A stretch of 64,000 nucleotides of DNA from an uncultured Clostridia bacterium (GTDB lineage: Bacteria > Bacillota > Clostridia > Lachnospirales > Lachnospiraceae): the NCBI GenBank assembly GCA_948467395.1, contig CAOKDX010000010.1, positions 1-64,000 on the forward strand, read 5' to 3'. Of the stretch, positions 1 to 64,000 are shown one piece after another. Under the pieces are notes generated by a model. That model was not told the origin of the DNA. It ran no database searches and saw nothing but the letters and a program-made list of their open reading frames with translations. The position numbers and the translations under genes were made by a program. Each line of letters starts with the position of its first letter. Position 1 is the first letter of the stretch.

Positions 1-300
1 TCGTAGCCTGACGAACAGAAATCTGATATAAGGCGTACATGGCGGATAAGCTGGCGTGAGACAGCGAAGTCCTAAAGGCAACCGTAACCCATGTGCGTAA
101 ATCAGGCAGGTAAACAAGGAAAGACTGGGAGGTTTATCCCGTGAGGTCTTACAGGCGGTCTCATAAGCCGTAGTAACAACGAACTGTGAGGAGTCAGCAG
201 AAGCCGTAGTAGGCAGAGCCTTGAGATAGGTACTGCCAAAGGGCTGAACAACATAACCGTGTAATCAAATGTATGCCCCATGGAATACCTGACTGATGTG
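1..300 (+). mobile_element. Group II intron fragment (ribozyme part, no reverse transcriptase)
   Basis: This stretch has no credible reading frame but resembles the structured 5' part of bacterial group II introns that precedes the intron-encoded protein. The phrases near 16-30 (acagaaatctgata) and 190-215 (gtcagcagaagccgtagtag) are typical of such introns. The window edge cuts the left side. No reverse transcriptase/maturase follows: an IS3 element starts at about 315-374 instead, so this is a remnant. The assignment rests on remembered sequence resemblance and not on a folded model, so the limits are approximate. Confidence 0.45.
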
Positions 301-373
301 TGGTATAAAAAAAGTTGACAACTAATCCTCAAGGATTTCATAATAAAACCAAGAGAATAAGGAGGTATTTAAA

Positions 374-1014
374 ATGGCACGAAAATATGACCACGAATAC
401 AAAGTACAGGCAGTAAAGCTGGTCAAAGAAACCAGTGGTGCTGAGGCTGCTAAAGAATTAGGAATCCCCGAAGGAACCATCCATACATGGCTGAAGGCAG
501 CCAGGACTGGCAGGCTGGATATCGGGGAAGGCTCCCATACCCCTGCCAGTGCAATAAGCCTGTCAGAAGAGATCACCATGGTGCGCAAGCGCATGAAAGA
601 GCAGGATAAGGAAAATCCGTTGTCTGAAGGAAGAAAACGAGTTTCTGGAGGAAGCCAGCGCTTTTTTCGCCGCCAGCCGTCGGAAGCCAGCAAAAACCAA
701 AGGATGATCTTTCTGGTTTTAAAAACAGAGGACGGCACAATGAAAGGGATAATTGCATTTTACTGCCGGATGCCTGGTGTCAGCCGGCAGGGCTTCTATC
801 AATATCTTGCTAACAAAAACCGTCCATGGAAGTACCAGGATCTGGCGGATGCCATGAAAGAAATCGCCAGTGAGGATGAATGCAACGATACTTATGGACG
901 GATCCGGATGTACCAGGCACTGCTGCAGAAACAGCCGGACGGGGTATATATTCCCAGTGAGCGGACTATGTACCGGGTCATGGAACAGACTGGCCTCAGC
1001 TATCGTCGAAAAAT
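374..1014 (+). pseudogene. IS3-family transposase, frameshifted OrfA-OrfB, truncated
   Basis: The first ~75 codons are a typical IS3 OrfA: an HTH of the form AAKELGIPEGTIHTWLK, then the start of the coiled coil. At about 602-620 the OrfA frame is lost. The expected Glu-rich zipper (EENEFLEEASAFF) is present but in another frame (about 622-665), consistent with a 2-base loss near the A-run at 605-609. That shift happens to place OrfA in frame with the start of OrfB, whose N-terminal segment (about 740-1012, with GFYQYLANKNRPWKYQDLAD) is recognisable. OrfB then stops at about 1012, before its DDE catalytic core. A good ribosome site (aggaggtatttaaa) and a TTGACA box at 315-320 lie upstream. The open frame from 374 to 1018 is therefore an accidental fusion and cannot be an active transposase. 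Confidence 0.8.
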
Positions 1015-1788
1015 GTAAAAGGAATTGAAGCATTTAATAAATTGATTGATGCGGAGAATGATTATTTTGTTAGTTTTAATTACACTTTAGTGCTGGAAAA
1101 AATATATGGTGCTAAAAATGTTTGTCATGTACATGGAAATACTAAAAATAATATTATTATGGGACACGGTAATTTATCAGAAATGAAATTGATTACTATG
1201 GATGATGCTAAAAGAGTCGGGAAAAAAACACAAAATGAAAGAATGTTTAAAATCAAAAACGAAAAAAGTAATTATATAAACGAATATCTGACAATGGAAG
1301 ATATTAATTTATGTATGTTTTATATGTGTGACAATGGTAATAATAGGTTAATAAAAGGTAAAGTTCAGGATAAGTTATATAGAGAATTGTATTATTTAAA
1401 AGAATATAGTCATCGCAACATTAGATATAATAGGAGAGAAGAAAGAAATGAAATTTTGCGACCTACCAATTCTCAAATTATACAAATAGAAAATGTTTTA
1501 AATAAAATTCATTCAATATTAAGCAAGAATACTTCTGAAGCGTTAAAAACAATAATAAAATTTATAAATGAAATTGATATATGGGAAACTATTGATAATA
1601 TCTATTCAATAGGCTTTTCTTATTCAGATGTTGATATGAAAGTCATTCAGATTATTAGTTTATTAGGAGCAAATGCTTGGTATTTAAATAATTATAATTA
1701 TGCAGATTTAGATATTCAAATACGAAAAATTAAAAAGTGTTCGTTTTATAGAATAGGTCAATTTGATTTTACTAAAGAGCTGTTATAA
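1012..1788 (+). pseudogene. abiH: AbiH-family abortive infection protein, 5'-truncated
   Basis: The AT-rich frame continues from the broken IS3 end and encodes about 258 residues. It contains FVSFNYTLVLEKIYG followed by CHVHG and GHG, and near the end IYSIGFSYSDVDMKVIQII. These match the central 'FNYT..L..iHG' and C-terminal 'GHS.sdvD' blocks of AbiH-type phage-exclusion proteins. The family is usually roughly 350-400 residues and the N-terminus is missing here, replaced by the IS3 fragment. The first possible start is a TTG at 1042 without a ribosome site. It was probably cargo of the older element and is most likely inactive. The catalytic mechanism of AbiH is not established, so no activity is claimed. 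Confidence 0.7.
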
Positions 1789-1828
1789 TATATAGGAAAA
1801 TGAAAATTCTATATAATCAGATATTGGA

Positions 1829-1975
1829 ATGAACCCAGAAACACTGCAATATATCATGGGACATAGCGACATAGGAGTGACGCTAAATACTTATACTCAT
1901 GTGCAGTATGAGGACGCCAAAAAGGAAATGGCAGAAATTTTTGAGGTAAAACCAAAAAGGAAATCTGCCATGTAA
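1829..1975 (+). pseudogene. C-terminal remnant of a Tn916-type tyrosine integrase
   Basis: The 48 codons read MNPETLQYIMGHSDIGVTLN then TYTHVQYEDAKKEM. This is the end of a tyrosine recombinase, with the GHS histidine and the TYTH nucleophile tyrosine. It is very close to the end of the intact integrase at 8216-9415 (MNPKTLQYIMGHSDISVTLN). The N-terminal ~350 residues, including the R and HxxR catalytic residues, are absent. It sits ~200 bases left of the left attachment site, just as the intact integrase sits ~180 bases left of the right one. It is therefore the integrase relic of an older element in the same site. Confidence 0.85.
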
Positions 1976-2179
1976 CCGTATTCGTTTATTTTACGGGCAT
2001 TTGCCGTGAGGTACAAATTTTGAATTTACATCACTTTTACCTCAAATTGGAGCAAAACTATGATAAATTATGATAAAATATGAGGAAAATCAAGAAAATG
2101 GAAAGGATAGGAAAACGCTTAAATGTGACGAAAATACAGTGTTTTCAAAGGTTTTAAGGATATGATTAAAGTACTATTC
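1976..2179. other. Right end of the older element (non-coding)
   Basis: This stretch has no gene. It is AT-rich and runs from the integrase relic to the left attachment core. At 2162 it contains an ATG followed by codons for MIKVLFICHG, the same first ten residues (one conservative change) as the phosphatase at 9581, before going out of frame with it at about 2191. This is what a previous element's right end supplying a replacement 5' end for the phosphatase gene would look like. Confidence 0.6.
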
Positions 2180-2190
2180 ATCTGCCACGG
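2180..2190. other. Left attachment site core (attL candidate)
   Basis: The 11-base ATCTGCCACGG is repeated exactly at 9599-9609, at the same codon position (+18 from an ATG) in the phosphatase reading frame. Sequences flanking the core diverge on both sides, as expected for a site-specific recombination core. The exact crossover may extend a few bases further. Confidence 0.75.
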
Positions 2191-2254
2191 AAGGACGCTA
2201 ACAAAACTCTGAAATATCCGAAAAATCAAGGGTTCGGGATAGATGTACAAGAGA

Positions 2255-2280
2255 TTTACCCCCATTTTACCACTTTTGAC
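2255..2280. repeat. Left copy of a terminal repeat, candidate integrase arm site
   Basis: The 26-base block has the form TTTACC-CCATTTTACCACTTTTG and lies ~70 bases inside the left core. A near-identical block at 9442-9467, in the same orientation, lies ~130 bases before the right core. Tn916-type integrases bind such arm sites near both ends, so the repeat is a candidate for that role. Confidence 0.5.
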
Positions 2281-2420
2281 AATCATGAAATGTAACAGTA
2301 ACAGACCCAAACTCGGAAAGAATAAATAAGATTAAGTAACAATAAGCCTGTCAATCCCTTTACCGTAGGCACTCGCAGAGTGGGGATTTACAGGCGGTAA
2401 ATTAGAACATAATAATAACA

Positions 2421-2453
2421 GGGCTATTTCAATGCATTTCTTTGAAATAGTCC
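2421..2453. other. Hairpin of unknown role
   Basis: GGGCTATTTCAA (2421-2432) pairs with TTGAAATAGTCC (2442-2453) with one G-U pair. A looser stem formed by CCTGTCAATCCC and GGGATTTACAGG lies just upstream (about 2348-2395). No gene lies between 2191 and 2502. These structures may terminate transcription entering the element or be part of its end structure. Confidence 0.45.
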
Positions 2454-2463
2454 TTAATTACAG

Positions 2464-2507
2464 AATAGAGCAAAATCCATTTATTTACAGTCGGATTTTG
2501 CTCTATT
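2464..2507 (-). terminator. Terminator of the XRE gene
   Basis: A perfect 15-bp inverted repeat (AATAGAGCAAAATCC, 2464-2478, with its complement at 2493-2507) overlaps the stop codon of the minus-strand regulator gene. The loop is 14 bases. The U-tract after the stem is weak, so termination efficiency is uncertain. Confidence 0.6.
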
Positions 2508-2694
2508 TGAATTCTACTATATCATTTGGCGTACATTGAATAATGCGACAAAGTTTCTCGACGGTCAGAAGCGTTATGTTTTTGTTTTTCTTCAAACTAT
2601 CCAAAGTTTTGTTGTCAATTCCCGATTTTAGCAGGGAGTACTGAGAAATCTCTTTTTGCTTCATGGTCGTCCATAGGGGTTCATAACTAATCAT
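2503..2694 (-). CDS. XRE/Cro-type HTH regulator
   Basis: This 63-residue protein (MISYEPLWTTMKQKEISQYS...) is little more than a Cro/CI helix-turn-helix. It has the 'LLKSGIDNKTLDSLKKNKNI' recognition region and a C-terminal 'LCRIIQCTPNDIVEF' block characteristic of small XRE proteins such as YozG-like regulators. ATG at 2694 is preferred because GGAG lies 9 bases upstream; the in-frame TTG further up is too close to that site. It is transcribed away from the secreted-protein gene at 2824, and the shared 130-base gap holds an inverted repeat (2737-2775), so it may control the cargo operon and itself. Confidence 0.8.
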   Translation of the reverse strand: MISYEPLWTTMKQKEISQYSLLKSGIDNKTLDSLKKNKNITLLTVEKLCRIIQCTPNDIVEFK

Positions 2695-2736
2695 ATTTAC
2701 CAACTCCGAAAAAGTTTCTAACTAAATTATATGAGA

Positions 2737-2775
2737 ATATTGTGAAATTGGACATTGTGGATATATTCACAATAT
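2737..2775. promoter_or_regulatory. Inverted-repeat operator candidate between divergent genes
   Basis: ATATTGTGAA (2737-2746) and TTCACAATAT (2766-2775) are exact complements spaced by 19 bases. The right arm lies inside the spacer of the promoter for the secreted-protein gene, so a bound dimer would occlude it. The adjacent XRE protein is the obvious candidate binder, though this is inferred from position only. Confidence 0.5.
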
Positions 2776-2783
2776 GGTATAAT
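2755..2783 (+). promoter_or_regulatory. Sigma-A promoter for the secreted-protein gene
   Basis: TTGTGG (2755-2760), a 17-base spacer and a perfect TATAAT (2778-2783) lie 40 bases before the start codon at 2824. The spacer contains the right arm of the inverted repeat. Confidence 0.6.
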
Positions 2784-2823
2784 GCTTTTAGAATTAAAAA
2801 AATTTGACAAGGAGGAATTTGTA

Positions 2824-4008
2824 ATGAATAAAAAAATATTATCAATGATACTCATTTTTACCATTATAGTGTCTTCACTTTCATGTTTAAGGGTTAATGC
2901 AGAAACAATTTCTGGAAATTATTCAGCGAATGATGTTACAAAAATTTTTATAGACGGAAAAGAGTACGCAAAAGGTGCAACGATTCAATTACCTCATTCT
3001 TCTGTTTTTGATGATAAAAATGATAAGATAGACATAAATGTAACATCCATAATTTTAAATGACGGAACAATGTTATCACCCCCATATTCATTTGTTATAG
3101 ATTATAGAGTGTTAACTGCAAGTAGAAAAAATGGGGTCGCAACTAGTTTAATTGAAATGTATGTTTATGAAAATAATTCATACGTATCTATTCTTAATAT
3201 AAAGACTGTTTCATACTATGATGAAAATGAAGACAAAATTAGCGAACAAAATGGTTATGCAAGTGATTTAAACAAAGAGTTAAATCCTTATGGGAAGTTA
3301 AAAAAGAATTTTTTAGATTTTCATTTAACAAGTGATAATAATTCAGTTTATTGTATTTATGGGGATCGTTCACTTAAATATCTGTTAAAGAATAAGGGTG
3401 ACAGGAAAAAGGCAAAATTTTATTCTTTAAACAAAAAGTTGTTCAAAGTGAAAAATAACAAGTTAGTCATAAATACTCATAAATATAGAGTAAGAGGAAC
3501 AAAGAAGAAAGAATATTGCTATCCTATGGCTTATAAATACGGAATGGGTTATTTACAGGTAAAGATTGACGGGAAAGAAATAGGTAAGGTATTGATAGTA
3601 ATATATCCTGATGATGATTATCATGAAAAATGGTACCCTCATATAACGCAAATCAAAAAGATTGACAACAATAGGGTAAAGATAAAATTTTTCTACCCAA
3701 AGAAAAAGTACGACGTAACAAATATAAATGACTTAAAAATTTGTTATCAATTAAAAATGAATGGGAAAACATCTTACGCAATAACGACAAAAACAATGAT
3801 TTTAGATTTAAAGAATAAAAAGAACAAGATCAAATTAAATTGGAGTACAAATTATAAAGATCATGTTTGGGGGTATTTATACAGTTTTTGTGCTACAGGA
3901 GAAGGCGAAGCGAGTTTTGCACTAAAGAAGTCAAAAGTAAAGAAAATGAAAAAGAACAAGTGGTACAAACAGAAAGACTTCAAGAAACTGGGAATTCGAT
4001 TTAGTTAA
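2824..4008 (+). CDS. Secreted Lys-rich protein of unknown function
   Basis: This 394-residue protein starts at ATG 2824 behind an excellent ribosome site (aaggaggaatttgta). It begins with a clear Sec signal peptide: MNKK, a hydrophobic stretch IMLIF/TIIVSSL-like at residues ~6-20, and a cleavage region near VNAE at 25-28. The mature protein is rich in Lys, Asn, Tyr and short beta-type segments. The last ~60 residues are very basic (KKSKVKKMKKNKWYKQKDFK). No catalytic motif, cell-wall anchor or transmembrane helix was found, so it is probably released or held by charge on the wall. Base composition is much more AT-rich than the chromosomal genes, in line with carriage on the mobile element. 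I do not recognise a family. Its control by the divergent XRE regulator is inferred from layout. Confidence 0.8.
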   Translation: MNKKILSMILIFTIIVSSLSCLRVNAETISGNYSANDVTKIFIDGKEYAKGATIQLPHSSVFDDKNDKIDINVTSIILNDGTMLSPPYSFVIDYRVLTASRKNGVATSLIEMYVYENNSYVSILNIKTVSYYDENEDKISEQNGYASDLNKELNPYGKLKKNFLDFHLTSDNNSVYCIYGDRSLKYLLKNKGDRKKAKFYSLNKKLFKVKNNKLVINTHKYRVRGTKKKEYCYPMAYKYGMGYLQVKIDGKEIGKVLIVIYPDDDYHEKWYPHITQIKKIDNNRVKIKFFYPKKKYDVTNINDLKICYQLKMNGKTSYAITTKTMILDLKNKKNKIKLNWSTNYKDHVWGYLYSFCATGEGEASFALKKSKVKKMKKNKWYKQKDFKKLGIRFS

Positions 4009-4080
4009 TTGTAATACATTATTCTACATATTCAATTTTAAAAGCAACATCATGTATATTAAAACGAAGGAGAAAACAAC

Positions 4081-4323
4081 ATGACAAACGAACAAATATT
4101 AAAAGACGTATTGGAAAGTTATCGTTCCAACAACGAATGGCAATCGGAGATTGCAGAAAGATACCATGTAGGTCAATCTCTAATAAGTGATTTGTTACAG
4201 GAGTGCGGTTTTCATTATCACAGAGATGAAAATAAAAATTCCATTGACATTGATATATTAAGTCAAAAAGCAAAGGTACAGGAAATTTGTGATAAAATAC
4301 GCATAGTCAACGAAAATAAGTAA
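4081..4323 (+). CDS. Small helix-turn-helix protein
   Basis: This 80-residue protein has a good ribosome site (cgaaggagaaaacaac). Residues ~18-42 (NEWQSEIAERYHVGQSLISD) form a transposase/resolvase-like HTH, followed by an acidic and basic tail. It lies 72 bases after the secreted-protein gene on the same strand, probably in the same transcript, and is followed by a terminator. It could be a DNA-binding partner in the cargo module. No specific family is recognised. Confidence 0.65.
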   Translation: MTNEQILKDVLESYRSNNEWQSEIAERYHVGQSLISDLLQECGFHYHRDENKNSIDIDILSQKAKVQEICDKIRIVNENK

Positions 4324-4348
4324 CATAATATTTAGAACTATCGAAATA

Positions 4349-4386
4349 ATAAGCGGATATTCTTTGATTGGAGAATGTCCGCTTAT
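4349..4386. terminator. Bidirectional terminator hairpin
   Basis: ATAAGCGGATATTCT (4349-4363) pairs with AGAATGTCCGCTTAT (4372-4386) with one G-U pair and an 8-base loop. It lies between the plus-strand cargo genes and the convergent minus-strand gene that ends at 4412. Confidence 0.7.
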
Positions 4387-4411
4387 CTATTGTCTGAAGG
4401 AATCTGTTTTT

Positions 4412-4861
4412 TTAGTTTGATTTTATTTTTTTAATCCAATTATCCAATAAATCTCTAAAAGCAATAAGATTTTCGGAAGATGGATTTATTTTAGCCTTAT
4501 CCTTAATATTATGATATTGAGTAAAAAAATCATTTTCCTGTTTTTTGATTTTTTGAATTTGTTCTTCTTTTAATGTATTTTTTCTGCTACTAAACAAATC
4601 TTTGATTTGTCGTCGTTTTTCGTAACAACTGCTAAGAAATTTTGGTATAGCCTTATTGCATGACATTCCTTTATATTCTGGTAATGGTATCATATTATCA
4701 CGAAAACAATATTTATTTCCTCTCTGTGCTCTTTTTATAGCGGAGTAGCGTTTGCAATGCTGGCATTGGAAAAAATGATAATTAAAAATAACCAAATAAT
4801 TTAATATAGCAAATACCAGTTCGCTAATGGTATTAAATGGGCAGTCATATCTGTAGGTCAT
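4412..4861 (-). pseudogene. DUF6076-type protein, C-terminal half (split by duplication)
   Basis: This 149-residue frame carries a zinc-finger-like set of cysteines (FFQCQHCKRY, then KYCFRD and MSCNKA) followed by a Lys/Gln-rich helical tail. This is the layout I associate with DUF6076 C-termini. Its N-terminus MTYRYDCPFN repeats the SDYRYD that ends the upstream frame. The repeat comes from an exact 13-base tandem duplication (4844-4869) that shifts the frame. Removing one copy joins this half to the upstream frame as one protein of ~320 residues. There is no ribosome site of its own, so the half could be made only by coupling or reinitiation. Confidence 0.65.
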
Positions 4862-4869
4862 ATCTGTAG
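4844..4869. repeat. Exact 13-base tandem duplication splitting a gene
   Basis: GTCATATCTGTAG is present twice back to back (4844-4856 and 4857-4869). Thirteen is not a multiple of three, so the second copy shifts the minus-strand frame and brings in a stop at 4845-4847. Slippage could add or remove the copy, so the gene may be revertible. Confidence 0.9.
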
Positions 4870-5390
4870 TCGGAATTTAGCAATTTTGGCATATCTTTAT
4901 AACGGATATGTCCAAATGTTAATGGCGTTTCTACGGTCAGATTTTCGTATGTATTTGATTCTGGATAAGCAAAGGATAAATAATAGGGGCAGTCAATTTG
5001 TAAATATAATTTCATCATTTCAAGTTGCTGTATTGTTGTCTTAGAATCTTTTGTTACAATTTCTTGAAGCATATCAAGAAGATAAAAATATTGCACATTG
5101 CAATTATCTATCTTCATATCAAAACAAGGTTCATAATTATAAGGAGCAGGAAAGAGTTCTGTATGCTCTATTGTGAAATGTTTTTCGCTTTCTTTCAAAC
5201 ACATATTTTCTTTGATAAAACGTATCTCATTAAAAATTGTTAAAGGATTGAAACGAAAATCATCTAAGTGACAAAAACCGTCTTCTTGTTCTAGGTGTTC
5301 TTTTTTGGTATCCCAGATAATCCCTTCTATCGGAAATTTGCTATTAGTTTCAGAAGCTTTAACTATTGTTAATAAATAACGATTTTCCAT
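4845..5390 (-). pseudogene. DUF6076-type protein, N-terminal half (split by duplication)
   Basis: This 181-residue frame (MENRYLLTIVKASETNSK...) ends in NSDYRYDLQI, where the last three residues are read out of frame because of the 13-base duplication. The start is uncertain: ATG 5390 has GGGAG 10 bases upstream, and GTG 5396 is closer to the same site. No catalytic motif is visible. The N-terminal part has mixed beta/alpha composition and no signal peptide. It is transcribed toward the cargo HTH gene and diverges from the mobility genes that begin at 5493-5571. Codon use is AT-rich like the other cargo genes. Confidence 0.6.
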
Positions 5391-5396
5391 AATCAC

Positions 5397-5492
5397 ATTT
5401 CTCCCATAAGTAATAATATTTTTTTCACATTTAGGTGGTGCTTTTTATCAAAGTATAACTCATGTATGGTAATTGCGAAAGGAGGAATTTTC
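5397..5492. promoter_or_regulatory. Divergent regulatory gap between cargo and mobility genes
   Basis: This short AT-rich gap separates the minus-strand DUF6076-type gene from the plus-strand mobility operon. A TATAAC box (about 5453-5458) with a weak TTAGGT box 17 bases upstream is the best plus-strand promoter candidate. A clear GGAGG lies at 5481-5486 before a small open frame. Confidence 0.35.
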
Positions 5493-5555
5493 TTGCTTGT
5501 AACAAATCCTACAGGCAAAATACAGGTTTTTGCAGGATTTGAAAATAATATTTGA
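5493..5555 (+). CDS. Possible 20-residue leader peptide
   Basis: A TTG at 5493, preceded by a textbook aaaggaggaatttt site, opens a 20-codon frame (LVTNPTGKIQVFAGFENNI) ending 15 bases before the DUF961 start. An in-frame ATG at 5466 has no ribosome site. The strength of the site suggests the peptide is translated. Nothing is known of its role. It might couple translation into the mobility operon or simply be a degraded gene. Confidence 0.3.
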   Translation: MLVTNPTGKIQVFAGFENNI

Positions 5556-5570
5556 ATGGAGGAAATAAAT

Positions 5571-5945
5571 ATGGCAAACATCTTGAAGTACATCAAACTG
5601 GATATACAATCCACGTTAGAAAGTGGAACAACGCTTTTGATTGAAAAACCACGAGTGTATGAAAATTATGACGAGGGCGTGAAACAAGGTCCGGCAGGAT
5701 TGGCGTATCCCTGTCTTTGCGAGGGACTGGGGTTCGAGAAATTGACAATAAAAATCCCCGGCACAACGATTCCGCAGGTGGCATATGAAAATGAGCCAAT
5801 TCCCGTTAAATTTGAGGAGTTAGAGGGAAAACTCTGGAAGGATTTTCGGAATGGGGGCGAGGTCAAACTCTCTGTAACCGCTAAGGGCATTGCGCCTGTA
5901 GAAGAAAGACCTAAGTTGCGAATGAGTAAAGGAGAAAAAGCATGA
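5571..5945 (+). CDS. DUF961 (YdcP-like) protein of Tn916-type elements
   Basis: This 124-residue protein (MANILKYIKLDIQSTLESG...) matches the DUF961 family represented by Tn916 Orf22/Orf23 and ICEBs1 YdcP. Family members always sit at the start of the mobility operon and are thought to assist replication or transfer, although their biochemical role is not settled. ATG 5571 is chosen for its GGAGG eight bases upstream; the ATG at 5556 lacks one. The stop codon overlaps the next start as ATGA, showing translational coupling to the FtsK-type ATPase. Confidence 0.85.
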   Translation: MANILKYIKLDIQSTLESGTTLLIEKPRVYENYDEGVKQGPAGLAYPCLCEGLGFEKLTIKIPGTTIPQVAYENEPIPVKFEELEGKLWKDFRNGGEVKLSVTAKGIAPVEERPKLRMSKGEKA

Positions 5946-7186
5946 GAGAAAGTAAAGAAATAAAATTGAAACCACAGCAGTTTTCTTGGTTGAGATATTT
6001 AATTTGCGTATGGTTTGCAGGAATATTGCTGTTGTGTGTAGGGGCTGTATTATGGAGTAACGCTTGGTGTGTGGCAGGACTTTTTGTCCTGCCTAGCATT
6101 GGCATACTATACCAAACAACGGTAAGAAACAAGCTTTGCAAAATCAAAAAAATATCCGAGCGTATCGAAGATTTTATCCGAAAGAACAGCCTGTACCAAT
6201 CACACTATGCCATCAGACGGACACTGTTTCGAGAGAAAGACGTGGAAATCATGGACTATTACCCACAGATAACCTATACAGAGATACCATGCGACAACAT
6301 TTTCCGTCTGAAATTCCGTCTGGATGGCTCGCCACAGGCACAGCGGTTCCGGGAACTGGAACAACCGCTTTCAGATATGTTCTGTACTGTGTGTACGGAC
6401 AAAATCGAGGAAAGGGGATATATTACCTATTGTTTTGAACTGTATGGGCAGAAACAGGCAGTTATAGAATCAGCAGAGGATATACTTCCTGCCGGGGAAA
6501 ATGAAATAGCTTTTTCCGGTGATGTCGTCTGGAACTGGAAGCAGACGCCCCATCTCCTTCTTACTGGAACTACAGGGAGCGGCAAGACACAGTTGGCACA
6601 ATATATTATTTATTGTCTGCTTTCGCAGGGGGTTCGGGTAATATACTGTGACCCGAAAAATGACGATGATATGCGGTTCTTTCTGCGTGATAAACCTGTC
6701 TGTTATGTTACGAAAGAAAATGACATAGCAAAGGTGGTTCGTGAAGTGGAGGAAGAAGTGCGACTGCGAGAAAAGGACTTAGATAACATGGGACTGGAAG
6801 AAGCAGAGTTTAACCCTGTATTTCTGTTTTTTGATGAACTGATAGCTTTCACGAAACTTGCGTCCAAAAAGACCTATGAAGAGACTGCAAGAAGGCTCTC
6901 ATCCATAGTGGTTACTGGCAGAAGCAAGCGTATTTATGCTGGAATGATTTTGCAAAGACCTGACGCTAATTTTATAGAAGGTGCAATTCGTGATAATCTT
7001 GGCTGTAAAATCTGCATGGGGCAGATGAGCGAAACTGCTTATACAATGTCCTTTGGCTCTGACTTTTCTCATATGAGGAATTACCGCAGGGAGATTGGCT
7101 CTGGACTGATTTACAGACAGGGGGTAGATACAAAACCTCGTGAACTGATTGCACCTTTTATTTGTGAGGGGGCATTGAGCAGGTAA
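5942..7186 (+). CDS. FtsK/SpoIIIE-type DNA translocase (coupling-protein-like)
   Basis: This 414-residue protein has two N-terminal membrane segments (about residues 17-60, LRYLICVWFAGILLL then a WCVAGLFVLPSIGILY stretch), then an FtsK/HerA ATPase domain. Walker A is TGTTGSGKT with Lys215, and Walker B is VFLFFDE near residues 291-297. The size and layout fit Tn916 Orf21/ICEBs1 ConQ-like coupling proteins, which pump DNA to the transfer channel at the membrane. It overlaps DUF961 by 4 bases and is followed after 8 bases by the hairpins of the presumed replication origin. With no secretion genes present, it would have to dock to another element's channel; that is inference. Confidence 0.85.
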   Translation: MRESKEIKLKPQQFSWLRYLICVWFAGILLLCVGAVLWSNAWCVAGLFVLPSIGILYQTTVRNKLCKIKKISERIEDFIRKNSLYQSHYAIRRTLFREKDVEIMDYYPQITYTEIPCDNIFRLKFRLDGSPQAQRFRELEQPLSDMFCTVCTDKIEERGYITYCFELYGQKQAVIESAEDILPAGENEIAFSGDVVWNWKQTPHLLLTGTTGSGKTQLAQYIIYCLLSQGVRVIYCDPKNDDDMRFFLRDKPVCYVTKENDIAKVVREVEEEVRLREKDLDNMGLEEAEFNPVFLFFDELIAFTKLASKKTYEETARRLSSIVVTGRSKRIYAGMILQRPDANFIEGAIRDNLGCKICMGQMSETAYTMSFGSDFSHMRNYRREIGSGLIYRQGVDTKPRELIAPFICEGALSR

Positions 7187-7193
7187 CTGTGGC

Positions 7194-7240
7194 ACAGGTG
7201 GCAGCATTTCGGAGAAATGGAGCGGAGCACCGCCACCTGT
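7194..7240. repeat. Inverted repeat beside the replication origin
   Basis: ACAGGTGGC (7194-7202) and GCCACCTGT (7232-7240) are exact complements with a 29-base GC-rich loop. They lie immediately upstream of the nick-site hairpin. This could be an initiator-binding or strand-specific structure of the origin, or part of an oriT. Confidence 0.5.
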
Positions 7241-7244
7241 AGGT

Positions 7245-7279
7245 TCACTGGGGTGTGACACTACGACACACCCCAGTGA
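7245..7279 (+). other. Rolling-circle double-strand origin (dso) nick hairpin
   Basis: A perfect 13-bp stem (TCACTGGGGTGTG, 7245-7257, complement at 7267-7279) encloses a 9-base loop. Across the loop and right arm runs ACTACGAC (7260-7267), which matches the pMV158-family nick sequence TACTACG/AC except for its first base. The predicted nick falls between G7265 and A7266. The encoded initiator immediately downstream resembles pMV158 RepB, so origin and protein agree. Confidence 0.75.
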
Positions 7280-7311
7280 TAAATGTTCATTGTTCAAAAG
7301 TGGAGGTGCAT

Positions 7312-7890
7312 ATGGAGATAAAGAGAACAAGAAACTTTGCAACGGTTGTCTATCCAGAATCCGCACCCACAAACTGGAAACTGGTACTACAGGAGCAGTG
7401 TGTCCCTGCACTGATTTCCCCGATTCATAACAGGGATGTGAACACAGACGGAACAATCAAAAAGGAGCATTATCATGTGATGATTCTGTTTGACGGTGTA
7501 AAAACGCAGGAACAGGCAAAAGAGGTCTTTTCTGTAATTGGCGGTGTTGGTGTTGAACCAGTGAAAAGTGTCCGGGCATACGCAAGGTATCTCTGTCATC
7601 TGGATAGTCCCGATAAGGTTCATTATAGTCCAGAGGATGTACTTTCCCTGTCTGGTGCGGATTATGATACCATGATTCGGCTTGCCAGTGATAAGTATTC
7701 GGCAATCGGGGAAATGATTGAGTTCTGTATTGAAAATGGTGTGGATAGTTATGCACAGCTTCTGCTATATGCGAAGAATACACGTAATGACTGGTTTCAT
7801 GTTCTGTGCGACAGCGGAACGGTAACGGTTGTTCAGTTTTTGAAGTCGAGATATTGGGAAATGCACAAATATAAGGCAGGAGGCGAGTAA
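7312..7890 (+). CDS. pMV158 RepB-like (Rep_2) rolling-circle replication initiator
   Basis: This 192-residue protein is close in layout to RepB of pMV158. It has the N-terminal 'YPESAPTNWKL' and 'ALISPIHNRDVN' blocks, the metal-binding HUH motif as HYH at residues 53-55, and the catalytic tyrosine in RAYARYLCH (Tyr90 or Tyr93). Such proteins nick the plus strand at the dso and remain covalently attached while the circle rolls. ATG 7312 has GGAGG 5 bases upstream; an earlier GTG at 7255 lies inside the origin hairpin and is rejected. It overlaps the next start by one base. The Rep may also act as the relaxase for mobilization, as reported for other integrative elements, but this is inference. 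Confidence 0.85.
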   Translation: MEIKRTRNFATVVYPESAPTNWKLVLQEQCVPALISPIHNRDVNTDGTIKKEHYHVMILFDGVKTQEQAKEVFSVIGGVGVEPVKSVRAYARYLCHLDSPDKVHYSPEDVLSLSGADYDTMIRLASDKYSAIGEMIEFCIENGVDSYAQLLLYAKNTRNDWFHVLCDSGTVTVVQFLKSRYWEMHKYKAGGE

Positions 7891-8108
7891 TGGGAAAACA
7901 TCAAAATAATGAGGGTGTAATCCCTGTATGGAAACGGTACGCACTGATGATTTCAGAAGCGTCAGCCTATTACCATATCGGGGAAAATAAACTGCGGATG
8001 ATAGCAGACGAGCATCCAGAATCAGATTTTATTATTATGAATGGCAATCGAGTATTGATTAAGCGACAAAAGTTTGAACAATACCTAGACCATGCTACCA
8101 TTGTATAA
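7890..8108 (+). CDS. xis: Excisionase of the Tn916 Xis family
   Basis: This 72-residue protein resembles Tn916 Xis: VWKRYALMISEASAYYHIG, then ENKLRMIADE, and the ending IIMNGNRVLIKRQKFEQYLD. It is a winged-helix DNA-binding factor that directs the integrase to excise. The start overlaps the stop of the rep gene (TAATG), with GGAGGCGAG upstream, so the two are translationally coupled. The integrase follows after a 107-base structured gap. Confidence 0.88.
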   Translation: MGKHQNNEGVIPVWKRYALMISEASAYYHIGENKLRMIADEHPESDFIIMNGNRVLIKRQKFEQYLDHATIV

Positions 8109-8127
8109 TCTGAAATTCAATATGGAA

Positions 8128-8196
8128 AGAGACCCTGCTTTGTGGTAAAATATTATTACGAGTTTGGGTCTCTAACCTTGAAAAAATTATTCAAGG
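8128..8196 (+). promoter_or_regulatory. Two stem-loops in the xis-int gap
   Basis: AGAGACCC (8128-8135) pairs with GGGTCTCT (8166-8173), and CCTTGAA (8176-8182) pairs with TTCAAGG (8190-8196). The second stem ends just before the int ribosome site (aaaggagagac), so the structure could modulate integrase translation or transcript ends. Confidence 0.45.
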
Positions 8197-8215
8197 CAGA
8201 AAGGAGAGACAGACC

Positions 8216-9415
8216 ATGAGTGAAAAAAGGAGAGATAAAAGAAACAGGATTTTACATAATGGAGAGACCCAGAGAAAAGATGGTCGTTATCGTTTTACAT
8301 ATCTTGATACAGACGGAAACAAGAAAGATGTTTACAGTTGGCGGTTAGACCATAATGACCCTTATCCCAAGGACAAGAAAAAGGACTTGTCCTTGAGGGA
8401 AAAGGAAAAGCAGATTGAACAGGATATGTTTCATCAAATCGTATCAAATGGCGGTAATTATACGGTGCTGACACTGGTAGAGAAATATGTCTCCCTCAAA
8501 ACAGGGGTACGGCATAATACGGAAGCAGGGTATAAAACCGTAATCAATATTTTGAAAAAAGACCCTTTCGGAAGCCGACGCATTGACAAAGTGAAACTGT
8601 CTGACGCTAAGGCTTGGCTGATTAAGTTACAACAGGTAGACGGCAGGGGGCACAGTTCTATCCACTCTATCCGAGGTGTGCTTAGACCAGCGTTTCAAAT
8701 GGCAGAAAATGATGATTTGATAAGAAAGAATCCGTTTCAGTTTGAGTTAGTTTCCGTTGTCGTAAACGATAGTGTCACAAGAGAAGCAATTACCAGAAAA
8801 CAGCAAAGAGAATATTTGCGTTTTATCAGAGAGGACAAGCATTTTTGCAGATACTACGAGGGAATTTATATTTTATTCCATACGGGTCTGCGTATCTCGG
8901 AATTTTGCGGATTGACATTAGCGGATATTGAATTTGACAAAAAGCGTATTCGGGTCAATCACCAGTTACAACGAACCAGCGGGATGCAATATATCATTCA
9001 AGCACCTAAGACGGAAAGCGGAGTGAGGTATATCCCCATGACGGACGAGGTAGAACAGTGTTTCCGTACCATTATAAACAATCGTAAAGCACCAAAGGTT
9101 GAGCCAATGGTAGACGGATATACAGGCTTTCTCTATCTTGATAAAAATGATATGCCTATGGTTGCCCTGCATTGGGAAAAGTATATGCAACATATCCGTC
9201 AGAAGTATAACAGCATTTACAAGGTGCAAATGCCAACCGTTACCCCTCATGTATGCCGACACACCTTTTGTTCCAACATGGCAAAAAGCGGTATGAATCC
9301 CAAAACGCTACAATACATAATGGGACATAGTGATATCAGTGTCACTTTGAATACCTATACTCATGTAGGTTTTGAAGATGCAGAAAGCGAGTTGCAACGT
9401 GTGATGAATGGCTAA
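8216..9415 (+). CDS. int: Tyrosine integrase, Tn916 family
   Basis: This 399-residue protein begins MSEKRRDKRNRILHNGE, like Tn916 Int (MSEKRRDNRGRILKTGE). It has an N-terminal arm-binding domain, a core-binding SAM-like domain (residues ~85-180) and the catalytic domain. The catalytic set is visible: Arg226 (TGLRISE), His345 and Arg348 (HVCRHTF), His371 (MGHSDIS) and Tyr381 (NTYTH). All are intact, so the enzyme should be active. It sits 165 bases before the phosphatase start and 184 bases before the right core, in the usual position for an integrase next to its attachment site. The older integrase relic at 1829-1975 is nearly identical over its end. Confidence 0.93.
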   Translation: MSEKRRDKRNRILHNGETQRKDGRYRFTYLDTDGNKKDVYSWRLDHNDPYPKDKKKDLSLREKEKQIEQDMFHQIVSNGGNYTVLTLVEKYVSLKTGVRHNTEAGYKTVINILKKDPFGSRRIDKVKLSDAKAWLIKLQQVDGRGHSSIHSIRGVLRPAFQMAENDDLIRKNPFQFELVSVVVNDSVTREAITRKQQREYLRFIREDKHFCRYYEGIYILFHTGLRISEFCGLTLADIEFDKKRIRVNHQLQRTSGMQYIIQAPKTESGVRYIPMTDEVEQCFRTIINNRKAPKVEPMVDGYTGFLYLDKNDMPMVALHWEKYMQHIRQKYNSIYKVQMPTVTPHVCRHTFCSNMAKSGMNPKTLQYIMGHSDISVTLNTYTHVGFEDAESELQRVMNG

Positions 9416-9441
9416 CATAGGCAAATGGTAAAACAAAATAA

Positions 9442-9467
9442 TTTACCACCATTTTTACCACTTTTGC
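9442..9467. repeat. Right copy of the terminal repeat, candidate integrase arm site
   Basis: TTTACCACCATTTTTACCAC followed by TTTTGC matches the block at 2255-2280 with one substitution region and one indel. It lies between the int stop and the right core. Confidence 0.5.
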
Positions 9468-9580
9468 AAACAAAAACATGGGAAAATATGGGACGATTTA
9501 AGAAAATATGCTTGAAACCACAGGTAATCAGAAATGGGCAGAAGCCTTGAGAATAAAGGAAATAAAGGAGTTTTAGAAAC

Positions 9581-10042
9581 ATGATAAAAATACTTTTTAT
9601 CTGCCACGGCAACATCTGCCGTTCCCCCATGGCCCAGTTCGTATTTCAGGACATGGTAAACAAACGTGGTCTGGCAGACCAGTTTATAATTGATTCCAAA
9701 GCTACCAGCACAGAGGAGTTAGGGAACTCCCCGCACCGGGGAACCGTGCGCAAAATGAATGAGCTGGGGATTCCCATGATCCCTCACCGCGCGTCCCAGC
9801 TGAATCGGCGGGATTATGATGATTACGATTATTTTATCGGAATGGACAGCTGGAATATCAGGAATATGAACCGCATTCTGGCTGGCGATCCGGAGGGGAA
9901 GGTTTTTAAACTTCTAACCTTTGGAAGTGATGGCAGGGATATTGCGGATCCGTGGTATACTGGTAACTTTGACGAGACCTATGCAGATATTTTAGAGGGA
10001 TGTGAGGGACTTTTGGCATATCTGCTGGAAAATCATAGCTGA
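9581..10042 (+). CDS. Low-molecular-weight protein tyrosine phosphatase
   Basis: This 153-residue LMW-PTP (ArsC/Wzb fold) has the P-loop CHGNICR with nucleophile Cys8 and Arg14, and the general acid Asp123 in IADPWYTG. It removes phosphate from protein tyrosine or arginine residues; substrates cannot be read from sequence. The first codons lie within the right attachment region, so the ribosome site (aaaggagttttagaaac) and start come from the mobile element while the body is chromosomal. Full length and catalytic residues are preserved, showing that integration does not inactivate the gene but places it behind element-borne expression signals. Confidence 0.93.
   Translation: MIKILFICHGNICRSPMAQFVFQDMVNKRGLADQFIIDSKATSTEELGNSPHRGTVRKMNELGIPMIPHRASQLNRRDYDDYDYFIGMDSWNIRNMNRILAGDPEGKVFKLLTFGSDGRDIADPWYTGNFDETYADILEGCEGLLAYLLENHS
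9599..9609. other. Right attachment site core (attR candidate)
   Basis: ATCTGCCACGG is identical to 2180-2190 and encodes part of the phosphatase P-loop (I-C-H-G). Targeting a conserved active-site codon block would give the element a reliable site in many hosts. Confidence 0.75.
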
Positions 10043-10128
10043 AAAATGGTTTGCCAAAGTTTCGGAATAGAATCCGAGTGGTATCATAAGATAAAAGAAG
10101 GTCAAAATAACAACAGGAGGGAATTGAA

Positions 10129-10746
10129 ATGAAAGTATTGTTAGTAAATGGAAGTCCACATAAGGAGGGCTGTACCTATACTGCTCTGAGAGAGGCGGCT
10201 TCGGCTCTGGAGAAGAACGGTGTGGAGACGGAGATGATCTGGCTGGGAACCGGGGAGATTGCTGGGTGTATCGGCTGTGGGGCATGTGTCAGAGAGGGGG
10301 AATGCTTCCGCCGGGATGTGGTAAATGAGTTTGTGGCAAAGGCCGGGGAGGCCGACGGGTTCATATTCGGTTCTCCGGTTCATTATGCGGCGGCGTCAGG
10401 TGCCATTACTTCTTTTTTGGACCGTGCTTTTTACAGCGGAGGAAAGAAGATGGCGGGTAAGCCGGGGGCCGTGGTGGTGAGCTGCCGGCGTGGGGGTGCA
10501 TCTGCGGCCTTTGACCAGATGAATAAATATTTTACCATCAACGGTATGCCCATTGTGTCCTCGCAGTACTGGAATCAGGTGCATGGAACGAATCCGGAGG
10601 AAGTGAAACGCGATGAGGAGGGAATGCAGACCATGCGCACATTGGGAAATAATATGGCATGGCTGATCAAATGCATCCGGGCAGGACGGGATCAGGGAAT
10701 TGAATTTCCCGAAAGAGAACCGGTCCGGCGGACAAATTTTATCTGA
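10129..10746 (+). CDS. Iron-sulfur-flavoprotein-like NAD(P)H-dependent oxidoreductase
   Basis: This 205-residue protein is of the NADPH-dependent FMN reductase/flavodoxin-like fold. It begins MKVLLVNGSPHKEGCTYTAL, with the phosphate-binding loop for FMN at residues 7-16, and has the GSPVHYAAASG motif near 86-97. A compact cysteine cluster, Cys47-x2-Cys50-x2-Cys53-x5-Cys59, matches the 4Fe-4S motif of archaeal/clostridial iron-sulfur flavoproteins. It is likely an electron-transfer or quinone/nitro-compound reductase in the cytoplasm. Ribosome site caggaggg lies 8 bases upstream. It stands as a single gene between the phosphatase and a structured gap. Confidence 0.85.
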   Translation: MKVLLVNGSPHKEGCTYTALREAASALEKNGVETEMIWLGTGEIAGCIGCGACVREGECFRRDVVNEFVAKAGEADGFIFGSPVHYAAASGAITSFLDRAFYSGGKKMAGKPGAVVVSCRRGGASAAFDQMNKYFTINGMPIVSSQYWNQVHGTNPEEVKRDEEGMQTMRTLGNNMAWLIKCIRAGRDQGIEFPEREPVRRTNFI

Positions 10747-10810
10747 CAGATAATATACATAATTTATCACCATTTGATACATAATAGAAAAATATTCGTA
10801 TGTATTCACG

Positions 10811-10934
10811 TAGCTCAATGGCGCCATTGAGCTAGTTTCTCGCAAGCCGCCGCCTGAGGCACCGTTCTCCATTCACACTGGAAGAACGCAAAAGAAGCGT
10901 TCTTCGTGAAAATGATTGAGCCGCCTGAGGCGGC
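10811..10934. repeat. Cluster of palindromes in an intergenic gap
   Basis: The gap 10747-10956 contains a perfect 24-base palindrome at 10811-10834 (half-site TAGCTCAATGGC), a stem GAAGAACGC/GCGTTCTTC at 10881-10889 and 10897-10905, and a stem GCCGCC-TGA-GGCGGC at 10920-10934. The motif GCCGCCTGAGGC also occurs at 10849-10860. No T-run follows. These could be operator sites or a REP-like structured element ahead of the next operon. Confidence 0.6.
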
Positions 10935-10956
10935 ATGTCTGAAAGGGTGATAAATT

Positions 10957-12314
10957 GTGGAATCGATTTGGAGAAAAGCCGCCGGTCTTCCCCATTTTGG
11001 GAGACTGGAGGGGGATGTAACGACAGAGGTTCTCATTGTGGGAGGCGGGATGGCGGGTATTCTATGCGCCCGCTTTCTGCAAGAAGCCGGCGTGGACTAC
11101 ATTCTCCTGGAGGGCGACACCGTCTGCTCGGGAGTTACAGGCAATACGACGGCGAAGATCACATCACAGCATGGACTATTCTATCATAAGCTGCAGAAGA
11201 CTGTGGGGAGGGAACGGGCGGGTATCGTACTGGAGGCAAATCAGAGCGCCGTGGAGAGATATGCGGATCTCTGCCGGGAGGCAGACTGTGATTTTGAGAG
11301 AAGGGATTCGTATGTATATTCCCGCCAGGATCGGGATAAGCTGGAGAGGGAGCTGCGGGCACTGGAGGGCACCGGGGTTGGGGCGGAGCTGACGGAGACG
11401 GTGGAGCTCCCCTTTTTTACTGCCGGGGCGGTGCGGTTCCCGAATCAGGCCCAGTTTCATCCACTGAAATTCGCCGCGCATATTGTGGAAGGCCTGAAGG
11501 TATACGAACATACCTTTGTCAGGGAACTGGGCGGAAATACAGCAGTGACAGACCATGGGCGGGTCGCATTCCGGAAACTGGTGATGGCGGTCCATTTTCC
11601 TGTCGGACTGCCGCTGTCTCCCTCCTATCGTTTTCGGGGCAGGCTGCGGGGCCTTTATTTTCTGAAAATGTACCAGCACAGGTCGTATGCCATGGCACTG
11701 AAGGATGCGCCGCTGGTGAGGGGGATGTATGTGGATGAGAGCCGGACGGGGATGTCCTTCCGCAGCTATGGAGATTTTCTGCTGCTGGGCGGCGGAGGGC
11801 ACAGAACTGGGAAAAGGGGCGGTGGATGGCGTGAACTCAGCAGGCTTGCGGCAGACCTTTATCCCGGAGCGGTGGAGGCGGCACGCTGGGCGGCGCAGGA
11901 CTGTATGACACTGGATGGGATTCCATACATTGGGCGATATTCCCGAAAGACGCCGAACTGTTTTGTGGCGACAGGATTTAACAAATGGGGAATGACCTCT
12001 TCCATGGTGGCGGCCATGATTTTGACAGATCTTGTTCTGGAAAAAGAAACTCCCTATGCAGATGTATTCCGGCCATCCCGGTCTGTTTTACGACCCCAGC
12101 TGCTGGCCAATGGCTGCGAGGCGGTGGTCAATATACTTTCCCCTGTGAAAAAGAGATGTCCCCATATGGGCTGTGCCCTGCGGTGGAATGCGGAAGAACA
12201 CTCCTGGGACTGTCCCTGCCATGGCTCACGATTTGACAGAGAGGGACATCTATTGGAGAATCCGTCCAATATAAATTTCAAGAGTAAAGGCAGCGATGTG
12301 GAAGGAGGAGAAGG

Positions 12315-12318
<4 letters not shown>
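10957..12318 (+). CDS. FAD-dependent oxidoreductase with C-terminal Rieske domain
   Basis: This 453-residue protein joins a DAO-type FAD domain (dinucleotide motif VGGGMAG at residues 28-34) to a C-terminal Rieske 2Fe-2S domain. The ligands Cys401 and His403 (CPHMGC) and Cys419 and His422 (CPCHGS) are present, with Cys406 and Cys421 placed for the stabilising disulfide. The same architecture occurs in Bacillus YhfW. The electron donor, acceptor and substrate are unknown. The start is GTG 10957 behind gaaagggtg. It ends in an ATGA overlap with the DUF255 gene, so the two are translated together and may act in one redox process. Confidence 0.88.
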
Positions 12319-14285
<1,967 letters not shown>

Positions 14286-14295
14286 AGCAGGAAAC

Positions 14296-14329
14296 GGGGC
14301 GGGATGGCAGATTCCCACCCTGTTTTTTG
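14296..14329 (+). terminator. Terminator after the DUF255 gene
   Basis: GGGGCGGGA (14296-14304) pairs with TCCCACCC (14313-14320) with one mismatch, followed by GTTTTTT. Confidence 0.6.
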
Positions 14330-14349
14330 TGCAGACTGTATAACTGAGA

Positions 14350-14378
14350 TTGACTTTTTGTCCAGACTTTTGTATAAT
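14350..14378 (+). promoter_or_regulatory. Promoter of the first GH43 gene
   Basis: TTGACT (14350-14355), 17-base spacer, TATAAT (14373-14378). The sequence from -35 to about +12 is almost the same as that before the second GH43 gene (18687-18715), including the TATAATTATTCACAA core. Confidence 0.8.
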
Positions 14379-14425
14379 TATTCACAACACAACTATTGGA
14401 GAATGGAACAAAAGGAGGACGAAGC

Positions 14426-17400
14426 ATGATGAGAAAAAGAACGGATGGCGTCGGCAGACGGCCCTTGGCAGTTCTGACAGCGGCAGCTCTTCTGGGTGCC
14501 GGTCTGGCGATACCTGCGCCGCAGGCAGCAGCTGCTGTCAAGCCTGCCAAACTGACGGTTTCGGCGGCATCCAAAACATTGTATGTCGGGAAATATTCCC
14601 CTTACAAGACCACGAAGCTGAAAGTGAAGATCACACCGTCTAAGGCGAATAAGAAAGTAAAGTACAAATCCCTTACGAAGAAAGTGGCGACAGTCAGTTC
14701 AAAGGGAAAAGTCACCGCCAAGAAGAAGGGGACGGCGAAGATCCGGGTCACAACAGTGGCCAAGAACAAGAAAGGAAAGAAGCTCACTAAGACCATTAAG
14801 ATCAAAGTAAAGAAATATGCAGCGCCCACCGGGATCTCAGCCAGTATCTCGGCGGATAAGTTCCAGGCGGGACAGACGGCACAGATCAAGGCATCCCTCA
14901 GTGGAAAGCCCACCTGTAAGACCATTGTCTATACTTCCTCGAACAAAAATGTTGCCACAGTGAACAGCAAAGGGCTGGTGACCGGTGTAGCCGCCGGCGG
15001 GGCTGTGATCACAGTAAAGTCAAAGGTGAAAGGCAGCAAAGGCAAGGTGCTGCAGAAGAAGATTGCCGTAACCATTACGGCGCAGCCGCAGGATCCGGGC
15101 GGATCCAGCACGGATTCTCCCCAGCCTCCCGCTACATCGACGCCGCCGGTGACAACACCGCCAGTGACAACTCCGCCAGAGGTGTCGGCGAATGTTGAAC
15201 TGACGCCGGTGACCATTGCGAAGCTGCCCTCTCTGGAGGATGCCAATGCCGATATAAAACCGGCAGACATGACGCTGAATAAGAAAAATGATCTCTCCAT
15301 GGCGGACAGCAATGACGGAATGACCATCGCCCTTACCATGAAGATCAATAAACTCAACGCAAGTGGAAATACCTTCCTCTGGAATACTTCCGGAACGTCC
15401 TATCCCATGGCATTCCAGGCTGTGACACCGGACGGCAAGCTCTATACCGAGCTCGACTGGCGTTCCCAGTTCTATACGGAAGAGAATTTTATTCCCATCG
15501 GGGAAGAATTTACGCTGGTTACCACTTATACAGATAAGGAGATCCGTATCTTCCTGAATGGAGAGTTAAAGGCATACTACAACGCGGAAACCGACTATTC
15601 CATCGGAGGGGCATTTACCCACAGTGCCGATACAAATCTGTGCCCGGCCAATACAACGGGATATCTGGCCACGGTGCGGTCCTCCTGGACCCAGTATCTG
15701 CTTGGTGTGGCTCCGTCCTGCATCAGCCAGGGCAGCACGGTAACAGACTGTGCAGTGAAGGATTTTGCGATATATAAAGCAGCACTGCAGCCGAAGCCAC
15801 AGGGGGCGGCAGAACAGCTGATCTATCCCAGTACCGCGGCTTATAAAATTTCACCGGATAAGGATACCGTTGATTTTGGCGCTGCCCTGATCAGTGCATC
15901 GGCGGATACAAAGGTGACCTATACATCATCAGATACCGGCGTTGCGGGCTTTACCAAGGACGGAAAGCTGCGTCTGATCACTGGCGGCCAGGTGGACATC
16001 ACAGCAAAGACCTCCGGCGGCGTTACCGCAGTCTGCCGGGTGACGGTGAATTATTCCACCATAGAGCTTCATGACCCATCCGTATTCCAGGATCCGGTTT
16101 CCGGGTACTATTATACGGTTGCCTCCCACTGTCTTGCCGGATATTCAAAAGACATGAAATCCTGGGCACTGGTGGCGGATTCCGGCAATGGATATGGTGC
16201 GAATAACAAGCTGTTTACCAAGCCGTATCAACAGGAATTCGAAGAGGTCTACAATTATGTAAAACCGGGAAATACCAATCCGGAAGGAGTCTGGGCGCCA
16301 TCCATCATTTACAGTGAGAAAGCGGCAAAATACTATATGTATGTGACGATTGCTGACGGAACAGCCCAGGGTAAATGTGCCATTGTGCTCACTTCCTCCG
16401 ATAAGCCGGACGGACCGTACAAATATGAAAAAATGATCGTGGCATCGGCGATGACCACGGCAGATGCCGACAAGACAAACCTGATGGATGTGCTGGGGAT
16501 CACAGATAAGTCCAAGATCCCGGCCAAATATACATCCAATGACAGATCCTATCCGGATTGTATCGACGCCACGGTATTTTATGATCATACCGGCAGACTC
16601 TGGATGGTATACGGCTCTTTCACCTGTGCAGGCGGTATCCGTATGATCCAGCTGGATCCGGTGACGGGCGACCGGCTGAAGAGCGGAGAGTACAGCGATG
16701 ACGGCACGGCGGATACAATTGGTGATAAGGACCCCTATTATGGAATCAGGCTTGCCAATAATAATGGCGAGGGACCTTTCATTATGGAAGTGCCTTCTGA
16801 GAAATCAAGCACTGGATATTACTATTTCCTCTGGACATCTGTGGGCGGACTGCAGTCCTATGGCGGGTATCATATGAGAATGTACCGTTCTGAAAATGTA
16901 GAGGGACCTTATGTGGATACAGCCGGGAATAAGGCTACGGCAAACCTTGGAAGATCGGAAGTGGGACTCCGGGTTATGGATAACTTTAAGTTCTCCTTTA
17001 TGGATTTTGCCTATACTTCCTGCGGCGGTAACTCTGCGATCCTCTGCGCCGATAAGGGAACCGGCGAGGATGGCAAGATGTTCCTGCACTACCACCAGAA
17101 ATGGGCCAACGGGACAGAAGCCTTTGTGACAAAATCGAACCAGATGTTCCTGAATGAGGACGGCTGGCTTGTGACAGCGCCGTTTGCCTATGACGGCGAG
17201 AGCATGGATAAAACTTATACAAAGGAACAGGTGGCAGGGGATTATGAATTCATTCTGCACCGCACAACCTATACGAAGACCGATAATAAGAATTATGATT
17301 ATGCTGCCTCCGTGCCGCTGAAACTCAATGCCGATGGCACGATTTCCAGGGGATATACGGGAACCTGGGAACTGAAGGACAATTTTATTACCATTACAAT

Positions 17401-18583
17401 CGGCAAAGAGACTTACAAGGGCGTTGTATTTGAACAGACCATGGAAGATAAAAACCGGACGAAGACCATGGTATTTACCGGAGTGGGCGATGGTAACATC
17501 AAGTCCGTCTGGGGCAGCCGGGTTCAGAAAACAGATAAAGAGGCGGTGGCTTATGACGCCTCAAAGATATCCGTAAAGGAGACGGCGAAGGAAGATTTTG
17601 AGCTGGAGACAGAAGGCTTCTTCGGCTCCACAGTAACTTGGACGTCTGACAATGCCGCCATTAAAATAGAAGGAAAGACAGCCAAGGTCACAAGGGCGCT
17701 GACTGATACTGAAGTGAAGCTCGCTGCTGTGATCAAACGCGGCAGTACTGAGGAGAAGAGGGAATTTAATGTTACCGTACAGGCACTGGAGCTTGTGATT
17801 AGTTCCGTGATCCGGGGCGACCATATCGACCTGCCGGCAGAGCTTGGTGGAAACGCTATTGTTTGGACGTCCTCTAATCCGGCTGTGATCAATACGGACG
17901 GAACTGTGACGCAGCCGGAAACGGAAAATGTTACGGTTAAGCTTACGGCTGCCATCGGCACAGTGAAAAAGGAATTTGACGTTGTCGTTATGGCAAAGAC
18001 TGTCACCAGCTATATCTATCAAAATGATTATAGCAAGGCGACCACGGCGGATTGTGGATGGGTATCTCCCAATGCACAGGATTTTGCAACCATTCAAAAC
18101 GATACAGCGCATGGAAATTATTTCCAGTTTGCTCCCGCCCGCAATAATTCCAGGGGTGCTTATGCAGATTTTGGAGTGTCAGATAAGTTGAACGGCATCT
18201 ATGTTGTTGAGTTTGATGTGTCATTGAAGGCAGGAGATGAGCAGACAACAGAATTTGCCCTGATGGGAACAGATGCGGTATATACAGGAAACATTGTCAA
18301 TAACGGTATTGACAGTGGGTATATCTTCAAGATGGCTGCCACAAAGAATACGATGTGGTCGATCAACGGTTCGCAGGAAGTGGATATTCCGGCAGACTGG
18401 GTGCATGTTCTGGCTGCGGTAGATACCTCTAAGAAGGTGGCCAGCGTGAAGATCACAGACGAAAATAAGACGTATTTCGAGAGTGCCGTCCAGATCAGCG
18501 GTTCCGGTATATTGAAGGGAATGTATATCCGCGGCGGACGTTATGACTCTGTCACCAAGGTGGATAATATCAATATCTACTAA
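14426..18583 (+). CDS. Secreted multidomain GH43 arabinanase-like enzyme, paralogue 1
   Basis: This 1385-residue exported protein starts at ATG 14426 (aaaggaggacgaagc site; 14429 also possible). Order: signal peptide ending in AAAAV (~1-37); two Lys-rich bacterial Ig-like (Big_2-type) repeats (~40-215); a Pro/Thr/Ser linker (~220-255); a LamG/concanavalin-type domain (~270-460); another Ig-like repeat (~470-545); a GH43 five-blade propeller with HDPS Asp550, Asp714 (CIDATVFYD) and Glu782 (NGEGPF) as base, pKa modulator and acid; the GH43 C-terminal beta domain (~940-1040); two degenerate Ig-like repeats; and a C-terminal lectin-like domain. The best family match is endo-alpha-1,5-L-arabinanase, so pectic arabinan is the likely substrate. 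There is no sortase motif; the very basic Ig repeats may hold it on the wall. It has a tandem paralogue downstream. Confidence 0.85.
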   Translation: MMRKRTDGVGRRPLAVLTAAALLGAGLAIPAPQAAAAVKPAKLTVSAASKTLYVGKYSPYKTTKLKVKITPSKANKKVKYKSLTKKVATVSSKGKVTAKKKGTAKIRVTTVAKNKKGKKLTKTIKIKVKKYAAPTGISASISADKFQAGQTAQIKASLSGKPTCKTIVYTSSNKNVATVNSKGLVTGVAAGGAVITVKSKVKGSKGKVLQKKIAVTITAQPQDPGGSSTDSPQPPATSTPPVTTPPVTTPPEVSANVELTPVTIAKLPSLEDANADIKPADMTLNKKNDLSMADSNDGMTIALTMKINKLNASGNTFLWNTSGTSYPMAFQAVTPDGKLYTELDWRSQFYTEENFIPIGEEFTLVTTYTDKEIRIFLNGELKAYYNAETDYSIGGAFTHSADTNLCPANTTGYLATVRSSWTQYLLGVAPSCISQGSTVTDCAVKDFAIYKAALQPKPQGAAEQLIYPSTAAYKISPDKDTVDFGAALISASADTKVTYTSSDTGVAGFTKDGKLRLITGGQVDITAKTSGGVTAVCRVTVNYSTIELHDPSVFQDPVSGYYYTVASHCLAGYSKDMKSWALVADSGNGYGANNKLFTKPYQQEFEEVYNYVKPGNTNPEGVWAPSIIYSEKAAKYYMYVTIADGTAQGKCAIVLTSSDKPDGPYKYEKMIVASAMTTADADKTNLMDVLGITDKSKIPAKYTSNDRSYPDCIDATVFYDHTGRLWMVYGSFTCAGGIRMIQLDPVTGDRLKSGEYSDDGTADTIGDKDPYYGIRLANNNGEGPFIMEVPSEKSSTGYYYFLWTSVGGLQSYGGYHMRMYRSENVEGPYVDTAGNKATANLGRSEVGLRVMDNFKFSFMDFAYTSCGGNSAILCADKGTGEDGKMFLHYHQKWANGTEAFVTKSNQMFLNEDGWLVTAPFAYDGESMDKTYTKEQVAGDYEFILHRTTYTKTDNKNYDYAASVPLKLNADGTISRGYTGTWELKDNFITITIGKETYKGVVFEQTMEDKNRTKTMVFTGVGDGNIKSVWGSRVQKTDKEAVAYDASKISVKETAKEDFELETEGFFGSTVTWTSDNAAIKIEGKTAKVTRALTDTEVKLAAVIKRGSTEEKREFNVTVQALELVISSVIRGDHIDLPAELGGNAIVWTSSNPAVINTDGTVTQPETENVTVKLTAAIGTVKKEFDVVVMAKTVTSYIYQNDYSKATTADCGWVSPNAQDFATIQNDTAHGNYFQFAPARNNSRGAYADFGVSDKLNGIYVVEFDVSLKAGDEQTTEFALMGTDAVYTGNIVNNGIDSGYIFKMAATKNTMWSINGSQEVDIPADWVHVLAAVDTSKKVASVKITDENKTYFESAVQISGSGILKGMYIRGGRYDSVTKVDNINIY

Positions 18584-18615
18584 AATTGTTTTGCAATCAT
18601 ATTTATATCCAAAAA

Positions 18616-18653
18616 GAATGTCGGAGCCGGCAGAGAGGCACCGGCATTCTTTT
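18616..18653 (+). terminator. Terminator after GH43 paralogue 1
   Basis: GAATGTCGG (18616-18624) pairs with CCGGCATTC (18641-18649) with one G-U pair, followed by TTTT. The second GH43 gene is thus a separate transcription unit. Confidence 0.65.
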
Positions 18654-18686
18654 ATGCAGTCCGGTGCACCATATGGTTAAGGCGGA

Positions 18687-18715
18687 TTGACTTTTCGTGC
18701 CCGGTTTTGTATAAT
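18687..18715 (+). promoter_or_regulatory. Promoter of the second GH43 gene
   Basis: TTGACT (18687-18692), 17-base spacer, TATAAT (18710-18715), nearly a copy of the promoter at 14350-14378. Confidence 0.8.
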
Positions 18716-18761
18716 TATTCACAAATACAAAATTAGTAAGACTTGCAAAGGAGGACGAGAA

Positions 18762-21700
18762 ATGTTGATACGGAGTACATATGGCGCTGTCAGAAAACCG
18801 TTGGCAGTTCTAACGGCGGCAGCTCTTCTCGGTGCCGGTCTGATGATGCCCGCACCAAAGGCAGAAGCTGCGGCCAGGCCCGTGAAGCTGACGGTCAAGG
18901 CAGACGCGAAGACATTGTATGTGGGGAAATATTCCCCCTACAAGACTACGAAACTGAAGGTGAAGATTGCCCCATCGAAGGCAAAGAAGAAGGTGAAGTA
19001 CAAATCCCTTACCAAAAAGGTAGCAGCGGTTTCTTCCAAGGGAAAGGTGACTGCCAAAAAGAAAGGGACGGCGAAGATTAAGGTCACGACTGTGGCGAAG
19101 AACAAAAAGGGAAAGAATCTCAGTAAGATTATTAAGATCAAGGTAAAGAAGTACGTGGCACCAACCGGAATCACCGCAGGGATTACAGCGGATACGCTTC
19201 AGGCCGGGCAGACAGCCCAGGTTAAGGCATCCCTTACCGGCAACCCCACCACAAAGACGATGGTCTATACTTCCACGGATCAAAAGGTAGCCACGGTGAA
19301 CAGCAAAGGGCTGGTGACTGCTGTGGCAGCCGGCAGGGCAGTGATCACAGTGAAATCAAAGGTTAAGGGAAATAAGGGAAAAATATTGCAGAAAGCATTT
19401 ACGGTTACCGTCACAGGCGGTTCCCAGGGACCCGGTAATGTGAATTCACCGGCGCCCACGGGCGGGTCCTCTGAGGCACCCTCTACGACCCCGCCGGCTT
19501 CGCCGGATGTACCGTCAGAATCAGTGTCCCCTGACCCGGGTGTGACACCGTCCGCCGATCCGACGACAGAACCCACCAGCAAACCGACGGAGACATCGAA
19601 GCCGGACCCGACATCAGCACCGGACGTATCGGCAGATGCGGAACTGACGCCGGTGACCATTGTCAGCCTGCCCTCTCTGGAGGATGCGGCGGTTGATATC
19701 AGACCGGCAGACATGACGCTGAATAAGAAAAACGATCTGTCCATGGCGGATAGTAATGAAGGCATGACGATCTCCCTCACTATGACCATCAGTAAGCTGA
19801 ACAGCAGCGGCAATACCTTCCTTTGGAATACTTCCGGAACCTCATATCCTATGGCATTCCAGGCAGTGACCCCGGACGGGAAGCTGTATACCGAGCTTGA
19901 CTGGCGCTCCCAGTTCTATACGGCGGAGAACTTTATTCCCATTGGGAGAGAGTTTACACTGGTGACCACTTATACTGACAAGGAGATCCGTATCTATCTT
20001 GACGGGGAGTTAAGGGCATATTACAATGCGGTGACCGGTTATTCCATTGGCGGAGCCTTCACCCACAGTGCCGATACGAATCTGTGCCCGGCCAATACGA
20101 CGGCATATCTGGCCACCGTGCGGGCCTCCTGGACCCAGTTCCTGCTGGGCGTAGCCCCGGCATGCATCAATCAGGGAAATACAGTGACAGCCGGTACGGT
20201 AAAGGATTTTGCCATTTATAAAAAACCGCTGCAGCCAAAGCCGCAGAATACGAAGGAGCAGCTGATTTATCCCGAGACAGCGTCTTATGAAATCACACCG
20301 GACAAGGATACCGTTGATTTTGGTGCTACCCTGGTGAATGCATCGGCAGGGGCGAAGGTGTCGTATACATCATCCGATACGAATGTGGCAGGATTTACCA
20401 AAGATGGCAAGCTGCGCCTATTAAAGGGTGGTCAGACAGATATTACGGCAAAGACATCCGGCGGCGTTACCGCAGTCTGCCGGGTGACGGTGAATTATTC
20501 TGCCATAGCCCTTCATGATCCGTCTGTATTCCAGGATCCGGTTTCCGGGTACTATTATACGGTTGCCTCCCACTGTCTTGCCGGATATTCAAAGGATATG
20601 AAATCCTGGGCACTGGTGGCGGATTCCGGCAATGGATACGGCGCCAATAATAAGCTGTTTACCAAGCCATATCAGCAGGAGTTTGAAGAGGTCTACAATT
20701 ATGTAAAACCGGGAAATGCCAATCCGGAAGGAGTCTGGGCGCCATCCATTATTTACAGCGAAAAGGCGGCGAAATATTATATGTATGTCACCATCGCCGA
20801 TGGGACACCTCAGGGAAAATGCGCCATTGTGCTCACCTCATCCGACAAACCGGATGGACCATACAAATACGAGAAAATGATTGTGGCATCCGCCATGACC
20901 ACAGAGGATGCCGACAAGACAAACCTGATGGATGTGCTGGGGATCACAGATAAGTCCAAGATCCCGGCGAAGTATACATCCAATGACAGATCTTATCCGG
21001 ACTGTATCGACGCCACGGTATTTTACGATCATACCGGCAGACTCTGGATGGTTTACGGCTCCTTTACCTGTGCCGGCGGCATCCGCATGATTCAGCTGGA
21101 TCCGGTGACAGGCGACAGGCTGGACAGCGCAAAGTATACCGACAACGGCACGCCGGACCAGCTTGGGGATAAGGATCCGTATTATGGAATCAAGCTCGCC
21201 AACAATAATGGTGAGGGACCCTTTATTATGGAGGTGCCTTCCGACAAATCGAGCACGGGATACTACTATTTTCTCTGGACATCTGTTGGAGGACTACAGT
21301 CCTACGGCGGGTATCATATGAGAATGTACCGTTCCGAAAATGTGGAAGGACCCTACGTGGATACGGCGGGACAGGAAGCCACAGCCAGTCTGGGAAGATC
21401 GGAAGTAGGGCTTCGGGTTATGGATAACTTTAAGTTCTCCTTTATGGACTTTGCCTATACCTCCTGCGGCGGTAACTCTGCGATTCTCTGTGCCGACAGG
21501 GGGACTAGTGAGGACGGAAAAATGTTCCTGCACTATCATCAGAAATGGGCCAATGGAACAGAAGCCTTTGTAACAAAATCAAACCAGATGTTCCTGAATG
21601 AGGACGGCTGGCTTGTGACGGCGCCATTTGCCTATGACGGCGAGAGCATGGACAAAACCTATACAAAGGAGCAGGTGGCAGGAGATTACGAATTCGTCCT

Positions 21701-23075
21701 TCACCGCACCACCTATACTAAGACGGACAATAAAAATTATGATTATTCGGATTCTGTCGTTGTGAAGCTGAATCAAGACGGTACGATTTCTGGTGGTTAT
21801 ACAGGAACATGGACTTTTGACAACAACTATATCAATATAAAAATTGGGAAAGAGACATACAAGGGCATTGTATTGGAACAGACAATGGAGGATAGAAACC
21901 GCACAAAGGCAATGGTATTTACAACTGTTGGTGACGGAAATATAAAATCTGTCTGGGGTGCAAGGATGGTATTTGACGATGAGTACTATGCCGGTGAGGA
22001 TCTCAAGAGGGTCAGCATACCTGCGAAAACAGATAAAGATTTTACCATACCTCTCAGAGGCTACAGCGGTTCGGAAATTTCATGGAAGTCCGACAATGCA
22101 GAGGCGGTTCGGGTAAATGCGGAGAAGGCGGTAGTAAAAAGAATGGACGAAGAGGTTACCGTCACCCTGACGGCCACGGTTAAACGGGGAGAGAAGACTG
22201 TGACGAAGGATTACGAGATCGTTATTCCTGCCTTTGAGATTGTGCTGCCGACGTCAATCACGGCGGATACCACCCTGACGCTGCCGGACCGTTCCCCACA
22301 GGGAAGCGCCATTGAATGGACCTCAAGCGATTCTAATGTAATTGATACTGCAACAGGAAAGGTCACTGTGACGCCGGGTGTTGTCGCACAGGTAACATTG
22401 ACTGCGAAGTATGGAACGGTTACAAAAGTATTTGAGATCCGTGTCGGTGAGATGAACCTGAAATCCATCTATACCCAGGACTATGAAGCGGCGGGCCTCG
22501 ATGTGGCGGCTGCGGGCTGGACGAAGCATGCCGGACTGACAGGGGAGATCATTACAGAGACGGGAAACAAATTTGCGAAATTTACTTCCACTGGCAGCGG
22601 TCCCAGAAGCGGTCTTCACACATTCGGGTTTTCTTTAGACAGCCTCACCTCCACGTATACAGTGGAGACGGATTTTGCCGTTAAGACTGCCACATATTCA
22701 GGATCCGGACAGCCCACCACGCAGGTTGCCCTGGTGAGCCAGTCCAATACAACAAAAGGGGACAGTGCTGCGATATCGCCAAATGAATGCATTGTGGACC
22801 TTCAGGCCACCGGTATGAGTTCCACAGAATTTGTGATAAATGGTTCCGATAAATCGGTTAGACTTCCGGCAGGGGGATGGTGCCATATGGAAGCAGCCAT
22901 CAATCAGACACAGAAACAGGTATTCCTTCTGATTACGGATGCAGAGGGCACAGAGCTCTATTCTGGAACCCATGCTGTCAGCGGGGATACGAAGATAAAA
23001 GGAATCTATATTCTAAATGGCCGCGGTGGAACTACCGCACAATTTGATAATACAACCGTCAAAGCGACAGAATGA
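18762..23075 (+). CDS. Secreted multidomain GH43 arabinanase-like enzyme, paralogue 2
   Basis: This 1437-residue paralogue has the same domain order as its neighbour. It has a signal peptide (LAVLTAAALLGAGLMMPAP, cut near EAAA), Lys-rich Ig-like repeats, a longer Pro/Ser/Thr/Asp linker (~225-290), LamG, Ig, GH43 (Asp586 in HDPS, Asp750, Glu818), the GH43 C-terminal domain, Ig-like repeats and a C-terminal lectin-like domain. ATG 18762 follows caaaggaggacgagaa. The LamG and GH43 parts are almost identical to paralogue 1, often at DNA level, while the linker and the region after the GH43 C-terminal domain have diverged. The two may therefore differ in binding specificity but not in cleavage chemistry. 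The stretch ~21745-21975 is noticeably more AT-rich than its surroundings. Confidence 0.85.
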   Translation: MLIRSTYGAVRKPLAVLTAAALLGAGLMMPAPKAEAAARPVKLTVKADAKTLYVGKYSPYKTTKLKVKIAPSKAKKKVKYKSLTKKVAAVSSKGKVTAKKKGTAKIKVTTVAKNKKGKNLSKIIKIKVKKYVAPTGITAGITADTLQAGQTAQVKASLTGNPTTKTMVYTSTDQKVATVNSKGLVTAVAAGRAVITVKSKVKGNKGKILQKAFTVTVTGGSQGPGNVNSPAPTGGSSEAPSTTPPASPDVPSESVSPDPGVTPSADPTTEPTSKPTETSKPDPTSAPDVSADAELTPVTIVSLPSLEDAAVDIRPADMTLNKKNDLSMADSNEGMTISLTMTISKLNSSGNTFLWNTSGTSYPMAFQAVTPDGKLYTELDWRSQFYTAENFIPIGREFTLVTTYTDKEIRIYLDGELRAYYNAVTGYSIGGAFTHSADTNLCPANTTAYLATVRASWTQFLLGVAPACINQGNTVTAGTVKDFAIYKKPLQPKPQNTKEQLIYPETASYEITPDKDTVDFGATLVNASAGAKVSYTSSDTNVAGFTKDGKLRLLKGGQTDITAKTSGGVTAVCRVTVNYSAIALHDPSVFQDPVSGYYYTVASHCLAGYSKDMKSWALVADSGNGYGANNKLFTKPYQQEFEEVYNYVKPGNANPEGVWAPSIIYSEKAAKYYMYVTIADGTPQGKCAIVLTSSDKPDGPYKYEKMIVASAMTTEDADKTNLMDVLGITDKSKIPAKYTSNDRSYPDCIDATVFYDHTGRLWMVYGSFTCAGGIRMIQLDPVTGDRLDSAKYTDNGTPDQLGDKDPYYGIKLANNNGEGPFIMEVPSDKSSTGYYYFLWTSVGGLQSYGGYHMRMYRSENVEGPYVDTAGQEATASLGRSEVGLRVMDNFKFSFMDFAYTSCGGNSAILCADRGTSEDGKMFLHYHQKWANGTEAFVTKSNQMFLNEDGWLVTAPFAYDGESMDKTYTKEQVAGDYEFVLHRTTYTKTDNKNYDYSDSVVVKLNQDGTISGGYTGTWTFDNNYINIKIGKETYKGIVLEQTMEDRNRTKAMVFTTVGDGNIKSVWGARMVFDDEYYAGEDLKRVSIPAKTDKDFTIPLRGYSGSEISWKSDNAEAVRVNAEKAVVKRMDEEVTVTLTATVKRGEKTVTKDYEIVIPAFEIVLPTSITADTTLTLPDRSPQGSAIEWTSSDSNVIDTATGKVTVTPGVVAQVTLTAKYGTVTKVFEIRVGEMNLKSIYTQDYEAAGLDVAAAGWTKHAGLTGEIITETGNKFAKFTSTGSGPRSGLHTFGFSLDSLTSTYTVETDFAVKTATYSGSGQPTTQVALVSQSNTTKGDSAAISPNECIVDLQATGMSSTEFVINGSDKSVRLPAGGWCHMEAAINQTQKQVFLLITDAEGTELYSGTHAVSGDTKIKGIYILNGRGGTTAQFDNTTVKATE

Positions 23076-23099
23076 TCACAGCTTTGCACGCAAGATTCG

Positions 23100-23140
23100 T
23101 ACAGGGTGGAAATCGGTGAGTTTCCACCCTGTATTTTTAT
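23100..23140 (+). terminator. Terminator after GH43 paralogue 2
   Basis: A perfect 13-bp stem (TACAGGGTGGAAA, 23100-23112, complement at 23121-23133) with an 8-base loop is followed by TTTTTATTT. Confidence 0.9.
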
Positions 23141-23191
23141 TTCCTCTTATGTTATACTATTGATATTTAATAAAAAGAAAGGAAGTGTCTT

Positions 23192-23548
23192 ATGAACCAC
23201 GTATTATTTATAGAATATCCCAAATGCACCACCTGCCGAAAGGCGAAAAAATGGCTGGAGGATCACGGCGTCTCCTTTGCGGACCGTCATATCAAGGAGG
23301 AGAATCCGTCTGTGGAGGAGTTGAAGCAGTGGCATCAGAGAAGCGGGCTGCCCCTTAAGAGATTTTTCAATACCAGTGGAATGCTCTACCGGGAAATGGG
23401 ACTGAAGGACAAACTGGGCAGCATGAGTGAGGAAGAGCAGTTTGAACTGCTGGCCTCAGACGGTATGCTTGTGAAGCGCCCCATCCTTATAAGCGGGGAA
23501 AAGGTATTGGTTGGATTTCGTGAAAAAGAATGGGAAGATATCTTATGA
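23192..23548 (+). CDS. ArsC/Spx-family protein (YffB-like)
   Basis: This 118-residue thioredoxin-fold protein of the ArsC/Spx family has Cys12-Thr-Thr-Cys15 in YPKCTTCRKAKKWL, the block 'LPLKRFFNTSG' and the conserved RPIL at the C-terminal part. Members are either glutaredoxin-dependent arsenate reductases or redox-sensing RNA-polymerase binders. The CxxC and the length here are closest to the 'arsenate reductase family protein' group of Firmicutes, whose role is unproven. There is no ars operon nearby. The stop overlaps the next start (ATGA). Confidence 0.85.
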   Translation: MNHVLFIEYPKCTTCRKAKKWLEDHGVSFADRHIKEENPSVEELKQWHQRSGLPLKRFFNTSGMLYREMGLKDKLGSMSEEEQFELLASDGMLVKRPILISGEKVLVGFREKEWEDIL

Positions 23549-23922
23549 AAACTGCCACGAGACGTTTTGTCCGGCCGGAGTTTATGAACCATCATCAGAC
23601 TCTTTATGCCGGCTATATATCGGAGTGGGTCACAGAGGCGGCCATGATCGGCGTCACGGAGGTGCTTGGAAGGACAGATCATGTAGTACTGGCAGCCATC
23701 CGGGAAATACGGGTAACCAGGTCCGTTCTGGCAGGCACGATTCTGGAACTTCGGTACGCTCCTGTAAAATTCGGCACTACAAGTGTAGAGGTACAGGTGG
23801 AAGGAATGGATTTTCTGACAGGAGAAAAATATTTTGCCGGCAGTGCCGTGTTTGTCACAGTGGACGACAGGGGAAATAAGACGCCCCATGGATTGAAAGC
23901 GGGGGGACGATATGGATCGTAA
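23545..23922 (+). CDS. Acyl-CoA thioesterase, hotdog (4HBT) family
   Basis: This 125-residue hotdog-fold protein carries the N-terminal family motif MNHHQTLYAGYISEW, in which the Asn and the following residues form the acyl-CoA thioesterase active site, and a central beta-sheet block LRYAPVKFGTTSVEVQV. It hydrolyses acyl-CoA thioesters; chain length cannot be told. The start at 23545 overlaps the upstream stop (ATGA), preferred over ATG 23530, which would overlap further and lacks a ribosome site. The C-terminus overlaps the transporter gene by 11 bases. Confidence 0.82.
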   Translation: MKTATRRFVRPEFMNHHQTLYAGYISEWVTEAAMIGVTEVLGRTDHVVLAAIREIRVTRSVLAGTILELRYAPVKFGTTSVEVQVEGMDFLTGEKYFAGSAVFVTVDDRGNKTPHGLKAGGRYGS

Positions 23923-25054
23923 AATAAAAAAGCAGATAATAGAAATCGTGGCATTTGCCATTATCCTGTACTGTGCCATTACCCATCTGAATGCTGTGTG
24001 GGGTTTCGTGCGCAGTGTTCTCAGTCTTCTGATGCCATTTATCCTGGGCGGCGCCATTGCCTTTGTGGTAAATGTCCCCATGAACCAGATTGAGAAACAT
24101 TTGTTCCGGAAGAACGAGAGGCTTCAGACCATGAAGCGGACGGTATCCTATATTCTGACACTGATAGCCGTGGCGGGCATTCTGACTCTTGCCATGACGG
24201 TGGTCATACCGGAGCTGGTAAGGACGGCAAAGGCTCTGACAGGCCAGGTTCCGGCGGCGGTGGAAGCCGTGCAGGGCTGGTTCCAGGAAAATGCGGAAAA
24301 GCTCCCCTCTGTCGCCGCGTTTATTGAGGAATCCGAGTTTGATATTGCGGGTATCTCGGCGAAGGCGACGGAGCTTGTGCAGTCGGTGGCCACAGGGCTT
24401 CTCTCATCCAGTTTCCGTCTGGTGGGCAGTGTTGTCAGCGGAATTGTTTCCTTTCTGATCGGCGTTGTCTTTTCCGTGTATGTACTGTTTCAGAAGGAAA
24501 AGCTTTCCGTCCAGGCCAAAAAGATTCTGTACGCCCTTCTGCCGGAGAAAAAGGCAGATCAGGCCATCGCCATTGGAAAGCTGAGCAATCAGGTATTTTC
24601 CAGCTTTCTGTCCGGCCAGTGCCTGGAAGCATGCATTCTGGGAGCTATGTTTGTCATTGTCATGAGTATTCTTCGCATGCCCTATGCCATGCTGATTGGT
24701 ATCGTCATTGCCCTCACCGCCCTGATTCCCATTGTGGGTGCCTTTATCGGATGTGCGGTGGGGATGTTCCTGATCGTTATGGAGAGTCCGGTGCAGGCGG
24801 TCTGGTTCCTCGTCCTGTTTCTTGTGATCCAGCAGGTGGAGGGCAACCTGATCTATCCCCGCGTCGTGGGCGGGTCCATCGGTCTGCCCTCCATGTGGGT
24901 ACTGGCGGCAGTCAGTGTCGGGGGAAGTCTTTTTGGTATTACCGGAATACTGATCTTCATTCCACTCTGCTCCGTCTGCTACGCCCTGTTCCGTGACTTC
25001 GTGCACAAACGGCTCAGGAAGAGGAAGGTCAGAAAAGAGAAATACGAAACCTGA
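23912..25054 (+). CDS. AI-2E family transporter
   Basis: This 380-residue membrane protein of the AI-2E/PerM family has about eight transmembrane segments: two at the N-terminus (residues ~10-60), one near 75-95, then a soluble stretch (~100-150), and a C-terminal bundle including LIGIVIALTALIPIVGAFIG and GNLIYPRVVGGSIGLPSMWV, the most conserved block. Substrates range from autoinducer-2 to ions across the family and cannot be assigned. GGGGGACG precedes the ATG. It is the third gene of an overlapping trio and faces argH, which ends 18 bases away on the other strand. Confidence 0.88.
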   Translation: MDRKIKKQIIEIVAFAIILYCAITHLNAVWGFVRSVLSLLMPFILGGAIAFVVNVPMNQIEKHLFRKNERLQTMKRTVSYILTLIAVAGILTLAMTVVIPELVRTAKALTGQVPAAVEAVQGWFQENAEKLPSVAAFIEESEFDIAGISAKATELVQSVATGLLSSSFRLVGSVVSGIVSFLIGVVFSVYVLFQKEKLSVQAKKILYALLPEKKADQAIAIGKLSNQVFSSFLSGQCLEACILGAMFVIVMSILRMPYAMLIGIVIALTALIPIVGAFIGCAVGMFLIVMESPVQAVWFLVLFLVIQQVEGNLIYPRVVGGSIGLPSMWVLAAVSVGGSLFGITGILIFIPLCSVCYALFRDFVHKRLRKRKVRKEKYET

Positions 25055-25072
25055 TTTTTTGCACCGCTGCTT

Positions 25073-26449
25073 TTATGATTCCTGGAGATATTTGGCATTG
25101 GCGGCGATAACCTCCCGCATTGCCTCTTCTCCCGGCGCGCCGATGGTATTTCTTTTTTCTACGCAGGTTCTCATGGAAATTGCCTCATATATATCTTCCT
25201 CAAAAACCGGTGAAATGTGCTGGTATTCTTCCAGCGGAAGTTCATCCAGGGAGATGCCCCTGTCAATGCACAGAAGCACCAGCCGGCCAATGATTCCGTG
25301 GGCGTCCCGGAAGGGTACGCCGTGGTTTACCAGATAATCAGCGGCGTCTGTTGCATTGGTGAAGCCGTTTTTGGCACTGGATTCCATGACGTCCCGGTTG
25401 AACTTCATAGTATCCAGCATTCCCGTAAAAAGAGCCAGACAGCCTTTCACGGTGTCCATGGCATCGAAGGTCAGTTCCTTGTCTTCCTGCATATCCTTGT
25501 TGTAGGCTAAAGGAAGTCCCTTCATCGTTGTCAGAAGGGAAATCAGCGCTCCGTAGACACGTCCGGTCTTGCCCCGGACCAGTTCGGCGATATCTGGATT
25601 TTTCTTCTGCGGCATAATGCTGGAGCCGGTGGAGTAGGAGTCGTCAATCTCCACAAAGCGGTACTCATTGGAATTCCAGAGGATAATTTCCTCACAGAAG
25701 CGGCTCATATGCATCATTATCGTAGAGAAGGCGCTGAGCAGCTCGATTAGGTAATCTCGATCCGACACGGAATCCATACTGTTCCATGTGGGCCCGTCGA
25801 ACTTCAGGAGAGAGGCGCTGTAATTCCGGTCCAGGGGATAGGTAGTGCCGGCAAGGGCCCCGGCTCCCAGGGGACAGTAATTCATGCGGTCATAGATATC
25901 CCGCAGGCGGCTGCGGTCGCGGCGGAACATTTCAAAATAGGCGCCGAAATGATGGGCCAGCGTTACCGGCTGCGCTTTCTGCAGATGGGTGAAGCCCGGC
26001 ATAAAGGTACTTAGGTTCTCGGACATGATCCGGTGGATCACTTCCATCAGCTCTTTCAGCAGATCATTGATCATCACGATCTCATCCCTTGTGTACAGCT
26101 TCATATCCAGTGCCACCTGATCATTCCGGCTGCGTCCGGTGTGAAGCTTCTTGCCGGGCTCCCCGATGCGCTGTATAAGAGCTGCCTCCACGAAACTGTG
26201 TATATCCTCTGACTCGCCGGTAATGACCAGGGTGCCATTTTCAATATCTGCAAGAATCCCCTGAAGCCCACCGGTGATGGCGTCCTTTTCCTGTTCTGTC
26301 AAGATTCCCTGTTCTGCCAGCATTGTCACATGGGCGACACTGCCCAGTATATCCTGTTTGTAAAATTTCTGGTCATAAGAGATGGATGCATTGAAATTAT
26401 GCACCAGTTCGTTTGTTTCCTTTGTAAATCGTCCTCCCCAGAGTTTCAT
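25073..26449 (-). CDS. argH: Argininosuccinate lyase
   Basis: This 458-residue fumarase/aspartase-superfamily enzyme cleaves argininosuccinate to arginine and fumarate. The signature SSIMPQKKNPDIAELVRGK around residues 275-295 contains the catalytic serine loop. 'TGRSRNDQVALDMKLYTRD' (~105-123) and 'GFTHLQKAQPVTLAHH' (~150-166) are also present. Length is standard. ATG 26449 follows aatggaggataccT. No argG is adjacent; argF lies at 43085 in the window, so arginine synthesis is dispersed. The upstream gap is shared with the divergent CPBP gene. Confidence 0.96.
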   Translation of the reverse strand: MKLWGGRFTKETNELVHNFNASISYDQKFYKQDILGSVAHVTMLAEQGILTEQEKDAITGGLQGILADIENGTLVITGESEDIHSFVEAALIQRIGEPGKKLHTGRSRNDQVALDMKLYTRDEIVMINDLLKELMEVIHRIMSENLSTFMPGFTHLQKAQPVTLAHHFGAYFEMFRRDRSRLRDIYDRMNYCPLGAGALAGTTYPLDRNYSASLLKFDGPTWNSMDSVSDRDYLIELLSAFSTIMMHMSRFCEEIILWNSNEYRFVEIDDSYSTGSSIMPQKKNPDIAELVRGKTGRVYGALISLLTTMKGLPLAYNKDMQEDKELTFDAMDTVKGCLALFTGMLDTMKFNRDVMESSAKNGFTNATDAADYLVNHGVPFRDAHGIIGRLVLLCIDRGISLDELPLEEYQHISPVFEEDIYEAISMRTCVEKRNTIGAPGEEAMREVIAANAKYLQES

Positions 26450-26518
26450 AGGTATCCTCCATTTCTGATTAACAATAACTCAATAGTATCATTTCGGAAG
26501 AAAATTGGCAATAGAAAA

Positions 26519-26547
26519 TTGACCGCGGCGGTGGAAAGTGATAAAAT
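26519..26547 (+). promoter_or_regulatory. Promoter of the CPBP protease gene
   Basis: TTGACC (26519-26524), 17-base spacer, TAAAAT (26542-26547), 32 bases before the start codon. Confidence 0.6.
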
Positions 26548-26578
26548 ATGGATGAATGACGATGACTGGGAGGTAGAG

Positions 26579-27463
26579 ATGAAAAATAAAGGGAAGGCAC
26601 TGGCCTGGGTAGCTTTATACGCGGGCATTGGACTGGCACTGCAGTTAGTCATGGGATTCGTCCTGGCGGGTACTATTTACGGAATTGCGCTGTCAGAGGG
26701 TTTTTTCAGGGATCCGGATGTGATGCTGGAGCTGTTTGAACTGGCTATAGGATCCGGACTGCAGTCAGGCTCCGTATCCATTAGCGCGGCTGTTGCCATG
26801 GCGGTAACCGCATTGTGTGATTTTATCATGCTGGTGCTGTTCGGCCTGTGGTATTATTTTAGAGAGAGCAAATATCCGTTTCGTCCGAATTACCGCAAGG
26901 CATTCCGGCCAGCCAATGTATTGGCGGTATGCGGCATTGCTTTTTTCGGACAGTTTGCCACCAGTCTTGTTCTGGCGGGATTTCAGATTTTGTTTCCCTC
27001 CGTGTTCCAGCGGTATGAAGAACTGGCGCAGTCCTTTAATCTGGATACCATCACGCCGCTGCTGATGATCTTTATAGTGGGCCTGCTGGGGCCGCTGGCG
27101 GAAGAGATGCTGTTCCGTGGGATGATCTATGGCAGGCTGCGGCGGGCTTTTTCTGTGTGGCCGGCGGCCATTATATCCGCCGTGCTCTTCGGCCTGTTTC
27201 ATGCCAATTGGGTTCAGGGTGTCTATGCGGCATTGTTTGGAGTGGTGCTGGCATATATATATGAAAAGACACAGACAATATGGGGAAGCTGTCTGCTCCA
27301 TGTGGTATTTAATTCCATTTCCTATCTGGTGGAGTGGGTGATGGGACTGATCCCGGGGGATTCCATCGCTGTGGGAATCGTTATGCTGCTGTTTGAGATA
27401 GCCAGTGCCGTACTGGTTATCCTGCTTATAAGGAGATTTCGGAACGAGACACGGACCGCCTGA
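26579..27463 (+). CDS. CPBP-family intramembrane glutamic/metallo-protease
   Basis: This 294-residue membrane protein has about eight hydrophobic segments and the Abi/CAAX-prenyl-protease-2 motifs: Glu175-Glu176-x3-Arg180 in LAEEMLFRG, His208 in LFGLFHAN, and His241 plus Asn245 in LLHVVFN. These residues form the membrane-embedded active site. The bacterial substrate is unknown; some homologues process or protect against peptides. The start at 26579 has gggaggtagag upstream; the longer upstream frame overlaps argH and is rejected. Confidence 0.88.
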   Translation: MKNKGKALAWVALYAGIGLALQLVMGFVLAGTIYGIALSEGFFRDPDVMLELFELAIGSGLQSGSVSISAAVAMAVTALCDFIMLVLFGLWYYFRESKYPFRPNYRKAFRPANVLAVCGIAFFGQFATSLVLAGFQILFPSVFQRYEELAQSFNLDTITPLLMIFIVGLLGPLAEEMLFRGMIYGRLRRAFSVWPAAIISAVLFGLFHANWVQGVYAALFGVVLAYIYEKTQTIWGSCLLHVVFNSISYLVEWVMGLIPGDSIAVGIVMLLFEIASAVLVILLIRRFRNETRTA

Positions 27464-27504
27464 TGGGACCGCCGGTATTGTGTCCCGGACGGTCTGCGGA
27501 GTAC

Positions 27505-27533
27505 TTGACTTATGCCGGGGACTTCGATATAAT
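27505..27533 (+). promoter_or_regulatory. Promoter of the lytic transglycosylase gene
   Basis: TTGACT (27505-27510), 17-base spacer, TATAAT (27528-27533), 43 bases before the start. Confidence 0.75.
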
Positions 27534-27575
27534 ATTACGTAGTCTATTTTTGGGGATTGAGAAAGGAGCGGGAAT

Positions 27576-28433
27576 ATGTCAACGCTGGTTGTACAGGATG
27601 TGACAAATACATCCATGGCGGCCTCATCATCCATGGAAGCCGGTCACAGATTGCAGTCCTCTATCACTCCTTTTAAGAAGGTATTAAAAAAGGAAGTGCA
27701 GAAGCAGGCTTCGGCTCTTCAGAAGGCAGACAAAAGTGAATCTGCGCCGGCAGCCGCCGAACCTTCCACAGGGCGGACAGAGGCCGGGAAGACTTCTCTG
27801 AAGGATATATTTAAGCGGGCATCAGAAAAATACGATATATCCTACGATTTTCTGATAGCTGTGGCGAAGGCGGAATCTGATTTTAATACGAAGTGCGTTT
27901 CTTCAGCTGGTGCAAAGGGGATCATGCAGATCATGCCAAATGAATGCAGGGAATTTGGCGTCACGGATCCTTTCGACGCCGAACAAAATATTATGGCGGC
28001 GGCGAAGCTTCTGAAGGCGCATCTGAAGAAGTTTAACGGCGACTTTACCCTGGCGGCAGCGGCATACAATGCCGGCAGCGGTACAGTGAAAAAATACGGC
28101 GGGGTACCGCCCTATAAAGAGACTCAGACGTATGTGAAGCGCATCCGCAAGTTTATGTCAGAAGGGGTTACAGTTCCGGACCGGAAGGTGAAGGTCAGCG
28201 ACAGCAGCAAATATACAGGCAGCGGCGGGTCCACTTCAGCAGAGGCCAAGAAGCCAGACGGCGCGTCCGGGTCTGCGGGGACGCTTCCGGCAGGATTTGA
28301 TACCGGAAAAGCGGCGACGGAGAGCGATCTTGAAAAAATACTGATCACGGTTGGAACCGGTGAGGACAAAGTGACCATGACATACGGTGCTTATTTACGA
28401 TATCTGGAACTGGGAACTACCGGTGTTGGATGA
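27576..28433 (+). CDS. Lytic transglycosylase (SLT domain) without signal peptide
   Basis: This 285-residue protein has an SLT-type peptidoglycan lytic transglycosylase domain at residues ~73-190: catalytic Glu100 in [20 protein letters not shown] at 112-121 and [15 protein letters not shown] at ~166-180. It cuts the MurNAc-GlcNAc bond to form 1,6-anhydro ends. The N-terminal 70 residues are polar ([20 protein letters not shown]...) with no Sec signal or membrane helix, and the tail is Ser/Gly/Lys-rich. Export by a non-Sec route, for example the flagellar secretion apparatus, is possible but unproven. ATG 27576 follows gaaaggagcgggaat. The pyrophosphatase gene follows after 19 bases. Confidence 0.85.
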
Positions 28434-28452
28434 GAGGAGAATGGAGGACGAC

Positions 28453-28998
28453 ATGAATATCTGGCATGATATAAGCAGGGAAAGAATCTCCCCCACGGAT
28501 TTTGTAGCGACGATAGAGATATCTAAGGGGAGCAAGAAGAAATATGAACTGGATAAGGAGACTGGACTGATTATATTGGACCGTATCCTGTACACCTCTA
28601 CACACTATCCGGCGAATTATGGTTTTATACCGAGAACGCTGGGAGACGATAAAGATCCTCTGGATGTGCTGGTGATCTGTTCGGAGGACATTGAACCGCT
28701 GTCACTTGTCCGCTGTTATCCCATTGGCGTTATGTACATGCTGGACAACGGCGCCAATGACGAAAAGATTATTGCCATTCCCTACAATGATCCGATGTAT
28801 AACTACTGCACGGACATATCCCAGCTGCCGAGCCATACATTTGAGGAGATCCAGCATTTTTTCAGTATATATAAGGATCTGGAGAAGAAGGAGACCGCAG
28901 TGAAGGAATTTGACGGGCCGGTGGAGGCTGTCGCCGTTATCGAACAGTGTATCCGAAATTATGAAGAAAAATATGGCGGCCGCAGCGCAAATAAGTGA
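28453..28998 (+). CDS. ppa: Inorganic pyrophosphatase, family I
   Basis: This 181-residue soluble pyrophosphatase hydrolyses PPi from biosynthetic reactions. The metal-binding signature [10 protein letters not shown] (about residues 63-73), the N-terminal block [14 protein letters not shown] and the [15 protein letters not shown] segment are all present. ATG 28453 has GGAGG 5 bases upstream; ATG 28441 is too near its own GAGGAG. Length matches family I enzymes. Confidence 0.94.
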
Positions 28999-29037
28999 GC
29001 GAATGAATAAAATAGGATATATGGAACGGAGGTGTTG

Positions 29038-29343
29038 ATGATGGGAGACGAATTTGATCTTATGGTGGATGATCCGGCGGCTATGTACTGCGAGGAGTGC
29101 AGCGGCAGAATGCAGAATAAGGGAAGCGGACGGTTTGTCTGTGTGGACTGCGGCTGGGAACATCTGACGGATTTCGGCATCGTAAAAAAGTATCTGGCAG
29201 AAAACGGACCACGCAATGCCATGGAGGTTTCCAAGGAGACCGGTGTGAATCTGCCAACGATACAGCGGCTGCTCCGTGAGGGGCGTCTGGAAGCACTGGA
29301 TGCAGAAACAGAGTATCAGCTCTGGTCGTCACCGTCAAAATAA
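29038..29343 (+). CDS. Zinc-ribbon plus HTH protein
   Basis: This 101-residue protein begins with a zinc ribbon: CEEC at ~17-20 and CVDC at ~34-37. It continues with a winged-HTH-like region (AMEVSKETGVNLPTIQRLLR) and an acidic end. This combination resembles the YvyF/TIGR03826 'flagellar operon protein' design, though sequence similarity is limited, so the flagellar link is only a suggestion. ATG 29038 has CGGAGG 5 bases upstream; GTG 29032 and ATG 29041 are alternatives. It is separated from ppa by 39 bases and converges on the DUF4364 gene. Confidence 0.7.
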   Translation: MMGDEFDLMVDDPAAMYCEECSGRMQNKGSGRFVCVDCGWEHLTDFGIVKKYLAENGPRNAMEVSKETGVNLPTIQRLLREGRLEALDAETEYQLWSSPSK

Positions 29344-29392
29344 CATATTTCCGATGGCGGCTGCTGGAAAGATCCGGCGCCGCCGGGTTAAT

Positions 29393-29923
29393 TCAAGGAT
29401 TCATTGGAGTGAGAAGCTGTACCATTGCCTGTCGGTACAGCTTCTCACTCTGCATTTTCCAGTTTTCACATACTCTTATGGCGTCGGCCTCTGTGGCAAC
29501 ATCCAGTTCCAGACGGAAGAGGATATGGGTGCCCTCCCGCAGAGTGCAGGAAGCGAGATAAGTGCCCTCCCGTGTGCGCTGGTAATCGCTGATCAGGGAA
29601 CTCTTCTCCAGGATTTCATATTTTTTCTCTGTCAGGTATTCGTCGATTTCCTGTTGGATCTCCGGGGACAGCAGGGAACCAAAGGATTCCAGTGTCTCCC
29701 GTCCTGTCTCTGTCAGCAGATAGCAGGACTGGTGGTAAGTGGCATCTTCCTTGATCAGATCCCCCTGCACCAGATCCCCGAAGGCACTGAGTATGGTGAA
29801 ATAATTTGTATAACCGTGGTCGGTGACAAAATCAAAGATAATTCCCTGCGGCAGGGGTGTGCGCACCCTGTTCAACATATATAATACGATGAGTTTATAT
29901 ATATTTACCGGTTCACTTGCCAT
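29393..29923 (-). CDS. DUF4364 family protein
   Basis: This 176-residue protein of the Clostridia-specific DUF4364 family begins MASEPVNIYKLIVLYMLNRV and contains YTNYFTILSAFGDLVQGDLI, a winged-helix-like start followed by an alpha/beta domain. It may be a transcription regulator, although no member is well characterised. ATG 29923 follows ggaaggtcaaa; the longer start at 29941 is less well placed. It is the last gene of a minus-strand operon, overlapping the radical SAM gene by 11 bases. Confidence 0.87.
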   Translation of the reverse strand: MASEPVNIYKLIVLYMLNRVRTPLPQGIIFDFVTDHGYTNYFTILSAFGDLVQGDLIKEDATYHQSCYLLTETGRETLESFGSLLSPEIQQEIDEYLTEKKYEILEKSSLISDYQRTREGTYLASCTLREGTHILFRLELDVATEADAIRVCENWKMQSEKLYRQAMVQLLTPMNP

Positions 29924-30884
29924 TTTGACCTTCCTTTCCATTCAGTGGCTGTCCTGCGGTCTGTCCCTGGAAGACACACTGTTCTTTCATTTTTCTGTGA
30001 AGAGTATTGAGGACATTTCTCTTATGTCTGCTCCAGAGAGGTGCCAGCAGAAGCTCTCCGGGTCCGTCGCCGGTGAGACGGTGGATCACCATCTCTTCCG
30101 GGAGAAGGCGGATTGCCGATATGATCCAATCCAGGTATTCCTCCATTGTCAATGTGGAAAACATCCCGTTCTGGTACTCCCATGCCAGATCCGTTCCCTC
30201 CAGTACATGGAGGAGCTGGAGCTTGATGCCGTCGGAGCCACATGTTACAGTATGCGCCACAGTCTGCAGGAAATCTCTTTTATTCTCCTGGGGGAGTCCG
30301 GCGATAACGTGAGTGACAACTTCAAGACCTGCCTGTTTCAGGGATTCTACAGCTGTATCGTATACTTTTGTACAATATCCGCGGCGGATCTGGCAGGCAG
30401 TCGTATCATGCATGGTCTGTAGTCCCAGTTCCACCATGACAGGCTTGCTTTTATTGCATGACGCCAGAAGGGAGATCACCGGATCCGGCAGGCAGTCCGG
30501 CCGTGTGGCCACAGACAGCATGACGATATCCGGGTGGGACAGTGCCTCCCGGTACAGGGGTTCCAGTATTTCTACAGGCGCATAGGTATTGGTAAAGGAC
30601 TGGAAGTAGGCGATAAAGCGGCGTCCGGTCTGCTTCCTGCGGGAGATAAAACGAATCCCGTCGTCGATCTGGCGGGTGATGGAGAGCTTTTTACTGGCAG
30701 CGAAGTCACCGGAGCCGGCGCCGCTGCAGAAAGAACATCCCCGGGTATCCAGAGTGCCGTCACGGTTTGGGCAGGTCATGCCGCCCTCCAGAGCCACCTT
30801 ATAGACCTTTTCTCCAAAGCGTTTCTTCAGCTCATAGTCAAGGGAGTGGTAGGGTCTGCCGTCCCACTGGCGCAGGTCAGTCAT
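29913..30884 (-). CDS. TIGR01212 family radical SAM protein (YhcC-like)
   Basis: This 323-residue radical SAM enzyme has the atypical cluster motif Cys-x9-Cys-x2-Cys in GMTCPNRDGTLDTRGCSFC (the family form of TIGR01212/YhcC) instead of CxxxCxxC. It also has YFQSFTNTYAPVE and the C-terminal 'LLHVLEGTDLAWEYQNG' region. It should bind a 4Fe-4S cluster and S-adenosylmethionine; the substrate is unknown. It overlaps both the malic-enzyme gene upstream (8 bases) and DUF4364 downstream. Confidence 0.9.
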   Translation of the reverse strand: MTDLRQWDGRPYHSLDYELKKRFGEKVYKVALEGGMTCPNRDGTLDTRGCSFCSGAGSGDFAASKKLSITRQIDDGIRFISRRKQTGRRFIAYFQSFTNTYAPVEILEPLYREALSHPDIVMLSVATRPDCLPDPVISLLASCNKSKPVMVELGLQTMHDTTACQIRRGYCTKVYDTAVESLKQAGLEVVTHVIAGLPQENKRDFLQTVAHTVTCGSDGIKLQLLHVLEGTDLAWEYQNGMFSTLTMEEYLDWIISAIRLLPEEMVIHRLTGDGPGELLLAPLWSRHKRNVLNTLHRKMKEQCVFQGQTAGQPLNGKEGQNGK

Positions 30885-32031
30885 GGATCAGGGCTTTTAC
30901 GGCAGAACTGACTACCTCGGCAACTCTCGGATCAAAGGCCTCTGGCATAATGTTCTCCTCGCTGAGGTCGCTGTCTGGTACAAGGGAGGCTATGGCTTCT
31001 GCGGCGGCAAGTTTCATCTCCTCGGTAATCTGAGAGGCACGTCCCTCCAGCGCCCCCTTAAAGATACCGGGGAAGGCCACCACATTGTTTATTTGGTTGG
31101 GAAAATCCGAGCGTCCTGTTCCCACGATCCGGACTCCGGCTTTTTTTGCCAGATCTGGCATGATTTCCGGAACAGGGTTTGCCATGGCAAACAGGATAGC
31201 GTCCCTGTTCATGGACGCCGCCATTTCCTCTGTGACGATGTCCGGTGCCGAGACTCCGATAAAAATATCGGCTCCCTTCATGGCGTCTGCCAGGCTGCCC
31301 TCTCTCCCGTTCAGATTGGTGAGATCCATCATTTCCTTCTGCATCCAGTTCAGGTGTGTGGATTTTTTACTGAGAATGCCGGTAATATCACACAGGGTCA
31401 CATCCCGGAAGCCGTAGCGAAGAAGCAGCCGGCTGATGGCGATGCCGGCAGAGCCGGCGCCGTTGACAACGATCCGGCAGGCCTCTTTCTTCTTGCATAC
31501 CACCTTTAGGGCATTGATGATACCGGCCAGGACGACAATGGCCGTTCCGTGCTGGTCATCGTGAAATACCGGGATATCCAGCAGCTCCTTGAGCCGGGAT
31601 TCAATCTCAAAACAGCGGGGTGCACTGATGTCCTCGAGATTTATGCCGCCGAAGGCAGGGGCGATGTTCACCACCGTGCGGATGATTTCTTCGGTATCCT
31701 GTGTGTCAAGGCAGATGGGAAAGGCGTTCACACCTCCGAATTCCCGAAATAAAACAGCCTTGCCCTCCATCACCGGCATGGCGGCCTCCGCACCGATATT
31801 CCCAAGTCCCAGTACGGCGCTTCCATCGGACACGACGGCAACGGTATTTGCTTTCATTGTATATTGATAAGCCTCTTCTTTATTCTCTGCTATGATTTTA
31901 CACGGCTCTGCCACTCCCGGGGTATAGGCTATGGCGAGATCCTCTCTGGACCGGACCCGGCACTTCGGTATGGTATCGATTTTGCCATTCCATTCCGCAT
32001 GTAATCTGAGAGCCTCTTCTTTCTGTGTCAT
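30877..32031 (-). CDS. NAD(P)-dependent malic enzyme
   Basis: This 384-residue short-form bacterial malic enzyme decarboxylates malate to pyruvate. The N-terminal block 'REDLAIAYTPGVAEPC', the catalytic Lys/Tyr region, 'FGGINLEDISAPRCFEIE' with metal ligands and 'DDQHGTAIV', and the Rossmann motif NGAGSAGIAI are present. It lacks the phosphotransacetylase extension of MaeB-type proteins. Cofactor preference cannot be judged. It is the first gene of a three-gene overlapping minus-strand operon with its own promoter (32077-32105) and the site atggaggaattataaa. Confidence 0.94.
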   Translation of the reverse strand: MTQKEEALRLHAEWNGKIDTIPKCRVRSREDLAIAYTPGVAEPCKIIAENKEEAYQYTMKANTVAVVSDGSAVLGLGNIGAEAAMPVMEGKAVLFREFGGVNAFPICLDTQDTEEIIRTVVNIAPAFGGINLEDISAPRCFEIESRLKELLDIPVFHDDQHGTAIVVLAGIINALKVVCKKKEACRIVVNGAGSAGIAISRLLLRYGFRDVTLCDITGILSKKSTHLNWMQKEMMDLTNLNGREGSLADAMKGADIFIGVSAPDIVTEEMAASMNRDAILFAMANPVPEIMPDLAKKAGVRIVGTGRSDFPNQINNVVAFPGIFKGALEGRASQITEEMKLAAAEAIASLVPDSDLSEENIMPEAFDPRVAEVVSSAVKALIHD

Positions 32032-32076
32032 TTTATAATTCCTCCATTCTTCCTGCCTTTCATCACACTATTCCCT

Positions 32077-32105
32077 ACTATACCATCTTTAATAGGATAA
32101 GACAA
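32077..32105 (-). promoter_or_regulatory. Promoter of the malic enzyme operon
   Basis: On the minus strand TTGTCT (32105-32100), 17-base spacer, TATAGT (32082-32077), 46 bases before the start. The 185-base gap to the plus-strand gene at 32217 otherwise holds no recognised feature. Confidence 0.6.
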
Positions 32106-32216
32106 TATTTTTCTCTTGTGTTTTGTTCATATATTGAGTTATGATAAGGATAGTTCAACGGTGGTTCAGACTGGCGCCGTTAAGCTAAGGCGAAAAAGAT
32201 TGAAAGGAGTCTTCCT

Positions 32217-33443
32217 ATGACTTATGAAGAGGCATTGCGCAAGCTGTCCCCGGCGGGACAGGAGCAGCTGTTACAATATTATGGAGAACTGACGCAGGAG
32301 CAGAGGGATCGTCTGCTGGAGCAGATCGCGGCACTGGATCTGTCCCTGCTGGAGCTGGTAGAGGACGGGGTGGTGGAGCCCTCTAAGGGCAAGCTGGAAC
32401 CCCTGGGGGCCGTGACGCTGGAGCAGATCAGGGAGAAGCGGGAGATGTTTGAAGAAAAGGGGCTGGAGGCCCTTCGGGCGTGCAAGGTGGGAGCGGTGCT
32501 CCTGGCCGGCGGACAGGGAACGCGCCTTGGCTCGGATAAACCGAAGGGGATGCTGAATGTGGGGATACACAGGGAATTATATCTCTTTGAACAGCTGATC
32601 CGCAACCTGATGGAGGTGGTTCACAGGGCCGATGCCTGGGTGCCTCTTCTGGTGATGACAAGCCAGAAGAACGATAGGGATACCAAAGATTTTTTCAGAG
32701 AGCATGACTATTTTGGATACAATCCGGATTACGTGTTTTTCTTTGTGCAGGATATGGCTCCCTCTGTCAGTTATGAGGGAAAGATTTATATGGAGGACAA
32801 AGACAGGGTCTCCGCGTCGCCCAACGGAAACGGCGGCTGGTTTTCATCTCTGGCGGGAGCGGGACTTCTCGGGAAGCTTAAGGAACTTGGCGTAGAGTGG
32901 CTCAATGTTTTCTCGGTGGACAATGTCCTTCAGAAGATAGCCGATCCGGTCTTTGTGGGGGCGGTACTCGATGCCGGCTGCGTATGCGGCGCCAAGGTGG
33001 TGTCGAAGGCCGGGCCGGATGAGAAGGTAGGCGTTCTGTGTCTGGAGGATGGGAAACCGTCTATCGTAGAATACTATGAAATGACGGATGAGATCAGAAA
33101 TTCCCGCGGGCAGGATGGAAGGCTGCTCTATAATTACGGGGTGATCCTGAACTACCTGTTTGATATCACTACACTGACCAGGATAATGAATGAGAATATG
33201 CCCGTGCACATTGTGGAAAAGAAGATACCGCATATCGACAGCAGCGGGGGGCCGGTGAAGCCGGAAGAGCCAAACGGATATAAATTTGAGACCCTGATCC
33301 TGGATATGATACACATGATGGAGAACTGCCTTCCCTTTGAGGTAGACAGACGGAAGGAATTTGCTCCCATTAAGAACCGTACCGGTGTGGATTCGCTGGA
33401 CAGTGCCAGAGAGCTGATGAGAGAGAACGGAATCGAATTATAG
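32217..33443 (+). CDS. UDP-sugar pyrophosphorylase (UDPGP type)
   Basis: This 408-residue protein belongs to the eukaryote-like UDPGP family (UDP-GlcNAc/UDP-glucose pyrophosphorylase) and not to the GalU type. The nucleotide-binding loop LLAGGQGTRLGSDKPKGM lies at ~98-115, with further blocks VMTSQKNDRDT, SPNGNGGWF (uridine/sugar contact) and KFETLILDMI near the end. It makes UDP-activated sugar from UTP and sugar-1-phosphate for envelope glycans. Sugar specificity is uncertain. Ribosome site gaaaggagtcttcct. A terminator follows directly. Confidence 0.9.
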   Translation: MTYEEALRKLSPAGQEQLLQYYGELTQEQRDRLLEQIAALDLSLLELVEDGVVEPSKGKLEPLGAVTLEQIREKREMFEEKGLEALRACKVGAVLLAGGQGTRLGSDKPKGMLNVGIHRELYLFEQLIRNLMEVVHRADAWVPLLVMTSQKNDRDTKDFFREHDYFGYNPDYVFFFVQDMAPSVSYEGKIYMEDKDRVSASPNGNGGWFSSLAGAGLLGKLKELGVEWLNVFSVDNVLQKIADPVFVGAVLDAGCVCGAKVVSKAGPDEKVGVLCLEDGKPSIVEYYEMTDEIRNSRGQDGRLLYNYGVILNYLFDITTLTRIMNENMPVHIVEKKIPHIDSSGGPVKPEEPNGYKFETLILDMIHMMENCLPFEVDRRKEFAPIKNRTGVDSLDSARELMRENGIEL

Positions 33444-33468
33444 GGGGGAGCAGCCCCCCTTTTTTCTT
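33443..33468 (+). terminator. Terminator overlapping the UDPGP stop codon
   Basis: GGGGGG (33443-33448) pairs with CCCCCC (33454-33459), followed by TTTTTTCTT. Confidence 0.88.
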
Positions 33469-33500
33469 ATGGGAAAGCTTGCTCCGCATCGGAAAAGTAG

Positions 33501-33529
33501 TTGACTGCTGCTTTTTTTTTCGCTATAAT
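33501..33529 (+). promoter_or_regulatory. Promoter of rho
   Basis: TTGACT (33501-33506), 17-base spacer with a T-run, TATAAT (33524-33529). The ~160-base leader to the start codon is long and may serve autoregulation; it contains a small GCTGC/GGC-rich hairpin near 33596-33612. Confidence 0.75.
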
Positions 33530-33695
33530 GATGACATATTGATTTAATTTCATTTTGTGCCCGGTTTCAGAAGGGTTATGATTCTAAACTGTTATGCTGC
33601 TTTCGGCGGCATCACTACATGTAAAAGTCAATGATTCAGATTTTTCCAACCGAATTAGTTCAATACTTGAAAGAGGTAAAGAAAGGAAGCAGAAT

Positions 33696-35375
33696 ATGGA
33701 TTTATCAAAAAAAACGCTGGCCGAATTGCGTGCAATTGCCAGGGAAAGAGGACTGAAGGGAGTTACTGCGCTCCGGAAACCGGAACTGGCAGCCCGGATC
33801 GCAGAAGAAATGCAGCAGAAAAATGACGGCGAAGGGAAAGGGCAGTCCTCTCCCAAACAGGGAAAAGAGACAAAAGAGAGCGACATACAGAATACAGAAC
33901 CCGGGAAACGGAAGAATGTGAAGAGAGAGCCTTCCAGGAAAGAGGCCACCAAGAGGGAACCGGCCAGAAAGGAACAGCATAAACGGACTGCCTATACCGA
34001 CCGCGGGCGCACTTTTACAAGAAAGGCGCCGGAAAATAATACCGGTACACAGCCGGAACGCAGGGCGGAGCATCCGGAGCAGCACAGGACAGAATACCAT
34101 CCGGAGCAGCGGACAGAGCGGGCGGCGCAGAATACAAATTATTATAGCTCCAATCAAAAGCAGCGCTACCATGACGGAACGGATGGCCTGATCTCCATAA
34201 TGAAAGACCGTCAGATCACAGACGTACATCCCACGGAGCTGAAAGAGGTGGACAGCGGCATTACCAAAAACGGAATCCTTGAGATTATGAGCGAGGGCTA
34301 CGGATTTATCCGCTGTGATAATTTCCTGCCGGGAGAGAATGACGTCTATGTGGCGCCGCAGTTTATCCGCCGGTTTGGACTGCGCACCGGGGACATAATC
34401 GAGGGAAATCTGCGGACGAGGAATACCAGTGAGAAATTCAGCGCGCTCCTGTATATGAAGAAAGTAAACGGGCGTTCCCCGAGTTATCTCTATCATCGGA
34501 AAAAATTTGAGGAGCTGACGCCTGTCTTCCCCGATTTCCGTCTTCATCTGGAGACGCCGGGGGCAGGGATCTCTATGCGGATGCTCGATCTCATCGCACC
34601 CATTGGAAAGGGCCAGCGCGGAATGATCGTGTCGCAGCCAAAGACGGGCAAAACGACGCTGCTCAAACAGGTGGCGAAGGCGGTGACGAAGAATTATCCC
34701 AAAATGAACCTGATCATTTTGCTGATTGATGAGCGGCCGGAGGAAGTGACGGATATCAAGGAATCCATTGAGGGGGAGCGGGTAGATGTGATCTACTCCA
34801 CCTTTGACGAGCTGCCGGACAATCACAGAAGGGTGTCAGAGATGGTGATTGAGCGGGCGAAACGTCTTGTGGAGAGCGGGGAAGATGTGATTATCCTTCT
34901 GGACAGCATTACCAGACTGGCGCGGGCCTACAATCTTACTGTGACACCCAGCGGGCGCACACTGTCCGGCGGCCTGGATCCGGCGGCACTGCATATGCCC
35001 AAGCGGTTTTTTGGCGCGGCCAGAAATATGAGGGAGGGCGGGAGCCTGACGATACTGGCCACAGCGCTGGTGGACACGGGAAGCCGGATGGACGATGTCG
35101 TATTTGAGGAATTTAAGGGGACGGGCAATATGGAGCTCGTTCTCGACCGGAGCCTGTCGGAACGGCGGATCTTTCCCTCTATTGACATCCAGAAATCCAG
35201 TACGAGGAGGGAGGATCTCCTTCTGGACGTCAATGAGCAGGAGGCAGTGACTAAGATCCGCAAGGCGCTGGGCGGCATGAAATCCGACCAGGCGATGGAA
35301 CAGATCCTGAATCTGTTTAAACGCACGAAAAACAACGAAGAATTTGTGGAGACAGTGAAAAAAATGCATTTATAG
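33696..35375 (+). CDS. rho: Transcription termination factor Rho with a large N-terminal insertion
   Basis: This 559-residue hexameric RNA helicase ends Rho-dependent transcripts. Residues 1-40 are the SAP-like Rho_N domain (DLSKKTLAELRAIARERGLK). Residues ~45-165 are a low-complexity insertion rich in Arg, Lys, Glu, Gln and Asn. The cold-shock RNA-binding domain (ILEIMSEGYGFIRCDNFLPG) follows. The ATPase has a P-loop near 314-321 (QPKTGKTT, Lys319) and conserved LIDERPEEVTDI and 'DSITRLARAYN' motifs. The family without insertion is ~420 residues. ATG 33696 follows gaaaggaagcagaat; the longer upstream frame lies in the leader. Confidence 0.96.
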   Translation: MDLSKKTLAELRAIARERGLKGVTALRKPELAARIAEEMQQKNDGEGKGQSSPKQGKETKESDIQNTEPGKRKNVKREPSRKEATKREPARKEQHKRTAYTDRGRTFTRKAPENNTGTQPERRAEHPEQHRTEYHPEQRTERAAQNTNYYSSNQKQRYHDGTDGLISIMKDRQITDVHPTELKEVDSGITKNGILEIMSEGYGFIRCDNFLPGENDVYVAPQFIRRFGLRTGDIIEGNLRTRNTSEKFSALLYMKKVNGRSPSYLYHRKKFEELTPVFPDFRLHLETPGAGISMRMLDLIAPIGKGQRGMIVSQPKTGKTTLLKQVAKAVTKNYPKMNLIILLIDERPEEVTDIKESIEGERVDVIYSTFDELPDNHRRVSEMVIERAKRLVESGEDVIILLDSITRLARAYNLTVTPSGRTLSGGLDPAALHMPKRFFGAARNMREGGSLTILATALVDTGSRMDDVVFEEFKGTGNMELVLDRSLSERRIFPSIDIQKSSTRREDLLLDVNEQEAVTKIRKALGGMKSDQAMEQILNLFKRTKNNEEFVETVKKMHL

Positions 35376-35385
35376 GAAAAAATAC

Positions 35386-35414
35386 TTGCATTCATATGGA
35401 TACCATGATATAAT
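35386..35414 (+). promoter_or_regulatory. Promoter of rpmE
   Basis: TTGCAT (35386-35391), 17-base spacer, TATAAT (35409-35414), shortly after the rho stop codon. Confidence 0.7.
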
Positions 35415-35443
35415 CGAGAAGCAGTTTTTGAGCAGGACAGTTA

Positions 35444-35461
35444 TCCTTTATGGTAAAAGGA
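35444..35461 (+). promoter_or_regulatory. rpmE: Hairpin in the rpmE leader (possible L31 autoregulatory site)
   Basis: TCCTTT (35444-35449) pairs with AAAGGA (35456-35461), 28 bases before the start. Leader structures that bind L31 are known in Firmicutes; the match here is structural only and not tested. Confidence 0.3.
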
Positions 35462-35488
35462 CAATATAAATAGTGAGGTGAAAAGGAC

Positions 35489-35689
35489 ATGAGAGAGGGA
35501 ATTCATCCGGAATATTATCAGGCAAAGGTTGTATGCAACTGTGGCAATGAGTTTGTGACAGGTTCAACAAAAGAGGACATTCATGTGGAAGTTTGTTCCA
35601 AATGTCATCCATTCTACACAGGACAGCAGAAGTCTGTGGCAGCCCGTGGTGCGATTGATAAGTTCAACCGCAAGTATGGCTTGAAATAA
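35489..35689 (+). CDS. rpmE: 50S ribosomal protein L31, zinc-binding type
   Basis: This 66-residue L31 protein is of the C+ type, with zinc ligands Cys16, Cys18, Cys36 and Cys39 (VCNCGNEF and VCSKCHPF) and the family ending FNRKYGLK. Bacteria that also have a C- paralogue swap them under zinc limitation; no paralogue is in this window. Ribosome site gtgaggtgaaaagg. Confidence 0.97.
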
Positions 35690-35703
35690 TTGCTTGGATA
35701 CAG

Positions 35704-35732
35704 GGGCAGGGCCGTGTGGCTCTGCCCTTTTG
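35704..35732 (+). terminator. Terminator after rpmE
   Basis: GGGCAGGGCC (35704-35713) pairs with GGCTCTGCCC (35718-35727) with one G-U pair and a GTGT loop, followed by TTTT. Confidence 0.8.
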
Positions 35733-35778
35733 AAATTATAGGGAAGCACGGTACGGAACATAAGATGGGAGGGTGCTT

Positions 35779-36840
35779 ATGAAATATTCTGGTATTGGCG
35801 GCCAGGCGGTGATCGAAGGCGTGATGATGAAAAATGGAGAGGAATGCGCCGTAGCTGTCCGCAAAACCGACGGGGAGATCGCGCTCCGGAAGGAGCGGCA
35901 TAAAAGCATCCGGGACCGCTATAAAATCGCCCGGGTCCCGGTGATACGCGGTGTGGCAGCCTTTGCGGAGTCCCTGGGCACAGGGATGCGCATGCTGAAC
36001 TATTCCGCCTCCTTTTTCGAAGAGGAAGAGACGGCGGGGGACGCCGGCAGGACAGAGGATAAGGGGAAGTCAGAGAGTCTCCTGATGGGGCTGGTGATGG
36101 CGGCTGCCATAATCATTGCCATCGGCATCTTTGTTATCGCACCGTTCCTGGTAAGCGAAGCGCTGCGCAAGGTTCTCCGTTCGCCACAGCTTCGGGGACT
36201 GCTTGAGGGCGTGATCCGTGTGGCTCTGTTTGTGGTGTATGTCAAACTTATCTCCCGGATGGAAGATATCAGGCGGGTGTTTATGTATCATGGTGCGGAG
36301 CATAAATCCATTAACTGTATTGAGAACGGGTGTGAGCTGACGGTGGAAAATGTCCGGAGCCAGACCACCCGCCACAAACGCTGCGGCACCAGTTTTCTGC
36401 TGGTGGTAATGTTTATCAGCATTCTATTTTTTATGTTTATCGTAGTCCGGAATATGTGGCTGCGCATGGCGCTCCGCATTCTGCTGATTCCGGTGATTGC
36501 CGGGGTCTCTTATGAATTTATCCGCTACGCGGGCAGTCACGACAATGTGTTTAGCAATATCTTAAGCCGGCCGGGACTCTGGCTGCAGGGCCTGACCACT
36601 GCGGAGCCGGATGACCGGATGATTGAGGTTGCCATTGCCTCTGTAGAGGCGGTCTTTGACTGGAAGCCCTTTGTGGCGGAGGTGAATGGGCAGGAGAACA
36701 GGGAGGCGGAGCTGGAGTCAGCCCCGGCAGAAGAACCCGCTGCCGATGAATCCGGGATTGAGATTCTGGCAGTGGACGACACGGAAGAGGACGACGAGAT
36801 TCTGAATGCACTCGACCGCTATTTTGAGGCGCCGAAATGA
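35779..36840 (+). CDS. DUF1385 family membrane protein
   Basis: This 353-residue DUF1385 protein carries the N-terminal motif GIGGQAVIEGVMMKNG, transmembrane segments near ~110-135, 150-165 and two around 205-250, and the conserved 'MYHGAEHKSINCIENG' and 'RCGTSFLLVV' blocks with His and Cys residues that could bind metal. The ~80-residue tail is acidic and variable. It is regularly found next to prmC-prfA in Firmicutes; the function is unknown. ATG 35779 with gggaggg upstream is preferred to GTG 35773. It overlaps prmC by 4 bases. Confidence 0.88.
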   Translation: MKYSGIGGQAVIEGVMMKNGEECAVAVRKTDGEIALRKERHKSIRDRYKIARVPVIRGVAAFAESLGTGMRMLNYSASFFEEEETAGDAGRTEDKGKSESLLMGLVMAAAIIIAIGIFVIAPFLVSEALRKVLRSPQLRGLLEGVIRVALFVVYVKLISRMEDIRRVFMYHGAEHKSINCIENGCELTVENVRSQTTRHKRCGTSFLLVVMFISILFFMFIVVRNMWLRMALRILLIPVIAGVSYEFIRYAGSHDNVFSNILSRPGLWLQGLTTAEPDDRMIEVAIASVEAVFDWKPFVAEVNGQENREAELESAPAEEPAADESGIEILAVDDTEEDDEILNALDRYFEAPK

Positions 36841-37673
36841 CGCTGCGGGACGTGCTGAAGAGGGGAGAGGCGGAGCTGTCTGAGGCGGGGGTTCCCGAGG
36901 CGGAATGCAATGCCTGGTATCTGTTCTCGCGGTGTTTCTCTCTGGAGCGGAGCGGATACTTTCTTCGTCAGGAGGAACCGGCGGGGGAGAAGGAGTGTGC
37001 GGAATACAGTAAACTTCTGGCTCTCCGCAGGACACGGATGCCCCTGGAATATATTCTTCATGAGACGGAGTTTATGGGACTGACCTTTTCTGTGGACGAA
37101 CGTGTGCTGATCCCGCGCCAGGACACGGAGATTCTGGCAGAAGAGCTGCTGAAGGTCTGCGAGGGGCGGGATGTACTGGATCTGTGCACCGGATCCGGCT
37201 GTATCGGCATCAGTCTTGCCGTGCTGGGAAAATGCCGTTCTGTCCTGCTGTCTGATATTTCTGCAGGTGCGCTGGAGATTGCCGGGCGCAATGCAGACGG
37301 AAATGGTGCGGCGGTGTCTATGGTGCAGAGTGATCTGTTTGAAAATATCAGGGGGCGATTTGACATTATCGTGTCAAACCCCCCCTATATTCCCTCCGGC
37401 CAGATCGCATCCCTGATGCCGGAGGTGCGGGACTACGAGCCCCGCACCGCGCTGGACGGTCATGAGGACGGGCTTGCCTTCTACAGGTGTATCATTAAGG
37501 AAAGCCGTGGCTTTTTAAGGAGAAATGGAATCCTGGCACTGGAGATTGGCGCAGACCAGGGGCAGGCTGTGTCGTCACGAATGGAGCAGTGGGGATACCA
37601 TGATATAGAGATAAAAAAGGATCTGGCGGGACTGGACCGCATTGTGTGGGCGGTGGTGAAGGAGGAAATGTGA
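36837..37673 (+). CDS. prmC: Release factor glutamine methyltransferase
   Basis: This 278-residue HemK/PrmC methylates the glutamine of the GGQ motif in release factors using S-adenosylmethionine. It has an N-terminal helical domain (1-75), SAM-binding [10 protein letters not shown] at 115-124 and the catalytic NPPY at 181-184. It is coupled on both sides (ATGA with DUF1385, TGATG with prfA) and its substrate RF1 is encoded immediately after it. Confidence 0.95.
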
Positions 37674-38749
37674 TGTTTGATAAGCTGGAAGATATTTTAT
37701 ACCGGTATGAGGAAGTCTTAAAGGAACTCAGCGAGCCGGAGGTGCTGAATGACACAGTCCGTTACCAGGGGCTGATGAAGGAACAGGCCGAGCTGGAGCC
37801 GGTTGTGGAAAAATACAAGGAATACAAGGAAAAGAAGGCGGGCATCGAGGACAGTCTTGCCATGCTGGAGGAAGAGACGGACGAGGAGCTCCGGGAGCTC
37901 GCCAAGGAGGAACTGAGCGAGTGCAGGGGCAGCATAGAAGGGATAGAGAAGGAGTTAAAGATCCTCCTTCTTCCCAAGGATCCCAATGATGATAAAAACG
38001 TTATTGTGGAGATCCGGGCCGGTGCCGGCGGCGACGAGGCGGCGCTTTTTGCGGCGGACCTCTACCGGATGTACTGCAAATTTGCCGAGAGCAGCCGATG
38101 GAAGACGGATACGATGAATTCCAACGAGAACGGCATTGGCGGTTTCAAGGAGATTGTGTTTATGATCAATGGAGCCGGCGCATACTCCAGACTGAAGTAT
38201 GAGAGCGGGGTTCATCGGGTGCAGCGCATTCCGACGACGGAGTCCGGTGGGCGCATCCACACATCTACGGCAACCGTGGCCATCATGCCGGAGGTGGAAG
38301 AGGTGGAGGTGGAGCTGGATATGAATGACTGCAAATTTGACGTATTCCGCGCCTCTGGCAACGGCGGGCAGTGTGTCAATACAACGGACTCGGCCGTACG
38401 TCTCACGCATATTCCCACCGGGATCGTAATCTCCTGTCAGGATGAGAAGTCGCAGCTGAAAAATAAAGACAAGGCGCTCAAGGTGCTGCGCGCCCGGCTG
38501 TATGAGCTGGAGCGGGCAAAGGCCCACGATGCGGAGGCGGAGGAGCGACGCAGCCAGATTGGTACAGGCGACCGCTCCGAGAAGATCCGTACCTATAATT
38601 TCCCCCAGGGACGCGTGACAGATCACCGGATCAAGCTGACCCTGCACCGGCTGGACGCCATTATGAATGGAGATCTGGCGGAGGTGATAGACAGCCTGAC
38701 GGCGGCAGATCAGGCGGCGAAGCTGGGAAGGCTGGAAGAAAGAGCCTGA
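37673..38749 (+). CDS. prfA: Peptide chain release factor 1
   Basis: This 358-residue class I release factor recognises UAA and UAG. The stop-codon reading tripeptide appears as Pro187-Thr-Thr in [10 protein letters not shown] (the PxT of RF1; RF2 would have SPF). The catalytic Gly231-Gly232-Gln233 is in [16 protein letters not shown]. The start at 37673 shares its A with the prmC stop and has ggaggaaatg upstream. Its Gln233 is the expected target of PrmC. Confidence 0.97.
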
Positions 38750-38860
38750 AAGGCTTAATCATACCGAGTTTTTTTAAGTCCCCCCTTTTCTATCCCGCCG
38801 TAAACTGTTATAATATAATAAGAACAAGAGTAAGCAGAAAAAGTGAGAGGGGGACTTTTT

Positions 38861-39283
38861 ATGATTCGCAAATGGAAGGCAGAAGACCTGGAGGCAGTGA
38901 TGGAACTCTGGCTTATGGGTAATACGGAAGTCCATTCTTTTATTTCACCGAAATACTGGCAGCAGAATTTTGCAGAGATCCAGCGGGTGGTGCCCATTGC
39001 CAGAACCTATGTCTACGAGCACAAGGGGAAGGTAAAGGGCTTTATCAGCGCCATGGAGGGCTATATACTGGGGATTTTTGTGGATTCCGATATCCGGAAG
39101 TGCGGGATGGGTATGGTGCTTCTGGACTGCATGAAACAGAAGGAGAAAAACCTTACTGTGACGGTCTATGAGAAAAATGTAGATGCCGTTCGTTTTTTTA
39201 TGCGTCAGAAGTTCCAGGTAGAGTCTGAGGTGACAGAGGACAGCACAGGGGAAAAGCAGCTTATGATGGTGTGGAAGGACTGA
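38861..39283 (+). CDS. GNAT family N-acetyltransferase
   Basis: This 140-residue protein is of the Gcn5-related fold. The acetyl-CoA pyrophosphate loop is IRKCGMGMVLL around residues 84-94, preceded by the beta strand YILGIFVD, and the C-terminal block is VYEKNVDAVRFFMRQKF. It resembles YiaC-like enzymes; the acceptor (small amine or protein lysine) is not known. ATG 38861 follows gagagggggactttt. It may be cotranscribed with the MATE gene 22 bases downstream. Confidence 0.88.
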   Translation: MIRKWKAEDLEAVMELWLMGNTEVHSFISPKYWQQNFAEIQRVVPIARTYVYEHKGKVKGFISAMEGYILGIFVDSDIRKCGMGMVLLDCMKQKEKNLTVTVYEKNVDAVRFFMRQKFQVESEVTEDSTGEKQLMMVWKD

Positions 39284-39305
39284 ACAGAACAGGAGGCATA
39301 ACAAA

Positions 39306-40673
39306 GTGGGCAGAAGACAGGATAACACAAATGAGATTTTTGAAAATGCACCGGTTTCCAGGGCCGTATTGATCAATATCATTCCCTCAGTGGTAAGTAT
39401 GATCATGGTCCTGGTTTATAACCTTGCGGATACATTTTTTATCGGACAGACGAAGGACCCGCTGATGATGGCGGCTGTTTCGCTGGCGACGCCGGCGTTT
39501 CTTTTTTTTATGGCGGTGGGGATGTTGTTTGGCATCGGCGGTACGTCGCTGATTTCCCGTATGCTGGGGCAGGGAAGGGATGACGATGCGAAGCATACCT
39601 GCTCCTTCTGCTTCTGGACCGGCGCCGTAGTCGGCATCATCGGTATGGTGGTGATCCTGACGGCCATCGACCCGGTGTGCCGTCTGGTGGGGGCAACGCC
39701 GGCGACGATGAAGTATGTGAAGCAATATCTGCAGATTGTAGCCATTGGCGTTCCCTTTCTTGTGGTGGGCAATGCCTTTAGTAATATTCTCCGGGCAGAG
39801 GGCCGGGCGAATAAGGCCATGATGGGAATGATACTGGGAAACGTGGCAAACATTATTCTGGATCCCATAATGATCCTTGGGTTTGGCTGGAATGTGGCAG
39901 GTGCCGCTGTGGCCACCGTGATCGGACAGGTTCTCAGCGCAGGATTTTACATTGCCCATTATATCATGGGGCATTCCTCCCTCAGCATCCGGCTGAGAGA
40001 CTACCGGGCAGGCGGGCAGATTGCAGCGGGAGTGCTTGCCATCGGCATTCCGGCGTCCTTGAACAGCATACTTATGAGTACTTCGAATATACTGGTAAAT
40101 AAGCTGATGACGGCCCATGGCGACATGGCAGTGGCGGGGCTCGGCGTGGCCATGAAGGTGAATATGGTGGCCGTTATGCTTCTCATCGGTGTGGGGACCG
40201 GGATCCAGCCTCTCCTGGGATACAATTTCGGGGCGGGTAACCGCAGGCGTTTTATGGGAGTCCTGAGATTTTCCCTAATCCTGGCGGCGGCCCTGAGCCT
40301 GGTGATGTCGGTACTGTGTTATCTGGGAGCGGGACCAATGGTAAACGCTTTTCTGGATAATTCCAATGTATACGGTTATGGGATGGAGTTCGCCCGTACC
40401 CTCATTATCTCCGGACCGGTGCTGGGCGTTTTATTTGTCATGATCAATACGATACAGGCAATGGGAGCGGCGGTGCCATCCCTGATTCTGTCAGTGAGCC
40501 GCCAGGGGCTTTTGTATATCCCCGTATTGTTTCTTTTTAATGGGATCTTTGACACGGCGTCCGCCCTTGTACTGGCACAGCCGGTCACTGATTATCTGTC
40601 GACGGCGCTGTCTATTGTGCTTTTTATCCTGGCATACCGCCGCTATTTCTCACGAGAGGGGGGCGGCGCATGA
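39306..40673 (+). CDS. MATE family efflux transporter
   Basis: This 455-residue inner-membrane protein has about twelve transmembrane helices and two MatE repeats, with the family-typical NLADTFFIGQ near residues 38-47 and a matching 'NILVNKLMTAHGDMAVAG' block in the second half. It exports cationic drugs or metabolites by Na+ or H+ antiport. GTG start 39306 follows aggaggcataacaaa. It overlaps the methyltransferase gene by 4 bases. Confidence 0.92.
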   Translation: MGRRQDNTNEIFENAPVSRAVLINIIPSVVSMIMVLVYNLADTFFIGQTKDPLMMAAVSLATPAFLFFMAVGMLFGIGGTSLISRMLGQGRDDDAKHTCSFCFWTGAVVGIIGMVVILTAIDPVCRLVGATPATMKYVKQYLQIVAIGVPFLVVGNAFSNILRAEGRANKAMMGMILGNVANIILDPIMILGFGWNVAGAAVATVIGQVLSAGFYIAHYIMGHSSLSIRLRDYRAGGQIAAGVLAIGIPASLNSILMSTSNILVNKLMTAHGDMAVAGLGVAMKVNMVAVMLLIGVGTGIQPLLGYNFGAGNRRRFMGVLRFSLILAAALSLVMSVLCYLGAGPMVNAFLDNSNVYGYGMEFARTLIISGPVLGVLFVMINTIQAMGAAVPSLILSVSRQGLLYIPVLFLFNGIFDTASALVLAQPVTDYLSTALSIVLFILAYRRYFSREGGGA

Positions 40674-41479
40674 TTGAGAGCAGCAGCAACAGTCATATTA
40701 AGAGGATACAGAAATTAATGAAAAATGCCCGCTTCCGCCGACAGGAGCAGGCATTTATTGCAGAGGGCTGGAAGATGGCGGATGAGGCGCTGGGGCGCGG
40801 TCTGGTGAGAGCTCTCTATCTGTCGGAGAGCGCGGAATGTGAATACGAAAAAAGGCTGTCCGCTGGAATTTCTGCGGCGCCGTGCAGCCGTTTCCCGATA
40901 CAGACCGTATCCGACAGATGTTTCCGGGATATGGCAGATACGATAAATCCCCAGGGAATCCTGGCGGAGGTAACGATGCCCCGGTATGACAGGGAACAGG
41001 TATTGTCCTCCCGGCAGGCTTCCCTACTCTGTCTGGAGGACATCCAGGATCCGGGAAATCTCGGTACGATGATGAGGACGGCAGAGGGGGCGGGAATGAC
41101 AGCGCTGATACTCTCCCGGGGCTGTGTCGATCTCTTTAATCCCAAGGTGGTGCGCTCCACCATGGGCGCCCTGTTCCGTGTCCCATTCTTTATTTGCGAC
41201 GATATGTCTACAGAAGTAGAAAGTTTAAAAAAGGATGGTTTTGTAATTTATGCCGCCCATTTGTCAGCAGAGAGGGATTATACCGATGTGCAGTATCCGG
41301 ACAGGGCCGCAGTCCTGATCGGAAACGAGGCCGGGGGACTGAGTGATGCAGTGGCGGGCAGAGCGGACGCCCTTCTGAGAATTCCCATGGAGGGGGAATT
41401 GGAGTCCCTGAATGCGGCTGTATCGGCGGCGCTGTTTATGTATGAATTATACAGAAGTAGAAAAAACGTGTTGCAATAA
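40670..41479 (+). CDS. SpoU/TrmH-family RNA 2'-O-methyltransferase
   Basis: This 269-residue protein has an N-terminal substrate-binding domain (residues 1-95, SNSHIKRIQKLMKNARFRRQ) and a SPOUT knot domain. Motif 1 is LEDIQDPGNLGTMMRTAEGAG-like (~125-144), motif 2 VLIGNEAGGLSDAV (~221-234), motif 3 LRIPMEGELESLNAAVS (~241-257). It methylates ribose in rRNA or tRNA; the target nucleotide is not determinable. It is coupled to the MATE gene through ATGA. Confidence 0.9.
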   Translation: MIESSSNSHIKRIQKLMKNARFRRQEQAFIAEGWKMADEALGRGLVRALYLSESAECEYEKRLSAGISAAPCSRFPIQTVSDRCFRDMADTINPQGILAEVTMPRYDREQVLSSRQASLLCLEDIQDPGNLGTMMRTAEGAGMTALILSRGCVDLFNPKVVRSTMGALFRVPFFICDDMSTEVESLKKDGFVIYAAHLSAERDYTDVQYPDRAAVLIGNEAGGLSDAVAGRADALLRIPMEGELESLNAAVSAALFMYELYRSRKNVLQ

Positions 41480-41499
41480 TGTGCTATTTCCTGTATTAT
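41471..41499 (+). promoter_or_regulatory. Promoter of the NfeD-SPFH operon
   Basis: TTGCAA (41471-41476), 17-base spacer, TATTAT (41494-41499). It overlaps the stop codon of the methyltransferase gene. Confidence 0.6.
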
Positions 41500-41591
41500 A
41501 AAGAGATAAAGTTATCGGGATGATGCATTGTCAGCCCAACGGCGCCGATTGGAATCGGGTAACATCTGGCACCCTTGAGCTGGAAGAAAGG

Positions 41592-42035
41592 ATGAGGAAT
41601 ATGGAACTGACTATGGCGATCTGGCTTGTCATCGTTGCGGTGATGCTGATCATTGAGATCTTTACCATGGGACTCACGACGATATGGTTCAGTATTGGCG
41701 CCCTGGCGGCAGCGGCTGCCACTGGTCTGGGGGCTCCTGTGGGAATACAGATTTTGTTGTTTGTGGTAGTATCCCTGCTTGTAATGTTCCTGGTGAGGCC
41801 CTTTGCCATGCGGGTGGTAAACCGCGAGCATATGAAGACCAATATCGATGCGGTAGTGGGCGAGCAGGCCGTTGTCCGGGAAACCATTGACAACCGGAAG
41901 GAGCAGGGCAAGGTGGTATTCCGCGGTGTGGACTGGATGGCGAGAAGTGCAGACAATACCCTGATACCAGAGGGAGAGCTCGTTCAGATTGAAGAAATTT
42001 CTGGTGTGAAGCTCGTAGTGAAAAGAATGCAATAG
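41592..42035 (+). CDS. NfeD family membrane protein
   Basis: This 147-residue short NfeD has two to three transmembrane segments (residues ~7-40 and ~48-66) followed by a C-terminal OB-fold beta barrel (VGEQAVVRETIDNRKEQGKV ... EISGVKLVVKRM). Short NfeD proteins partner with SPFH/stomatin proteins in membrane microdomains, and the next gene encodes one. ATG 41592 follows ggaagaaagg; 41601 is an alternative start. Confidence 0.87.
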   Translation: MRNMELTMAIWLVIVAVMLIIEIFTMGLTTIWFSIGALAAAAATGLGAPVGIQILLFVVVSLLVMFLVRPFAMRVVNREHMKTNIDAVVGEQAVVRETIDNRKEQGKVVFRGVDWMARSADNTLIPEGELVQIEEISGVKLVVKRMQ

Positions 42036-42106
42036 GAAACTGTAAAACAAATATGTGCGGCAGACATGCCGGAGTACCGGGCTGTCTGCAGAAAGGAAGG
42101 TAATTT

Positions 42107-43066
42107 ATGCCTGAAAATGCAACCAATGCAGCAATTGGATCCCTGGTTACTCCGGTAATCGTAATTTTAATCATTGTAATTATCCTGTGCCTGATCGCAT
42201 CCTGCATCAAGATCGTGCCCCAGGCGCAGGCTTATATTGTGGAACGTCTGGGAGGTTATCAGGCGACATGGGGCGTGGGCATCCACTTCAAACTGCCCAT
42301 CATTGACAAGGTGGCAAGGAAGGTGCTTCTGAAGGAGCAGGTTATGGATTTTCCGCCGCAGCCAGTCATCACAGAGGACAATGTAACAATGCAGATTGAT
42401 ACGGTAGTATTTTTCCAGATCACGGATCCGAAGCTGTTTACCTATGGGGTGGAAAATCCAATTATGGCGATAGAGAACCTTACGGCGACTACGCTTAGGA
42501 ATATTATCGGCGATCTGGAGCTGGATCAGACGCTGACCTCCCGTGAGACCATTAACACCCAGATGCGCTCCAGCCTGGATATTGCCACGGACCCATGGGG
42601 GATCAAAGTAAACCGCGTGGAGCTGAAGAACATTATTCCTCCGAGAGAGATTCAGGATTCCATGGAGAAGCAGATGAAGGCGGAGCGTGAGAGACGTGAA
42701 TCCATCCTTCGGGCGGAGGGAGAGAAGAAATCTACTGTGCTGGTGGCAGAGGGTAAGAAGGAGTCTGCCATTCTGGAAGCACAGGCAGAGAAAGAGGCCG
42801 CGATTCTGCGCGCCGAGGCAAAGAAGGAAGCTACCATCCGGGAGGCAGAGGGCCGTGCGCAGGCCATCGAGGCAGTGCAGAAGGCAACGGCTGAGGGTAT
42901 CCGCTATCTGAATGAGGCGGCTCCGCAGCAGGCGGTTCTGACACTGAAGAGCCTGGAGGCATTTGAGAGGGCGGCAGACGGCAAGGCGACCAAGATTATA
43001 ATTCCGTCCGAGATACAGGGGATTGCCGGTCTTGCCAAATCACTGGTAGAGACGGCGGAAAAATAG
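42107..43066 (+). CDS. SPFH/stomatin family protein (QmcA/YbbK-like)
   Basis: This 319-residue protein has one N-terminal transmembrane helix (residues ~13-36), an SPFH/Band 7 domain (IVPQAQAYIVERLGGYQATW through 'NRVELKNIIPP', ~40-190) and a long Ala/Glu/Lys coiled coil (~190-265) formed by a degenerate EAEKKEA-type repeat, then a C-terminal amphipathic end. It oligomerises in the membrane and is thought to organise lipid domains and protease access. It forms an operon with the NfeD gene 71 bases upstream. argF follows closely with no visible terminator. Confidence 0.92.
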   Translation: MPENATNAAIGSLVTPVIVILIIVIILCLIASCIKIVPQAQAYIVERLGGYQATWGVGIHFKLPIIDKVARKVLLKEQVMDFPPQPVITEDNVTMQIDTVVFFQITDPKLFTYGVENPIMAIENLTATTLRNIIGDLELDQTLTSRETINTQMRSSLDIATDPWGIKVNRVELKNIIPPREIQDSMEKQMKAERERRESILRAEGEKKSTVLVAEGKKESAILEAQAEKEAAILRAEAKKEATIREAEGRAQAIEAVQKATAEGIRYLNEAAPQQAVLTLKSLEAFERAADGKATKIIIPSEIQGIAGLAKSLVETAEK

Positions 43067-43084
43067 AAGAAAGAGTGATACGGG

Positions 43085-44068
43085 ATGAATTTACAGGGTA
43101 GACATTTTTTGACACTGAAGGATTTTACGCAGGAAGAGATCCGCTATATGCTGGATACGGCAAAAGAGCTGAAAGAGAAGAAAAAGAAGGGGATTGTGGA
43201 GAAGCCCTTTGAGGGAAAAAATATTGCGTTGATTTTTGAAAAGACCAGCACCAGGACGCGCTGCTCCTTTGAGACAGCGGCTCATGACCTGGGCATGGGA
43301 GTGACCTATCTGGATCCGAAAGGATCCCAGATAGGGAAGAAGGAGAGTATCGCAGACACTGCCCGTGTCCTGGGGCGCATGTTTGACGGCATAGAATACC
43401 GGGGCTACGGTCAGGAGATTGTGGAGGAGCTGGCGGAATATGCCGGCGTACCGGTATGGAACGGTCTGACGAATGAATATCATCCAACCCAGATGCTGGC
43501 GGATCTCCTCACCATTGAGGAAGAGTTCGGCAGCGTGTCGGGGATCCGGCTGACATATATGGGGGACGCCCGTTACAATATGGGAAATTCCCTGATGATT
43601 GCATGTGCAAAGATGGGGATGCACTTTACGGCGTGTGCGCCAAAGGCATATTTTCCAGCGGAGGAGCTGGTGGAGGAGTGCCGGAAATACGCGGCAGAGA
43701 GCGGCGGCAGCATTACCCTGACGGAGGATGTCAAAGAGGGAACGACGGGCGCTGATGTGCTTTATACGGATGTCTGGGTATCTATGGGAGAGCCGGATGA
43801 GGTATGGGAGGAGCGCATCCGGGTTCTGTCGCCATATCAGATCAATGCGGCAGCCATGGCCAATGCAAAGGATAACGCTGTGATGATGCACTGTCTTCCG
43901 GCCTTCCACGACCTGAAGACGGCCATCGGCAGGGATATCCATGAAAAATATGGTCTCACGGAGATGGAAGTGACAGATGAAATATTTGAAAAATATGCGG
44001 ATGTGGTTTTCCGGGAGGCGGAGAACCGCATGCATACGATAAAGGCAGTGATGTATGTAACGTTGTGA
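43085..44068 (+). CDS. argF: Ornithine carbamoyltransferase
   Basis: This 327-residue enzyme joins carbamoyl phosphate and ornithine to citrulline. Carbamoyl-phosphate binding is by STRTRC at residues 55-60, and the ornithine-binding HCLPAFHD lies at ~269-276. '[14 protein letters not shown]' is also present. Length is standard. It sits 18 bases after the SPFH gene and 22 before citrate synthase, all co-oriented. No arginine-specific operator was recognised, and the role could be anabolic or catabolic. Confidence 0.96.
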
Positions 44069-44090
44069 TAAAATCTGGAAAGGAGCCAAT

Positions 44091-45461
44091 ATGAGCAATA
44101 ATCTAAATGCCGGATATGGGAATGACTGGATACGCAGGATGGCATCGGTATGCGAAGAAAGCAGCACGATTGACTCTACATTATTTTCTAAATATGAAGT
44201 GAAAAGGGGTCTTCGGGACCTGAACGGGCAGGGAGTCCTCACGGGACTGACTGAGATATCGGAGATCCGGTCCTATACGGTAGTGGACCGGGAGATGATC
44301 CCATGTGAGGGTAAATTGTATTATCAGGGAATTGACATAGAAGAGATCGTGGACGGTTTTCTGGCCGAGAAACGGTTTGGTTATGAAGAGGTAGTGTACC
44401 TGCTGCTGTTTGGCAGACTGCCCGACAGCATGGAGCTTGAAGAATTAAAGGATATGCTGGCTGAGTTCCGCCACAGCCTTCCCACCAGCTTTGTGCGGGA
44501 CATTATTATGAAAGCCCCCAGTTCAGATCTGATGAACACGCTGGGGCGCAGCGTCCTGACCTTGTATTCCTATGACGACAGGGCGGACGATACCACGACG
44601 GAAAATGTACTCCGCCAGTGTCTGCAGCTGGTGGCGCTGTTTCCCCTTTTTACTGTGTATGGATATCATGCCGCATGCTATTTTTATGGGGAATCCAGCT
44701 TCTTCCTGCACCCGCCGAAGAGGGAGTACTCCACGGCGGAAAATATATTACATATGCTTCGGCCGGACAGTAAATTTACCACGCTGGAGGCGAAGATACT
44801 GGATATCGCGCTGGTGCTTCACGCGGAGCACGGAGGCGGTAATAACTCTACCTTTACGGATCACGTTGTCACCTCTTCCGGGACGGACACCTATGTAGCC
44901 ATATCGGCGGCCCTTGGTTCCCTGAAAGGCCCAAGGCATGGCGGGGCCAATAAGAAGGTGTCCATGATGTTTGAGGATATGAAAAAGAAGGTGAAGGACT
45001 GGGAGGACGAGGAAGAGGTGGAGAGCTATCTCACAGCCCTTCTGAACCGGCAGGTCTTTGACAAATCGGGGCTGATCTACGGCATGGGGCACGCCGTCTA
45101 TTCCATCTCAGATCCCAGGGCAAGAACATTCCGGAAGTTTGTCAAGAAGCTGGCGGATGAAAAGGGGATGCAGAAGGAATTTGCCCTGTATAATCTGGTA
45201 GAGAATCTGGCGCCGAAGGTTATCGCCAACGAACGTCATATTTATAAGGGGGTCAGCGCCAATATAGATTTCTACAGCGGGCTTGTCTACAGTATGCTGG
45301 AGATTCCTCTTGAAATGTATACGCCGCTGTTTGCCATCGGCAGGATCGCCGGCTGGAGCGCCCACCGTATCGAGGAGCTTGTCAATGCCGGAAAAATCAT
45401 ACGTCCGGCTTATAAGGCAGTGGGAAGGCATAAGTCCTATGTGCCAATGGCGGAGAGGTGA
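44091..45461 (+). CDS. Citrate synthase family protein
   Basis: This 456-residue citrate/2-methylcitrate synthase has the conserved active-site segments LHAEHGGGNNSTFT (about residues 243-256), GPRHGGAN (~281-288) and the catalytic Asp region near NIDFYSGLVYSML (~385-397). Clostridia of this type often use it for a partial, glutamate-forming TCA branch. It is longer than the ~380-residue typical bacterial form because of an N-terminal extension of ~60 residues, as is common in Lachnospiraceae. Ribosome site ctggaaaggagccaat. Confidence 0.92.
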   Translation: MSNNLNAGYGNDWIRRMASVCEESSTIDSTLFSKYEVKRGLRDLNGQGVLTGLTEISEIRSYTVVDREMIPCEGKLYYQGIDIEEIVDGFLAEKRFGYEEVVYLLLFGRLPDSMELEELKDMLAEFRHSLPTSFVRDIIMKAPSSDLMNTLGRSVLTLYSYDDRADDTTTENVLRQCLQLVALFPLFTVYGYHAACYFYGESSFFLHPPKREYSTAENILHMLRPDSKFTTLEAKILDIALVLHAEHGGGNNSTFTDHVVTSSGTDTYVAISAALGSLKGPRHGGANKKVSMMFEDMKKKVKDWEDEEEVESYLTALLNRQVFDKSGLIYGMGHAVYSISDPRARTFRKFVKKLADEKGMQKEFALYNLVENLAPKVIANERHIYKGVSANIDFYSGLVYSMLEIPLEMYTPLFAIGRIAGWSAHRIEELVNAGKIIRPAYKAVGRHKSYVPMAER

Positions 45462-45465
45462 TGGG

Positions 45466-45822
45466 ATGAAGGAGGATCAGATTCTGTGCGCCTGCAGCGC
45501 ATATGAGCGGAAATATTACCTCAATCCCCGGTTTTACTCCCTGCCGGATCAGATCCAGGATGAGCTGCAGATCCTGGCGGTGACTATGACGGAGGATGTG
45601 GGCGGAGTATTTACGATGGAATTTGATGAGGATGGATGTCTGTATATGTCTGCTATGGCGGAAGAGAATGACTTTGCCTTTGATGAGATTGGCAGCCATC
45701 TGAAAATAAAACAGTATCAGAGCCGCTATGCGGATCTGATGGAAGAATTGGAAGAGTATTACAGAACATTTTTTCTCTCCCGTGACGGTGACGCCGGACT
45801 GCGGGAGGAGCGCGGGGAATAA
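45466..45822 (+). CDS. DUF6145-like hypothetical protein
   Basis: This 118-residue acidic protein ([20 protein letters not shown]) has a short alpha/beta region ending in a Glu/Tyr-rich helix and disordered tail. It resembles the DUF6145 proteins of Lachnospiraceae, which typically lie between citrate synthase and coaX as here. No function is known. ATG 45466 follows gaggtgatggg. It lies 5 bases after the citrate synthase stop and 2 before coaX, so it is within an operon. Confidence 0.75.
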
Positions 45823-45824
45823 TT

Positions 45825-46601
45825 ATGCTATTAGCCATTGATATCGGAAATACCAATCTTACATTCGGCCTGTTTGACGGCGGGGAGATCTGCCACAAAT
45901 TCAGGCTGACCACCAGCCTGCCCCGGACGTCGGACGAGTTCGGTGTGCAGATTATGGAACAGCTGTCCCATTCCCAGGGGACGGAACAGGAAGTGCATGA
46001 TGTGATCATCTGCTCCGTTGTTCCCAAGATTATGTATTCGCTCACAAGCGGCATCAAAAAATACCTGAACTGCGACCCCATGGTGGTGGGACAGGGGACG
46101 AGGTCGGGCATCCGCATCGCCACCACGAACCCTGTGGAGATCGGGGCTGACCGGGTAGTAGATGCTGTGGGGGCATATTTTCTCTATGGCGGTCCGGTGA
46201 TCGTCATTGACTATGGCACCGCTACCACCTACGATCTTGTGACGGCGGACGGTTCCCTGGCGGCGGGGGTGACGGCCCCCGGGATCCGCATCAGTGCCCG
46301 GGCTCTCTGGAGCAATGCGGCGAAGCTGCCGGAGATTGAGATCGTGAAGCCGAAATCCATTTTGGCAAAGACCACCATAACCAGTATGCAGGCGGGGCTT
46401 GTATATGGAACCATCGGCCAGACGGAGTATATCATCGACAGATTTAAAGAGGAGTCCGGCTGCAAGGGGATAAAGGTGGTTGCCACCGGAGGCCTCGGCA
46501 GGATTATTTCAGAGGGGACAGAGAAGATTGATGTGTATGACCCGGAACTGACACTGAAAGGAATGCGGCTGATCTATGAGCGGACAAAGGCGAATGAGTA
46601 G
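45825..46601 (+). CDS. coaX: Type III pantothenate kinase
   Basis: This 258-residue ASKHA-fold kinase performs the first step of coenzyme A synthesis. N-terminal phosphate-binding [13 protein letters not shown] lies at residues 5-17, with the adenosine/pantothenate motif GTATTYDLV near 129-137 and [10 protein letters not shown] near 107-116. It is feedback-insensitive by family. It overlaps the dusB start by 8 bases. Confidence 0.95.
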
Positions 46602-47577
46602 GAAACTCACGATAGGGAATGTCGAATTGCAGGGAAATATTATTCTGGCACCAATGGCAGGGGTTACGGACCTGCCATTTCGTATACTCTGCAAAGAGCA
46701 GGGGGCAGACCTGATCTGTACCGAGATGGTCAGCGCCAAGGGAATCCTGTACAACAATAAGAACACAGAGGAGTTGCTCCGCATAGACGAGAGAGAGAGA
46801 CCGGTGTCCCTGCAGCTCTTTGGCTCCGATCCCGATATTGTCAGCGAGATGGCAAAGCGGATTCAGGAACGGAATTTTGATATACTGGATATCAATATGG
46901 GGTGTCCGGTGCCGAAGGTGGTCAACAACGGGGAGGGGTCGGCACTGTTAAACGATATTCCACTGGCTGCCCGGATCATTGAAAAGACAGTGAAGGCGGT
47001 CCGCAAACCGGTGACTGTGAAATTCCGAAAGGGCTTCCGCCGGGGCGAGCAGCAGGCAGTGGAGCTGGCAAAGGCGGCGGAGGCGGCGGGGGCGGCGGCA
47101 GTGGCCGTCCATGGCAGGACCAGGGAGGAGTACTACAGCGGAACCGCGGACTGGAGTTGTATTGCCGCAGTAAAAGAAGCAGTGAAGATCCCTGTGATTG
47201 GCAACGGCGATCTATCCACCCCCCAGGACGGGGAACGGATGATGCGGGAGACAGGCTGCGACGGACTGATGATTGGCAGGGGGGCAAGAGGGAATCCCTG
47301 GATCTTTCATCAGATGAAGAGGTGGAGGGAGACCGGTGAGACAGAGCCGAAACCGGATTTTCATACCGTCTGCCGGATGATACTGCGCCATGCGGCGATG
47401 CAGGCGGAGTGGAAGGGGGAGAGGCGTGGTATCATGGAGATGCGGACTCATATTGCATGGTATACAGCCGGATATCCCCATTCGGCTCATCTCAGGCGGT
47501 CCGTAAACCAGCTTGAGACCTATGCGCAGCTGGAGGAATTGTTAAAGGGATATTGTATCAGAGACAAGGAAGGATAG
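46594..47577 (+). CDS. dusB: tRNA-dihydrouridine synthase, DusB type
   Basis: This 327-residue FMN enzyme reduces uridine in the tRNA D-loop. The TIM-barrel start [12 protein letters not shown], the catalytic Cys in [18 protein letters not shown] (~residues 100-117) and the FMN phosphate site '[13 protein letters not shown]' are present. ATG 46594, inside the end of coaX, has aaagg upstream and marks a coupled start; the longer frame at 46576 lacks one. Confidence 0.93.
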
Positions 47578-47585
47578 TGGGAAGT

Positions 47586-48008
47586 ATGAGGAAACCATTT
47601 TTTTTACTGCTGCTGGAATTATCCCAGGCCCATGCAAGCAGGAGCCGGGAGGGGTTCCAGCGGCTGGATCTCTCGGATGGACAGCCAAAGATACTCTATA
47701 TTCTAGGGGCCCAGGACGGACACACCCAGAAGGAGCTGGCAGAGCTGTGCCGGATCCGGCCATCTACACTGACCGTTATGCTGGATAAGATGGAGAAGAA
47801 AGCCTACCTGTACAGGGAGCAGGTTACGGTCTCCGGCGGCAAGAGAGCCTACCGGATCTTCCTCACAGAGGAGGGGCGGGAGATGGCGGGGAAGGTCAGG
47901 CGTCTGATGGATGAACTGGATGACAGAAGCCTTCGGGGGCTGTCAGAGGAGGAAACGGAAATGCTTTATGACCTGATGAATAGAGTAATCGATAATCTGG
48001 AGGATTAG
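47586..48008 (+). CDS. MarR family transcriptional regulator
   Basis: This 140-residue winged-helix protein of the MarR family has the recognition helix area HTQKELAELCRIRPSTLTVM at ~45-65, the beta-wing REQVTVSGGKRAYRIFLT, and C-terminal dimerisation helices. The ligand is unknown. It follows dusB by 8 bases and precedes an esterase gene whose promoter region has a palindrome (48048-48065) suited to a MarR dimer. A repressor role for the esterase is inferred. Confidence 0.9.
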   Translation: MRKPFFLLLLELSQAHASRSREGFQRLDLSDGQPKILYILGAQDGHTQKELAELCRIRPSTLTVMLDKMEKKAYLYREQVTVSGGKRAYRIFLTEEGREMAGKVRRLMDELDDRSLRGLSEEETEMLYDLMNRVIDNLED

Positions 48009-48012
48009 AAGG

Positions 48013-48041
48013 TTGACTTTTGGGAAGAGAGGAACTATAAT
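48013..48041 (+). promoter_or_regulatory. Promoter of the esterase gene
   Basis: TTGACT (48013-48018), 17-base spacer, TATAAT (48036-48041), 44 bases before the start. Confidence 0.8.
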
Positions 48042-48047
48042 TTTGTA

Positions 48048-48065
48048 TAATTAGAATACTAATTA
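48048..48065. promoter_or_regulatory. Palindromic operator candidate for the MarR protein
   Basis: TAATTAG-AATA-CTAATTA is an exact inverted repeat beginning about 7 bases after the -10 box, covering the expected transcription start. The size and AT-rich form fit MarR operators. Confidence 0.55.
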
Positions 48066-48085
48066 GATGGAGGGGACAGGGCGCT

Positions 48086-48961
48086 ATGATTGATAAGAGG
48101 GAAAACAAGGGCGGGAGGGATCCTTATGACGGAGATCTTGCCTATCCCGTTCCAGAGGATTACCGGACGGCAGGCGGGGATACTACATATGGAGAGACGA
48201 GGACGGTGGAGTACTGGTCGGGAACGACAAAGAGCTCCCGCCGGGCAATCGTAATACTTCCGCCGGGATATTCGGAGGAAAGAGCCTATCCGGTAGTCTA
48301 TCTCTGTCACGGACTGGGGCAGGATGAGACACAGTGGCTGGAAGAGGGGAAGGCAGGAACCATACTGGGGAACATGATCGCGGCCGGGGACGCCGCAGAG
48401 ATGATTCTTGTTCTGGCCAACTGCAGGGCCTGGAAACAGGATGGTGTCCATCCAGAGGAGACATTTTCACTGGCACATTACGCCGCCTTCAATAATTTTC
48501 TCAAGGATTTCACTGACCATCTGCAGCCCTTTATCGAAGAAAATTTTGCCGCTGCCAGGGGCAGGGAAAATACTGCCATTGCTGGATTTTCCATGGGAGG
48601 AAGAGTGGCGCTTCATCTGGGAATGACCTTACAGGATACCTTTGGAGGCATTGGGGCATTCTGCCCGGCGCCGGGAATACTTCCCTATACGAATATGGGT
48701 GTCACGGAGGATGGACTCTTTACTGAGAGGATTTTTGATCTGAAAGAGCGATACAGGGACAGAACCCTTATTATGATCGTGGCGGGGAAATCGGATCCCA
48801 TCGTAAGGGATTTTCCGGAATCCTATCACGATGTCCTGTACAAAAACGGGGTAGAGCATATCTGGTATAAAAGATCCGGCGGGCATGATATGGATGTGAG
48901 CGGTCAGGGGCTCTGGCATTTCCTAAAGGAAATCTCCCGGTTCACATTTTGTTCAGAATAA
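48086..48961 (+). CDS. Carbohydrate esterase / feruloyl-esterase-like alpha/beta hydrolase
   Basis: This 291-residue alpha/beta hydrolase of the esterase D/Fes/CE1 family has the nucleophile elbow Gly167-Phe-Ser169-Met-Gly171, an oxyanion region 'YLCHGLGQDETQWLEEG' (~71-90) and a C-terminal catalytic His in SGGHDMD. The closest design is the XynZ/XynY feruloyl or acetyl-xylan esterase catalytic module. No signal peptide is seen, so it would act on imported oligosaccharides. Start 48086 follows gatggaggggacagggcgct. It is probably regulated by the MarR protein upstream. Confidence 0.85.
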   Translation: MIDKRENKGGRDPYDGDLAYPVPEDYRTAGGDTTYGETRTVEYWSGTTKSSRRAIVILPPGYSEERAYPVVYLCHGLGQDETQWLEEGKAGTILGNMIAAGDAAEMILVLANCRAWKQDGVHPEETFSLAHYAAFNNFLKDFTDHLQPFIEENFAAARGRENTAIAGFSMGGRVALHLGMTLQDTFGGIGAFCPAPGILPYTNMGVTEDGLFTERIFDLKERYRDRTLIMIVAGKSDPIVRDFPESYHDVLYKNGVEHIWYKRSGGHDMDVSGQGLWHFLKEISRFTFCSE

Positions 48962-49012
48962 CATCACATTGTGCTCAAAGTTTCATCATATTTGAATCAT
49001 ATTTCTATATTA

Positions 49013-49061
49013 GGCTGAATGGTAGAAAAAGGAAAATTCTATCATTCAGCCTTTTGTATTT
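49013..49061 (+). terminator. Terminator after the esterase gene
   Basis: A 15-bp stem, GGCTGAATGGTAGAA (49013-49027) with TTCTATCATTCAGCC (49037-49051) and one G-U pair, is followed by TTTTGTATTT. Confidence 0.88.
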
Positions 49062-49114
49062 ATCTATCAGTGAAAACGGGTGATGGGCTGAAGGAACAGG
49101 AGGGCATTTAGAGA

Positions 49115-50599
49115 ATGAGAACAGAGAAAAAACGGGTGATGGTGATCGCCGCAGCGGTGATGATAGCGGGGACAGCGGCAGTCATACTGGTACCGCGGCT
49201 GAGGAAGGGACAGGAAGATCCGAAAGCGGCAGTGCAGGAGAACACAGTCAGTCTGGAGAGGATGGATCTGACAGATTCCGTCAGCGCCACAGGTACGATA
49301 GAAAGCGTCTCTTCCAGGACAGTTACCGCCGGGGTGTCGGATGCGGAGATACGGCAGATAAAGGTGCAGGAGGGGGACCAGGTAAAGAAGGGACAGACCC
49401 TGCTTGTCTTTGATAAAACGGATCTGACGGAGGCGAAAAAGGAGGCGGAACAAAATCTGGCAGATACGAAAGAACAATCTGATCTGGAAACCGCTTCGGC
49501 CAGAAGGAAGCTGAAGGAGGCCCAGGAGAACGCCCAAACCGACAGCACGAGGCAGGATCAGGCTGTGGCATCGGCGGAGAAGGCATACCAGACGGCAAAA
49601 AAACAGGTGCAGGCGGCAGAGGATGCGGCGGCCAAAGAGAAGGCGGAGGAATCCGTGCAGCAGCTGAAGGAGGCCTATGAGAAAGCGAAAAGTGAGCGGG
49701 AAAGCGCGGCCCAGCAGAATAAAGCAAATATTCAGAATGCAGAGGATTCCCTCAATTCGGTAGAAAACAGCAATAAAAAATCACTCCGGGAGGCGGAAAA
49801 ATCTGTGGACTCGGCGGAAGAGCTGCTGGGAGAGTGCACGGTGAGAGCGCCTATAAGCGGTACGGTGACTGCCATTAATGTGGAAAAAGGAGACCGGTAC
49901 AGCGGAGGTGATATTATGGTTATCAGCGACTGTGACAATCTGCAGGTGACGACGATGGTAAGCGAATACGATATCAGTAAGATCGAAAAGGGACAGCGGG
50001 CCGTAATCCTGACAGATGCCACAGAGGAGGAAGAATTAGAGGGAGAGGTAACCTATGTGGCTGTCACGGCTGGCAGCGGCTCTTCCAGTTCAGGCAGTAC
50101 GGCAGGAACAGGCAATTCTTCCTCTGCCGCGTCACTGTCTTCTTCCACGGGCAGCACGGGATACGAGGTAAGGATTGAGATGAAGGAGAGGAAGGACGCC
50201 CTTCGAGTGGGGATGACAGCGAAATGCAGTATCATACAGAAGGAGGCGGCGGATGTACTGGCGGTGCCGTATGATGCGGTCCATACGGATAAAGAGGGCA
50301 GTAGTGCCATCACGGTCAGGGATTCTGTCTCCGGAACAAAGGAAATTGCTGTGACGAAGGGGATGGAGAGCGACTATTATGTAGAGATCAGCGGCGAGGG
50401 GCTTACAGAAGGACTTCGGGTGGTCATCCCGTCAGATGAAACCGCATCGGATACGGAAAAGGAAGACGAAGACAATATGGGCTTCGGCGATTGGATGAGT
50501 GGCAGGGGCGGCGCGGCAGTGCCCGGCAGCGGCGGCAGGCCGGATGCCGGTGGAAAGACCAGGGGAAACGGGGCGCCCGTCGGCGGACCAGGAATGTAA
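49115..50599 (+). CDS. Efflux periplasmic-adaptor-type (MacA/HlyD) subunit
   Basis: This 494-residue membrane-fusion protein has an N-terminal signal anchor (residues ~8-28), a split biotinyl-lipoyl domain (~40-95 and ~235-260), a long Glu/Lys/Ala coiled-coil hairpin (~105-225), a beta-barrel domain and a C-terminal Gly-rich tail (GGRPDAGGKTRGNG). In Gram-positive hosts such adaptors sit on the outer face of the membrane and work with MacB-type ABC exporters, whose ATPase and permease genes follow at once. The export substrate (antimicrobial peptide or similar) is unknown. Confidence 0.9.
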   Translation: MRTEKKRVMVIAAAVMIAGTAAVILVPRLRKGQEDPKAAVQENTVSLERMDLTDSVSATGTIESVSSRTVTAGVSDAEIRQIKVQEGDQVKKGQTLLVFDKTDLTEAKKEAEQNLADTKEQSDLETASARRKLKEAQENAQTDSTRQDQAVASAEKAYQTAKKQVQAAEDAAAKEKAEESVQQLKEAYEKAKSERESAAQQNKANIQNAEDSLNSVENSNKKSLREAEKSVDSAEELLGECTVRAPISGTVTAINVEKGDRYSGGDIMVISDCDNLQVTTMVSEYDISKIEKGQRAVILTDATEEEELEGEVTYVAVTAGSGSSSSGSTAGTGNSSSAASLSSSTGSTGYEVRIEMKERKDALRVGMTAKCSIIQKEAADVLAVPYDAVHTDKEGSSAITVRDSVSGTKEIAVTKGMESDYYVEISGEGLTEGLRVVIPSDETASDTEKEDEDNMGFGDWMSGRGGAAVPGSGGRPDAGGKTRGNGAPVGGPGM

Positions 50600-50610
50600 G
50601 GAGGCGCAGA

Positions 50611-51321
50611 ATGGAGAGTAAATATACAATCATTGATTTGCAGCATATCGTCAAGAGATTTTACATCGGCAGGCCAAATGAGCTGGAGATACTGCATGGC
50701 ATTGATCTCCGGGTCAGGCAGGGAGAATTTGTGTCTGTTGTTGGGGAGTCCGGATCCGGAAAATCGACATTGATGAATATTATCGGCGCCCTGGACCGGC
50801 CCACAGAGGGGAAGTATATGTTCGCAGGCACGGATATCTGCCGGGCAAAGGACCGGCGTCTGTCTGATATAAGAAACCGTCAGATCGGTTTCGTCTTCCA
50901 GACATATAATCTGATTGCCCGCACTTCTGCGCTGTCCAATGTGGCGCTTCCCATGCTCTATGCCGCGGTCCCTGGGAAGGAGCGGAGCAGGCGGGCGGAA
51001 GAGCTGCTGGAACTGGTAGGTATGAAGGATCGGATGACGCACCGTCCGGATGAGCTGTCCGGAGGTCAGAAGCAGAGGGTGGCAATTGCCCGGGCCATGG
51101 CAAACGATCCCGACCTCCTTCTGGCCGACGAGCCGACGGGGGCCCTGGATTCCAAGACCGGCCGTGTCATCATGGATATCTTTCACCGCCTTCACAGGGA
51201 GAGGGGAAAGACCATTGTCCTCATTACACACTCCATGGAGCTTGCGGAGGAGACGGAGAGGATCGTCACGATCCGGGACGGGGAGATTACCGGGGAGAAA
51301 AGGGGGGAACTGGCATGCTGA
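50611..51321 (+). CDS. ABC transporter ATP-binding protein (MacB/LolD type)
   Basis: This 236-residue nucleotide-binding subunit has Walker A GESGSGKST (~44-52), Q-loop, signature LSGGQKQRVAIARAMAN (~147-163), Walker B LLLADEPT (~167-174) and the H-loop His in LITHSMEL. ATG 50611 follows aaggaggcgcaga. It overlaps the permease gene by 7 bases, forming an adaptor-ATPase-permease exporter operon. Confidence 0.95.
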   Translation: MESKYTIIDLQHIVKRFYIGRPNELEILHGIDLRVRQGEFVSVVGESGSGKSTLMNIIGALDRPTEGKYMFAGTDICRAKDRRLSDIRNRQIGFVFQTYNLIARTSALSNVALPMLYAAVPGKERSRRAEELLELVGMKDRMTHRPDELSGGQKQRVAIARAMANDPDLLLADEPTGALDSKTGRVIMDIFHRLHRERGKTIVLITHSMELAEETERIVTIRDGEITGEKRGELAC

Positions 51322-52607
51322 TCTGGGAGAATATTAAGCTGGCCCTCACCGGCCTGATGTGCAGCAAAATGCGTTCCCTGCTGACCATGCTGGGAATCAT
51401 AATCGGGATCGGTTCTGTTATTGCCATTATGACCGTGAGTACTTCGCTGACCAGCTCGATTACCGATACCTTCGCCGGCCTGGGGGCTAATAATGTTACT
51501 GTGGGACTGAAAAAGCAGTCAGAGGGGGAGGAGGTGAGGCGCAATGGCATGAGGTTTGGGGCCTCAAACCGTCAGATCAGTCTGGAGGCGGAGGACCGTA
51601 TCACAGATGAAATGATAGCTTCCCTAAAGAACCATTTTGATACGAAAATTAAAACCATTGCGCTGGAGGAATCCGCGGGCAGCGGGATTGTAAAAGCAGG
51701 GGAGGATACGGCAAATGTGCAGGTATCAGGCATAAACGCAGGATTTTTTGAATCGAAGGATATTACACTTCTGGAGGGACGGCGTCTGACGGATGCAGAT
51801 ATAGACGGTGCCAAAAGTGTTATTATGGTTTCGGACAAGGCGGCCGAAAAAATATTTGGCGGAAATATAATAGAAGCCCTGAACAAGAAGATCAATATCG
51901 GGATCAACGATATTTATTACAGTTTTTATATCGTGGGCATTTATCAGTATGAGGGGGAGGAATCCTTTTCCTCGGAATCAGAGGAGGATGTGGTTACAAG
52001 TGCTTATATTCCCATTACTTCGGGAAAGAAGCGGATGCACACGGATGACGGTTATGAACAGTTTACCATTGTAACCGATCCTTCTGTCGGAAGTGCCGCG
52101 GATTTTGCGGATGAGGCGGCGCGTTATATGAACCGTGAGTTCTATGCCGGGAACGAAAATTATCAGATCAGTACGACGACGATGAGCGCGGTGACGGACT
52201 CCATGAATGAGATGATTGGGACGGTATCCATTGCTATTGCCTTTATTGCCGGCATCTCCCTTCTTGTGGGTGGCATCGGGGTGATGAACATCATGCTTGT
52301 CTCCATTACGGAGCGGACCAGGGAGATCGGTACGCGTAAGGCGCTGGGAGCGAAAAACAGTTCCATCCGTCTGCAGTTTATTGTGGAATCCGTCGTGCTC
52401 TGCCTGATCGGAGGAATCCTTGGGATCTTGCTGGGAACGGCGCTGGGAGCAGCGGCGGCCTCCTTGCTCGGATATTCTGCGGCGGCGCCGGTTATGGCCA
52501 TCCTTGCCGCCGTCCTGTTCTCCATGGCCATCGGTATCTTTTTCGGGTATTACCCGGCGAATAAGGCTGCGAAACTGGATCCCATCGAAGCATTGGGCTA
52601 TGAATAG
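51315..52607 (+). CDS. ABC transporter permease (MacB/FtsX type)
   Basis: This 430-residue permease has one N-terminal transmembrane helix (residues ~18-42), a large extracytoplasmic MacB_PCD domain (~45-300) and three C-terminal helices in the FtsX domain (~305-420), with the conserved VGGIGVMNIMLVSITERTRE and IGTRKALGAKN blocks. It completes the MacAB-like exporter with the two genes upstream. Confidence 0.94.
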   Translation: MLIWENIKLALTGLMCSKMRSLLTMLGIIIGIGSVIAIMTVSTSLTSSITDTFAGLGANNVTVGLKKQSEGEEVRRNGMRFGASNRQISLEAEDRITDEMIASLKNHFDTKIKTIALEESAGSGIVKAGEDTANVQVSGINAGFFESKDITLLEGRRLTDADIDGAKSVIMVSDKAAEKIFGGNIIEALNKKINIGINDIYYSFYIVGIYQYEGEESFSSESEEDVVTSAYIPITSGKKRMHTDDGYEQFTIVTDPSVGSAADFADEAARYMNREFYAGNENYQISTTTMSAVTDSMNEMIGTVSIAIAFIAGISLLVGGIGVMNIMLVSITERTREIGTRKALGAKNSSIRLQFIVESVVLCLIGGILGILLGTALGAAAASLLGYSAAAPVMAILAAVLFSMAIGIFFGYYPANKAAKLDPIEALGYE

Positions 52608-52643
52608 AAAAGGGAAGGGGGGATGAAAGGCGACAGAAAATTG

Positions 52644-52672
52644 TTGAAAAGAACATTTGTTTGTGCTATACT
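52644..52672 (+). promoter_or_regulatory. Promoter of parE-parC
   Basis: TTGAAA (52644-52649), 17-base spacer, TATACT (52667-52672), 60 bases before the parE start. Confidence 0.65.
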
Positions 52673-52732
52673 ATACTTCATCATTGCTGCCGGGGAGGCA
52701 GCAGCAAGAAAGCCGGAAGGGGTTCAGAACAG

Positions 52733-54667
52733 ATGAGCGAGAGTTATAGCGGAAGTGACATAGTTATACTGGAGGGGCTGGAGGCAGTGCGGAAACGGCC
52801 GGGAATGTATATTGGCAGTACCGGGGCGCGGGGCCTTCATCATATGATATGGGAGATACTGGACAATGGGATTGACGAGCATCTGGCGGGGTTCTGCGAC
52901 GAGCTGCACCTGACACTGAAGAAGGACGGCGGCGTGGTGGTAGAGGACAACGGACGGGGGGTGCCCGTAGATCTTCATCCGGCCAAGAAGATTCCCACAG
53001 CACGGGTGGTTTATACGATACTGCATGCCGGGGGAAAATTCAGCAGCGATGTGTACAAGGTATCCGGTGGCCTGCATGGCGTGGGGGCGTCGGTGGTCAA
53101 TGCCCTGTCGAAGCATATGATCGTTGAGATCCGCCGGGATGGGAAGATTTATCAGGATGAATATGTCAACGGTGGGAAGCCGGTGACGGCCCTGGAGAAG
53201 GGGATGCTCCCGGTGACGGGAAAATGTGCCAGGGCCAATACGGGAACCAGGGTAACCTTCTATCCGGATGACACGATCTTTGAGACGGTGGAATTCAAGC
53301 CGGAGACCATCCGCAAGAAATTGAAGGAGATCGCCTATCTCAACAAAAATCTCAAGATCGTGTTCCGCGACGAGCACACGGGGGAGGAGTCCGTCTATCT
53401 GGAGGAATTTGGCATTCAGAGCTATGTCAGATATATCAACCGCGATGCGGCGGTGCTGCATGATGATGTGATCTATGTAGAGGGAAAGAGCGGCGACATC
53501 GAAGTGGAGGTGGCGTTTCAGTACACACAGAATTTCAGTGAACAGATCAATTCCTACTGCAACCGGATCAATGTGGCAGACGGGGGAACGCTGGTGACAG
53601 GCTTTAAGACCGCCCTGACCCGGGTGATGAACCAGTATGCCAGGGAGTTGAATTTCCTGAAAAACAACGAAGACAATTTTGATGGGAAGGATATCCGGAA
53701 TGGGATCGTCGCCATCGTATCCATCAAGCATCCGGATCCCCAGTTTGAGAGCCAGACCAAGAATAAGCTGGGGAATACCGATGCCAAGGCCGCTGTGGAC
53801 GAGGTGTTCAGCGCCGAGGTTCAGAGATATCTGGACAAAAATGTGGAGGTGCTGCGCCGGATTCTGGAAAATGTCCACAAGTCTTTTAAGGCCAGGACGG
53901 CAAGTGACAAGGCGCGCAAATCTGTAATGAAGCAGCTTCTGGATGTGGATACGAAAAGTAAGCTGGCGGCCTGCTCCTCCAGAAAACCGGAGGAATGCGA
54001 GATCTATATTGTGGAGGGGGATTCCGCCGGCGGCACCGTAAAGACGGCGCGCAACCGCAGGACCCAGGCTGTGCTGCCCCTGCGGGGAAAGATCCTGAAT
54101 GTGGAGAAGGCGCCGCTGGAAAAGATTCTGGTAAACAATGAGATCAAGACGATGATCGCCGCCTTTGGCTGCGGCATAGGAGATAATTTTGATATTACCA
54201 GGCTCCGTTATGACAAGATCATAATCCTTACCGATGCCGACGTGGACGGCGCCCACATCAGTACGCTGCTGCTGACATTCTTTTACCGGTTTATGCCGGA
54301 GCTCATCTATCAGGGCAAGGTATACCGGGGACTGCCGCCCTTGTACAGGGTGTCCTATGAGGAGGCGAAGGCGAAGAAGAAAAAGCAGAAGGTATCGGAA
54401 TATCTCTTCAATGATTTTGAACTGGAGAAGTTCAGGAAGACCGGAAAGAAAATACTGGAGCTGCAGAGGTATAAAGGACTGGGAGAGATGGATGATACCC
54501 AGCTCTGGGAGACAACCCTGGATCCGGACAGCCGGATCCTGGCGCAGGTATCCATCAGCGACACTGTGGAGGCCGATGAGATCACAGATGTCCTTATGGG
54601 CAGCAATGTACCGCCCCGGCGGCAGTTTATCATGCAGGAAGCACGATACGCCAATCTGGACGTGTAG
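52733..54667 (+). CDS. parE: DNA topoisomerase IV subunit B (ParE-like)
   Basis: This 644-residue type IIA topoisomerase ATPase subunit has a GHKL domain with WEILDNGIDEHLAGF and EDNGRGVPVDLHP, a transducer domain, the Toprim domain with EGDSAGGTVKTARNRRTQAV and metal-binding DADVDGAHIST, and a C-terminal 'RYKGLGEMDDTQLWETT' end. ATG 52733 follows ggaaggggttcagaacag; the longer frame overlaps the promoter. It is paired with a ParC-like gene 15 bases downstream. Assignment as topoisomerase IV and not gyrase rests on the partner lacking a GyrA box. Confidence 0.88.
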   Translation: MSESYSGSDIVILEGLEAVRKRPGMYIGSTGARGLHHMIWEILDNGIDEHLAGFCDELHLTLKKDGGVVVEDNGRGVPVDLHPAKKIPTARVVYTILHAGGKFSSDVYKVSGGLHGVGASVVNALSKHMIVEIRRDGKIYQDEYVNGGKPVTALEKGMLPVTGKCARANTGTRVTFYPDDTIFETVEFKPETIRKKLKEIAYLNKNLKIVFRDEHTGEESVYLEEFGIQSYVRYINRDAAVLHDDVIYVEGKSGDIEVEVAFQYTQNFSEQINSYCNRINVADGGTLVTGFKTALTRVMNQYARELNFLKNNEDNFDGKDIRNGIVAIVSIKHPDPQFESQTKNKLGNTDAKAAVDEVFSAEVQRYLDKNVEVLRRILENVHKSFKARTASDKARKSVMKQLLDVDTKSKLAACSSRKPEECEIYIVEGDSAGGTVKTARNRRTQAVLPLRGKILNVEKAPLEKILVNNEIKTMIAAFGCGIGDNFDITRLRYDKIIILTDADVDGAHISTLLLTFFYRFMPELIYQGKVYRGLPPLYRVSYEEAKAKKKKQKVSEYLFNDFELEKFRKTGKKILELQRYKGLGEMDDTQLWETTLDPDSRILAQVSISDTVEADEITDVLMGSNVPPRRQFIMQEARYANLDV

Positions 54668-54682
54668 GGAATGGAGGTTACG

Positions 54683-56956
54683 ATGAGTGCGAACGAAGAA
54701 AATATAATTCAGTTAGATTTTTCGGAGGAAATGAAAACCTCATACCGCGACTATGCCATGAGTGTCATAATCGCCCGTGCCGTGCCGGATGTAAGGGACG
54801 GCATGAAGCCGGTTCAGAGAAGGATCCTGTATGCCATGAAGGAACTGTCTCTGTCTCCGGACAGGCCTCACAGGAAGAGCGCCCGTATCGTTGGCGATAC
54901 TATGGGTAAATACCATCCCCACGGCGACAGCTCCATCTATGATGCGCTGGTACATATGACGGAGGATTATTCCCTGAATATCCCGCTGGTGGACGGGCAT
55001 GGCAACTTTGGCTCCATAGACGGCGACGGGGCGGCAGCCATGCGGTACACCGAGGCGCGGCTGTCCCCGGCTGCCATGACGCTGCTTGACAATCTGGACA
55101 AGGGGCTCGTGGATTTTATACCGAACTTTGACGACAGTGAGAAGGAGCCGGTCGTACTGCCGGCAATGATACCGAATCTTCTCATCAACGGAACCACCGG
55201 TATCGCGGTAGGTATGGCCACGAATATCCCTCCCCACAATGCCGGGGAGATTATCGACGCCGTGATCGCCTATATGGACCGGCCGGGAATTTCCATTGAT
55301 AAACTGATGGATTATGTGCCGGCTCCCGATTTCCCCACCGGCGGAACGATTATAAACCAGTCCGATATGCGGGAGATCTATGCTTCCGGAGAGGGAAGGA
55401 TCCGCCTGCGGGCCAGAACCGAGATCGAGAAGGGGGAGAACGGAAGAAAGAATATTATCATTACGGAGATCCCCTACACCATTTCCGGCAACAAGGCGAA
55501 GCTGGTGGAGAATCTGGCTTCCCTGGCAAGGGAAAAGGTGTTTGACGAGATCTATGACGTCCGGGACGAATCATCCAAAGAGGGAATCCGGATCGTAATC
55601 GAGGTGAAGAAGGACAGGGACATTGAAAATCTTCTGAACGGATTGTACAAAAAGACCCAGATGGAAGATACCTATGGCGTCAATCTCCTTGCCATCAAGC
55701 CGACAGCCGGCGGCAACGGGGAACCGAAGGTGTTTGACCTCAAATCCATGATTGAGGAATTTGTCCTCTTTCAGGAAGAATTGTATACAAGAGAATACCG
55801 TTTTCTGCTGGAGAAGGCGAAGAAGAGACTGGAGATTGTGGAGGGGCTGATGAAGGCCACGGATGTCATTGACCTGATCATTGAGATCCTCCGGGGCTCC
55901 TCTTCCGTGAAACAGGCGAAGACCTGCCTGATCCGGGGAGAGACGGAGGGAATCCGGTTCAAGAGCGCGGCATCGGAAAGACAGGCGGAGACACTTCTTT
56001 TCACCGAACCCCAGGCGGATGCCATACTGGCCATGCAGCTGAGTAAGCTGATCGGACTGGAGATACTAAAGCTGCATGAGGAAAATGAAACTCTTCTGGC
56101 CAATATCGGGGAATATGAGAAGGTCCTTTCCGATGTGAGGGAATTGTATAAGGTGATCAAGGGGCGTCTCAGAGAGTACAAGAAAAAATTTGCCGCGGCC
56201 AGAAGGACCATGCTGACGGATACAACGGCGAAGGCCTACGTGGAGAAGGTGGTGGAAGAGGATCTGTATATCTGCATCGACCGCTTCGGGTACACAAAGG
56301 CCGTGGATGCGGCTGCCTTTGGAAGGGCGGCGGAGGAGGCCAAACAGGAATTCACACAGATCGTCAGGATGAAAAACACGGACAGGCTCTGCATCTTTAC
56401 GAGGGCGGGGGTGATGTACCAGGTAAAGGCGGATAAGATCCCCCGCTGCAGGATGCGGGATAAGGGGACGCTGATCCATGCCCTCTGTAAGATGGACAAT
56501 CAGGATGAGGCACTGTTGTATGTCTGTTTTCAGGAACTTTTTGAATCCATGCTTATGTTTACCACGAAGAGTGGGTATATTAAACTTGTATCTGGTGTAG
56601 AGTTTGAGACAGCTCGTCTCCAGGTGGTTTCTACAAAGCTGGATGCCGGGGACGAGCTGGCAGGAGTTTCCCTGCTGTCGGCAGAGGATATCCTGGCGGA
56701 CAACAGGAAAGTGATCCTGCTGACCGGCCAGGGGCTTTCCCTTGGCTTCCCCGTCAGTGAGGTAAGCGAATTTAAGAAGACCAGCCGGGGCGTAAAGGCC
56801 ATTACCCTGGAGGGGGAAGATCTTGTGGTATATGCCGCGGCGGTGGAACAGACGGCGGATACCTTCTGCTTTAACGGGAAGACGCTGAACGCCCGGCGGG
56901 TGCGCTGCCGGCGCAGGGCGGCGAAGGGGCAGAGGGCCGCACTGGATATGATGTAA
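54683..56956 (+). CDS. parC: DNA topoisomerase IV subunit A (ParC-like)
   Basis: This 757-residue breakage-reunion subunit has the catalytic Tyr122 in AAMRYTEARLSP and a quinolone-pocket segment GKYHPHGDSSIYDAL at 75-89 with Ser83 and Asp87, the drug-sensitive residues. A short C-terminal beta-propeller (~500-757) lacks the QRRGG(K/R)G GyrA box needed for negative supercoiling, which favours decatenation. ATG 54683 has ggaggttacg upstream; ATG 54671 is the site itself. Confidence 0.88.
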   Translation: MSANEENIIQLDFSEEMKTSYRDYAMSVIIARAVPDVRDGMKPVQRRILYAMKELSLSPDRPHRKSARIVGDTMGKYHPHGDSSIYDALVHMTEDYSLNIPLVDGHGNFGSIDGDGAAAMRYTEARLSPAAMTLLDNLDKGLVDFIPNFDDSEKEPVVLPAMIPNLLINGTTGIAVGMATNIPPHNAGEIIDAVIAYMDRPGISIDKLMDYVPAPDFPTGGTIINQSDMREIYASGEGRIRLRARTEIEKGENGRKNIIITEIPYTISGNKAKLVENLASLAREKVFDEIYDVRDESSKEGIRIVIEVKKDRDIENLLNGLYKKTQMEDTYGVNLLAIKPTAGGNGEPKVFDLKSMIEEFVLFQEELYTREYRFLLEKAKKRLEIVEGLMKATDVIDLIIEILRGSSSVKQAKTCLIRGETEGIRFKSAASERQAETLLFTEPQADAILAMQLSKLIGLEILKLHEENETLLANIGEYEKVLSDVRELYKVIKGRLREYKKKFAAARRTMLTDTTAKAYVEKVVEEDLYICIDRFGYTKAVDAAAFGRAAEEAKQEFTQIVRMKNTDRLCIFTRAGVMYQVKADKIPRCRMRDKGTLIHALCKMDNQDEALLYVCFQELFESMLMFTTKSGYIKLVSGVEFETARLQVVSTKLDAGDELAGVSLLSAEDILADNRKVILLTGQGLSLGFPVSEVSEFKKTSRGVKAITLEGEDLVVYAAAVEQTADTFCFNGKTLNARRVRCRRRAAKGQRAALDMM

Positions 56957-57034
56957 CGCAGTCCGGCGGTGTGTCCTGTGAAAAACAGATCCGGCGCCGC
57001 CAGAAGGGCCGGAAAAGAAAAAACGAAAAAACAC

Positions 57035-57061
57035 TAAGATATCCCGGCAATTGTCCGATAA
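57035..57061 (+). promoter_or_regulatory. Sigma-28 (FliA/SigD) promoter of the late flagellar operon
   Basis: TAAGATAT (57035-57042), an 11-base spacer and TCCGATAA (57054-57061) closely match the sigma-28 consensus TAAAGTTT-N11-GCCGATAA, and lie 79 bases before flgM. The upstream gap 56957-57030 also has GC-rich inverted repeats that may end the parC transcript. Confidence 0.7.
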
Positions 57062-57139
57062 ATATAATAAGACAGAGGAGTTCACGGGACGTTTTTTCTC
57101 TGTTAATGATAATTTCGTTGGAAGAATGGAGGAAGGATT

Positions 57140-57409
57140 ATGAGAATTGATGCATATATGCAGGTAAGTCAACTCTATAAAACCAACAAGACCAAGAGAG
57201 ACATGAAGTCAGAAACGAAGGATGGCAGGGATTCTTTGGAAATTTCTGATTTTGGCAGTGCATATCAGGTTGCGAAGCAGGCTGCAGAGCAGGGCGGACC
57301 GGTACGTGCTGACCGCATAAAGGAGATTCAGGCGCAGATGGCAGCAGGAACTTACAATGTCTCAATTGAGGATGTTGCTGACAAACTGGCTGACCAGCTG
57401 CTTGCTTAG
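57140..57409 (+). CDS. flgM: Anti-sigma-28 factor FlgM
   Basis: This 89-residue FlgM is largely polar and unstructured in its first half, with the sigma-binding C-terminal helices at ~58-88 (RIKEIQAQMAAGTYNVSIED then VADKLADQLL). It holds sigma-28 inactive until the hook is complete and FlgM is exported. It is first in a run of flagellar genes and probably under the sigma-28 promoter at 57035, giving feedback. Ribosome site atggaggaaggatt. Confidence 0.93.
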   Translation: MRIDAYMQVSQLYKTNKTKRDMKSETKDGRDSLEISDFGSAYQVAKQAAEQGGPVRADRIKEIQAQMAAGTYNVSIEDVADKLADQLLA

Positions 57410-57446
57410 TCTGCTGTAGGAAACGGACTGACGGGAGGAAGAACTT

Positions 57447-57962
57447 TTGGCTAGTTTGATGGAAGAGCTGATTACAACCCTGGATGCGGAGGAGGTCCTG
57501 TACAGACAGCTGATACCCATTGAAGAGAATAAGACCAGGGCGATCATTGCCAATGATCTGGATTCTCTTCGGGATATTACGGCTCAGGAGCATGACCTGG
57601 TGGACCAGACATCGGCGCTGGAGCATAAACGCGAGCAGGTTGCGGTGGACATCGCCACTGTTCTGGGGATGAATCCAAAGACGATTACGCTGGAACAGAT
57701 TGCCGGGGCGTTGAAGAATCAGCCGGAGGATCAGAAAAAACTGCAGATCATACATGACCGCCTGAAGAAGACGGTGGCGCGGCTGCAGGAGTTAAATGAA
57801 CAGAACGGACTTTTGTTGAAAGAGGCCATGGAAATGGTTGAATTTAATATGAATGTGATAAGAAGTACACGGATGTCTTCGGGGAGCAGCAACTATTCCA
57901 GCAGTGCCGCAGAGGTGGAAGGAATGGCGCCACAGCATGGAATATTTGATGCCAAGCAGTAG
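57447..57962 (+). CDS. flgN: Flagellar chaperone FlgN
   Basis: This 171-residue all-helical FlgN protein (MASLMEELITTLDAEEVLYR ... then LVDQTSALEHKREQVAVDIA) is a type III export chaperone for the hook-filament junction proteins FlgK and FlgL, which are encoded next. The start is TTG 57447 with gggaggaagaactt upstream; ATG 57459 would drop four residues. The C-terminus is Ser-rich and variable. Confidence 0.88.
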   Translation: MASLMEELITTLDAEEVLYRQLIPIEENKTRAIIANDLDSLRDITAQEHDLVDQTSALEHKREQVAVDIATVLGMNPKTITLEQIAGALKNQPEDQKKLQIIHDRLKKTVARLQELNEQNGLLLKEAMEMVEFNMNVIRSTRMSSGSSNYSSSAAEVEGMAPQHGIFDAKQ

Positions 57963-58019
57963 CTGAGATAGACATCCGTGTATCTCTGTATAATCAGATA
58001 AGAGGAAGGGGTTATTGAT

Positions 58020-59840
58020 ATGTCAAACTTACTGGCGAGTTTTAATGCCGGCGTGTCGGGACTGCAGTCCGCGCAGGCGTCGCTTAATACAGCGTCACAC
58101 AATATCGCCAATGCACATACACCGGGGTATACCAGACAGCAGGTTGTCATAACAGATTCATTTTACCAGAACTCGCTGGGAGCGCACAGCAATCTGCTAC
58201 AGGTGGGTACGGGAACCGTTATCGTACAGACACGCCAGATCCGCAATACGTTTCTGGATGCCAGATACAGGCTGGAATTCGGCCGGCAGGGGTTCTATGA
58301 GCAGAACCGCGCAGCGGCGAGAGAAGTAGAGGATATGCTGGGAGAACTGGAGGGGGAGCAGTTCAAGACGACGCTGACGGATATGTGGAAGGCTTTTTCC
58401 GAGCTGGCTAAGGATCCCGGCAATGTTGTGAATAAGGATGAGCTGGTATCCATGGCCTCCCAGTTTATCGAGCGGGCCCAGGTGGTCAGGGCGGAGCTGA
58501 ATACATACCAGACAAGTCTGAATTCCGAAGTGATGAGGCAGGTAAACACCATCAATGATCTGGTATCCAAGATACACGAACTAAATAAGCAGATCCGGCG
58601 CTATGAGGCAAACGGGGAATCTGCCAACGATTACCGTGACAAGCGCAATGAGTATCTGGATCAGCTCAGTTATCTGATAGATTTCGAAGTGAATGAAGAA
58701 AAGGACGGTGTTATCACCATCTACGCAGAAGGGGCGTTTCTTCTGGATAATCATAAACAGAATTTCCTTGCAACCGAGTATGATGATACTACCTCCAAGC
58801 AGAACCTCACCTTCCGGCTCCTCAAGCCGGTATGGGAGAACGGCGGGGATTATTTCCAGGAGGAGACCCTTGCCTACTCCCATACGAGAAGAACGGATGT
58901 GGGATCTCTGAGGGGGCTTCTGGTAGCCAGGGGCAACTACGCCGCCAACTATACCGACACCCCGGTGAAACCGGAGAGAGAAGACTTTGCAGACCAGCAG
59001 GAGTACGACAAGGCCATGGCTGAGTTTGAGGAGGAACTGGAAAAATACAATAATTTTACCGGGGCATCTGTGATCATGTCGGTGCAGAGCCAGCTGGACA
59101 TTCTGGTGCACGGAGTCGTTACCAGAATCAATAATCTTCTTTGTCAGGATAAAGAGCTCGTACTCGAAGACGGGACGACGCTGACCATTCTGGATGAAGA
59201 CAATGCCATGGTGGGGGATGACGCCAACAATACAATGGGAACAGAGCTTTTCTCCCGGCGCGGTGTGGAGCGGTATACCGAGATGGTACTGGCAGATGAC
59301 AATGGAAATCCCCTGAAGGATAAGGATGGAAACCTTCTGGTGGACGATCAGGGCCAGCCCCTTAAGGTAAAGGTGTACAATAAAGAGGATCCCACGGATA
59401 TCTACTCAATGTATACCATCGGACAGCTGGAGATCAATCCTGCCATACTGAAAGATTCCTCCACCCTGCCGGTTATGTATAATCCTAAGTCAGAAAAGAA
59501 AGACTGTTATGCGACGGATGAGATAAATAAGATTGCCGATCTGGAGAATGATAAGATTGGCAAGCTCAATCCCAACTCCCTTACCTCTTACGCCACATCC
59601 GGTTTCTATGACCAGATCGTCGGTGAACTGAGTTCTCAGGGAAGCGTGTGGAACGGTATTATCGATAATCAGGAGATGACAGTGGCCAGTGTGGACGGCG
59701 AGCGCCACAATGTAATGAGCGTATCGACGGAGGAGGAATTGTCGGATCTGATCAAATTCCAGAGATGCTATGATGCATCTTCCCGATATATTACGACAGT
59801 AGCTGAAATGTTAGAGTATTTGATAGAACGATTAGGATAG
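58020..59840 (+). CDS. flgK: Flagellar hook-associated protein FlgK, copy 1
   Basis: This 606-residue first hook-filament junction protein has the N-terminal rod/hook signature 'SLNTASHNIANAHTPGYTRQ' at ~20-40, a helical FlgK domain (~90-250) and the C-terminal D0 helix block ISFQRCYDAS-like (SDLIKFQRCYDASSRYITTV) with the heptad pattern. Ribosome site gaggaaggggttattgat. The central region (~320-470) is a variable outer domain. A second FlgK-like gene follows 12 bases later. Confidence 0.9.
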   Translation: MSNLLASFNAGVSGLQSAQASLNTASHNIANAHTPGYTRQQVVITDSFYQNSLGAHSNLLQVGTGTVIVQTRQIRNTFLDARYRLEFGRQGFYEQNRAAAREVEDMLGELEGEQFKTTLTDMWKAFSELAKDPGNVVNKDELVSMASQFIERAQVVRAELNTYQTSLNSEVMRQVNTINDLVSKIHELNKQIRRYEANGESANDYRDKRNEYLDQLSYLIDFEVNEEKDGVITIYAEGAFLLDNHKQNFLATEYDDTTSKQNLTFRLLKPVWENGGDYFQEETLAYSHTRRTDVGSLRGLLVARGNYAANYTDTPVKPEREDFADQQEYDKAMAEFEEELEKYNNFTGASVIMSVQSQLDILVHGVVTRINNLLCQDKELVLEDGTTLTILDEDNAMVGDDANNTMGTELFSRRGVERYTEMVLADDNGNPLKDKDGNLLVDDQGQPLKVKVYNKEDPTDIYSMYTIGQLEINPAILKDSSTLPVMYNPKSEKKDCYATDEINKIADLENDKIGKLNPNSLTSYATSGFYDQIVGELSSQGSVWNGIIDNQEMTVASVDGERHNVMSVSTEEELSDLIKFQRCYDASSRYITTVAEMLEYLIERLG

Positions 59841-59852
59841 GAGGAAGGGAAC

Positions 59853-61751
59853 ATGGCATCAACATTTGGAAGCTTTGAGATTGCAAAATCAGGCATGATG
59901 GCTTATAACAATAAACTTCAGGTTGTGGCTCACAATGTGGCCAATATCGAGACGAAGGGATATTCGAAGCAGGTTGCCAATATTACTTCCGTGGTGGGAC
60001 AGCGAAATTCCTTCGCAGTACAGGGCTATGGCGTGGAGACGGTGAGTATCACCCGGACCCGCTCGGAATATTTTGATACTAAATTCCAGCAGACACAGTC
60101 CAAATTCAGCAAATATGAGACGGAGGCATATTATCTGAACTCCCTTCAGGACGCCATCTGCGGGGATGTGACGGCGGATAATAAATCCCGGATTCTGGAT
60201 GCCTTTGACGACTTCTATGCGGCCCTCAGCAACCTGAAGGGCAAGCCCAATGACCCGACAGTCCGCACCCAGGCAGTAGAGGTGGCGCAGACCTTTACCA
60301 AATTTGTAAATGATATGGCGACAAAGATGCAGCAGCTTCAGGAGGAAGCCAATGTGGCCATTAAGACCTGTGTGGATCAGATCAACGCCTATGCAGAGCG
60401 GATTACCTCTATCAATAAGCAGATCAATACCATTGAGATGTATGGTGCCACGGCAAATGACCTGAGAGATCAGAGGAGCCAGCTGATCGATGAGCTGTCC
60501 AAAATCTGCAATGTGGAAGTGGTGGATGAGGAACCACCCGACGGCGTGGGGGATGCCCAGTACTGTGTCTATATCAATGGAGGCGTACTGGTAGATACTT
60601 ACCGTATGAATCAGCTGGAGGTGGTACAGAAGGATACCTACAGCAACATCAATGATATCGCAGGCTGTTATAATATCAGATGGTCAAATGGAGCAGATTT
60701 TCCACTGCACAACAATCTGATGGGAGGCCAGCTGCAGGGGCTTATCGAGATGCGGGACGGCAATAACAGCACAGCGCTGGAAGGTGTCATCGGCGGGCTG
60801 GCCAATGCGCCCCAGGATGAGGGCGGCAACTTAAAGCTTACCCTGACCGGTGCCAACTGTAATGATGTCCAGCTGTTGAATATTCCGGCCAGTGACGGGG
60901 AGATAATCGTCAGCGGCCGGGTCTATGCCTACGACAGTTTTGAGGTGAAGGTTGGGGCAGACGGGGAATTCACCTATGAATTCACCCTCAGCACGAAGGT
61001 GGATGCAGCGGATGAAAAGGTGCTGCAGAATGCCATGGCGAAGGGATACACCATCAGCACCGCAGAGCGTGTTGAGGCAAGGGGAATCCCGTACTATATG
61101 GCGCAGCTGAATGAATTTGTCCGTACCTTTGCCAAGGAATTCAATACCATTCAGAACGAGGGGCTTGACCTGAAGGATGAGAAGGGGATCGATTTCTTTA
61201 ATGCCAAGGTGCCGGCAACGGGAGAAAACTATGTGATGGTGGAGCAGGATGCCAACGGATTTGATCCTTCCTTCTCTTCTACGAAACCCCAGGTAGATGC
61301 GGCCACGGGAAAATATCTGGGCTCCTACTACTATATGACAGCTGCCAATTTCTGCGTGACAGATGAGATGATCGGGGATCCGGGAAAGATAGCGGGCAAG
61401 CTCCCCTATCCAGACGGCAGTAATACCGGAAATGACCAGGGGGAGAATATCGAGCGGCTCACTAAGCTGAAGGATAAATCGGATATGTTTGTTCACGGCG
61501 CTCCGGATGATTTTATCCGCTCCCTGACAGCCTCTCTCGGCGTCAACGGCAGGAAGGCCATCAGTCTGGCAGAGAGCCAGAGTAATCTGCTCTATGCCAT
61601 TGATACAAACCGCAAGTCCGTATCCGGCGTGGATGAGGACGAAGAAGGTGCCAACATGATTATCTTCAATCATATGCTGACCTGTCAGTACAAGGTGCTG
61701 TCCGTATTAAATGAGGTATTGGATAAGCTGATAAACGGAACGGCAGTGTGA
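59853..61751 (+). CDS. flgK: Flagellar hook-associated protein FlgK, copy 2 (paralogue)
   Basis: This 632-residue second FlgK-family protein has the N-terminal signature 'VVAHNVANIETKGYSKQV' at ~27-45, a coiled FlgK helical domain (TTCVDQINAYAERITSINKQ-like, ~165-210), a large variable domain (~280-530) and a C-terminal D0 block 'MLTCQYKVLSVLNEVLDKLI'. The sequence differs clearly from copy 1, so it is an old duplication and not an assembly artefact. It may form a second junction layer or replace FlgK1 under some condition. It is in the same operon, before flgL. Confidence 0.87.
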   Translation: MASTFGSFEIAKSGMMAYNNKLQVVAHNVANIETKGYSKQVANITSVVGQRNSFAVQGYGVETVSITRTRSEYFDTKFQQTQSKFSKYETEAYYLNSLQDAICGDVTADNKSRILDAFDDFYAALSNLKGKPNDPTVRTQAVEVAQTFTKFVNDMATKMQQLQEEANVAIKTCVDQINAYAERITSINKQINTIEMYGATANDLRDQRSQLIDELSKICNVEVVDEEPPDGVGDAQYCVYINGGVLVDTYRMNQLEVVQKDTYSNINDIAGCYNIRWSNGADFPLHNNLMGGQLQGLIEMRDGNNSTALEGVIGGLANAPQDEGGNLKLTLTGANCNDVQLLNIPASDGEIIVSGRVYAYDSFEVKVGADGEFTYEFTLSTKVDAADEKVLQNAMAKGYTISTAERVEARGIPYYMAQLNEFVRTFAKEFNTIQNEGLDLKDEKGIDFFNAKVPATGENYVMVEQDANGFDPSFSSTKPQVDAATGKYLGSYYYMTAANFCVTDEMIGDPGKIAGKLPYPDGSNTGNDQGENIERLTKLKDKSDMFVHGAPDDFIRSLTASLGVNGRKAISLAESQSNLLYAIDTNRKSVSGVDEDEEGANMIIFNHMLTCQYKVLSVLNEVLDKLINGTAV

Positions 61752-61782
61752 TAACAGTTATGAGAGCAAGGAGGAATTTGGA

Positions 61783-63288
61783 ATGCGAGTGACCAATTCA
61801 ATGATGCGCAACAATTCGATGCTGAATATGCAGAAGAACAAAGTTGCCTACAATAAATATCTGATGCAGTACAATACACAGAAGAAGATCCAGCGTCCTT
61901 CTGATGATCCGATCATTGCGGCCAAAGCATTGAAATACCGCACCACTCTGGTAGAGATCGATCAGTATCTGAAGAATATTGATGACGCCACTTCCTGGAT
62001 GGATGCCACAGAGACCGTGCTGAATGATGTGGACAGCGTGCTGAGGAATATGGTGGACTATTTTACCCAGGCAGCTACCGGCACTGTGAATTCAGACGAC
62101 CGGGCAGATATCGTGGCGAATCTCAAGCAGTATTCCTATTATATATATGAGCAGGATGCCAACAGCGATTATGCGGGACGTTATCTCTTTACGGGTTACC
62201 GCACCGATGTGCCGCTTCTCTTCAATGAGGAGCAGCGCGATGTGACATATACCATTACAGAAAAGCTGGATGTGGACAATATCAGGCAGTACCAGTATGT
62301 GTATGGCGGAGCGGAGTATGGCGATAACAAAACGGCAGATCAGTATGCCAGCGAGGCTTCTAAATTTGAGAATACCCACAGGATCTTTCTGTCCTATGAC
62401 GACTGTGACCTGAAGGACGATCAGGGGAATCTGAAAAGTATCCAGCTCACCTATGTGGATCAGGCGGGGGTGACCCAGACACTGACCCCCATTACAAAAA
62501 ATATAGAGGACAATACTGTATATAACGAACATCTTCATCCGGCGGCAGATGAAGTGTACTATATACCGGAGACCGGTGAACTTGTATTTGGGGATGATGT
62601 ATACAATGATGTCCGCACGGGAAAGGATTTGACGGCAGTTTATGACAAGACGGAATTCCAGATCAATGATATCCGTCCCGAGCACTATTTTTCCTGCTCT
62701 ACCGTCAATAATAAGACAGGAGAGACGGCGCTGTATACCAATGCCGGCACGCAGAAACTGAATTACCAGGTGAATTTCAGCCAGATTCTGGCGGTGAACA
62801 CAGAGGCGTGCAATGCCATTGACACATCCATCGGACGCTGTATTGAAGATATCACGAATCTGTGTAATGAGATTGATATTATGGAGAAGAATCTCGGCGC
62901 AGTGGAGAAGCGGATTGCAGAGTGCGATGAGAACGATACGACGAAGCTTGCCAGCCTGACGGAGCTGCAGGAACAGATCTCAACCCAGATCCAGCTGCAG
63001 AAGACCGTGCTGACCAACGCCCTGTCTGGCGGTATCACCACTTGTCAGAAGGCACAGGAAAAACTGAATGTGGCATGTGCGGATCACGGATCACGCTATA
63101 ACCGCATGATCATGACAAAGAATAAGCTGGAGATGCAGCAGATTGATACGGATGAGGCAAAATCAGAGAATGAGGACGCAGATCTCGGAGAGGCGATGGT
63201 GAATTTCACTGAGGCAGATCTTCTGTACCAGGCGGTGTTAGGAGCCACCTCCAAGATTTTGGGACAGTCCCTGCTTAACTTCATATAA
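61783..63288 (+). CDS. flgL: Flagellar hook-associated protein FlgL
   Basis: This 501-residue flagellin-like protein has the N-terminal block MRVTNSMMRNNSMLNMQKNK and 'QRPSDDPIIAAKALKYRTTL', and C-terminal 'NFTEADLLYQAVLGATSKIL'. These pack as coiled-coil D0/D1 of the second junction ring. It is longer than the ~300-residue standard because of a central acidic insertion (~140-330). Ribosome site gcaaggaggaatttgga. Confidence 0.9.
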   Translation: MRVTNSMMRNNSMLNMQKNKVAYNKYLMQYNTQKKIQRPSDDPIIAAKALKYRTTLVEIDQYLKNIDDATSWMDATETVLNDVDSVLRNMVDYFTQAATGTVNSDDRADIVANLKQYSYYIYEQDANSDYAGRYLFTGYRTDVPLLFNEEQRDVTYTITEKLDVDNIRQYQYVYGGAEYGDNKTADQYASEASKFENTHRIFLSYDDCDLKDDQGNLKSIQLTYVDQAGVTQTLTPITKNIEDNTVYNEHLHPAADEVYYIPETGELVFGDDVYNDVRTGKDLTAVYDKTEFQINDIRPEHYFSCSTVNNKTGETALYTNAGTQKLNYQVNFSQILAVNTEACNAIDTSIGRCIEDITNLCNEIDIMEKNLGAVEKRIAECDENDTTKLASLTELQEQISTQIQLQKTVLTNALSGGITTCQKAQEKLNVACADHGSRYNRMIMTKNKLEMQQIDTDEAKSENEDADLGEAMVNFTEADLLYQAVLGATSKILGQSLLNFI

Positions 63289-63316
63289 AAACGGGAATGA
63301 CATAAGGAGGAAGGGT

Positions 63317-63769
63317 ATGCTTGTAAAGACGAAATTTTTTGGAGAAGTAGACCTGCCGGAAGAGAAGATCCTGACCTTTGAACGGGGTCTGATTGGTCTG
63401 GCGGACTACAAACGGTTTACGATCCTGTATGACTGTGAAAAAGAAGAAACCAATATCTCATGGCTCCAGAGTGTGGATGAGCCGACGCTGGCACTTCCGG
63501 TAATAAAGCCGTGGCTGGTAAAAGAAGAATATAATCCCACGGTGGAGGATGAACTGTTGTCTCCCCTTGGGGAACTGACAGAAGAGAATCTGGTGATTCT
63601 TCTGACAATGACGGTTCCGGCGGATATCAAAGAAATGACAGTGAATCTGAAAGCGCCGATCATAATCAATGCAGATACAAGAAAAGCGGTACAGATCATT
63701 GCCGATAACCAGGACTATGAGGTGAAATACAAAGTATACGAAATCCTCAATAAAAAGCAGGAGGGGTAA
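63317..63769 (+). CDS. fliW: Flagellar assembly factor FliW
   Basis: This 150-residue FliW has the N-terminal 'TKFFGEVDLPEEKILTFERG' and 'GLIGLADYKRFTILYD' blocks and a core beta-barrel. It binds flagellin and, when free, the CsrA protein, thereby relieving CsrA repression of flagellin translation. It is encoded 4 bases before csrA, as in Bacillus and other Firmicutes. Confidence 0.94.
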   Translation: MLVKTKFFGEVDLPEEKILTFERGLIGLADYKRFTILYDCEKEETNISWLQSVDEPTLALPVIKPWLVKEEYNPTVEDELLSPLGELTEENLVILLTMTVPADIKEMTVNLKAPIIINADTRKAVQIIADNQDYEVKYKVYEILNKKQEG

Positions 63770-63773
63770 TCAT

Positions 63774-63995
63774 ATGCTGGCTTTGTCAAGAAAAATCAAC
63801 CAGTCGATCATATTAAATGACAATATCGAGGTCACCATACTGGAGATCAAGGGAGATCAGATTAAGATTGGGATTGACGCACCCAAAACGGTGCCGATTT
63901 ACCGAAAAGAAATTTATACCCAGATCAAGGATGCCAATACCGAGGCAGCCAAGACGGCTACGCCGGATGCACTGTCCCGGTTTATGCAGTCATAA
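63774..63995 (+). CDS. csrA: Carbon storage regulator CsrA
   Basis: This 73-residue RNA-binding CsrA (MLALSRKINQSIILNDNIEV) has the conserved Leu4 and Arg6 of the RNA contact and the VPIYRKEIY strand. It blocks ribosome sites containing GGA motifs, principally in flagellin mRNA, and is countered by FliW. Ribosome site caggaggggtaatcat. The flagellin gene itself is not in the window and probably follows downstream. Confidence 0.95.
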   Translation: MLALSRKINQSIILNDNIEVTILEIKGDQIKIGIDAPKTVPIYRKEIYTQIKDANTEAAKTATPDALSRFMQS

Positions 63996-64000
63996 AGCAT

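Follow-up and report, generated by a model that had tools for sequence, protein, structure and literature searches.

The hairpin and adjoining repeats at positions 7245-7296 of the window (the whole 64-kb stretch of DNA analysed here) are best read as the nic locus of an origin for rolling-circle replication, its cognate Rep being encoded just behind it (7312-7890), on a 7.4-kb IME integrated at ptp; we put the probability of this reading at about 0.7. That the hairpin is the nick site of this Rep, taken as a claim of its own, we hold with high confidence. An earlier note on this DNA had pointed to a pMV158-type nick hairpin beside a RepB-like gene in an integrated element. Its observation of the hairpin is confirmed and proved stronger than the note had stated, and its interpretation is supported in part, being right on the protein and the site and wrong in calling the element an ICE rather than an IME. 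With an apparent plasmid-style origin and the gene of the matching enzyme found in a small element on the chromosome of a gut-type bacterium, it becomes testable whether such elements, besides jumping, copy themselves.

The nick hairpin (7245-7279, + strand) is a perfect 13-bp inverted repeat with arms at 7245-7257 and 7267-7279 and a 9-nt loop, ACACTACGA, at 7258-7266; the perfect stem with the nick motif across its loop, as first described, was borne out. The octamer ACTACGAC occupies 7260-7267, and its final C doubles as the first base of the right arm. According to PMC5030251, pMV158 is nicked at TACTACG/AC in the apical loop of IR-I, and CACTACGAC in the hairpin agrees with this sequence at eight of nine bases, the only mismatch being at the first base. 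By this precedent, the nick of a double-strand origin or oriT is predicted on the + strand at G7265/A7266; the cleavage position proposed earlier, 7265/7266, agrees with the pMV158 nick point when the latter is mapped onto the loop. The hairpin is separated from the ATG of rep (7312) by 32 bases, which corrects the 33 reported before. By itself, the octamer is weak evidence, since 0.57 copies are expected by chance on both strands of the window, where one was found, and 44 of 100 shuffles contained at least one. The improbable feature is the combination of ACTACGAC with a stem rather than the 8-mer. Perfect stems of at least 12 bp with loops of 3-12 nt numbered three in the 64-kb window and zero in each of three mononucleotide-shuffled windows, which preserve base composition only, and the DNA fold of 7180-7320 gave z = -4.5. 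A further motif hairpin at 37431 has a loop without the final AC and is read as chance. Two other perfect long inverted repeats were detected outside the element, at 29407-29450 (17 bp) and 23100-23133 (13 bp).

The position of the hairpin between tcpA and rep could also suit a terminator or an mRNA structure with a chance likeness to a nick site, an explanation that we regard as extremely improbable. The hairpin was absent from the terminator-like structures and has no T-run behind it, its loop is constant on stems that change from locus to locus, and it recurs in phage and plasmid loci that have no TcpA match. A search of 5400-9700 against Rfam returned two matches, both below gathering scores and both away from the hairpin.

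The product of the gene behind the hairpin, a 192-aa HUH endonuclease of the RepB family, is encoded on the + strand (7312-7890) after a ribosome-binding site, GGAGG, read from the sequence at 7302-7306. Pfam assigned it to PF01719 (Rep_OBD, E 4e-41) and RepB_C (PF21861, E 4e-12), and a phmmer search of the PDB at E up to 1 gave three matches, all of them to pMV158-type RepB (best 3dkx, E 5e-11). The metal ligands of pMV158 RepB, H39, D42, H55 and H57, and its Tyr99 (as given in PMC5030251) align with H39, D42, H53, H55 and Y93 of the window Rep, and an alignment of 26 sequences, the window Rep among them, shows no change at these active-site residues. Around the catalytic tyrosine stands YLCH, in agreement with YLxH, the signature of the pE194/pMV158 cluster according to PMC6668415. 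Both motifs by which a RepB-like initiator had been recognised, HYH and AYARYLCH, are present, and the protein is a homologue of pMV158 RepB with a full active site. It is the only PF01719 match in the source genome assembly.

A feature absent from the earlier note adjoins the hairpin, namely tandem proximal repeats with a period of 7 (TGTTCAT/TGTTCA, 7284-7296, + strand), which are predicted to be the contact site of Rep; TGTTCANTGTTCA occurs a single time on the + strand of the window. The nic locus of pMV158 is likewise described in PMC9943647 as a hairpin with two 7-bp tandem proximal direct repeats. Across loci, a tandem repeat (unit of at least 6 nt, period 6-12, no more than 45 nt 3' of the stem) was detected in 50 of 60 hairpin loci, window included, against 5.5 expected from shuffles that preserve base composition only, a count that leaves out seven of the 15 listed Lactobacillales loci (one strand read). 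The period was exactly 7 in 48 of these 50. The ten hairpin loci that have no such repeat include two clostridial IMEs, L019 and L020, in which there is no perfect 7-bp tandem. The repeat sequence itself varies by locus (TGTTCA, TGGTCA, GTGACA, TAATCA), as would be predicted were each Rep to recognise the repeat at its own locus. The agreement in Rep family and nick site with pMV158 that had been claimed is thereby supported, and to it are added the conserved 7-bp repeats and a constant loop on stems that change in pairs.

Four nucleotides before the nick hairpin lies a second stem-loop with an inner hairpin and GGAGCGGAGC (7194-7240, + strand). The DNA fold of 7192-7242 gave z -3.9, and Rfam had no match at 7194-7240. 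Similar structures were observed in loci L014, L016, L017, L018 and L063; the stem of the inner hairpin changes among relatives yet stays paired, with AGCGGAGC constant, and AGCGGAGCG also lies 5' of the nick hairpin in L022 and L026. Alignments of this region were poor for eight IMEs and better for six sequences. The comparison is suggestive of a structure shared across relatives, and we propose 7194-7240 as a candidate only for the single-strand origin.

Conservation was assessed in 62 loci, made up of the window, 48 loci from a genome scan, eight of 396 plasmid records with a match, two of 39 phage records, and L004, L063 and L090. These loci cannot be counted as independent, since L090 and L018 seem to be one element and L057 and L058 are near-identical. 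Of the 56 loci with at least 150 nt of sequence upstream of the Rep match, window included, 43 have a hairpin carrying ACTACG (stem of at least 7 bp) in the 700 nt preceding that match, as compared with 0.05 in dinucleotide shuffles; the other 13 had none within that distance. No such hairpin was found on the strand opposite rep among the 62 loci. When the whole locus sequence is considered, 56 of 62 carry one, a figure that takes in eight hairpins outside 700 nt, four in loci with little upstream sequence, and L026. Some of the distant hairpins may be due to chance, foremost that of L034 (AT-only stem, 3.7 kb away) and those of L040 and L059 (far from rep), and the sequences of L010, L032, L043, L053, L054 and L056 contained no hairpin. 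It is this conservation in relatives that lifts the observation in the window far above chance.

Stem pairs 8, 9 and 10 lie beyond the 7 bp needed for selection. Of 59 distinct stems (70 loci), 53, 51 and 48 have a Watson-Crick pair at these respective positions, against 27, 29 and 33% when arms from different loci are combined; the register used was that of the longest stem, which somewhat favours these pairs, and the stems count sequences, not events. All four pair types occur at each of the three positions. This pattern amounts to compensatory change around a fixed loop, alike in phage, plasmid and IME loci. In nine clostridial IMEs the motif lies 44-56 nt before the Rep match, and TcpA stands beside rep in eight of the nine, a proportion that is partly circular, because the presence of TcpA or Tn916-type Xis/Int next to Rep was the basis of the IME label. 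Gene order varies, with TcpA following rep in L019 and L020; L016 ends before int, the TcpA of L015 is split over two ORFs, and L003, from the same genome as L014, was left out of the 62-locus set. In plasmid L013, an annotated CopG gene lies between hairpin and rep, and the motif is 452 nt before the Rep match. A cyanobacterial contig (Cuspidothrix, L050) encodes a Rep with 31% identity and has a distant match to the TcpA model and a 16-bp ACTACGAC hairpin.

The element that carries this origin measures 7.4 kb between att sites at 2162-2190 and 9581-9609, at the 5' end of ptp, which by its resemblance we take to encode a low-molecular-weight phosphatase. The right site, attR, consists of the first codons of ptp, and attL is a 29-nt near-copy (86%) of the 5' end of the gene, both on the + strand; comparable repeat pairs flank the elements of L015 (1412-1451 and 8271-8302) and L018 (656-690 and 8248-8298). 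All named genes of the element are on the + strand. A small conserved protein, presumably YdcP-like, is encoded 5' of the coupling protein (ORF 5571-5945, with another in-frame ATG at 5556); it had no Pfam or PHROG match, and its homologues sit upstream of TcpA in loci L016, L017 and L063. Next comes a TcpA/FtsK-type coupling ATPase of 414 aa (5942-7186), with Pfam matches over the cut-off to FtsK_SpoIIIE, AAA_10 and TrwB_AAD_bind and a PHROG match to FtsK/SpoIIIE-like proteins (E 9e-30). Behind rep are a Tn916-type excisionase, Xis (7890-8108; PF09035, E 2e-22), whose start overlaps the rep stop, and a Tn916-type tyrosine integrase, Int (8216-9415; PF00589 and PF02920). Cargo ORFs that carry no assigned name are present as well.

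No T4SS or transfer-pore gene was recognised in the ORF list or by a Pfam scan of the nine element ORFs, five of which had no Pfam match. Because none was recognised between the att sites, gene content (Rep, TcpA and Xis/Int) leads us to class the element as an IME, and the reading as an ICE, under which it had first been labelled, was rejected. Its transfer would presumably depend on a helper; no helper ICE is evident, because the source assembly (97.7% complete) contains no match to PF12642 (TcpC) or PF19044. A prophage of an inovirus was also considered, since the nearest Reps outside IMEs include inoviral ones. Inoviruses carry a Zot/pI-type ATPase, whereas a model built from seven inovirus-type proteins found none in the first 16 kb of the window, and this reading was rejected. 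In scans of viral contigs, the Rep alignment retrieved one locus (L090), TcpA none, and the attP junction of the circle, searched with one pattern, none.

The element is rare, with a Rep match in four of 99 relatives, one of them a near-copy (L014) and one a remnant. Between the window and the congener's element L014, rep, xis, int and the gap between tcpA and rep are 95-96% identical, and four flanking chromosomal stretches are 83-89% identical. Part of the element has thus probably been exchanged recently, the evidence extending to that part rather than to the whole. The tcpA part (6571-7186) is only 84% identical to L014 against 95-96% for 7312-9412, and this difference suggests mosaic exchange inside the element. 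To the left of attL, the C-terminus of a Tn916-type integrase remains at 1801-1975; because of this remnant of a second integrase, we conclude that elements are arrayed in tandem at ptp. A partial AbiH-like ORF (1042-1788) lies further left, in keeping with decayed elements in tandem at this site. At the same ptp site of a congener (G014; L005 and L073), remnants of a Rep C-terminus and of Xis were observed with no integrase match; they represent a decayed sibling element.

Such decay, in the integrase remnant left of attL and in the congener's Rep and Xis remnants, together with a shortened TcpA in L014, would also be compatible with the hairpin and Rep being left over from a once-active element. 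We consider this improbable, as Rep, TcpA, Xis and Int of the window are open over their full length, and the 95-96% identity of rep, xis and int to L014, against 83-89% in the flanks, fits recent exchange; the tcpA part, however, is at 84%.

Under our preferred reading, a rolling-circle origin on an IME, Xis and Int would excise the element as a circle, and Rep would bind the 7-bp repeats and extrude the hairpin. Tyr93 of Rep would then cut the + strand at G7265/A7266, with Rep staying on the 5' end, and the 3'-OH at the nick would prime leading-strand synthesis, such that one nick would initiate strand transfer as well as the rolling-circle copying of the excised element. A single nick with this dual role is the simplest reading because an HUH enzyme lies beside a conserved nick site, with TcpA in addition. 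Taken separately, use of the nick for transfer is quite probable, its use for replication of the excised circle is likely to a somewhat lesser degree, and we place its use for both slightly above even odds. Rep seems to share a transcript with xis and int; if so, nicking while the element is integrated would need to be prevented, and no such control was identified.

One alternative is that the site serves as a replication origin only, with Rep maintaining the circle, transfer proceeding from another oriT, and TcpA acting by another route. In favour of it, protein and site correspond to those of a plasmid replicon, and the RepB of that replicon is described as initiating replication. We nevertheless find this distinctly unlikely, given the association of TcpA with rep and the fact that no second relaxase-like gene was recognised in the scanned element ORFs (several of them matchless).

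The likeness of the window to pMV158 extends to the Rep family, the H39/D42/HxH/Tyr active site, ACTACG/AC in a hairpin loop and two 7-bp proximal repeats; the difference is that the window hairpin lies directly before rep and inside an integrated element. pMV158 has a copG repressor gene between origin and rep. Neither copG nor any other gene fits between the window origin and rep, where there are only 32 nt. Three 11-bp bind repeats are placed 84 bp downstream of the pMV158 nick by PMC9943647, and both reading and repeat searches found no distal 11-bp repeats at about 84 bp from the window nick, a position inside rep. Because there is no copG and no such array, full plasmid competence of the IME origin is doubtful. 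The IMEs thus have the nic locus and initiator and are devoid of the CopG copy control of plasmid L013.

The missing bind repeats and copG would suit a site that is an oriT only, with Rep as the relaxase of a TcpA-dependent mobilization and an excised circle that does not replicate by itself, as would the presence of TcpA beside rep in most clostridial IME rows and near rep in two-thirds of the Lactobacillales loci described below. We judge this unlikely. Rep and the hairpin are of the vegetative replication type, as in complete circular inovirus and cryptic plasmid records, and the MobT relaxases of Tn916 and ICEBs1 perform both tasks: according to PMC5704250, MobT serves transfer as well as replication of the excised form. 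The window element resembles Tn916 and ICEBs1 in its Xis and Int families, which are of Tn916 type; those elements differ in being conjugative, with their own T4SS and their own relaxase (MobT/Rep_trans, PF02486, not PF01719).

The blurring of plasmid and IME is an idea already in print and not new here. Streptococcal IMEs with a PF01719 relaxase and TcpA were published in 2017 (Coluzzi 2017, PMC5357655), a source according to which there was at that time no report of excised IMEs replicating and a double role of non-canonical relaxases cannot be excluded; PMC5704250 likewise suggests that such relaxases might serve both transfer and maintenance. In the literature searched (with few subscription journals) and in passages of PMC7563491, no origin or nic site is reported for PF01719 IMEs. 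As far as these searches reach, the new part is the origin anatomy of PF01719 IMEs, in clostridial and Lactobacillales elements. The open question of their replication is hereby turned into a prediction about one bond.

For comparison, we sampled 295 genomes from the order to which an Enterococcus genome belongs, which we take to be Lactobacillales; PF01719 was present in 51, and 30 loci were fetched. TcpA was near rep in 20 of the 30, and 17 of these had a short Rep. A TACTACGAC hairpin was detected in 15 of the 17, at -61 to -176 from the Rep match, in none of the three loci with a long Rep and TcpA, and, as a motif hairpin, in two of the ten loci that had no TcpA. An integrase was beside rep in all six of the longer regions. 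The genomes with the TcpA-Rep-Int module have the same hairpin and 7-bp repeats as the window. We infer that these elements are the published streptococcal Rel_PF01719 class, which the window element resembles in its TcpA-Rep-Int module, its tyrosine integrase and its lack of a recognised T4SS. The clostridial Reps differ from that class in forming a separate clade (AU p 0.00067). The target differs too, being the 5' end of ptp in the window, and "ptp" does not occur in the main text of PMC5357655.

The nearest non-IME Reps were those of the inovirus bajarodino virus 68 (59%), of pRGI00384 (L006, HG796313.1; likewise 59%), a circular record listed as a plasmid, and of loci from the genome scan. 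Because pRGI00384 has a Zot-type ATPase gene, adjoining its PF01719 Rep, it is probably the genome of an inovirus or filamentous phage rather than a plasmid. Inoviruses with a PF01719 Rep, along with cryptic plasmids, share with the window element both the closest Reps and the same hairpin and repeats. In a second tree (73 rows), the nine clostridial IME Reps formed one group (95/99); the corresponding branch in the first tree (92/79) was below the starred level. They nest in a group of 32 rows (100/100) together with 14 inovirus-type, three plasmid and six unclassed rows, and so lie among the Reps of filamentous phages and cryptic plasmids. L090, L061, L059 and L050 were dropped from both trees, and L060, L056, L038, L004, L034 and L053 (long or doubtful rows) from the second as well. 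A single clade of both IME groups was rejected (AU p 0.000665, 25 IME rows vs 48), a result that depends on the model, the Lactobacillales group being on a long branch. Two histories would explain this, a double origin of the TcpA-origin-Rep-Int layout or a replacement of Rep and origin in one of the lines. The tree is unrooted and gives no direction of Rep flow between phages and IMEs.

Through this tree test, the relaxases of IMEs are linked to the replication genes of phages and plasmids. Tentatively, and at a little below even odds, we propose that the PF01719 Rep moves together with its nic locus as a mobile origin module. TcpA/integrase elements would have acquired this module on two or more occasions, the clostridial ones from a lineage to which filamentous phages also belong. 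In these IMEs, replication of the excised circle and conjugative transfer would then both depend on a single HUH enzyme and a single hairpin, and phage, plasmid and IME would be three guises of one replicon. For such work, the hairpin and 7-bp repeats provide a precise bond, a minimal segment and a signature by which such elements can be found. Elsewhere in the window, ORFs 14396-18583 and 18687-23075 are large neighbours that, by eye, resemble tandem paralogues, with similar lysine-rich N-terminal parts.
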